A stretch of DNA of 32,721 nucleotides. Origin: Acidobacteriota bacterium. Lineage in GTDB: Bacteria; Acidobacteriota; JAAYUB01. The position numbers and the translations under genes were made by a program. How positions within the stretch are numbered: the stretch's first letter is position 1; the number at the start of each line of letters is the position of its first letter. Positions 1-32,721 of the stretch are shown here, piece by piece. Location of the stretch: NCBI GenBank assembly GCA_012517875.1, contig JAAYUB010000048.1:1-32721 (forward strand), in the 5' to 3' direction. The notes under the pieces are model-generated. The model saw nothing but the letters and a program-made list of their open reading frames with translations. It searched no databases and was not told where the DNA came from.

Positions 1-184
1 TGGGCGGGGTGTCCCCGGACCATAGCTCCGGCAGGGCATCGGCGGCGGGTCGCCAGTAGGTGGTGTCGGCGCGGCGGCACGGCGTGTCGGGCCGCAGCCG
101 GCCCGCCGCCGCCTGCTCGGCCAGTTCGGCCTCGCCGAACGGACCGGCGGGGGCTGTGCCGTCATGGATGAAATAGCGTGCCAC
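1..184 (-). CDS. GYF_2 (DUF4339)-type domain protein, N-terminal part only
   Basis: The reading frame runs off the left edge, leaving 61 codons. It begins at a GTG (184-182) with a GGAG ribosome site a few bases upstream on the minus strand. The visible residues include YFIHDG, GPFGEAEL, a G-R-L step and YWRPA. This is the usual layout of the GYF_2 domain: an aromatic start, a G-P-F followed by a helix, then a closing W-x-P. In many bacteria this domain sits at the N terminus of membrane proteins and is thought to bind partners, but its exact role is not established. The gene starts 58 bp after the ABC ATPase on the same strand and could be co-transcribed with the export operon. The rest of the protein is outside the window. 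Confidence 0.65.
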   Translation of the reverse strand, partial: MARYFIHDGTAPAGPFGEAELAEQAAAGRLRPDTPCRRADTTYWRPAADALPELWSGDTPP

Positions 185-242
185 GCCTGCTCCACGGAAG
201 CTTTGCGTGATTATAGGTGGGTGCCCGCGCGGATGCAATCGC

Positions 243-923
243 TCAGTGGACGATCCGGCCGTCGACGAGGGGGACGATCCGGTCGGCCTGGCGGGCGAGC
301 TGCTCGTCGTGGCTCACCAGGATGAAGGCGGTGCCCAGGTTCCGGGAGATCTCGCGCATCAGCGCGAACACCGCGCGGCTGTTGGCGCTGTCGAGGTTGC
401 CGGTGGGTTCGTCGGCCAGGACCAGCGCGGGCTCGTTGATGAAGGCCCGCACCACCGCCACCCGCTGCTGCTGTCCGCCGGAGATCTGGCCCGGCCGGTA
501 GTGCAGGCGGTTGCCCAGGCCCACGCGGTGGAGCAGCTCCACCGCCCGCGCCCGCCGCTCGCGCTCGGCCTGCCGGCCCATGATCCGGCGGGGAATCAGA
601 ACATTTTCCAGCACCGAGAACTGGGGGAGCAGGTAGTGGAACTGGAAAATGAAGCCGAGGTACTGAAGCCGCAGCCGGGCGCGCGCGTCCTCGTCGAGCC
701 GGGCGGTATCCTCGCCGTTGAGCAGGATCCGACCCGATGTGGGTGCATCGAGGAGGCCCATCAGGTTCAGCAGGGTGGTCTTGCCGGATCCGGAGGCGCC
801 GGTGATGGACACGAACTCGCCTTTCGCCACCGCCAGGTCGATGTCGAAGAGCACCGGCGTGGGCACGCCGTCGCCGTACACTTTGTTCACTCCGCGGAGC
901 TCCACGACGGGGCACACGTCCAT
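243..923 (-). CDS. ABC transporter ATP-binding protein, LolD/MacB-ATPase type
   Basis: This is the nucleotide-binding subunit of a MacB/LolD-type transporter, about 226 residues, the usual length for a stand-alone ATPase. Visible motifs in order are Walker A GASGSGKT (about residues 42-49), a Q-loop in FIFQFHYLLP, the signature ISGGQQQR, Walker B ALVLADEPT followed by GNLDS, and the H-loop VSHDE. ADEPTGNLD is typical of the LolD/MacB/FtsE branch. The ATG at 923-921 overlaps the permease stop as TGATG, which suggests translational coupling. A GTG one codon upstream (926) is also possible. With the permease and the membrane fusion protein it should form a tripartite export complex in the inner membrane. 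The substrate (antibiotic, peptide, lipoprotein or glycolipid) cannot be read from sequence. Confidence 0.93.
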   Translation of the reverse strand: MDVCPVVELRGVNKVYGDGVPTPVLFDIDLAVAKGEFVSITGASGSGKTTLLNLMGLLDAPTSGRILLNGEDTARLDEDARARLRLQYLGFIFQFHYLLPQFSVLENVLIPRRIMGRQAERERRARAVELLHRVGLGNRLHYRPGQISGGQQQRVAVVRAFINEPALVLADEPTGNLDSANSRAVFALMREISRNLGTAFILVSHDEQLARQADRIVPLVDGRIVH

Positions 924-2173
924 CACGCCCCCCGGATCACGTCGATGGGATTGACCCGCGCCGCCCGCCAGGCCGGGTAGAGTGAGGCGAGAAAACCGAT
1001 GCCCACGGCGATGGCGATGCTCCCCAGGATCAGGGCGGGGCCGAGGTCAATCGGGAAGGTTTCCACCAGCCGACCGGTGGCGCTGGCGGTGGTGCGGAAG
1101 CCGGCCAGCCACAGGCACAAGGCGGACCCCTGGACAGCCCCGGCGGCGCCGCCGAAGAGCGACAGCAGCACGCCCTCCACGGTGAACACGGCGGTGATCT
1201 GGCGGCGGTTGGCGCCCATGGCCTTGAGGATGCCGATCTCCCGGAGCTGGCTCATCACCGACATGATGAGCATGCTGGCGATGCCGAAGCCGGCGCCCAG
1301 GATGGTGAAGCCCACGATGAGGTTCGATGACTGGCTCTGGGCGCGCAGTCCGGACAGGAGCGACTGGTTGTCCTCCATCCAGGAGCGCGTCTCGTAGGGG
1401 ACCTGCAGTGCCAGGCGCCGCGCCATGGCGTCGGCGCCGAAGATGTCGCCGAGCTTCAAGCCGATGCTGGTGACGGCGGTGCCCACGCCGAAGAGGGTCT
1501 GGCCGTCGCGCAGCGTCAGGTAGAGGGTGCCGCCGTCGACGGCGGCGAAGCCGCTGTCGAAGATGCCGGCGACGGTGTAGGTGCCGGCGTTCCCCTCGAT
1601 GCTCACCAGGCGGACCTTGTCCCCGAGGCGGAGCGAGAACTCGTCAGCCAGCTTATAGCCGAGGGCGACCTCGCCGGCGTTGAGCCCGAAGAACCGGCCC
1701 GTCACCAGTTTCGACTGGATATCCACCACCTCGTTGTGGCGCTCCGGGATCACGCCCACCACCGCCACTCCCTGCCGGCGGGCACCGCGCGACATGAACC
1801 CTTGCCCCTCCACCACCGGCGACACCGCCGCCACGTCCGGGTCGAAGCGCTGCAGCCGGGCCAGCCAGAAGGGCCAGTCCTCGATCTTGCGCTTCTGCCG
1901 CTCCAGCCGGATCCGCTCGCCGGCGTAAAGCGGCCCGTCCGGCGCCGCCGTGTCGGCCACCGACAGCGGCACCCGCTCGGGCTGGCGCATGACGACGTGG
2001 GGGATGGCGCCGGTGACGCTGGCGATGAGCCGCCGCTGCAGCCCGCCGATGAGGGCGCCGAGGAAGATGATCAGGGTGACGGAGACCGCCACGACCCCCA
2101 TCATGAGCAGGGTCTTGCCCAGGTTGTAGCGCAGGTTCCGCAGCGCCACGGACCAGGCGAAACGGTCGAACAT
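923..2173 (-). CDS. FtsX/MacB-family ABC transporter permease
   Basis: The membrane subunit of the same transporter has 416 residues. It shows the MacB/LolC plan: an N-terminal transmembrane helix (about residues 20-45), a large periplasmic domain of roughly 200 residues, then three helices. It ends in the family hallmark YPAWRAARVNPIDVIRG. A longer frame extends upstream to 2260, but the ATG at 2173 (MFDRFAW) has a GAGGAG ribosome site about nine bases ahead and is the conserved start for this family. The gene starts 34 bp after the membrane fusion protein. Unlike Escherichia coli MacB, the ATPase is a separate polypeptide. These proteins act by mechanotransmission rather than classical transport, according to what is known of MacB and LolCDE. 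Confidence 0.92.
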   Translation of the reverse strand: MFDRFAWSVALRNLRYNLGKTLLMMGVVAVSVTLIIFLGALIGGLQRRLIASVTGAIPHVVMRQPERVPLSVADTAAPDGPLYAGERIRLERQKRKIEDWPFWLARLQRFDPDVAAVSPVVEGQGFMSRGARRQGVAVVGVIPERHNEVVDIQSKLVTGRFFGLNAGEVALGYKLADEFSLRLGDKVRLVSIEGNAGTYTVAGIFDSGFAAVDGGTLYLTLRDGQTLFGVGTAVTSIGLKLGDIFGADAMARRLALQVPYETRSWMEDNQSLLSGLRAQSQSSNLIVGFTILGAGFGIASMLIMSVMSQLREIGILKAMGANRRQITAVFTVEGVLLSLFGGAAGAVQGSALCLWLAGFRTTASATGRLVETFPIDLGPALILGSIAIAVGIGFLASLYPAWRAARVNPIDVIRGA

Positions 2174-2207
2174 GGATCGGTCTCCTCGTTGTCCGGGCGG
2201 CGGACGC

Positions 2208-3428
2208 TCAGGGTCGCGCAACCGGCCGGACCGTGTCTCCGGCTGCGGCCTCGGTGCCACGGACCAGCACCGCGGCGTCGGACGGCACGCCCGTCACAGC
2301 GATCCACTCCGTGCCGCGGGCCAGAACGCGGACGGGCTGTTCGCGCACCGTATCACCCGTCACGACCAGCACGTGCCAGCGGCCGTCGCGCTGCAGGAGC
2401 GCGGTGGCGGGGAGGCTGAGCGCCCGCGGCAGCCGGGCCACCTCGACGCTGACGTCCACGGTCATGTCGGGGCGGACGAAGTCGGGGAGCCGGTCGGGAG
2501 TGAAACGGAGCCCCACCACGCCGCGGCTGCTGTCCACTTCCGGTCCGATCTGAGCCAGCGTCGCGGCAAACGGCTGGTCGCGGAACGCCGGCGCCAGCAC
2601 CGTCGCCCGCTGGCCGGTTCGCAGACGGTCCAGATTGTTCTCGTCGGTTTCGACGTAAATTTCTGTCACCCGCAGATCGGCCAGTTCCAGGAGAGCGTTG
2701 CCGGGGGTGACACTCTGGCCGGGTTCGGCGCTCCGGCGGATAACCAGCCCGGGCAGCGGCGCGCGGATCGTCCGGCGCTCCAGATCCTGCTTGGCCACCA
2801 GCACCGCCGTCTCCGCTTCGCGCAGGCGCGCTTCGGCCACCTGCAGGTCTTCGGGGCGCGGCCGGGCGCGCAGGTCGGCCAGCGTCTCGCGCGCGGCTGC
2901 CTCGGCGGCGGCGGCCTGGTCCCGCGTGGAGGCGGCCAGGTCCAGGTCGGCTTGGGCGACCACCTGGTCGTCGAAAAGGGCGCGCCTGCGCGCGAAGTCC
3001 CGCTCGGCCTGGAGCCGGGCGGCGGTCGCCCGGTCCAGTTCCGCATCGGCGCGGGCCAGCTCCTCGGGCGTGGTGCCGCGGCGGACAAGGGCCAGCTCGG
3101 CCGCAGCGGTCTGGGCGGCCTGGCGGCTCTGCTCCAGGCGCTGGCGCGCGTCGTCCCGCCGGAGCTGGACGAGGGAGGCGCCGGCGGCGACGCGGTCACC
3201 GTCTTCCACGAACACCGATTCGATGACGCCTGTCACCTCGCTGCCGATGGGGCTCTGCCGCTTGGCCCGGAGGGTGCCGCTGGCAATGACCAGCTCCACC
3301 ACCTCCCGCTCCGCCGGCCGGACGGTTTCGACCTCGCGGACGCGCAGCCGGCTGAAGCCCAGCCAGCCCGCCGCCGCCACGAGGAGCGCGCCGCTGATCC
3401 ACAAGGTGTGTCGCATCCGCCGGGTCAT
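2208..3428 (-). CDS. RND/MacA-like periplasmic membrane fusion protein
   Basis: This 406-residue periplasmic adaptor is the first gene of the export operon. A short basic N terminus (TRRMRH) precedes one membrane anchor (about residues 9-25). Next come half of a barrel-sandwich/lipoyl-like domain (VIASGTLRA, EVTGVIESV), a long Ala/Arg/Glu-rich coiled-coil hairpin (about residues 90-215), the returning lipoyl half (APLPGLVIRRSAEPGQ), a beta-barrel region (VETDENNLDRLRTGQ) and a C-terminal membrane-proximal domain. The start ATG at 3428 has a GGAGG site seven bases upstream. The adaptor would link the permease to an outer-membrane TolC-like channel, which is not encoded here. The 180 bp between this gene and the divergent trmFO must hold both promoters, but I could not identify convincing -35/-10 pairs. 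Confidence 0.92.
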   Translation of the reverse strand: MTRRMRHTLWISGALLVAAAGWLGFSRLRVREVETVRPAEREVVELVIASGTLRAKRQSPIGSEVTGVIESVFVEDGDRVAAGASLVQLRRDDARQRLEQSRQAAQTAAAELALVRRGTTPEELARADAELDRATAARLQAERDFARRRALFDDQVVAQADLDLAASTRDQAAAAEAAARETLADLRARPRPEDLQVAEARLREAETAVLVAKQDLERRTIRAPLPGLVIRRSAEPGQSVTPGNALLELADLRVTEIYVETDENNLDRLRTGQRATVLAPAFRDQPFAATLAQIGPEVDSSRGVVGLRFTPDRLPDFVRPDMTVDVSVEVARLPRALSLPATALLQRDGRWHVLVVTGDTVREQPVRVLARGTEWIAVTGVPSDAAVLVRGTEAAAGDTVRPVARP

Positions 3429-3608
3429 CCACAGGCCTCCGTCTTCGGGGATCGACCCATTTCAGCACAAAGCGGGACGCGGGGGAAGCGAATATTCCGC
3501 ACCGGGCGATACCGATTCAGATGGTGGCTGGTGCGATGGTGTATCATGGATTGCCGGACAGTGCGGGGAACCCCGCGGTTCGGGATGCCGGTCGGGAGGT
3601 GGCGGAGA

Positions 3609-4946
3609 ATGACCGGAACCGACGTGACTGTTCTCGGGGCAGGTCTGGCGGGAAGCGAGGCCGCGTGGCAGCTCGCCCGCAGGGGCTGGCGGGTGGCGCT
3701 TTGGGAGATGCGACCCGCCGTAATGACGCCCGCCCACCGAACCGGCCGCTTCGCCGAACTGGTCTGTTCCAATTCCCTCAAGTCGGAGGCTCCCGCCAGC
3801 GCGCCGTATTTGCTGAAGGAGGAGTTGCGCCACCTGGGCAGCCTCCTGCTCAGGGTGGCTGACGGTTGCCGAGTCCCCGCCGGGCAGGCGCTGGCGGTGG
3901 ACCGGCAGCGGTTCGCCGAGAGCGTGGAGGCGGCGGTCCGCAGTGAGGCCGGCATCGCAGTGGTCTCCGCGGAAGCGCGGACGCTGCCGGCGGCGCGTCC
4001 GGTCATCGTGGCCACGGGGCCGCTCACGTCACCGGCACTGGCCGAGGCGCTGCGCGGGCTCGCCGGCGCCGAGCACCTTTTTTTCTACGACGCCATCAGC
4101 CCCATCGTGGCCGGAGCTTCAGTGGACCGCGCCGTGGCCTTCGCCGCTTCGCGCTACGGCAAGGGAGGCGACGACTATCTGAACTGTCCCCTGAACCGCA
4201 AGGAGTATCAGGCGTTCATCGAGGCGCTCCGCGCAGCCGACACGTACCCGCGGCACGACTTCGAGGCGGATGCCTATTTCGAAGGGTGCCTTCCCATCGA
4301 GGAGATCGTCCGGCGCGGGGACGACACGCTCCGCTTCGGTCCCATGAAACCGGTGGGCCTGGTGGACCCGCGCACCGGCACCGTGCCATACGCCGCACTC
4401 CAGCTCCGCCGGGAGGATGTGCTGGGCGATGCGTTCAACCTGGTGGGTTTTCAGACGCGGCTGAGGCAGGGTGAGCAGCAGCGGGTTTTCCGGCTCATTC
4501 CTGGCCTGGCGCGCGCCGAGTTCATCCGGTTCGGGCAGATCCACCGCAACACGTACCTGAACGCGCCGGCCGTGCTCAACCCGGAGCAGGAGTTCCGCGA
4601 CCATCCCGGAGTGTTCGCGGCCGGGCAGTTGTGCGGGTTGGAGGGGTACATCGAGGCCGTCGCCACCGGGCTGATGGCCGGGCTGCAGGCGGACCGCCGG
4701 CTGCGGGGCCTTCCGCCCGTGCGGTTTCCCCGGGACACCGCGCTGGGCAGCCTGCAGCACGCCCTCGGCGCGGCGGATCCGCGCGGATACCAGCCGCTCA
4801 ATATCACCTTCGCGCTTCTGCCGCCGCCGCCGCCCGAGTTGGAGCGACGGCTTCACGGTAAGGCGGCGCGCCACGCCTGGCGGGTGCGGGAATCGCTGCA
4901 GGCGCTGCGGGACTTCGCCGCCCGGGATGGCGTGCGGCCCGCCTGA
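3609..4946 (+). CDS. trmFO: Methylenetetrahydrofolate-tRNA-(uracil-5-)-methyltransferase TrmFO
   Basis: TrmFO makes the T54 ribothymidine of the tRNA T-loop, using methylenetetrahydrofolate as carbon donor and FAD/NAD(P)H as reductant. The predicted protein has 445 residues, normal for the family. The N-terminal FAD-binding glycine motif GAGLAGSEAAW is at about residues 10-20. The family motif LVCSNSLKSE places a cysteine at residue 53, and FEGCLPIEE places the second functional cysteine at residue 227. Both match the positions studied in the Bacillus subtilis enzyme. FGPMKPVGL and the C-terminal GQLCGLEGY block are also present. The frame is open upstream to 2172, but that extension is antisense to the membrane fusion gene. 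The ATG at 3609 has GGGAGG and GGCGGAG just upstream. Confidence 0.96.
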   Translation: MTGTDVTVLGAGLAGSEAAWQLARRGWRVALWEMRPAVMTPAHRTGRFAELVCSNSLKSEAPASAPYLLKEELRHLGSLLLRVADGCRVPAGQALAVDRQRFAESVEAAVRSEAGIAVVSAEARTLPAARPVIVATGPLTSPALAEALRGLAGAEHLFFYDAISPIVAGASVDRAVAFAASRYGKGGDDYLNCPLNRKEYQAFIEALRAADTYPRHDFEADAYFEGCLPIEEIVRRGDDTLRFGPMKPVGLVDPRTGTVPYAALQLRREDVLGDAFNLVGFQTRLRQGEQQRVFRLIPGLARAEFIRFGQIHRNTYLNAPAVLNPEQEFRDHPGVFAAGQLCGLEGYIEAVATGLMAGLQADRRLRGLPPVRFPRDTALGSLQHALGAADPRGYQPLNITFALLPPPPPELERRLHGKAARHAWRVRESLQALRDFAARDGVRPA

Positions 4947-4966
4947 CGGGTCCGGTTCGGGCCGAA

Positions 4967-5308
4967 TCAGTGCACCGACTCCGGGTGACCGCCCGGCGGA
5001 TAGTTGCCCGTGGCCTGCATCCACAGGATGTCGTCCGGGGAGAACTGCTCGCGGGCGTACTCACACCATGGCAGGATGCGGCATTCCGGGCAGCGGCGAC
5101 TGCACGGGATGATCACGTTCACGGCGTCGGGGAAGAGGCGGTGGAACTCAGCGCTGTGCCCGTCGCGCACCTCATCCTCGTAGGTCTCGCGCAGCAACCG
5201 CAGCCGTACCTCGAGGGGAACGGCATCGGGCAGCTGCAGCACCGCCCGGAACTCCCGCCACATCTGGTCTTCGATCTTCCGCATTTCCTGTTCCAGCTTC
5301 TTGTCCAT
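4967..5308 (-). CDS. Small uncharacterised protein with a CX3CX2CX5C cysteine cluster
   Basis: The product is 113 residues with no family that I recognise. The N-terminal two-thirds is charged and probably helical. Four cysteines at residues 69, 73, 76 and 82 lie in CSRRCPECRILPWC, a compact CX3CX2CX5C arrangement able to hold Zn or an iron-sulfur cluster. CX3CX2C is also the spacing of the radical-SAM cluster motif, but the protein is far too short for that fold. The start is the ATG at 5308, with GGGGAGG five bases upstream. A GTG two codons earlier would sit on top of that site and is unlikely. The gene converges on trmFO with a 20-bp gap. It is probably real, given the good ribosome site and clear third-position GC bias. 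Function is unknown. Confidence 0.72.
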   Translation of the reverse strand: MDKKLEQEMRKIEDQMWREFRAVLQLPDAVPLEVRLRLLRETYEDEVRDGHSAEFHRLFPDAVNVIIPCSRRCPECRILPWCEYAREQFSPDDILWMQATGNYPPGGHPESVH

Positions 5309-5680
5309 GACCACCTCCCCAAGCGTCTATATCCATACAAACGGACGGAAACCGAAGTGTTCGGCCCTGAAGCCGAGAAACGGGTGAATCATGTTGATTT
5401 TTAAAGGAATATTTTTTTGGCAGCTTCAATGTCCCGCCCTTCCCACGCGCTGGACGGATGGATGGGCCCGGGCTACACGCGCCTGTTCAGGATCGATTCT
5501 CGCCGGTTGAGCATCCAGGCTACGAATGGGGAAAGGATCCAAAGAGTGGGGAAATATTCACCACTTTCTTCTGCGGTATATAGATTTATCCTTTTTAATT
5601 TCAATAATTTAAGAATTAATTGGATTTTGGCATGATGGTTGCCATTATCAAGTTGAATATTTGAGAAGGAGGTAATCACC
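5309..5680 (+). other. AT-rich divergent intergenic region upstream of hsp20
   Basis: This gap of 372 bp separates the minus-strand Cys-cluster gene from hsp20. Two parts (about 5395-5425 and 5575-5670) are strikingly AT-rich against the GC-rich background. A perfect AGGAGG-like ribosome site (GAAGGAGG) lies just before the hsp20 ATG. I found no CIRCE element and no clear sigma-32 CTTGAA/CCCCAT pair. An inverted repeat at 5628-5644 is listed separately. TCCTT near 5589 could pair with AAGGA of the ribosome site, so a thermosensitive leader is possible but unproven. Confidence 0.5.
5628..5644. promoter_or_regulatory. TGGCA-N7-TGCCA inverted repeat upstream of hsp20
   Basis: A perfect 5-bp inverted repeat with a seven-base spacer is centred about 45 bp before the hsp20 start codon, in the AT-rich stretch that most likely holds the promoter. 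It could be an operator half-site pair or a weak leader hairpin. The arms are short, so chance is a real alternative. Confidence 0.3.
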
Positions 5681-6127
5681 ATGGTTGGAATTCGCAAGTA
5701 CGATCCGTACAACCAGCTGTCCCGCGAGTTTGACCGGATGATTTCCCGGTTCTTCGACATGCCGCGGCGCTACGACGAGGAAAGCGAGGCGCTGGCGGCT
5801 TGGTACCCCCGCATGGACGTCAACGAGCGCGAGAACGAACTCGTTATTCGCTTCGACCTGCCTGGGATGAAACGGGAAGACATCCAGATCACGCTGGAGA
5901 ACAACACTGTCACCGTGAACGGCGAGCGCAAGTTCGACCAGGACGAGAAGCAGAATAACTATCATCGGGTCGAGTGCTGCTATGGCCGCTTCACCCGCAG
6001 CTTCACCCTGCCGCGGGCGGCCGACGGCGAGAAAATGAAGGCCAAGTACACCGACGGCGTGCTGGAGCTGGTCCTGCCCAAGCGGGAAGAGGCGAAGCCG
6101 AAACAGATCGCCATCAACGTCGGCTGA
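5681..6127 (+). CDS. Hsp20/alpha-crystallin family small heat-shock protein
   Basis: This ATP-independent holdase chaperone has 148 residues. The N-terminal arm resembles other bacterial Hsp20 proteins (YDPYNQLSREFDRMISRFF). The alpha-crystallin domain runs from about residue 42 to 140. It includes PRMDVNERENELVIRFDLPG, the beta-strand TVTVNGER, the conserved segment YGRFTRSFTLP and the closing A-x-x-x-x-GVLEL motif (KAKYTDGVLELVLPK). The C-terminal tail carries QIAINV, which fits the I-x-I/V motif used for oligomer assembly. The start has a strong GAAGGAGG site. A clear intrinsic terminator follows the gene, so it can be transcribed alone. It lies directly upstream of grpE and clpB, and clients held by Hsp20 are typically passed to the Hsp70/ClpB disaggregase. 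Confidence 0.95.
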   Translation: MVGIRKYDPYNQLSREFDRMISRFFDMPRRYDEESEALAAWYPRMDVNERENELVIRFDLPGMKREDIQITLENNTVTVNGERKFDQDEKQNNYHRVECCYGRFTRSFTLPRAADGEKMKAKYTDGVLELVLPKREEAKPKQIAINVG

Positions 6128-6146
6128 GCGAAATCAGCCGCCAGCA

Positions 6147-6171
6147 GGGGGGCGATGCCCCCCCTTTTTTT
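6147..6171 (+). terminator. Intrinsic terminator after hsp20
   Basis: A perfect seven-pair stem GGGGGGC/GCCCCCC with a three-base GAT loop is followed by C and seven T. It lies 20 bp after the hsp20 stop and only 33 bp before the grpE start. Either grpE has a promoter overlapping the terminator, or it depends on partial read-through. Confidence 0.9.
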
Positions 6172-6204
6172 ATCTCTTGAAACGAGTGCAACAAGGCGAC
6201 AATC

Positions 6205-6822
6205 ATGACGGATGTTCCCATCGAACCGGAAGCCGAAGGCGTCGACGCCGAGGCTGGCCAACCCCTGGATATTGCCGCGCCACCGCCGGAAGATCGGCTG
6301 GCTGAGAGCGTCGCTCCGGCGGAAGCAGATGTTGTCACCCGGCTGCGGGAGGCGCTGGCCGCATCCGAGGAGCGCACGTTGCGCGCGGTGGCCGACTTCG
6401 ACAACTTCCGCCGGCGCACCGCCGCAGCCAACGAGGAGGCGGCGCGGGAGCAAAAGAAGGCACTACTCCTGGACCTGCTCGAGGTGCAGGACAACTTTAC
6501 CCGCGCCTTGGAACACTGGACGGGCGATGACAATGAATTTGTCGCCGGCATCCGGGCGATCCGCCAGCAGTTGGAAGGGCTATTGATCCGCCACCAGGTG
6601 GAGCGGGTCGCCGCGCTCGGCCAGCCGTTCGATCCCCGCGTCCACGACGTGCTGGACGCCCGCCCGGATCCGGCGGTCTCGGTGGACACGGTGGATCGGG
6701 TGTACAAGGAGGGGTACCTATTTTGCGGCAAGCTGCTCCGGCCGGCGCTGGTCGGCGTGGCGCAGGCGACCCGGGCGGCCGGGACGCCGGCCGGCGAGGA
6801 GGAGGACCTTGGATCCGAATAA
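6205..6822 (+). CDS. grpE: GrpE nucleotide exchange factor
   Basis: GrpE is the nucleotide exchange factor of DnaK. The predicted protein has 205 residues. A long acidic, Pro/Ala-rich, probably disordered N terminus (about 1-45) is followed by the dimerising coiled coil with the family motif ADFDNFRRRT. The C-terminal beta-domain has FDPRVHDVL and VYKEGYLFCGKLLRPALVGV, which correspond to the conserved GrpE signature (F-P-x-x-H-x-A and G-Y-x-L-x-x-R-x-L-R-P-A-x-V). The ribosome site (AAGG) is modest. dnaK and dnaJ are not in the window, so the partners must be encoded elsewhere. The gene overlaps the start of clpB by 14 bp, which implies coupled translation of two disaggregase components. Confidence 0.95.
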   Translation: MTDVPIEPEAEGVDAEAGQPLDIAAPPPEDRLAESVAPAEADVVTRLREALAASEERTLRAVADFDNFRRRTAAANEEAAREQKKALLLDLLEVQDNFTRALEHWTGDDNEFVAGIRAIRQQLEGLLIRHQVERVAALGQPFDPRVHDVLDARPDPAVSVDTVDRVYKEGYLFCGKLLRPALVGVAQATRAAGTPAGEEEDLGSE

Positions 6823-9433
6823 GATGACCCTCAAGGTGCGCGAGGCGCTTTCCGCCGCGCAGGGCCTGGCCCAACGACGCAACCACGCCCAGGTGGACGT
6901 GGAGCACGTGCTGCTGGCCCTGCTGCAGCAGGCCGACGGCCTGGCGCCGCGGCTGCTGGCGCGCCTCGACGTGCCCGTGGCCGAATTCACCGGCCGGCTG
7001 GAGCAGGAGCTGGATAAGCTGCCCCGGCTGTCCGGCGACGGCGCGGCCGACGGCCTCTACATCTCGGGCCGCCTGAACCGCATCCTGATTCAGGCGCAGG
7101 AGGAAGCCGCTCGGCTCAAGGACGCCTTTCTGAGCGTGGAGCACCTGCTGGCGGCCATGATCGCCGATGGGGCGGATCAGCCCGCCGCCCGGCTGTTCCG
7201 GGCCTACGGCGTCGACCGGGAGCGCTTCGACCGCGTGCTGCAGGACGTGCGGGGCAACCAGCGCGTCGACTCCGAGGACCCGGAGGGGACGTACGCGGCG
7301 CTGGAGCGGTATGGCCGCGACCTGGTCCGCGAGGCGGCGCGGGGCAAGCTGGACCCGGTCATCGGCCGCGACAACGAGATCCGCCGGGTTATCCGCATCC
7401 TGTCCCGGCGGACGAAGAACAATCCGGTGCTCATCGGTGAGCCCGGCGTGGGCAAGACCGCCATCGTCGAGGGGCTGGCCCAGCGCATCTTCAAGCGGGA
7501 TGTGCCAGAAGGGCTCCTTGACCGCACCGTCGTGGCGCTGGACCTGGGCGCGCTGGTCGCCGGCACCAAGTTCCGCGGCGAGTTCGAGGAGCGCCTCAAG
7601 GCCGTGCTCAAGGAAATCGAAAAGTCGGACGGCCGCATCATCCTGTTCATCGACGAGATCCACAATATCGTGGGCGCCGGCCGGGCCGAAGGCTCCATGG
7701 ACGCCGGCAACCTGCTCAAGCCGATGCTGGCGCGCGGGGCACTGCACTGCATCGGTGCCACCACCATCGACGAGTACCGCAAGCACATCGAGAAGGACCC
7801 GGCGCTGGAGCGCCGGTTCCAGCCGGTGCTGGTGGAACCGCCGTCGGTGGAGGACACCGTCTCCATCCTGCGGGGCTTGAAGGAGCGGTTCGAAATCCAC
7901 CACGGCGTGCGCATCACCGACCGGGCGCTCGTGACCGCGGCCGTCCTGAGCCACCGCTACATTGCGGACCGGTTCCTGCCCGACAAGGCCATCGACCTGA
8001 TGGACGAGGCCGCGGCGATGATCCGGACCGAGATCGACAGCCTGCCCGCCGACCTTGACGAGATCACCCGGCGGGTCATGCAGCTCGAGATCGAGCAGGA
8101 AGCGCTCAAGAAGGAGAAGGACCCGGCGTCGCTGAACCGGTTGCAGGACCTGCAGGGCGAACTGGCCGAGCTCCGGGAGCGCGCCCAAGCGATGCGGGTC
8201 CAGCTCCAGCAGGAAAAAGATGAGATCCAGCATCTGCGCAAACTGCGCGAGGAGATCGAGGGGGTCCGGCGCGACATCGAGGCGGCCGAGCGGGCCTACG
8301 ACCTGAACCGCGCCGCCGAGCTCAAGTACGGCCGCCTCCGCGACATGGAGGGGCAGCTCGCGGAGGCCGAGGCGCGCCTCGGCAGGGATGCCGGCGCGCG
8401 CCGCCTGCTCAAGGAGGAGGTCACTGACGAAGAGATCGCCGCGATCGTCGCTCGCTGGACCGGCATCCCCGTCACCCGCCTCATGGAGGGGGAGCGCGAG
8501 AAGCTGCTCCACCTGGACGAGATCCTCCACCGGCGCGTCATCGGCCAGGACGAGGCCGTCGACGCTGTGGCCGAGGCCGTGCTACGCGCCCGCACCGGCC
8601 TCAAGGATCCGAAGCGCCCCATCGGCTCCTTCATCTTCCTCGGGCCCACGGGCGTGGGCAAGACCGAGCTGGCGCGCACGCTGGCCGAGGCGCTGTTCGA
8701 TACCGAGGAAAACATGGTCCGCATCGACATGTCCGAGTACATGGAGAAGCACAGCGTTGCCCGCCTCATCGGGGCGCCGCCTGGCTATGTGGGCTACGAC
8801 GAGGGCGGCCAGCTCACCGAAGCGGTCCGCCGCCGGCCGTACGCGGTCATCCTGTTCGACGAGATCGAGAAGGCCCACCCGGACATCTTCAACGCTTTGC
8901 TGCAGATCCTCGACGATGGGCGCCTCACCGACAACAAGGGCCGCGTGGTGGACTTCAAAAACACCGTGGTGATCATGACCTCCAACGTGGGCAGCCAGCT
9001 CCTCATGGACGGCATCGACCGCACCGGCGCCATCCCCGCGGCTGTGCGCACGCGCGTCATGGACGAACTGCGGCTCTCCTTCAAGCCGGAGTTCCTGAAC
9101 CGGGTGGATGAGATCGTGCTGTTCAAGCCCCTGACACCGGAGGAGCTGGCGCGCATCGTCGACCTGCAGTTTGAGCAGCTCCGCCGGCGCCTCCACGACC
9201 AGGAGATCGAGCTCAGCCTCAGCCCCGAGGCCCGCACGCTCATCGCCCGCCAGGCCTACGACCCGGTTTTCGGCGCCCGTCCGCTCAAGCGGTTCCTTCA
9301 GCGCCACCTGGAGAGCGTGCTGGCCCGGCGGATCCTCAAGGGCGAGATCGTCCCGGGCAGCCGCACGGTGGTGGGGGTCACCGGCGACGTGCTCGACTTT
9401 CGCACCGACACGGCCGACGGGCCGGTGAACTGA
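6809..9433 (+). CDS. clpB: ClpB ATP-dependent disaggregase
   Basis: ClpB is a hexameric AAA+ unfoldase that rescues aggregated proteins together with DnaK. The predicted 874 residues are full length. The order is: N domain (two Clp_N repeats, about 1-145), NBD1 with Walker A GEPGVGKT (210-217) and Walker B ILFIDEIH (278-285), the coiled-coil M domain (about 405-530) that distinguishes ClpB from ClpA/ClpC, NBD2 with Walker A GPTGVGKT (612-619) and the pore loop [13 protein letters not shown], and the ClpB C-terminal domain. The start is TTG at 6809 inside the end of grpE. GAGGAGGAGG sits at a good distance, and the resulting [14 protein letters not shown] matches the conserved ClpB N terminus. 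The later ATG at 6824 would lose these residues. Confidence 0.97.
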
Positions 9434-9464
9434 GCGTTTCGCACGGACTGCGTCTGATGGGCAC

Positions 9465-9492
9465 ACCGGCGGCCTTGCGGCCGCCGGTTTTT
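9465..9492 (+). terminator. Intrinsic terminator after clpB
   Basis: A perfect ten-pair GC stem (9465-9474 with 9479-9488), a TTGC loop and a T5 run ending at 9492 lie 31 bp after the clpB stop. It ends just before the next promoter. Confidence 0.9.
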
Positions 9493-9494
9493 CG

Positions 9495-9523
9495 TTGACA
9501 CTCCGGAAACCGCCAACGATAAT
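9495..9523 (+). promoter_or_regulatory. Sigma-70-type promoter for the FHA-GAF-phosphatase gene
   Basis: A consensus TTGACA (9495-9500) is followed by a 17-bp spacer and GATAAT (9518-9523). Transcription would begin near 9530, about ten bases before the ATG at 9541, giving a very short leader. It is back-to-back with the clpB terminator, so this gene forms its own unit. Confidence 0.8.
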
Positions 9524-9540
9524 ACGCCCAGGTCACCCCC

Positions 9541-11304
9541 ATGAGCACCACCTTCTGGCTTGAATACAACCAGCAGCAGCGCAACTTTACGCTGGACGCG
9601 CAGATGACCCAGGTCCGGATCGGCCGCGGCGCCTCCAACGAGGTGGCCATCGGCGAGGACCGCGGGATCTCCAAGTGCCACGCCCGCATCTTCGCCTCCG
9701 GCGGCAAGGTCTGGGTGGAGGACACGGGCAGCCGCAACGGCACGTTCGTCAACGAGAAGCAGGTGGGCTTCCGCCACCCGCTGGAGGACGGCGACACGAT
9801 CCGGCTGGGCAACACCCGCCTCGTCTTTCGGCGCCACGTCACGGAGGACCCGCAGGAAACCTTCCCTCTGCCCGGGATGACCTGCATCATTTCCATCAAG
9901 GATTTCAAGGACCAATGGAAGACCCGCGACGCGGCCGCCCAGGCGGCAGCCGGTCCGGCGGCGCCGCCGAGGCCGGCGACTGCCAGGGCGGAAGCCGCTC
10001 CCGCCGCGCCGGCGGCGAGCCCGATGGTGGACACGTTGGCGGCCGAGGTGAAGCGCTTCGGCGTACTCCAGGAAATCGCCTCCTCCCTGCTGGACCAGCG
10101 GGACCTGAGCCGCCTCTTCCACGACTGCCTCCAGCTCATCGTCTCGGTGGTGCCCGCCCGCCGGGGCTGCCTGATGATGATCGAGGGCGGAGAGCTTCAG
10201 GTCAAGTCGTACTGGACCGGCGGACGGGTGGCGGATACGCCCGCCGCCGCCGACATCATCCAGTTCAGCCGGACCGTCCAGCGTCTGGTGATCGAGAAGA
10301 AGTCCGCCGTCCTCACCACGAACGTGGAGAGCGACCCCCAGCTCGAGGAGGCGCGCAGCATCATCGTCCAGGGGATCAAGTCGATCATGTGCGTCCCGCT
10401 CTGGAACGGCGAGAAGACGTACGGCCTGATTTACCTCGACAGCCCCTCGATCGAGAAGGATTTCAACAAGGACAACCTCCAGCTCCTCACCGCCATTGCC
10501 AACCTGGTGACGATGAAGATCGAGAATTACCTTTACATTCAGGAGCTCCTCCTGAAGAAGGCGATGGAGAAGGAGTTGGAGTACGCCGCCGACGTGCAGA
10601 AATTCCTGATCCCCGACAGGTTCCCCCAGGTTTCGGATCTGGACGGCGCGGTCTTCTACCGCTCCTGTCTCCAGCTGGGCGGCGATTATTACCACGTGTT
10701 CGTCCTCCCGGACGGACGCTACCTGTTCATCATCGCCGATGTGATGGGCAAAGGGATGGGAGCGGCGCTGCTCACCGCCTCGCTCCACGCCTATCTCAAC
10801 TCGCTGTGCGAGCAGGAACTGGACCTGAGCGAGCTGCTGGGCGACCTGAACCGGCGGATCCACACGCAGTGCGACGGGCAGATCTTTGTGACGCTGTTCG
10901 CGCTGGCGCTGGACGCGGCGAGCGGGCGCGCCTGGTATTGCAACGCCGGACACAACGAGGCCATCCGCGTGCGGGAGGACGGAAGCTCAGATCTACTCGC
11001 CGAGGGCGGGCCCATCCTCGGCATTCTGCCCGAGGGTGTCTTCCAGGTCACGGAGGTGGAGCTCGGTGACGGGGACCTGCTCCTGCTGTACACCGACGGA
11101 CTCACCGAGGCGGGTAACGAAGCCGATGAGTTTTTCGGCCGGGACCGCGTGGTCAAGTTCCTGGTGCAGGAGCGCGACAACACTCCGGACGAGATCTGCC
11201 AACGGCTCATCCAGACCGTTGAAAAATTCCAGGGCGTCAAGCCCCAGCGGGACGATTTGACGGGCATCTTGATCCGGTTTCTCCCCGGGAAAAAATGCAG
11301 TTGA
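9541..11304 (+). CDS. FHA-GAF-SpoIIE/PP2C phosphatase (RsbU-like regulator)
   Basis: This soluble 587-residue regulator combines three modules. An FHA domain (about 5-98; GRGASNEV, SKCHARI, DTGSRNGTFVN) binds phosphothreonine. An Ala/Pro-rich linker (about 130-165) leads to a GAF sensor domain (about 170-330). A coiled segment with QKFLIP precedes a SpoIIE-type PP2M phosphatase (about 360-583; IADVMGKGMGAALLTA, NAGHNEAI, LLLLYTDGLTEAG, QRDDLTGILI). RsbU-like enzymes of this kind dephosphorylate anti-anti-sigma factors in partner-switching pathways. The usual GGDYYD element reads GGDYYH (380-385), so one acidic residue normally conserved there is replaced by His. No anti-sigma or STAS protein is encoded nearby. 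Kinase partners for the FHA domain are also not in the window. Confidence 0.93.
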   Translation: MSTTFWLEYNQQQRNFTLDAQMTQVRIGRGASNEVAIGEDRGISKCHARIFASGGKVWVEDTGSRNGTFVNEKQVGFRHPLEDGDTIRLGNTRLVFRRHVTEDPQETFPLPGMTCIISIKDFKDQWKTRDAAAQAAAGPAAPPRPATARAEAAPAAPAASPMVDTLAAEVKRFGVLQEIASSLLDQRDLSRLFHDCLQLIVSVVPARRGCLMMIEGGELQVKSYWTGGRVADTPAAADIIQFSRTVQRLVIEKKSAVLTTNVESDPQLEEARSIIVQGIKSIMCVPLWNGEKTYGLIYLDSPSIEKDFNKDNLQLLTAIANLVTMKIENYLYIQELLLKKAMEKELEYAADVQKFLIPDRFPQVSDLDGAVFYRSCLQLGGDYYHVFVLPDGRYLFIIADVMGKGMGAALLTASLHAYLNSLCEQELDLSELLGDLNRRIHTQCDGQIFVTLFALALDAASGRAWYCNAGHNEAIRVREDGSSDLLAEGGPILGILPEGVFQVTEVELGDGDLLLLYTDGLTEAGNEADEFFGRDRVVKFLVQERDNTPDEICQRLIQTVEKFQGVKPQRDDLTGILIRFLPGKKCS

Positions 11305-11329
11305 CAATTATTGGCTCTTGGCGAAAAAT
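11301..11329 (+). promoter_or_regulatory. Possible sigma-70-type promoter for the acidic protein gene
   Basis: A consensus TTGACA (11301-11306) overlaps the stop codon of the phosphatase gene. A 17-bp spacer leads to AAAAAT (11324-11329), only four of six matches to the -10 consensus. The start codon at 11359 lies about 25 bp beyond the predicted start of transcription. Confidence 0.45.
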
Positions 11330-11358
11330 TGCTTCCAAGTATAGCCGGAAGGTGTGCC

Positions 11359-11799
11359 ATGAAGATTTTTGAAGACTCTCTTCATTCCGACGCCGCCTGG
11401 TTGCCGGCCGTGCTCTTGGCCAAGAAGAAGAAGGACGACGACTTCGACGACGACGAGCTGCCGGACGATCTCGACGACGACAACGACGAGATCGAGGACT
11501 GGGACGAGGACGAAGAGGGTGACGGCGAAGACGCCGATGACGAGGTGTGGGAGGAAGAGGACGACGAAGAGGGAGGGGAAGACGACGAGGACGACGAGGA
11601 GGACGGCGAGGACGAGGATTGGGACGACGAGGAATATGAGGACTGGGAGGATGACGAAGACGGCGACGAGGAGGAGGACGAGGACGAGGACGAGGACGGT
11701 GAGTGGGAGGAAGAGGGAGAACCTGAAAAGCCGGGCGAGTGGGACGACGACTACATCGATTACGATACCGACGATTACGATTACGAGGACTGGAACTGA
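11359..11799 (+). CDS. Extremely acidic Asp/Glu-rich low-complexity protein
   Basis: The product is 146 residues. The first 25 look ordinary and amphipathic (FEDSLHSDAAWLPAVLLA) and end in KKKK. From residue 26 to the end the protein is almost entirely Asp and Glu, with scattered Trp, Tyr and Gly (WDDEEYEDWEDDEDG) and one GEPEKPGEW break. The start ATG at 11359 has GGAAGG seven bases upstream, and an earlier in-frame start at 11311 lacks such a site. No family is recognised. Such tails can bind Ca2+ or other cations, mimic DNA, or bind basic proteins, and none of these can be chosen from sequence. The antisense strand reads as a Val/Leu-rich hydrophobic frame, but that only mirrors GAC/GAG codons. 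Confidence 0.75.
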   Translation: MKIFEDSLHSDAAWLPAVLLAKKKKDDDFDDDELPDDLDDDNDEIEDWDEDEEGDGEDADDEVWEEEDDEEGGEDDEDDEEDGEDEDWDDEEYEDWEDDEDGDEEEDEDEDEDGEWEEEGEPEKPGEWDDDYIDYDTDDYDYEDWN

Positions 11800-11822
11800 G
11801 CGCGGGGTGACCGGTCCCGCGC
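11800..11822 (+). terminator. GC-rich hairpin after the acidic protein gene
   Basis: A seven-pair stem GCGCGGG/CCCGCGC with a nine-base loop begins at the last base after the stop codon. No T-run follows, so it may act as an mRNA 3' stabiliser or a weak terminator rather than a classical one. Confidence 0.35.
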
Positions 11823-11936
11823 GCTTCGAACCGCCGCCGCGTTTCCGGCGGCCCGGGCGGCCGCCGGATAGCGGGCTGCGCAATCGACTCCGCCTGACAC
11901 GATCATGAGGACAAGCAATATCCACAGGAGGCGGCC

Positions 11937-12737
11937 ATGGCGCGTCGGTGCGTGTCACTGATCACCGATTTCGGTCTCGCTGGCCCGTTTGCAGGGGCGA
12001 TGAAGGGAACCATCCTCCGGATCAACCCCGAGGTCAACGTGGTGGACGTCACCCACTCCATCACGCCGGGCGACATCCTGGAGGCCGCCTTCGTGCTGAG
12101 CTGCTCGTTCCGCTTCTTCCCGGACCGCACCATCCACGTCGTGGTAGTGGATCCGAAGGTGGGCAGCCAGCGGCGCGCCCTGCTGGTTTCCATCGAGAAT
12201 CACTTCTTCTTGGCGCCCGACAACGGCGTGCTGAGCTACATCCTCACCCGCGAGGAGGTGTACGGCATCTTCAGCCTCACCGAGGAGCACTTCTTCCAGA
12301 AGACGTTAAGCAGCACCTTCCACGGCCGGGACGTGTTCGCGCCCGTGGCCGGCTGGCTGAGCAAGGGCGTGGAGTCCGCCCAGTTCGGCGAGCCCGTCAC
12401 CGACCCCCTGGTGCTAGACATCCCTAAGCCCCAGGAAGTCCGGCCGAAAGCCTGGAAGGGATCCATCCTCTACGTGGACACCTTCGGCAACCTCATCACC
12501 AACTTCACTCCGGAGCACATCCCGCTGGACGAGCAGGGGTACCCGGCGGTGGCCAAGGTGCGCCATCTGCATGGGGAGATTGTCAAGACCCGCCGCTATT
12601 TTGCCGAGTCGGCCGACAAGGAGCCCTTTCTGATGCTGGGCTCCTCGGGCTATTACGAGATCGCCATCAACAACGGCTCGGCGGCGATGGAGCTCGGGTT
12701 GAAGGCGGGGAGTGAAATCGCCTTGCTCCAACGGTGA
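11937..12737 (+). CDS. SAM hydrolase/SAM-dependent halogenase family protein (DUF62)
   Basis: This 266-residue protein belongs to the S-adenosyl-L-methionine hydroxide adenosyltransferase family, related to fluorinase and chlorinase. Family markers are the N-terminal SLITDFGLAGPF with G-x-M-K-G, the hydrophobic strand HVVVVDPKVGSQRRALLV, LAPDNGVLSYI, FHGRDVFAPVAGWL and the C-terminal nucleotide-binding stretch YVDTFGNLITNF. The conserved Asp, Arg and His believed to activate water are all present (VDPKVG-RR and FHGRD). The usual DPGVG motif reads DPKVG. The known reaction of non-halogenating members is SAM + water giving adenosine + methionine. A halogenase is unlikely without the extra loop of those enzymes. 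The start ATG has AGGAGG five bases upstream. It stands alone as a unit, 137 bp after the acidic protein. Confidence 0.93.
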   Translation: MARRCVSLITDFGLAGPFAGAMKGTILRINPEVNVVDVTHSITPGDILEAAFVLSCSFRFFPDRTIHVVVVDPKVGSQRRALLVSIENHFFLAPDNGVLSYILTREEVYGIFSLTEEHFFQKTLSSTFHGRDVFAPVAGWLSKGVESAQFGEPVTDPLVLDIPKPQEVRPKAWKGSILYVDTFGNLITNFTPEHIPLDEQGYPAVAKVRHLHGEIVKTRRYFAESADKEPFLMLGSSGYYEIAINNGSAAMELGLKAGSEIALLQR

Positions 12738-13249
12738 TTGCCCGCCGCCTGAGGGGGCTCGGTCGATCGGTCAATCGATGAAAGGGTATCCGCGCTCGTA
12801 ATTCGTAATCGTGCCTCGCCTCGGCCTGCTCACCACGAAGTCACAAAGGGCACGAAGGGTTTATTTTTCATTGGTGATCTGTCATTGGCCATTTCGGATT
12901 ATTGGTTATTGCTGATTGCTTATATTCTATCGGCTATTTGGAACCGAGTTTGTTCTTGCTGTTGATGGGGTCTGGGACTTGGGACCTGGGACCTGGGGTC
13001 TGGGACCTGGGTTTTTGGGCCTGGGGTTTGAGGGCTGGGGTTTGAGGGCTGGGTTCTGGGTCGTGAGAACCAGAACCCAGGTCCCAGGTCCGATATCCGA
13101 AGTCCGAATTCCGCTGTCCGACAATCGGGAACGAGCCTCTAGCCTCGAGTCTCGAGCCTCGATTACGATTACGAATTACGATGACGATTCCGAATACCGA
13201 GTCCGACTAACTCGGAACTCCTATTCCCGATCTCCTGTCTCCGATCTCT
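12738..13249. repeat. 512-bp intergenic region of short word-like repeats
   Basis: No gene is supported here, between convergent ends of the SAM hydrolase and the HD-GYP gene. The left part holds CACGAAG-type words spaced 8-9 bases apart (12834-12857) and variants of ATTGGTNAT (12867-12912). The middle (12968-13055) is a run of GGGACCTGGG, GGGTCTGGG and GGGTTTGAGGGCT variants. The right part (13090-13240) is made of CCGAATTCCG, CTCGAGTC, GATTACGA and CTCCTATTCCCGATCTC variants. ACGATTACGAATTACGA occurs inverted at 12796-12812 and direct at 13165-13181. Two overlapping inverted repeats pair the G-rich middle with CCAGAACCCAGGTCCCAGG at 13070-13088. Related words recur near 23000-23230, 24240-24410 and 32540-32565. 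Confidence 0.7.
13049..13080. repeat. Perfect 11-bp inverted repeat inside the intergenic word array
   Basis: CTGGGTTCTGG (13049-13059) and CCAGAACCCAG (13070-13080) pair around a ten-base loop. The 3' arm continues into CCCAGGTCCCAGGTCC (13076-13091), which is the exact reverse complement of 12982-12997, so two alternative hairpins compete. No T-run follows on either strand. It lies between convergent genes and could help end transcription, but it may simply be a by-product of the repeats. Confidence 0.6.
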
Positions 13250-14779
13250 TTACTCCGCCTGGGCGCGGAACTCGCTCTCGAAAATCTCCACCAGTTTCGG
13301 GTCGTAGCGCCGGCCGGCATTGCGCCTCAGCTCCTCGATGGCTGCGTCCGTCGGGCGGCCGATCTGGTAGCTGTGGGGATTCGTCATGGCGTCGAACGAT
13401 TCGGCGATGGCGATGATCCGGGCGCCCAACGGAATCGCCTCGCCGGCCAGCCCGGCGGGATACCCGCTGCCGTCGATGTTCTCATGGTGGGACCGGATGA
13501 GGGGCACCAGGTCCTGCCACAGGGTGATGCGGCTGACCAGCTCGGCGCCCAGGAGTGGATGCTGGCGGTGGTTCTCCGGATCGTGCTTCTGGTCGGCGGG
13601 CACCTTGACCATGCCGATGTCGTGGAGCAGAGCGGCGAAGTAGAGCCGCTTGCGATCGGCCTCGTCGATATTCAGGCGCCGGGCGATCATGCCGGCGTAG
13701 CGGGCGACGTTGCGCAGGTGGCCGCGCGCCACGGTGGTGCCCTCCAGGGCCTGGACCAGCAGCTCGATGGTGTGGGTGAAGTAGTTGAGCTGGACCTCCC
13801 GGAACTGGGCGTTGTGGATGCTGACGGCGGCGTGGCCGGCAAGGGCCTGCAGGAGACTCAGCTCGGCGCGCTCGAACGCGCCGGCGTCCTGCAACTTGTG
13901 CGCCAGCACCAGCGCGCCCTTGATCTCCTCGCCGAGCACCAGTGGGGTGACCGCCACCTGGATCCGGCCCGGCGCGTAGGCGAACGGCCCCCCGCGCAGT
14001 GGCTCGCCGTCGAACAGCAGCGCCTCGCGCGCCTCGGCGGCGTGGCGAACCACGGCCCGGTAGAACTCCAGCCGTTCCTTGCCCGACTCTTCGATGGTGT
14101 GGCCCACCTCGGCGGTCAGCCGCCACTCCCCTTCGGCGGGCATGAACAGGTACGCGCCGGACACGCGGCAGAGCTGCATGGCGCCCAGGACCAGCTGGTT
14201 GTAGACCTCCTGCGGGTGCGGCGACTGCGACACGGCGCCCGATATGGCCACCAGCTGCTCCAGGTTGGCGCGCGAGCGGTCCATGGCGCCCAGCGTGGCC
14301 AGCATCCGCCGGCGGGTCTGGAAGTAGCCGAGCAGGGAGAGCACAAACGACGCGCAGATGACGCCGATGATGGAATAAAGGAGGGTGGGGTCGCCCTTGG
14401 CCAGCAGCTCCGGGATGATGTACATCATCAGCAGCATGGCGATGCACACCAGCGGCAGCAGCGACACGATGATGTACACGCGGATGAACACAGCCAGCGG
14501 TCGGGCCACCGCCACCTTCGGGTCGCTGATCCGGTGCGGCTGCTTCATGGTGATGAAGTAGCCGGCCAGGTAGGTCACCACCAGGATGAGCAGGACACCC
14601 ATGGCAAGGTAGAACACGGTGGTGCCGCCGTGCTGGAGGAGCCGCGGAAAGACGTAGGCGAACATGATCGCCGACAGGCAGGCCAGCGTGAGGAGCACGG
14701 CGACGGCCAGCGGAGCGCTGGTTTGGCGGGCTCCTTCGACCCCTTCCCGCGGCAGGATGCGTTTCGGTTCGGCGACCAT
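13250..14779 (-). CDS. Membrane-bound GAF/HD-GYP domain protein, putative c-di-GMP phosphodiesterase
   Basis: This 509-residue inner-membrane signalling protein has four predicted helices in two hairpins (about 24-46, 55-78, 97-123, 133-153). They are followed by a linker helix, a GAF domain (about 170-325) and an HD-GYP domain (about 330-505). Catalytic motifs are LLHDIGMVKVP (H386-D387), HPLLGAELV, HHENIDGSGYPAGL (431-444) with the diagnostic GYP, and the AIAESFDAMT segment. HD-GYP proteins hydrolyse cyclic di-GMP or related dinucleotides at a bi- or trinuclear metal centre. The full set of ligands seems intact, so activity is likely. The start ATG has GGAGAG upstream, and a promoter is visible in the 135-bp gap shared with the divergent nadB. 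There is no output module apart from the enzyme itself. Confidence 0.93.
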   Translation of the reverse strand: MVAEPKRILPREGVEGARQTSAPLAVAVLLTLACLSAIMFAYVFPRLLQHGGTTVFYLAMGVLLILVVTYLAGYFITMKQPHRISDPKVAVARPLAVFIRVYIIVSLLPLVCIAMLLMMYIIPELLAKGDPTLLYSIIGVICASFVLSLLGYFQTRRRMLATLGAMDRSRANLEQLVAISGAVSQSPHPQEVYNQLVLGAMQLCRVSGAYLFMPAEGEWRLTAEVGHTIEESGKERLEFYRAVVRHAAEAREALLFDGEPLRGGPFAYAPGRIQVAVTPLVLGEEIKGALVLAHKLQDAGAFERAELSLLQALAGHAAVSIHNAQFREVQLNYFTHTIELLVQALEGTTVARGHLRNVARYAGMIARRLNIDEADRKRLYFAALLHDIGMVKVPADQKHDPENHRQHPLLGAELVSRITLWQDLVPLIRSHHENIDGSGYPAGLAGEAIPLGARIIAIAESFDAMTNPHSYQIGRPTDAAIEELRRNAGRRYDPKLVEIFESEFRAQAE

Positions 14780-14811
14780 GGGCTCTCCGGCGGCTCATTC
14801 GGGATATCGCT

Positions 14812-14841
14812 AGTGTACGGAGGGGCGGTTTCTTTTGTCAA
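14812..14841 (-). promoter_or_regulatory. Sigma-70-type promoter for the HD-GYP gene
   Basis: On the minus strand, consensus TTGACA (14841-14836) is followed by an 18-bp spacer and TACACT (14817-14812), four of six matches. Transcription would start near 14805, about 25 bp before the ATG at 14779. No equally clear promoter for the divergent nadB was found. Confidence 0.6.
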
Positions 14842-14914
14842 CAGGATGTTGGATGGGTTTGCAAAAGGCCGCTGTCCTGTGCGAAAATGCCTGATTTAGA
14901 GAGGCATCACCGCC

Positions 14915-16504
14915 ATGGAAACCGTCACCACCGACGTCCTCGTCCTCGGCTCCGGCATCGCCGGACTCAGCGCTGCCATCCGCCTGGCCAGCCGCCGCCG
15001 CGTGCTGGTGGTCACTAAGGCGGAAGTGTCCGCCGGCAACACCGAACTGGCCCAGGGCGGCATCGCTGCGGCCATCCAGGAGGAGGACTCGCCGTTCAAC
15101 CATTTCAGCGACTCCATGAGCGCCGGCGACTACCTCTGCCGCGAGGAGGCGCTGGCGTACATGGTCGCGCAGGGGCCCCGCTGCGTCCGCGAGCTCATCG
15201 GCTGGGGCGCCCGGTTCGACACCGTGGGCGGGCGGCTGAGCTTCACCCGCGAGGGTGCCCACCGCGTCCGCCGCGTGCTCCACGCCCACGGCGACGCCAC
15301 CGGCGCCGAGATCCAGGCCACGCTGGTCCGCCGCGTGGCCGCCCTGCCCAAGGTGACGCTGCGGGAGCGGACCGCCGCCCTCGACCTGCTGATCCGCGAC
15401 GGCGGCTGCTGGGGCGCCGTCTGCCTCGACCTGGCCTCCGGCCGGCCCCTGCAGGTGCGGGCCGCAGTGACCGTCATCGCCACGGGCGGGGCCGGCCGGC
15501 TGTACCGATACAGCACCAATGCCGCTACCGCCACGGGCGACGGATTTGCCATGGCCTACCGCGCCGGCGCGCTCCTTGAGGACATGGAGTTCGTCCAGTT
15601 CCACCCCACCAGCCTGCGCCTGCCGGGGGTGCCCGAGTTCCTGCTCAGCGAGGCGCTGCGCGGCGAGGGCGGGTTGCTGCGCAACGAGGCGCGGGAGCGG
15701 TTCATGCCCCGCTACCACCCGATGGCCGAGCTGGCGCCGCGCGACGTGGTCAGCCGGGCCATCTGGCGGGAACTGCGGAACACCGGCTCCGACCACGTGC
15801 TGCTGGACATGACCCATTTCAAGGCCGAGTTCCTCCGGGAGCGGTTCCCGAACCTGTTCCAACGTTGCCTGGCGCTGGGGATCGACATGTCGCGGCAGCC
15901 CATTCCAGTGGCGCCGGCGGCCCACTTCATCATGGGCGGGATCAAGACCGACCCGGACGGGCGGACCAGCCTCCGCCGCCTGTACGCCTGCGGCGAGGCG
16001 GCCTGCACCGGCGTCCACGGCGCCAACCGTCTGGCCAGCAATTCGCTGCTGGAGGGACTGGTGTTCGGCCGGCGCACCGGGACGTACATCCGCGACCACT
16101 GGGCCGACCTGACCATGGGCCCGGCGCCGGCGGACGCGCGCTGGCCGGCGCCGAAGGTGATCCCCGGCTCATTCACTCCCGAGCTCGAGGCGCGCCGGGC
16201 GGAGTTCCGGTCGCTGATGTGGGAGCGGGTGGGTATCGTCCGGACCGGCGAGTCCCTCCAGGCGGCCATGACGCAACTGGCGCGCTGGCGCGCCGAACTG
16301 GCGCCGGCCCGCACCCTGGCCGAGCACGCCTTCGACGGCATGCTCGTGAGCGGGTTGTGCATCGCCCGGGCGGCGCTGGAGCGGCGGGGCAGCCGCGGCG
16401 GGCACTACCGCGAGGATTTCCCCGAGCGCGGCGGCTACGGCAACCGCCATGTGAACATCCGCCGCGGCTCGGGCGGGCTCCCCGCCGCATCCTGGTCGGA
16501 GTAG
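14915..16504 (+). CDS. nadB: L-aspartate oxidase NadB
   Basis: NadB oxidises L-aspartate to iminoaspartate with FAD, the first step of de novo NAD synthesis. The predicted 529 residues match the family. Visible elements are the FAD glycine motif LGSGIAGLSAA (11-21), the flavin-contact segment GNTELAQGGIAAA (41-53), SFTREGAHRVRRVLHAHGDATG split across 109-130, EFVQFHPTSL with His230, the catalytic Arg in APRDVVSRAI (Arg276), AAHFIMGGI with His337, and GVHGANRLASNSLLEG with Arg372. These features separate NadB from the succinate dehydrogenase flavoprotein, together with the absence of its SDH-specific partner genes. The ribosome site AGAGAGG is ten bases ahead of the ATG. It is the first gene of a run of seven in which most neighbours touch or overlap. 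nadA is not in the window. Confidence 0.95.
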   Translation: METVTTDVLVLGSGIAGLSAAIRLASRRRVLVVTKAEVSAGNTELAQGGIAAAIQEEDSPFNHFSDSMSAGDYLCREEALAYMVAQGPRCVRELIGWGARFDTVGGRLSFTREGAHRVRRVLHAHGDATGAEIQATLVRRVAALPKVTLRERTAALDLLIRDGGCWGAVCLDLASGRPLQVRAAVTVIATGGAGRLYRYSTNAATATGDGFAMAYRAGALLEDMEFVQFHPTSLRLPGVPEFLLSEALRGEGGLLRNEARERFMPRYHPMAELAPRDVVSRAIWRELRNTGSDHVLLDMTHFKAEFLRERFPNLFQRCLALGIDMSRQPIPVAPAAHFIMGGIKTDPDGRTSLRRLYACGEAACTGVHGANRLASNSLLEGLVFGRRTGTYIRDHWADLTMGPAPADARWPAPKVIPGSFTPELEARRAEFRSLMWERVGIVRTGESLQAAMTQLARWRAELAPARTLAEHAFDGMLVSGLCIARAALERRGSRGGHYREDFPERGGYGNRHVNIRRGSGGLPAASWSE

Positions 16505-16515
16505 GAGGCCGTGCC

Positions 16516-17370
16516 ATGATCGTCGACGACTTCGTGCGCCGCCGCCTCCGTGCCTTCCTGCGCGAGGACATCGGATCGGGCGACCTGACCACCGACAGCT
16601 TCGCCGGCCTCGACGCGCGACGCGCCCGGGCCGTGTTCCGCGCCCGCGAAGCCGGCGTCCTAGCCGGCCTGGACTTCGCCGTCGCGGTTGTTCGGCTCCT
16701 CGACCCGGCGGTGCACATCGTCCGGCGCGAGGTCGCCGAGGGCGCCGCCATGGCCGCCGGGACGGTGCTGGCCGAGGTGGAGGCGGCTGCCGGTGCGCTG
16801 CTGCGGGGCGAACGCACCGCGCTCAACCTTGTCCAGCGGCTGTCGGGAATCGCCACCCTGACCCGGCAGTACGCCGACGCCCTGGCCGGCACGCCGGTCC
16901 GGCTGCTGGACACCCGCAAGACCACCCCCGGCTTCCGGTTCTTCGAGAAGTATGCGGTCCGCGCCGGGGGCGGCCACAACCACCGGCTGGGGCTCTACGA
17001 CGGCGTCATGATCAAGGATAATCACATCGCCGCCGTCGGCGACATCGGCGCGGCGGTGCGCGCCGCCCGCGAACACGCGCCGGTCACCGTCCGGATCGAG
17101 GTCGAGGCGGAGTCGCTGGCCCAGGTCGACGCGGCCCTGGCCGCCGGAGCCGACATCATCATGCTCGACAACATGGACCCGGACACCATGCGGCAGGCCG
17201 CCGCGCGCGTCGCCGGCCGGGCGCGGCTGGAGGCTTCGGGCCGGGTGACGCTCGAGGCGCTGCCGGGCATCGCCGCGGCCGGCGTGGACTATATCTCCAC
17301 CTCCGCCGTGATCACTCGGGCACGCTGGCTGGACATCGGACTCGACTTCATGGCCGAGGAGGCGCGGTGA
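16516..17370 (+). CDS. nadC: Nicotinate-nucleotide pyrophosphorylase NadC
   Basis: NadC (quinolinate phosphoribosyltransferase) converts quinolinate and PRPP to nicotinate mononucleotide, the third step after NadB and NadA. It has 284 residues. Signature segments are LREDIGSGDLTTD (15-27), GERTALNLVQRLSGIAT (98-114), LLDTRKTTPGFR (130-141), AVRAGGGHNHRLGLYDGVMI split across 147-166, KDNH (167-170), IEVEAES, IMLDNM (215-220), LEASGRV and the C-terminal YISTSAV. All expected Arg, Lys and His ligands are present. The ATG lies 11 bp after the nadB stop, with GGAGG seven bases upstream. Its TGA overlaps the GTG start of the next gene. Pairing with nadB leaves little doubt about the role. Confidence 0.96.
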   Translation: MIVDDFVRRRLRAFLREDIGSGDLTTDSFAGLDARRARAVFRAREAGVLAGLDFAVAVVRLLDPAVHIVRREVAEGAAMAAGTVLAEVEAAAGALLRGERTALNLVQRLSGIATLTRQYADALAGTPVRLLDTRKTTPGFRFFEKYAVRAGGGHNHRLGLYDGVMIKDNHIAAVGDIGAAVRAAREHAPVTVRIEVEAESLAQVDAALAAGADIIMLDNMDPDTMRQAAARVAGRARLEASGRVTLEALPGIAAAGVDYISTSAVITRARWLDIGLDFMAEEAR

Positions 17371-18989
17371 CGGCAGGCCGCGGCTGGGCATTCTGGGAGG
17401 GCCTGGGCGAGAACAGGCGCTTTGCCGCGCTGATGCTGGCGCTGGCGGTCTTCTACCTCTCGTTCATCGGCTGGTACGGCTTCGTCGGTCCCGACGAGCC
17501 GCGCTACGCCCGCATCGCCGAGGAAATGATGCACCGCGGCGACTGGGTGCTCCCTACCCTGAAGGGTTCCGCGTGGCTGGAGAAACCGCCGCTGCTCTAT
17601 TGGATGGCCATGGTCTCATACCGCGTGTTCGGGGTGAACGAGTTCGCCGCGCGGCTGCCGTCGGTTCTGCTGGCGCTCGGCACCATCGCCACGCTGTACC
17701 TGGTGCTGAAGCGGACGTTCGGCGAGCGGATGGCCTTCAACGCAGCGCTGGCACTCGGCACCAGCGTACTGTTCCTCGGCTTCGCCGGCGGGGGCACCAC
17801 GGACATGCCGTTCACCGCGTGCGTGTCCGTGGGCCTGCTGCTGCTCTGGCGGTATCTGACCGTCGAGCCGGCGCCCCCGCCCACGCTGCTGTGGGCCGCC
17901 GGCGCCGTCTTCGGTCTGGCCGTCCTGGCCAAGGGGCCGTTGGGCCTGGTGCTGCCGGTGCTGGCCGTCTATCCGTACCTCATGGTCACCGGCCGGGTGG
18001 AGCGATTGACGCTGCCGCGGCTGGCCGTGGGCGCATTGGTGCTGCTGGCGGTGGCGGCGCCCTGGTACATCCTCGTGTACCGGCGGGAGGGCTTCTTCTT
18101 CATCCTGGTGTTCTTCGTCAACCACCACCTGGGTCGCTTCTTCACTTCGATCCATCACCACACCCGGCCGTTCTACTTCTACCTGCCGGTGATTCTGATC
18201 GGCCTCCTTCCCTGGACGTTCTTCCTGCTCCTGTGGCGGGACCGCCGGCCGCTCTGGCGGCGCTGGCGGCAGGACCTGCGGGCCGACGGCCTGCTGTTCT
18301 TCCTCGCCTGGCTGGCGCTGCCGCTGGTGTTCTTCTCGCTGTCTTCAGCCAAGCTTCCCGGTTACATCCTGCCGCTGTTCCCGGCGCTGGCGGTGCTCAT
18401 CGGCTGGAGCATGGAGGAGGCCTTCGCCCCGGGCCGCGACTGGCGGCCGTTCGCGTGGGGCGCGGCGGCGGTGACGGCGGTGCTGGCGGTGGGGGGTCCG
18501 CTCTTCTTCCACATCCGCTTCCACCGGGTGGAACTCGGGCTGCTGGCCGTCGCTCTGGCGCTGCCGGGCCTGCTGGGCTTCATCTGGCTCATCCGCCGCG
18601 GCCGGCCGGACCGGGCCATCCTGTCGCTGGCGTTCGGCGTGTTCCTGGTGGTGGCCGGAGGCGCCCCCTTCCTGCTGCCGACGGTGGAACCGTTTTTCTC
18701 AGGACGCCGCATCTGCCGACTGGCCATGCCGTGGACCGGATCGGACAACCCGCTGATCATCTACCGGCATTTTCATCACAGCCACGAGTATTACACCGAC
18801 TACACCTGCACGCCGAATGTCGAGAAACCGGCCGAGCTGGCCACCCTGCTGGGGTCGCGCCGCCGAGCGGCCTACCTGCTGACCGAGGAGAAGGCCGTGG
18901 GCGATCTCGACCAGGTGCCCGGCTGGCGGCACACGGTCGTGGCCGAAGCCGGCCGCTCGGTGCTGGTGAAACTGGAGCGTACGCCATGA
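17367..18989 (+). CDS. GT39/ArnT-like membrane glycosyltransferase
   Basis: This 540-residue polytopic membrane protein belongs to the dolichyl-phosphate-mannose/ArnT-like (GT-C, family 39) glycosyltransferases. The first periplasmic loop carries VGPDEPRYARIAEEM (about 41-55), the acidic D-E motif typical of ArnT relatives. It is followed by KPPLLYW and FAARLPSVL, which are standard in the family. About ten to twelve hydrophobic helices follow, and the soluble C terminus is short. These enzymes transfer a sugar from a polyprenyl-phosphate donor to lipid A, protein or polysaccharide on the outer face of the inner membrane. The acceptor cannot be told here. The GTG start overlaps the nadC stop by four bases, and the stop overlaps the next ATG as ATGA. 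The link to NAD genes seems positional only. Confidence 0.88.
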   Translation: MTAGRGWAFWEGLGENRRFAALMLALAVFYLSFIGWYGFVGPDEPRYARIAEEMMHRGDWVLPTLKGSAWLEKPPLLYWMAMVSYRVFGVNEFAARLPSVLLALGTIATLYLVLKRTFGERMAFNAALALGTSVLFLGFAGGGTTDMPFTACVSVGLLLLWRYLTVEPAPPPTLLWAAGAVFGLAVLAKGPLGLVLPVLAVYPYLMVTGRVERLTLPRLAVGALVLLAVAAPWYILVYRREGFFFILVFFVNHHLGRFFTSIHHHTRPFYFYLPVILIGLLPWTFFLLLWRDRRPLWRRWRQDLRADGLLFFLAWLALPLVFFSLSSAKLPGYILPLFPALAVLIGWSMEEAFAPGRDWRPFAWGAAAVTAVLAVGGPLFFHIRFHRVELGLLAVALALPGLLGFIWLIRRGRPDRAILSLAFGVFLVVAGGAPFLLPTVEPFFSGRRICRLAMPWTGSDNPLIIYRHFHHSHEYYTDYTCTPNVEKPAELATLLGSRRRAAYLLTEEKAVGDLDQVPGWRHTVVAEAGRSVLVKLERTP

Positions 18990-19921
18990 TCTACCCGCCG
19001 CCGCTCGCCGCCGGCAGCCGCATTCGCGTCGTGGTGCCGGCTTCGCCGGTCAAATTGCCGTACATGGAGCGGGGGCTGGCCTGGCTGGCGGCCCAGGGCT
19101 GGCAGCCGGTCTGGTCCGGCCGCGGCACGACGGCGCATTTCTACACCGCCGGCCCCGACGACGAACGGGCCGCCGAGCTCGTGGCCGCGCTCGGCGACCC
19201 CGACGCCGATGCCGTCTGGTGCGCCCGCGGCGGGTACGGCTGCGCCCGGCTGCTGCCCGCTCTGGACCGGGCTCTGCCCCGGCCGCCCGCGCGGCCCAAG
19301 GCGGTGGTGGGCTGCTCCGACGCCACGGCGCTGCTGATCCACCTGCTGCAGCGCTGGGGCTGGGTGGTCTATCACGGACCGATGGTGGCCGGCGACCTGG
19401 GCCGCGATCCGGCGGGCGCCGACGTCGCGTACCTGACCGGACTGCTGGCCGGCGCGCCGCCGCGCGATACCGTGTCGGTCGAACCGTTGACGGTGCTCCG
19501 GACGGGGCCCGCCGTGACGGCGCCGCTGACGGGCGGCTGCCTGTCGGTGTTGGCGGCCACCCTGGGGACGCCCGACGAGTGGGACACCCGCGGCCGGATC
19601 CTCTTCCTGGAGGACACCCAGATCAAGCCCTACCAGCTCGATCGGCTGCTGGGCCAGCTCCGCGCGGCCGGGAAGTTCGAGGAGGCGGCCGGGGTGGTTT
19701 TCGGCGAGATGACGGGTTGCACACAACACCCGGAGCAGGGTTACACGATCCAGGAGGCGCTGTGCCACGCGCTCGGCGACATCGGTTGCCCGGTGCTCTT
19801 CGGCCTGCCGTCGGGCCACTGCGAGCGACCCAGCCTGGTGCTGGCGCTGGGGGCCGGCTACCGTCTGGATCCGGTCGCGAGACGACTTTGCCTCGAGGAT
19901 GACTGGCTATGTCCACGATGA
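18986..19921 (+). CDS. LD-carboxypeptidase (LdcA/MccF, peptidase S66 family)
   Basis: This 311-residue serine peptidase of family S66 is predicted to cut the terminal D-alanine from murein tetrapeptides during recycling. The nucleophile is Ser111 in VVGCSDATALL, Glu209 lies in ILFLEDTQIKPYQLDR, and His278 lies in GLPSGHCE. These form the expected Ser-Glu-His triad. WCARGGYGCARLL (about 78-90) is another family hallmark. MccF-type immunity proteins share this fold, but the neighbouring mpl strongly favours peptidoglycan recycling. There is no signal peptide, as expected for a cytoplasmic enzyme. The ATG overlaps the upstream stop (ATGA), and the next gene begins 13 bases before this one ends. 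Confidence 0.92.
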   Translation: MIYPPPLAAGSRIRVVVPASPVKLPYMERGLAWLAAQGWQPVWSGRGTTAHFYTAGPDDERAAELVAALGDPDADAVWCARGGYGCARLLPALDRALPRPPARPKAVVGCSDATALLIHLLQRWGWVVYHGPMVAGDLGRDPAGADVAYLTGLLAGAPPRDTVSVEPLTVLRTGPAVTAPLTGGCLSVLAATLGTPDEWDTRGRILFLEDTQIKPYQLDRLLGQLRAAGKFEEAAGVVFGEMTGCTQHPEQGYTIQEALCHALGDIGCPVLFGLPSGHCERPSLVLALGAGYRLDPVARRLCLEDDWLCPR

Positions 19922-21354
19922 TCATGGGCCGGACGGTGCAGCGGATCCACCTGCTGGGCGTCTGCGGGACGGCGATGGCATCGCTGGCGGTGCTGCTCCG
20001 GTCATCCGGCTACACGGTGACGGGTTCCGACGCGGACGTCTATCCGCCCATGAGCGACTTCCTGGCGGCCGAGGGGATCCCGGTGCGCTCCGGCTACGCG
20101 CCGGCCAACCTGAACCCGCCGCCCGATCTGGTGGTGGTGGGCAACGCCATCGCCCGCGGCAACCCGGAGCTGGAACATGCGCTGGCCGCCGGGCTGCCGT
20201 ACCTGTCCATGCCCGAGGTGGTCAAGCTGCTGCTCCTGCCGGGCAAGACGCCGGTGGTGGTCACCGGAACCCACGGCAAGACCACCACCTCGGCCATGGC
20301 CGCCTGGGCGCTGACGCAACTGGGATTCGACCCCTCCTTCCTGGTCGGCGGGATTCCGCTGGACTTCGGACGGAGCGCCGCCCTGGGCCGCGGCCCCCAC
20401 TTCGTCATCGAGGGGGATGAGTACGACACCGCCTATTTCGACAAGGCGCCCAAGTTTTTCCACTACCGTCCGACGGTCCTGGTGATCACCGGCATCGAGT
20501 ACGACCACGCCGACATCTACCCCGACCTCGCGTCCATCGTGCTCCAGTTCCGCCGCCTCGTGAACACGGTGCCGTCCAACGGCCTGGTGGTGTACCACGC
20601 CGACTGCCCGCGCGCCGCCGAGGTGGCGGCGCACGCGCCGTGCCCGACGGTCTCGTTCGGTTTCGGCGGCGGGGCCGACTGGCAGGCCGAGTCGGTCCGG
20701 GCCGAAGACGGACGGACGCGGTTCGCCGTCCGCCACCGTGGCGCGGCGCTCGGCGAGGCGGCACTGACCGTCCCCGGGCGGTACAACGTCCTGAACGCCC
20801 TGGCCGTCTGGGCGGTGCTCCACCACGCCGGCGCGCCGCCGGAACGCGTAGCCGGCGCGCTGGCGTCGTTCCGCGGCGTGGAGCGCCGCATGACCCTGCG
20901 CGGCGAAGTCGGCGGCGCGCTGCTCTACGACGATTTTGCCCACCACCCCACGGCGATCGCAGCGACGCTGGCGGGAGCGCGGCTGCGGTTTCCCGACCGG
21001 CGGATCGCGGTGGTGTTCGAGCCGCGCTCCTGGACCTGCCGCAAGCGCGTCCACCAGGCGGCAATGGCCCGCTGCTTCGCCGAGGCCGATGTGGTGATTC
21101 TCGCCGACGTCTTCCGCAAGGAGGCGCTCCCTGCGGAAGACCGCTTCGATCCGGTCCGGGCGGTGGCCGACATGCGCGCCGCCGGGCAGGATGCCCACTT
21201 CCTGCCCACCGTGGCCCAGATCGTGCCGTTCCTTCGCCGCTGGCTGAAACCCGGCGATGTGGCCATCATCATGTCCAATGGCGGGTTCGATGACATTCAC
21301 CGCCGCATCCTCGAATCCAGCGGGAGAGAAGGCGATGCTTCCACTCAACCGTAA
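19909..21354 (+). CDS. mpl: UDP-N-acetylmuramate:L-Ala-gamma-D-Glu-meso-DAP ligase Mpl
   Basis: Mpl attaches the recycled tripeptide directly to UDP-MurNAc, bypassing MurC, MurD and MurE. The 481-residue protein shows the Mur ligase plan. An N-terminal UDP-binding domain carries IHLLGVCGTAMASLA, a form typical of Mpl rather than MurC. The central ATPase domain has TGTHGKTTTSAM (about 119-130) and EGDEYDTAYFDKAPKFFHY, a strong Mpl marker, followed by EYDHADIY. The C-terminal domain has DDFAHHPTAI and FEPRSWTCRK. The ATG at 19909 has GAGGA nine bases upstream, and the later Met codons do not. The overlap with the LD-carboxypeptidase gene joins two consecutive recycling steps. The presence of Mpl implies a meso-diaminopimelate wall. 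Confidence 0.95.
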   Translation: MSTMIMGRTVQRIHLLGVCGTAMASLAVLLRSSGYTVTGSDADVYPPMSDFLAAEGIPVRSGYAPANLNPPPDLVVVGNAIARGNPELEHALAAGLPYLSMPEVVKLLLLPGKTPVVVTGTHGKTTTSAMAAWALTQLGFDPSFLVGGIPLDFGRSAALGRGPHFVIEGDEYDTAYFDKAPKFFHYRPTVLVITGIEYDHADIYPDLASIVLQFRRLVNTVPSNGLVVYHADCPRAAEVAAHAPCPTVSFGFGGGADWQAESVRAEDGRTRFAVRHRGAALGEAALTVPGRYNVLNALAVWAVLHHAGAPPERVAGALASFRGVERRMTLRGEVGGALLYDDFAHHPTAIAATLAGARLRFPDRRIAVVFEPRSWTCRKRVHQAAMARCFAEADVVILADVFRKEALPAEDRFDPVRAVADMRAAGQDAHFLPTVAQIVPFLRRWLKPGDVAIIMSNGGFDDIHRRILESSGREGDASTQP

Positions 21355-22300
21355 CTGCGCCCTGCGCCTGGCGCTCGCCCTGGCTCTGCTCGTCGCGTCA
21401 CGGCCCGTCGGGCCGGCGGCGCAGGACCAGCCGGTCATCCGGACCGAGGTCCAGCAGATCTTCGTCCCGGTGACCGTGTCCAGCCAGGCGGGCGAACCGG
21501 TGACCGACCTGGCGCGCAAGGACTTCCACCTGTTCGAGGACGGCGTCGAGCAGGAGATCATCAACTGCGCCCGGGAGGAGGTGCCCCTCAACGTCGTCTT
21601 TCTCATGGACATCAGCCACAGCACCTTCATGGAGCTGGGCGCCATCAAGAAGGCCGTGCGGACCTTTGTCGGGGCGCTGCAGCCGGAAGACCGCGTGGCC
21701 ATCGTCACCTTCAACAACGAGGCCCGCCTGATCCTCGACTGGTCCAACGACCTGGTGCGGCTGGACCGGGCGCTGGAGCGGGTGGTGCCCAAGGGGAGCA
21801 CCGTCTGGTACGACGCGCTCTACGTGACCTATACCGAGCTGCTGCCGGCCGTGCGGGGCAAGAAGGTGATCGTGTCGGTCACCGACGGGTGGGACACGGC
21901 GAGCCTGGAGGGGTTCGACGACATCCTGCGCAAGGCCACCGTATCCGACACGCAGGTGTACATCGTCTCCAAGACCGCGGGCATCCGCGACTACGCTGAG
22001 TACTACAAGCGCGAGTACGGGCTCAAGTACGACGAGACTCAGATCATGCAGATCATGTACGCCGCGGACTCCCAGCTCCGGAAGCTCGCCTACGAGACGG
22101 GCGGCCGCGTCATCGACCCGCGCGGCGCCGGCACCATCGAGGAGGTGTACAGCCGGCTGGTCCGTGAACTGCGCCAGCAGTATTACCTGTCGTACATGCC
22201 GCACAATATCATGCGCGACGGCCAGTACCGCAAGATCGTCGTCCGGGTGGACCGGGTCGGAGTGCGGGTCAGCCACCGACCCGGTTACGAGGCCCGCTAG
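21335..22300 (+). CDS. Secreted VWFA-domain protein of the acidobacterial type
   Basis: This 321-residue protein has a signal peptide (about 1-30; basic start, LALALALLVAS core, cleavage near PAAQ-DQ) and a von Willebrand A domain. The segment VIRTEVQQIFVPVTVSSQ with PVTDLARKDFHLFEDGVEQ is characteristic of the VWFA-related family that is strongly expanded in Acidobacteriota. The metal-ion-dependent adhesion site is intact: DISHS (92-96), Thr156 in KGSTVWYD and Asp184 in SVTDGWD. A C-terminal beta-rich part (QYYLSYMPH and YRKIVVRVDR) matches the rest of the family. Function is unknown. Metal-dependent adhesion or protein binding in the periplasm is the general inference. The start is the ATG at 21335, preceded by GGGAG, inside the last 20 bases of mpl. 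An earlier in-frame Met at 21257 would hide the signal peptide. Confidence 0.9.
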   Translation: MLPLNRNCALRLALALALLVASRPVGPAAQDQPVIRTEVQQIFVPVTVSSQAGEPVTDLARKDFHLFEDGVEQEIINCAREEVPLNVVFLMDISHSTFMELGAIKKAVRTFVGALQPEDRVAIVTFNNEARLILDWSNDLVRLDRALERVVPKGSTVWYDALYVTYTELLPAVRGKKVIVSVTDGWDTASLEGFDDILRKATVSDTQVYIVSKTAGIRDYAEYYKREYGLKYDETQIMQIMYAADSQLRKLAYETGGRVIDPRGAGTIEEVYSRLVRELRQQYYLSYMPHNIMRDGQYRKIVVRVDRVGVRVSHRPGYEAR

Positions 22301-22341
22301 CGGCGGCACCCGCGGCGGAGCACATGAGGGAGGGCGAAGCC

Positions 22342-22878
22342 GTGCGGCTGCCAACCACGCGCAACATCTACCTGGTGGGATTCATGGGCGCCGGCAAGAC
22401 CTGCGTGGCCGTGGAGCTGGCGCGGCGGATCGCCGCTGAGGCGATGGACCTGGACCACCTGGTGGAGGCCGCCGCCGGGCTGCCGGTGGTGGAGATCTTC
22501 CGCCGCCACGGCGAACCGCACTTCCGCCTGCTGGAGCTGCAGCAGCTCCGCGACGTTGCCGGCCGGGGCGGCCGGGTGGTGGCGCTGGGCGGGGGGACGT
22601 TCACCCAGGCCGAGGCGGCGGCGCTGGTGCAGGGGTCCGGCGTGGCCGTCTGGCTGGATTGCCCGCTGGACGAACTGGTGCGCCGCTGCGTCAGCCATCA
22701 TGCCCCGCGGCCGCTGGCGCGGAGCGAAGCGGAGTTCCGCGCCCTCCACGCGGCGCGGCTTCCCCACTACCGGCAGGCGTTGTTCCGGGTGGACACCGGC
22801 GGCCGCACCATCGCCGCGGTGGCCGCCGAAATCGAGGAGATCCTCTCGTGGAAAGGGCTGCTGGAGCCGGACGCGTAG
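22342..22878 (+). CDS. aroK: Shikimate kinase
   Basis: Shikimate kinase phosphorylates shikimate at the 3-hydroxyl in the aromatic amino acid pathway. Key elements are the P-loop in IYLVGFMGAGKT, the substrate Asp in AMDLDHLVE, the E-P-H-F-R-x-x-E segment with its shikimate-binding Arg, the glycine motif VVALGGGTFTQ, the lid HHAPRPLAR, and RLPHYRQALFRVDT. The GTG at 22342 gives 178 residues and has GGAGGG seven bases upstream. An in-frame ATG at 22324 would add six residues but has a poorly placed site. P-loop chemistry could also suit a gluconate-type kinase, but the GGG and lid motifs favour AroK. Other aro genes are absent here. The gene ends the run that began with nadB. Confidence 0.9.
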   Translation: MRLPTTRNIYLVGFMGAGKTCVAVELARRIAAEAMDLDHLVEAAAGLPVVEIFRRHGEPHFRLLELQQLRDVAGRGGRVVALGGGTFTQAEAAALVQGSGVAVWLDCPLDELVRRCVSHHAPRPLARSEAEFRALHAARLPHYRQALFRVDTGGRTIAAVAAEIEEILSWKGLLEPDA

Positions 22879-23238
22879 TTCCCCCTGGTTCAGGCGTCCC
22901 GCCTGAATATCAGTTGATGGTTGATGGTGAGCCGACGGGGACATGCACCACCGCGAAAGCACACTGTCCAAAACGGACATGTTTGACATCGTTCATTGGT
23001 CATTTTAGCGGGTGAATCGGTGAGTCGGTGAATTGGTGAATGGAGAGCTGGGGACCGGGAGGTGGAGGGCGGAGCAGCCAGCAATGATCACCCATCACTC
23101 TTCGACTGTTTGGAACCGGTGAACTTTTGAACCGGTGAACCTGCGAACGTTCAAACCTCCAAACGGTTCGATTACGATCACGAATTACGAGCATGTACTC
23201 TCAACTCTCAACTCCCAGCTCTCAACTCCCCCCGACCG
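22879..23238. repeat. 360-bp intergenic region with word-like repeats and a hairpin
   Basis: No gene is supported. Just after aroK an eight-pair hairpin (TTCAGGCG 22889-22896, CGCCTGAA 22900-22907, loop TCC) lacks a T-run. Further on come GGTGAATCGGTGAGTCGGTGA variants (23011-23044), two direct copies of GAACCGGTGAAC (23113-23124 and 23129-23140), ACGATCACGAATTACGA (23174-23190) and CTCAACTC repeats (23199-23228). The third word differs by one base from the 17-mer repeated at 12796-12812 and 13165-13181. Confidence 0.65.
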
Positions 23239-24132
23239 TCATTTGCCCACGTTGATTCGGTGGGTCAGCTCGCTGAGGATATTGAAATTAATGAAGAAGA
23301 TGATGTTCTTCAGGTCCTTCTTGAACTTGGTGACGTAGCGCGCGAACTTGTCCTCGTCGTTGAAATTGAGGACCGACTCGAACTCCACCACCTCCTCGGC
23401 CAGCTCCAGCAGCAGGTGGAGAATGCTCCGGTAGGCCGCCTTGACGCGGATCATTTCGGCCACGTCCCATCTCGTCGGCCGAAACTTGGTGGGGATGGTG
23501 TCAATGGCGCGGATCACCTCGGACACCACCTCCTGGATGAGCTCCGGGATTTCCTGGAAGTAAGTCTTCTCGTACTTTTCCGGGTGGTCCAGACGACCCA
23601 CCGATTTGGTCTTGAGCACCTCGTACTGGTCCATGAGAGACAGGACATAGAGGTTCAGTCCCTTATACGGCAGCTCCCGCCGCTCCAGGCTCATGAAGCA
23701 GCGGCCGATGTAAATCTTGTCCGAATAGTGCAGGTTGATGTCCTTCAGGGAGGCGGTGTAGAGCTTGAGCTCCATCACCTTTTCCAGCTCGTTGAAATAC
23801 TTGAGCCGCGCCAGCAGCAGCCCGTTGTTTTGACTGAGGAAGTAGGACGAGCGCTCCAACACCGCGGAGTCAAGGATCAGGTTTTCGACGAGGCGCTCCC
23901 GAAGGTAGAGCAGGATGCCGGAATTGTCCTCGATGAGCTTCTGGATCCGCGCCTCGCAGTTGTTGTCCGCCGGCTGGAGCGCGGGCGAGAGCAGGCACAG
24001 GCCGCCGTCGGTCATGGGGAGTTCCAGATAGATGTTGCGGCGGATTTTGTCCTGCAGGTTGTCGAAGTGGACGCAACGGGGCGGAGGCAGGTCTTCCTTC
24101 CTGAGTCCGGCCAGGTACTGGACCACGGCCAT
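23239..24132 (-). CDS. Unrecognised 297-residue helical protein
   Basis: I do not recognise a family. The product is 297 residues, cytoplasmic by appearance (no signal peptide or membrane helix), rich in Leu, Glu and Lys, and mostly predicted helical. Visible stretches include HFDNLQDKIRRNIYLELP near the N terminus and FLSQNNGLLLARLKYFNEL, YLRERLVENLILDS and NFNILSELTHRINVGK at the C-terminal end. The start ATG at 24132 has GGAGG six bases upstream. The 3' third is visibly richer in A and T than the neighbours. The gene is isolated, and both sides are filled with word-like repeats. It points away from the pspA operon, so it could be an independently inserted gene, but it could also be a regulator or helper of that operon. 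Confidence 0.8.
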   Translation of the reverse strand: MAVVQYLAGLRKEDLPPPRCVHFDNLQDKIRRNIYLELPMTDGGLCLLSPALQPADNNCEARIQKLIEDNSGILLYLRERLVENLILDSAVLERSSYFLSQNNGLLLARLKYFNELEKVMELKLYTASLKDINLHYSDKIYIGRCFMSLERRELPYKGLNLYVLSLMDQYEVLKTKSVGRLDHPEKYEKTYFQEIPELIQEVVSEVIRAIDTIPTKFRPTRWDVAEMIRVKAAYRSILHLLLELAEEVVEFESVLNFNDEDKFARYVTKFKKDLKNIIFFINFNILSELTHRINVGK

Positions 24133-24441
24133 GGCGCACCTCCGGGCTGGTTGTTCTGGGTTGAGTATATCGGCAACCGACGAGAATGTAAACCCCGCAG
24201 GCGCCGCCCCGGCCCAATCCCGCCAGGCGGGCTACGAACATCGGGGTTCGGGTTTTGCGGTTCGGGGTTCGGATCTCGGGATACAATCCACCATCAACTA
24301 TCAACAGTCTGAGAACTCGTGAACCTTCAACCGCCCGATCACGAGCACAAACAGTGGAATCGGGAACGAACGCCGAGCCGCGAACCCCGGATTGAGATAA
24401 AATCAACTAGCTGCAAACACGGGCGTTAGCCGAGCGGCTCG
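24133..24441. repeat. Intergenic region with word-like repeats before the pspA promoter
   Basis: No gene is supported. CCCGCC/GGCGGG forms a small hairpin near 24223-24236. It is followed by GGGTTCGGG variants (24241-24275), ATCAACTATCAAC, CGATCACGAGCA (24336-24347, a shortened form of the word at 23175-23193) and AATCGGGAACGA (24358-24369, identical to 13123-13134). Confidence 0.6.
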
Positions 24442-24470
24442 TTGACACCGTCCGGCGCGTGGGGTACAAT
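24442..24470 (+). promoter_or_regulatory. Near-consensus sigma-70 promoter of the pspA operon
   Basis: TTGACA (24442-24447), a 17-bp spacer and TACAAT (24465-24470, five of six) form the best promoter in the window. Transcription should start near 24477, leaving a leader of about 100 bases before the pspA ATG at 24576. Housekeeping control looks more likely than a sigma-54 system, which usually drives psp operons in proteobacteria. Confidence 0.85.
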
Positions 24471-24575
24471 GCCACCACTGTCCGATGCAACACCCGAGTG
24501 CCGCGGTTCGGCCGTTCCCGCCGCTGCGGCCGGAATCGAACCCATCGTCCCGCGAGGGAAAGGAGAGCCGCTCAC

Positions 24576-25346
24576 ATGTTCAAACGTATCATGACGCTGA
24601 TCCGGGGTTTCGTGGGCCTGTTTGTCTCCGGATTGGAGAAGTCGAACCCGCAGGCCCTGATTGAGGCGGAAAAAGAAAACTTGCGCAAGCAGATCGCGCG
24701 CTTCAATGACAACCTGGCCACCCATGCCGGCTTTGTCGAACGCCTGATGCGGCAGGTCAAGTCGCTGGAGCAAAAAGAGCGGGAGCTCACCGCCAAGATC
24801 GCCGCCAACCTCAAGGCAGGCAACCGCGCCGTGGCCGGCCAGATGGCCCTGGAGCTGCAGACGGTCAAGGGGCAGCTCGAGGAGAACCGCGAGCAGCTGG
24901 TCACCGCCGACGAGACCTTCAAGAAGCTGGTCAAGTCCCGCGACGTGGCGGTGCAGGAGGCCCGGGGCAAGATCGAAAAGCTGAAGCGGATGCTGTCCGA
25001 GACCGAGATGCTTGAGGCGCAAGCGGAACTTCAGGAGATGGCCGCCGGCATGATCAGCGAGATCGGCGGTTCCGGCGACACCCTGAACCGCGTCGAGGAG
25101 TACCTGTCCGAGCGTCGCGACAAGGCCGCCGGCCGCGCCCGCGTGGCCTCCAGCGGCATTGATATCCAGGAAGTCGAACTCAAGGAAGCCGAGCAGGCCG
25201 CCCTGGCCGAACAGGCGCTGGCCGAGTTCGAGGTGGCCTACGGCTTCAAGACCCCGGCGGCCGAAGCGGCCGCCCCCGCAACCGCCCCGGCGGACGCCGC
25301 GCCCGAGCCCCAGCCCCAGAAGGAACTGGGGCCGCAGGGTCAGTGA
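24576..25346 (+). CDS. pspA: PspA/IM30 (ESCRT-III-like) membrane-maintenance protein
   Basis: PspA/IM30 proteins polymerise on the inner face of damaged membranes and preserve the proton motive force. This one has 256 residues. The amphipathic N-terminal helix (MFKRIMTLIRGFVGLFVSG) is followed by the NPQALIEAEKENLRKQI region and a very long coiled coil to about residue 215 (KSLEQKERELTAKIAANLKAG lies within it). The family GSG/DTLNRVEEYL segment is also present. The C-terminal 30 residues are Ala/Pro/Glu-rich and probably disordered. The ATG at 24576 has AGGAG upstream. The frame is open further back, but that part overlaps the promoter. No PspF, PspB or PspC is nearby, so this is not a classic psp operon. 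It leads a six-gene operon with an ABC importer and an AAA+ protein. Confidence 0.93.
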   Translation: MFKRIMTLIRGFVGLFVSGLEKSNPQALIEAEKENLRKQIARFNDNLATHAGFVERLMRQVKSLEQKERELTAKIAANLKAGNRAVAGQMALELQTVKGQLEENREQLVTADETFKKLVKSRDVAVQEARGKIEKLKRMLSETEMLEAQAELQEMAAGMISEIGGSGDTLNRVEEYLSERRDKAAGRARVASSGIDIQEVELKEAEQAALAEQALAEFEVAYGFKTPAAEAAAPATAPADAAPEPQPQKELGPQGQ

Positions 25347-25348
25347 GT

Positions 25349-25365
25349 GCGCGCGCAACGCGCGC
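25349..25365 (+). terminator. GC hairpin between pspA and the binding-protein gene
   Basis: A perfect seven-pair stem GCGCGCG/CGCGCGC with a CAA loop starts two bases after the pspA stop. With no T-run it is not a full terminator. It may stabilise the pspA message or attenuate the downstream genes, so that PspA is made in excess. Confidence 0.5.
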
Positions 25366-25400
25366 CGGGCTGAGGATTACCGAAGGACAAGGAGGTTCGC

Positions 25401-27125
25401 ATGACGACGGAGAAAGTCGGACCCACTGCGTTGGGCAAGATCGTGATCGTGCTGTTCATCCTGGGCTGTCTGGCTGCTGCCGGCTGGTTCTTCCGGGACA
25501 CCATCTTTCCCGGCCGGGACGGCGGCGGAACCGTGGACATGGACAAATTCCGCGAACAGCAGGGCGGTGCCGAGGCGATGGATCCAACTGGCATCACCAC
25601 GGTGACCGAGTACAAGTACATTCCCGCCCAGAAGCTGCCTCCCGTCAAGGGGACCAGCGCGTACAAGTGGGACGCGGGCAAGGTGGTGGAGTTCCCCATC
25701 AACGTTTGGATCGGCTGGCTGCCTATCGTCGCCGCAAACAACGGCTTCGCGCCCAGCACCGAGAGCGTCTTCTATAAAAAATACGGCTTCAAGGTGAACC
25801 TGAAGCTCATCGATGACCCGGTGTCGGCCCGTGACGCCTACGCGGCGGGCAACAGCCACATCCTGTGGGGCACCCTCGACATGATGGCGCTCTTCGCCCC
25901 CGAGCTGATGAAGGACTCGCGCACCGCGCCCCGCATCTACCAGCAGATCGACTGGTCCAACGGCGGCGACGGCATCGTGGTCCGCTCCAAGATCGCCTCG
26001 GTGCGCGACCTCAAGGGCCGGACCATCGTCTACGCCCAGAACTCCCCGTCGCAGTACTTCATCAACAATCTGCTGCTCAACGCCGGCATCCAGCCCGGCG
26101 AGGTCAAGCATAAGTTCACCTCCACCGCGTTCGAGGCCGCCGCGGCCTTTGTCGCCGACCCGAGCATCGACGCCTGCGTCTCCTGGGCGCCCGACATTTA
26201 CAACATCCCCGAGAAGGTCAAGAACACCCGGATCCTGACCACCACCGCCGAGGCGAACAAGCTGATCGCCGACGTCTGGGCGGCCCGGGCCGACTTCGCC
26301 AAGGACCACCCCGAGATCATCGAGGGCCTGGTGGCGGGCATCTTCGAGGGGATGCGGATGCTCAAGGACGACACCCAGAAAGCCCGCGCCTTCCAGTGGA
26401 TGGCCGAGGGGTACGGCATGGCCGTGGACGAGATCCGCGCCATGGAAGCCGACGCCCACACCACCAACTTCGCCGAGAACAAGGAGTTCTTCCTCAACGC
26501 CAACTCGCCGTCCAACTTCGAGCGGACCTGGAAGAACATCACCTTCGTTTACAAGGAGCTGGGCCTGCTCGACACGCCGGTCCGCTTCGACGAGGTGATG
26601 GACTTCTCCGTCCTCCAGAAGCTCGAGGCCAAGGGCACCTTTGCCGACATGAAGAACGAGTACGTCACCCAGTTCTCGCCCACCACCTACTCGAAGGTCG
26701 CTGCCGAAAAGCCCATCCTCACCCAAACCATCCGAATCAACTTCTACCCCAACTCCTCGAACATCTTCGAGCCGCAGCACGACGAGTTCGGCAACGCGCT
26801 GGCGAACACCCTGTACGATCCCAACGCCACCGCCACCCTGGAGAAAGTCGGCCGGCTGGCGGGCCAGTACGAGCGCGCGGTGATCGCCGTGGTGGGGCAC
26901 ACCGACTCCTCGATGAAGGGGAAGGTGCCGCGGAACGAGGTGGAGCGCCTGTCGCTGGACCGCGCCAACTCGGTCAAGAACGCACTGGTCAAGAAGTACA
27001 ACTTCGATCCGAACAAGTTCGTTATCCAGGGCAAGGCGTGGGACGAACCCGCCGATGCCAACGATCCCATGAACCAGGCGTTGAACCGGCGAGTCGAGAT
27101 CTCGGTCTATCCGCCGGAGAAGTAA
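25401..27125 (+). CDS. Membrane-tethered ABC substrate-binding protein fused to an OmpA-like domain
   Basis: This 574-residue protein has three parts. A single N-terminal hydrophobic segment (about 12-30) lacks a good signal-peptidase site. A Cys at 23 (ILGC) is only a poor lipobox, so I read it as a signal anchor. From about 95 to 425 lies a periplasmic binding domain of the NitT/TauT/SsuA type (FPINVWIGWLPIVAANNGF, then GNSHILWGTLD, DLKGRTIVYAQNSP, ACVSWAPDIY). The C-terminal OmpA-like domain (about 440-572) keeps both peptidoglycan contacts, Asp in VVGHTD (502) and Arg in LSLDRANSV (521), plus NRRVEI. The protein could therefore span from membrane to cell wall and serve the permease and ATPase that follow. 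The ligand is unknown. AAGGAGG lies five bases before the ATG. Confidence 0.9.
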   Translation: MTTEKVGPTALGKIVIVLFILGCLAAAGWFFRDTIFPGRDGGGTVDMDKFREQQGGAEAMDPTGITTVTEYKYIPAQKLPPVKGTSAYKWDAGKVVEFPINVWIGWLPIVAANNGFAPSTESVFYKKYGFKVNLKLIDDPVSARDAYAAGNSHILWGTLDMMALFAPELMKDSRTAPRIYQQIDWSNGGDGIVVRSKIASVRDLKGRTIVYAQNSPSQYFINNLLLNAGIQPGEVKHKFTSTAFEAAAAFVADPSIDACVSWAPDIYNIPEKVKNTRILTTTAEANKLIADVWAARADFAKDHPEIIEGLVAGIFEGMRMLKDDTQKARAFQWMAEGYGMAVDEIRAMEADAHTTNFAENKEFFLNANSPSNFERTWKNITFVYKELGLLDTPVRFDEVMDFSVLQKLEAKGTFADMKNEYVTQFSPTTYSKVAAEKPILTQTIRINFYPNSSNIFEPQHDEFGNALANTLYDPNATATLEKVGRLAGQYERAVIAVVGHTDSSMKGKVPRNEVERLSLDRANSVKNALVKKYNFDPNKFVIQGKAWDEPADANDPMNQALNRRVEISVYPPEK

Positions 27126-27135
27126 GACCTGCGGT

Positions 27136-27972
27136 ATGAAAGCATTCCTGTCCAGTTTCCGGCTGCGGGGGCCCCAGGGCTTCCTCAGCATCCGGGAGTC
27201 CCTCGGGACCCCCCTTAAAATCGTCCTGGGGGCGATACCCATCGTGCTGATCTTTCTCCGCTGGCACCTGGCCACCGCCGGAGCGGCCGAAGAGCGCCTC
27301 ATCTCCCCCACGATCCTCCCGTCGCCGGGCGAGGTGATCCGGTCGTTCCCGTCGCTCTGGTTCCAGGCGGAGCTGAGCCGCAGCGCCCTCACCAGCGCGC
27401 TGCGCGTGGTGATCGGGTTCGGCGTGGCCTGGGTGATCGCGTTTCCGCTGGGCATTTTCATGGGCGCCTTCACGAAGGTGGGCGCGACGTTCAGCCCGGT
27501 GATGGTCTTCCTCGGCTACCTGCCCATCCCGGCCCTCGTGCCTCTGACCATGAGCCTGTTCGGCGTGGACGAGCTGCAGAAGGTCATGTTCCTGGCGCTG
27601 GCGTTCTTCATCTACCTGCTGCCCCTGTTCGTCCGCGCGGTGAGCGACGTCGACAACGTCTTTCTGCAGACCGCTTACACTCTGGGCGCCACGCGCTGGC
27701 AGACGCTGCGGCGGGTGCTGCTGCCGGTGGCGCTGCCGCGGATCGTCCACGCCATGCGCCTCGGCTTCGGCGTGGGCTGGACCTACATCATCCTGGCCGA
27801 GATGGTCGCCGCCGAACGGGGCCTGGGCAACATCATCATCGTGGCCCAGCGCCGCGGGCCCCGGGAGCACATCTACCTTGTGCTGGTGGTGATCGTGATG
27901 ATCGCCTACCTCACCGACAAGTTCTGGGTGGTGCTCAGCCGCTACCTCTTCCCGTACCAGGAGGCGCGATGA
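27136..27972 (+). CDS. SsuC/TauC-family ABC transporter permease
   Basis: This 278-residue inner-membrane permease of the BPD_transp_1 fold has about six helices. ISPTILPSPGEVIRSF is the usual opening of nitrate/sulfonate/taurine permeases. The cytoplasmic EAA loop is clear: FLQTAYTLGATRWQTLRRV followed by LLPVALPRIVHAMRLG. It contacts the ATPase. The C-terminal helices end in LTDKFWVVLSRYLFPY. The ribosome site before the ATG at 27136 is weak and the gap from the previous stop is 10 bp, so coupled translation is likely. With the tethered binding protein and the ATPase it completes an importer. Substrates of this family include sulfonates, nitrate, thiamine precursors and aromatic acids, so the substrate is left open. 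Confidence 0.93.
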   Translation: MKAFLSSFRLRGPQGFLSIRESLGTPLKIVLGAIPIVLIFLRWHLATAGAAEERLISPTILPSPGEVIRSFPSLWFQAELSRSALTSALRVVIGFGVAWVIAFPLGIFMGAFTKVGATFSPVMVFLGYLPIPALVPLTMSLFGVDELQKVMFLALAFFIYLLPLFVRAVSDVDNVFLQTAYTLGATRWQTLRRVLLPVALPRIVHAMRLGFGVGWTYIILAEMVAAERGLGNIIIVAQRRGPREHIYLVLVVIVMIAYLTDKFWVVLSRYLFPYQEAR

Positions 27973-28817
27973 GCGTTCCCCCCGAAAAGAAGCTCCCGCC
28001 CGTGATCGAGTTCCGCGACGTGGCCAAGGTGTTCAACCCGGGCACGCCGCGCGAATACAAGGCTCTGGAACACCTCAATTTCTGCATCGAGGACCTGCCG
28101 GGGAAGGGCGAATTCATCACCATCCTGGGTCCGTCGGGCTGCGGCAAGAGCACGGCGCTCAACCTCCTGGCCGGCTTCCAGGAGGTGTGGCCCCCCACCG
28201 CCGGCGAGATCCTGGTACGCGGCCAGCCGGTGACGGCTCCGGGCGTGGACCGAGGTATGGTCTTTCAGAAGTACAGCTCCTTCCCCCACCTCACGGTGCG
28301 CCAGAACGTCCGCTTCGGCATGGAGCTGAACCGGCGCCGGGAGGGCCTGGGGGAAGACGAGATCGAGGGCCGGGCCATGGACTGGATCGGGAAGGTAGGC
28401 CTGGCGCCGCACGTCGACAAATACCCCCACCAGCTCTCCGGCGGCCAGCAGCAGCGCGTGGCGCTGGCGCGCACCCTCGTGTGCCGCCCGAAGATCATCC
28501 TCATGGACGAGCCGTTCTCGGCGCTGGATGAGCCCACCCGGCTGGAGATGCAGAGCCTGGTGGTGGAGCTGTGGCAGCAGGTGGAGGCCACCGTGCTGCT
28601 GGTGACCCACTCCATCATCGAGGCGGTCTACCTCGGCGACCGCGTCTGGATCTTCTCCCAGGCGCCGGGGCGGATCGCGCGGGAAATCACCCAGACGCCG
28701 GCGGCGGTGCCGGGCGAGCCGCCCAACGTGCTCCAGCAGCAGCCGGCGTTCCTGGAGGCGGTGGAACGGGTCTCGGCGATCTTCCTCAAAATCGAACAAG
28801 GTGAAGCGGAGAGCTGA
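27969..28817 (+). CDS. SsuB/TauB-family ABC transporter ATP-binding protein
   Basis: This 282-residue ATPase is the partner of the preceding permease. Motifs are Walker A GPSGCGKS (54-61), Q-loop [14 protein letters not shown] (Gln100), signature [16 protein letters not shown] (155-170), Walker [14 protein letters not shown] (176-188) and the H-loop [15 protein letters not shown] (His214). The DEPFSALD and SQAPGRI segments are typical of nitrate/sulfonate importers. The C-terminal 40 residues form an extra helix-rich tail. The ATG overlaps the permease stop (ATGA), with GGAGG upstream. The stop overlaps the next ATG (TGATG), which ties the following membrane protein to the transporter at the translational level. 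Confidence 0.94.
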
Positions 28818-29680
28818 TGGCCAAGGACCTGCTGGGCTACTGGGACTACGTCAAGGCCGCCTTCCACTGGAAGGTGGATATCCCGTGGCTGGGCAAGATG
28901 CCGCTCAACAAGGTGATGCTGGCGGGCCTCGTCATCCTCGGGTTCATCAACCCGGGCTTTTGGCTCCTGGGTGCGGCGGCCGAGGCGGGTTTCCTGCTGC
29001 TGGTGGCGGGCAACGACCGGTTTCAGAACCTGGTGAAGGCCACCCGACTGCAGGCGTCCGCGGAGAACTGGGCCGAGCGCCAGGCGGCGATGCTGACCGC
29101 ACTGGACGGACGGTCGCAAGAGCGCTACCGGCGGCTGCTCGAGACGGGCGCCGCGGTGCTTCACAGCTCGGGGCCGCTGGCGGGCAAGGACACCGCCGGC
29201 GATCTGCGCGCCGGCAGCCTGAACCAGCTCCACTGGATGTTCCTCAAGCTCCTCGTGTCGCAGGGGCGCATCCGCGACATCCTGGCGCAGACCTCGAAGC
29301 AGGACCTGGAGCGTGAGATCGATGACCTGACCCAGCGCCTGGCCAGGGAGGACCCGGCCTCGGCGGTGGCCCGCTCGGTGCAGGGGACGCTGGACATTCA
29401 GAAGCGGCGCCTGGGCAACATCCTCCAGGCCGAGTCGAGCCTGCAGGTGATCGAGGCGGAGCTGGACCGGATCGAGAAGCATGTGACGCTGCTCCGCGAG
29501 GAGGCGCTGGTCACGAGCGACCCGGCGCAGCTCTCCGACCGGCTCGACGGGGTGATGGAGTCGCTCCAGGGCACCTCGAAGTGGATGGCCGAGAACAACG
29601 AGCTTTTCGGCAGCCTCGAGGAGGTGGGCATGCCGCCCACCCTCATCGACCGCGCACTGCGGGACAAGGAGCAGGAGTGA
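28817..29680 (+). CDS. Unrecognised membrane protein with coiled-coil tail
   Basis: I do not recognise a named family for this 287-residue protein. A short N-terminal stretch (WDYVKAAFHWKVDIPWLG) leads to one hydrophobic hairpin of two helices (about 32-65; VMLAGLVILGFINPGFWLLG). The remaining 220 residues are cytoplasmic-looking, helical and rich in Leu, Gln, Arg and Glu, with heptad-like stretches near 165-185 and 195-245 (SLQVIEAELDRIEKHVTLL). It starts one base inside the ATPase stop (TGATG) and ends four bases before the AAA+ gene. This position suggests an adaptor between the transporter or PspA at the membrane and the AAA+ ATPase. That is inference from gene order only. Confidence 0.85.
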   Translation: MAKDLLGYWDYVKAAFHWKVDIPWLGKMPLNKVMLAGLVILGFINPGFWLLGAAAEAGFLLLVAGNDRFQNLVKATRLQASAENWAERQAAMLTALDGRSQERYRRLLETGAAVLHSSGPLAGKDTAGDLRAGSLNQLHWMFLKLLVSQGRIRDILAQTSKQDLEREIDDLTQRLAREDPASAVARSVQGTLDIQKRRLGNILQAESSLQVIEAELDRIEKHVTLLREEALVTSDPAQLSDRLDGVMESLQGTSKWMAENNELFGSLEEVGMPPTLIDRALRDKEQE

Positions 29681-29684
29681 CGCC

Positions 29685-31541
29685 ATGGGCAAGGTGACAC
29701 TGCCGGACTGGGCGCAGGGCATGCGGGAAATCTTCCGGGCGGAGACGGTTTCGCAGTTCATCCTGCACGGTAACGTCAACGACCTGGTGCCCCACCGCGA
29801 GGACGACGCGCTGCGCTTTCTGACCCTGGGCGACTACCTGGCCGAGGTGCTGTTCCAGCCCTTCGACGTGGTGCTGTTCTACGACCGCGGCCGCGGCATC
29901 CGCCTGGCCAAGGGGGCGGATCACTTCCACGCCTTCCTCAAGGTCATGGACAAGTTCCACGGCTCGCGCTACGCCTCCGACGCCGCCGCCGGCCGCAACC
30001 CCGACCGGGCGCTGGACTCGCCGGGGCTGCTGCCGCGGTCGCCGGCCCAGGCGCTGGAGCTCATCGACCGGTTTCTCAACGGCGTCGTGGCCGCCTCGCG
30101 CAACCCGAAGGCGGCCGGCCCGCGCTCGGTGGCGGTGGTGGTGCCGTTCGCCCACTTCATCGTGCCGCGGGGCGAGTCGCTGTACCTGAGCGGCGAGATC
30201 GGGGCCAACCTCATCAAGATCCGCAACTGGGCCGAGGATCCGGCCATCATGGGCGCCAACATCGCCACGGTGCTGGTGAGCGAGAACCTGCTGGACCTGA
30301 GCGCCTACCTCACCGACAGCCCCGCCAGCGGCAAGATCCAGGTGCCCATGCCCGGCGCCGACGACATCCGCGAATACGTGGAGCGGCTGGTGGCCGGCGA
30401 GCCCGACTTCGCCGCGCTGTGTGAGGTGGACGTGCCGACGCTGGCGGCCAAGCTGGTGGGGCTGAACCGCGTCCAGGTGCGCAACCTGGTGCTGCGGGCG
30501 GTGCGCAACCAGGAGAAGCTGACGCTCAAGTACCTGACGCGCCTCAAGAAGGAGACCATCGAGAAGGAGTCCATGGGGCGGCTGGAGTTCATCGAGTCGC
30601 GCCGCACCCTGGACGACGTGGCCGGCCATCACGAGGCCAAGCGCTGGCTGCGCGAGGACGCCCAGCTCATCCGGCGGGGCGTGGCCAACGCTCTCCCCAT
30701 GGGCTACCTCATCACCGGCCGCATCGGCACCGGCAAAACGTGGCTCGTGGAGTGCTTTGCCGGCGAGTGCGGCATCCCCATGGTGGAGCTGAAGAACTTC
30801 CGCGAGAAGTGGGTGGGCGCCACCGAGGGGAACCTGGAGAAGATTTTCACCATCCTCCACGCCCTGGGGCAGGTGATGGTGTTTGTCGACGAGGCCGACC
30901 AGGCCACGGGCCGCCGCGGCGGCGGCGAGGGGGACTCAGGCCTGTCGGGCCGCGTGTATGGGATGCTGGCCAAGGAGATGGCCGACACGGCCAACCGCGG
31001 CCGGATTTTCTGGATCTTCGCCACCAGCCGACCCGACATGGTGGAGGTGGACCTCAAGCGTCAGGGCCGTCTCGACGTGCACATCCCGCTGTTTCCCCCC
31101 GTCGATCCCGCCGACAAACGGGAGCTGTTTCTGGCCATGGCCCGCAAGCTCCGGCTGGACTTGCGGCCCGAGGACATGCCCGAGCTTGCCTCCGATCAGC
31201 CGGTGAGCGGCAACGAGCTCGAGGGACTGCTGGTGCGCACCGTCCGCCGCCACGCCCTCCAGAGCAGCCCAGTCGTCCCGCCTGCGAGCAGCCCAGTCGT
31301 CCCGCCTGAGGGTAAACCCATCGCCCCGCCCCCCGCCGGCTCGATGAAATCCCTGGCCGAGATCCTCCGGGACGAAGTGGCCGGGTTCCGTCCGTCGGCC
31401 CACACGGCGCGCCTCGAGATGATGGACCTGCTGGCGGTGAAGGAGTGCACCGACGACCGGTTCCTCCCGCCGCGATTCCGGGAGCTCTCGCCCGAGGAGA
31501 TCGATCGCCGCCTCGCCGCCCTCACCTTCGGCGGGAGATAA
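29685..31541 (+). CDS. AAA+ ATPase with a P-loop-less N-terminal half
   Basis: This 618-residue protein has one complete AAA+ module at about 310-490. It shows Walker A GRIGTGKT (345-352), the segment KWVGATEGNLEKIF, Walker B VMVFVDEAD (397-405), sensor 1 in IFATSRPDM with Ser448 where most relatives have Asn, and arginine-finger candidates Arg459 and Arg462 in KRQGRLD. The first 300 residues look like a second, degenerate AAA-like domain without P-loop (QFILHGNVNDLVP, VAVVVPFAHFIVP, VLVSENLLDLS). That layout recalls Ycf46-type proteins. A Pro-rich linker with a duplicated SSPVVPP unit (about 527-542) leads to a C-terminal helical tail. AGGAG is seven bases before the ATG. Its target is unknown, and PspA or the membrane protein are the obvious candidates by context. 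Confidence 0.88.
   Translation: MGKVTLPDWAQGMREIFRAETVSQFILHGNVNDLVPHREDDALRFLTLGDYLAEVLFQPFDVVLFYDRGRGIRLAKGADHFHAFLKVMDKFHGSRYASDAAAGRNPDRALDSPGLLPRSPAQALELIDRFLNGVVAASRNPKAAGPRSVAVVVPFAHFIVPRGESLYLSGEIGANLIKIRNWAEDPAIMGANIATVLVSENLLDLSAYLTDSPASGKIQVPMPGADDIREYVERLVAGEPDFAALCEVDVPTLAAKLVGLNRVQVRNLVLRAVRNQEKLTLKYLTRLKKETIEKESMGRLEFIESRRTLDDVAGHHEAKRWLREDAQLIRRGVANALPMGYLITGRIGTGKTWLVECFAGECGIPMVELKNFREKWVGATEGNLEKIFTILHALGQVMVFVDEADQATGRRGGGEGDSGLSGRVYGMLAKEMADTANRGRIFWIFATSRPDMVEVDLKRQGRLDVHIPLFPPVDPADKRELFLAMARKLRLDLRPEDMPELASDQPVSGNELEGLLVRTVRRHALQSSPVVPPASSPVVPPEGKPIAPPPAGSMKSLAEILRDEVAGFRPSAHTARLEMMDLLAVKECTDDRFLPPRFRELSPEEIDRRLAALTFGGR
31263..31310 (+). repeat. Two tandem 24-bp units in the AAA+ gene linker
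   Basis: Units 31263-31286 and 31287-31310 differ at one base. Each encodes SSPVVPP plus Ala or Glu, in frame. The core GTCCCGCCTG resembles the hairpin arm at 22895-22905, so the linker may have grown from a dispersed intergenic word. Confidence 0.85.
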
Positions 31542-31618
31542 CCGACCGATGGCCGGATTTTCCGAAACCGGTTGCGTTAGCTCCCGGATGCCCCAACACT
31601 GAGTGCGGGAAGGGCGGG

Positions 31619-32521
31619 ATGAAGACGCGGTCTCACGGCGGTCAACGGATATTCCCCGCGGGGCGGGCGTGGATTCGCCGAAGCGGGCTGTTGGTGCTGG
31701 ATGGCTGGGATCGGCTCCGGGGCCGGCGACCGCCCCTGCTGCCGCCGCGACGGCTGATGGAAGACGTGGGTTGGGGGGCGTTCCGCGAGTTCGGCGAGGC
31801 GTTCCTGGAACAGGCGCGGGAGCTGGGCGGACTGCGGCCGTCGGACCGCGTGCTGGAAATCGGCTGCGGCGTCGGGCGGATGGCGATCCCGATGGCGGAT
31901 TACCTCAGCACCGGCGCCTATGAGGGGCTGGATGTCAACCGTCGGGCCGTCCGTTGGTGCCAACGCCACGTCACCCCGCAGTACCCCGATTTCCGGTTCC
32001 ACTTCGTGGACCTCTACAACCAGCGCTACAACCGGCGGGGGAGCATCCCGGCCGCATCCTTCCGCTTCCCCTATCCCGACGAGGCCTTCGACTTCGTGTT
32101 CCTGACCTCGGTGTTCACGCACATGCTGCCGCCGGACCTGCGCCATTACATCGCGGAGATCGCCCGGGTCCTCCGCCCCGGCCGCCGTTGCCTGCTGACC
32201 CTGTTCTTGCTGGACGATGTCGCCTCCGGCTTGGTGGCGGCGGGCGGGGGCCTGCCCCGGTTTTCCTTCCCGCTGGACGGAGCGCCGTTCGCCTGCCGGA
32301 TCGCGGATCGCCGCAATCCGGAAGCGGCCATCGCCTACCCGGAGGCCGATCTTCTGGAATGGCTCTCGGCGGGGGGGCTGCCGGCCGTGCCGCCCATTCA
32401 CTATGGCACCTGGTCGGGCCGCGCTGACGGCCGCTGGTACCAGGACGTGCTGGTGGTCGAGCGCGTCCAGGACCGGGACCACCGCTGCGCCGCCGCCGAT
32501 TCCTCGTGTCCGACAGCATGA
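31619..32521 (+). CDS. Class I SAM-dependent methyltransferase
   Basis: This 300-residue enzyme has a Rossmann-type methyltransferase core. Motif I is VLEIGCGVGRMAIPMA (78-93), the acidic residue at the end of the second strand is Asp105 in YEGLDVN, and FDFVFLTSVFTHMLPPDL followed by ARVLRPGRRCLLTLF is the motif IV/V region typical of Methyltransf_11/25 proteins. An Arg-rich N terminus of about 50 residues precedes the core. The acceptor is unknown. Members of this group act on small molecules, sugars or quinone precursors. The frame is open upstream into the AAA+ gene, but the ATG at 31619 has GGGAAGG upstream. The gap of 77 bp to the AAA+ gene makes membership in that operon uncertain. Confidence 0.88.
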   Translation: MKTRSHGGQRIFPAGRAWIRRSGLLVLDGWDRLRGRRPPLLPPRRLMEDVGWGAFREFGEAFLEQARELGGLRPSDRVLEIGCGVGRMAIPMADYLSTGAYEGLDVNRRAVRWCQRHVTPQYPDFRFHFVDLYNQRYNRRGSIPAASFRFPYPDEAFDFVFLTSVFTHMLPPDLRHYIAEIARVLRPGRRCLLTLFLLDDVASGLVAAGGGLPRFSFPLDGAPFACRIADRRNPEAAIAYPEADLLEWLSAGGLPAVPPIHYGTWSGRADGRWYQDVLVVERVQDRDHRCAAADSSCPTA

Positions 32522-32551
32522 TTTTGAATTAATCCTTCACCCTATATCCGA

Positions 32552-32721
32552 TCACCCATTCACCATCTCTTCCAGCGCAAAGTCCACCGCGGCGCGGGCG
32601 TGGATGGCCAGCGTGTCAAACAGCGGCACCCCCGCGGCGGTATCGGCCTGGAGAAGGAGCGGAATCTCGGTGCAGCCGAGGACGACCCCCTCGGCGCCGC
32701 AAACCACCAATTGGCCGATAA
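32552..32721 (-). CDS. Aspartate/glutamate racemase-family protein, C-terminal end
   Basis: Only the last 55 codons are inside the window, and the rest lies beyond the right edge. The frame reads GAEGVVLGCTEIPLLLQ, then VPLFDTLAIHARAAVDFAL, which is the standard C terminus of the Asp/Glu racemase superfamily. The GCTE motif carries the second catalytic cysteine, and the FDT-x-x-IHA helix follows. Aspartate racemase is the likeliest member, but hydantoin racemase or RacX-type broad-specificity racemases cannot be excluded from this part alone. The last codons (MVNG and stop) are built from the same GGTGAATGGGTGA word as the nearby repeats, so the end of the gene may have drifted into repeat sequence. 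It converges on the methyltransferase gene with a 30-bp gap. Confidence 0.85.
   Translation of the reverse strand, partial: IGQLVVCGAEGVVLGCTEIPLLLQADTAAGVPLFDTLAIHARAAVDFALEEMVNG

Follow-up and report, generated by a model that had tools for sequence, protein, structure and literature searches.

Organization of the locus

The window analyzed here is the whole 32,721-nucleotide stretch of contig JAAYUB010000048.1 (assembly GCA_012517875.1, Acidobacteriota bacterium). Its forward strand carries a six-gene operon in the order PspA, SBP-OmpA protein, permease, ATPase, membrane coiled-coil protein, and AAA+ ATPase, with intergenic gaps of 54, 10, -4, -1, and 4 bases. The operon and the parts of the SBP-OmpA protein are located as follows.

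24576..25346, + strand: PspA/IM30-family protein, 256 aa, ATG start (MFKRIMTLIRG), with start and position the same in relatives
25401..27125, + strand: SBP-OmpA protein (membrane helix, solute-binding domain, and OmpA domain), 574 aa
25428..25490, + strand: predicted signal-anchor helix, residues 10-30, from hydropathy and AlphaFold2; Cys23 not conserved
25491..25682, + strand: tether, residues 31-94, of which 36-75 are predicted to be disordered
25683..26630, + strand: TauA/SsuA-fold solute-binding domain, residues ~95-410, with conserved cleft acids D160, D184, D190, and D291
26718..27110, + strand: OmpA peptidoglycan-binding domain, residues ~440-570 (D502 codon 26904-26906, R521 codon 26961-26963)
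27136..27972, + strand: ABC permease, TauC/SaoP-like (Pfam PF00528, 4.9e-18; EAA-loop pattern G184...LLP197)
27969..28817, + strand: ABC ATPase, TauB/SaoA-like, with intact Walker A, LSGGQ, Walker B, and H-loop
28817..29680, + strand: membrane coiled-coil protein (membrane hairpin and long helices), 287 aa
29685..31541, + strand: AAA+ ATPase with a classical (Cdc48-like) C-terminal half and an unmatched N-terminal half

The reading frame of the SBP-OmpA protein is intact from ATG to TAA. PspA matched Pfam PF04012 (E 6.5e-9) when searched as a longer open reading frame, 24459-25346. The C-terminal AAA domain of the AAA+ ATPase is active as judged by its motifs, and the N-terminal ~300 residues gave no Pfam match. 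For the 287-aa membrane coiled-coil protein no Pfam or NCBIfam family was found; its helical model is confident (pLDDT 88), and the protein may represent a new family. The structural matches in the PDB were weak and BAR-like (E >0.07), and a match to 2pms is to an unrelated coiled coil, that of pneumococcal surface protein A. Neither Pfam, profile comparison, nor Foldseek identified the protein as a homologue of Snf7/ESCRT-III or PspA.

Membrane anchor, tether, and wall contacts

We aligned 98 near-complete relatives of the SBP-OmpA protein, drawn from a scan of a genome collection, which gave 79 loci, and from whole-genome searches within the same phylum. An AlphaFold2 model was built from 46 aligned relatives (mean pLDDT 85.9, pTM 0.79). 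An N-terminal hydrophobic segment had been proposed in the original prediction, and the hydrophobic peak indeed covers residues 10-28 (Kyte-Doolittle mean 2.34), with a modelled helix at residues 10-30. Such a segment occurs in 93 of the 98 relatives, and most of the remaining sequences are truncated or mis-started. The original prediction had also named lipoprotein processing at Cys23 as the competing possibility for residues 1-30. Position 23 is Cys in 27 of 98 relatives and Leu in 50; the residue lies in the middle of an unbroken hydrophobic stretch and is Leu or Val in most relatives. Thus, no lipobox is present, lipoprotein processing at Cys23 was rejected, and the signal-anchor reading stands. 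The alignment of the anchored copies contains no conserved cleavage site past the helix, and from these sequence features we infer that the helix acts as an uncleaved signal anchor.

The OmpA domain (Pfam PF00691, E 1.7e-9) aligns to Omp38 of A. baumannii (3td3, 6e-14). Both residues expected to contact meso-DAP are kept as originally described: Asp502 is Asp in 97 of 98 relatives and Arg521 is Arg in all 98, so that the widespread loss of these contacts, which would have spoken against the proposal, does not occur. This conservation suggests that the protein docks to peptidoglycan in vivo. In three metagenome contigs the reading frame is split across two frames or pieces (L099, 3589-5299; L064, 5503-7214; L013, 1477-3080), reflecting either assembly errors or real decay; L099 may be the sole relative without Asp502.

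The membrane-side tether is predicted to be disordered at residues 36-75 (pLDDT <50), and in anchored copies about 26 to 54 residues separate the helix end from Thr66. The length of the binding domain is 297-307 residues (~300) across relatives, and the step from Asp401 to Phe448, leading from the binding domain to the OmpA domain, is 47 residues in nearly all of them. As the tether is variable and the distance between the two domains is near constant, the conserved part is a binding-domain/OmpA unit on a loose tether. A disordered chain of that length spans a wide range of distances and would not serve as a ruler, which argues against a fixed spacing. Therefore, the double anchoring proposed for the protein is supported with respect to the membrane helix and the wall-binding domain, both of which are conserved, whereas the fixed spacing between membrane and wall is not.

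The binding domain and its predicted ligand

The domain between the two anchors had been assigned to the NitT/TauT type, in agreement with matches to the profiles NMT1 (E 2.7e-8), SsuA_fam (3e-15), and, as the best NCBIfam match, TIGR03427 (1e-21). The predicted fold is closest to that of TauA (6ssy, Foldseek E 4e-16); SsuA and NrtA, with which a comparison had been suggested, and CmpA also match.

In TauA, the amine of taurine is bound by Glu106, Thr132, and Asp205, and the sulfonate by Gln30 and main-chain groups of Gly61, Gly79, and Thr132 (PMC6906117). These positions were mapped onto the SBP-OmpA protein by profile alignment at roughly 18-25% identity, with a chain offset of 21 set by hand from Leu204-Asp205. 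On the amine side, Glu106 corresponds to Asp190 and Asp205 to Asp291, both conserved in 98 of 98 relatives, as is Trp262, the counterpart of Trp176. The alignable positions on the sulfonate side are altered (Ser60 to Asp139, Gly61 to Pro140, Gly79 to Thr158, which is itself invariant in all 98 relatives, and Thr132 to Pro216), and Gln30 lies outside the printed alignment. These substitutions do not fit a taurine-specific TauA. Further acids are fixed in the cleft, namely Asp160 (98/98) and Asp184 (97/98), and in the binding domain as a whole fixed acids outnumber fixed bases by 7:1.

The cleft is essentially invariant across the 98 relatives. The seven positions mapped from TauA show higher conservation than the remainder of the domain (Mann-Whitney p 8e-5; for invariance, Fisher p 0.007), p values that serve only as a guide since the relatives are not independent. 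Given the charge of Asp190, Asp291, Asp160, and Asp184, the cleft should favour a small cation, and by sequence the ligand is most likely a small cationic solute bearing an amine or a guanidinium group. No paper naming what the SBP-OmpA protein binds was found in the literature searched, and no metabolic gene that might name a nutrient accompanies the operon at the loci compared.

TIGR03427 comprises binding proteins of a 'putative urea ABC transporter' associated with urea/guanidine carboxylase. The motif D-[WYF]-S-x-G-x-D and the Asp291 position of the SBP-OmpA protein also occur in L108, a full member of this family. However, at 77.5 bits compared to a cut-off of 333.9 the SBP-OmpA protein is not a member, and its context differs: the operon contains no carboxylase gene, and no guanidine riboswitch was detected near it at the gathering threshold in the window and five further loci. 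The name 'urea' is weak evidence in any case because the family occurs in other OmpA-containing clusters. The former "urea carboxylases" mostly prefer guanidine, which is imported by ABC transporters (PMC12186494), making guanidino compounds sensible candidates for the ligand, but no more than that.

Distribution and conservation of the operon

The same gene set was identified in Acidobacteriota, Planctomycetota, Riflebacteria, Elusimicrobiota, Sumerlaeota (BRC1), Krumholzibacteriota, Myxococcota, and others. Taxon labels were taken from the records, most of which are metagenome bins; some labels (e.g. Burkholderiales) are doubtful. The operon is kept at most loci with sufficient flanking sequence; at a few, such as L063, PspA and AAA+ are missing inside the flank seen. 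In eight genomes the permease is not located beside the SBP-OmpA gene. Seven of these (those of L029, L066, L070, L071, L073, L081, and L087) carry a permease orthologue elsewhere, and we therefore rejected the idea that the protein works without a transporter. In the eighth, that of L084, no permease orthologue was found, possibly due to incompleteness.

Among 29 complete loci, mean pairwise identity was 65.5% for the SBP-OmpA protein, 60.3% for the ATPase, 54.9% for AAA+, 53.9% for PspA, 53.6% for the permease, and 36.7% for the coiled-coil protein. The SBP-OmpA protein was more conserved than the permease in 406 of 406 pairs, which is unusual for a simple importer and counts against that reading. 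Its standing as the most conserved member is weakened, however, because the relatives had been found with this protein as the query. In a reverse search using the coiled-coil protein on 297 sampled Acidobacteriota genomes, co-occurrence among strong matches was still complete: the SBP-OmpA protein is encoded in all 15 genomes in which the coiled-coil protein gave a strong match.

Copy pairs and variant clusters

In Riflebacteria and Ozemobacteraceae a second SBP-OmpA copy follows PspA. The first copies are anchored, and the second copies start with an apparent cleavable signal peptide (e.g. MKRVLFVLLALLLTVNFAFAQEA in L055). At L052, L054-L059, and L076 (Riflebacteria and relatives) an anchored copy and a cleavable-signal copy flank PspA, both being retained throughout the lineage. 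The two types each form their own clade in the tree (support 100 and 99), indicating one duplication followed by long retention of both copies. A separate duplicate with a lipobox (LMTGC) occurs in L088 (Planctomycetota), and in L143 (Acidobacteriota) an anchored fusion adjoins a free binding protein.

More distant arrangements were also observed. L141 (G197:C6) and L142 (G016:C211) each encode two fusions, a free TIGR03427-like protein, a permease, an ATPase, and an AAA+ protein homologous to P0005, of the same family as the AAA+ of the operon; L142 additionally carries a vWA protein. On plasmid pAM7 of Vibrio rotiferianus (L140), two fusions of a binding domain to OmpA occur together with a free TIGR03427-like binding protein, a permease, an ATPase, a vWA protein, and a 'toxic anion resistance' gene. 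Some of the TIGR03427 'urea' proteins may be members of such variant clusters.

Comparison with known systems

Operons combining PspA, AAA+, and an ABC transporter with a PBPB+OmpA protein have already been described by Ravi et al. 2024 (PMC11237479; example OGG56892.1), so that, as far as that description goes, neither the architecture nor the operon is new. According to the passage in question, OmpA could attach to the wall and the solute to be transported could be bound by the PBPB domain, and a membrane-remodelling role of PspA/AAA+ was proposed for such operons. By description, that operon type and the one in the window have PspA, AAA+, ABC ATPase, permease, and PBP+OmpA in common. The helical transmembrane protein is called a Snf7 homologue there, whereas the 287-aa protein in the window gave no Snf7 match. 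An inactive N-terminal AAA copy is described for the AAA+ protein; the Pfam-unmatched N-terminal region of ours may or may not be such a copy. The passage is silent on the anchor, the tether, the cleft, and free/anchored copy pairs (PMC11237479). Literature searches for a wall-tethered binding protein returned this paper only. The present analysis adds that the signal anchor is conserved, that the tether varies in length, and that the acidic cleft is invariant, together with the pairs of free and anchored copies and the counts of co-occurrence.

TauABC resembles the system in fold and in its permease and ATPase, and both acids that bind the amine in TauA are kept in the SBP-OmpA protein, as is the Trp of the cleft. 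In contrast to TauA, the SBP-OmpA protein is fused to a membrane helix and an OmpA domain, the sulfonate-side positions are altered, and the operon contains no genes of sulfur metabolism. Other systems, such as GlnPQ and OpuA, also have binding proteins that are attached through a membrane helix or fused with the permease. MotB/PomB likewise have a single membrane helix at the N terminus, followed by a linker and, at the C terminus, an OmpA domain; unlike these, the SBP-OmpA protein has a binding domain in between and no MotA-like partner. An assignment to these stators is not supported, as MotB-family NCBIfam models scored 20-42 bits (cut-offs of at least 250) and the neighbours are ABC, PspA, and AAA+ genes. 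A 'phosphate ABC transporter substrate-binding/OmpA family protein' from a Vibrio plasmid (WP_143694361.1) likewise combines a binding domain with OmpA beside an ABC transporter, but the best Vibrio match is at ~25% identity, and besides a free binding protein encoded separately, the cluster includes genes for vWA and 'toxic anion resistance'.

A putative wall-docked importer

The domains, anchor, contacts, cleft acids, transporter motifs, and operon conservation lead us to favour, with a probability of about 0.58, a type I ABC importer for a small cation whose wall-docked binding protein is coupled to PspA/AAA+ envelope maintenance. The SBP-OmpA protein would be the solute-binding component: held at the inner membrane by a flexible tether and at peptidoglycan by its OmpA domain, it would capture solute near the wall with its own permease within reach, and transport would presumably be directed inward. 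Importer, PspA, membrane coiled-coil protein, and AAA+ ATPase would constitute a single envelope-maintenance system that probably supplies or senses a solute; the level of this solute would signal stress on the membrane or wall, or relieve it. The operon occurs across many little-studied phyla, and its binding protein is unusually well conserved. Knowing the ligand would explain why PspA and an AAA+ ATPase are linked to a transporter, a question that the cleft residues, wall contacts, and tether predicted here open to direct testing.

Possible, if doubtful, is a ligand-gated envelope sensor in which the wall-docked domain reports the state of solute or wall via the permease and ATPase as a receptor, upon which PspA and AAA+ remodel or seal the membrane. 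The SBP-OmpA protein being on average the most conserved of the six, its occurrence mostly with PspA and AAA+ and not with metabolic genes, and the anchored copy beside a free copy in relatives, as if anchored and delivery roles had been split, would fit such a sensor; yet the hydrolysis motifs of the ATPase are complete, the coupling loop of the permease is normal, and the single copy of most lineages would need to do both jobs. Still more speculative is the idea that the wall-docked protein is the input of an ESCRT-like membrane-repair machine, with a cationic or wall-derived ligand signalled or transported via the ABC proteins to PspA/AAA+. If true, this would be a chemical, not a mechanical, sensor of envelope damage in many phyla.

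The original prediction had raised the possibility of a mechanical sensor of wall distance or tension, in which two anchors fix the spacing and stretch changes the state of the protein. Both anchors are real and conserved, and the arrangement is reminiscent of MotB/PomB, with sequence matches to their OmpA domains. However, a tether that is predicted to be disordered and differs by tens of residues in length makes this reading very unlikely, and it must also account for the invariant ligand cleft, the intact permease and ATPase, the permease encoded elsewhere in seven of eight genomes, and the free copies that persist in Riflebacteria. Least probable is a structural relic, a scaffold with a non-functional binding domain linking the ABC transporter or a PspA complex to the wall, which would suit the double anchoring and the frequent membrane-remodelling neighbours but would not be expected to keep its cleft better conserved than the other parts of the domain.

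Further genes in the window

Upstream of the operon, 23239-24132 on the minus strand encodes a 297-aa protein without a Pfam or NCBIfam match; of the loci retrieved, only that of the nearest relative, L021, also has it. At 17573-21354, about 3 kb upstream of the operon, wall-recycling genes are located, encoding an LD-carboxypeptidase (S66) domain protein followed by Mpl. The latter is a meso-DAP murein-peptide ligase, and its presence fits the wall type bound by OmpA domains.
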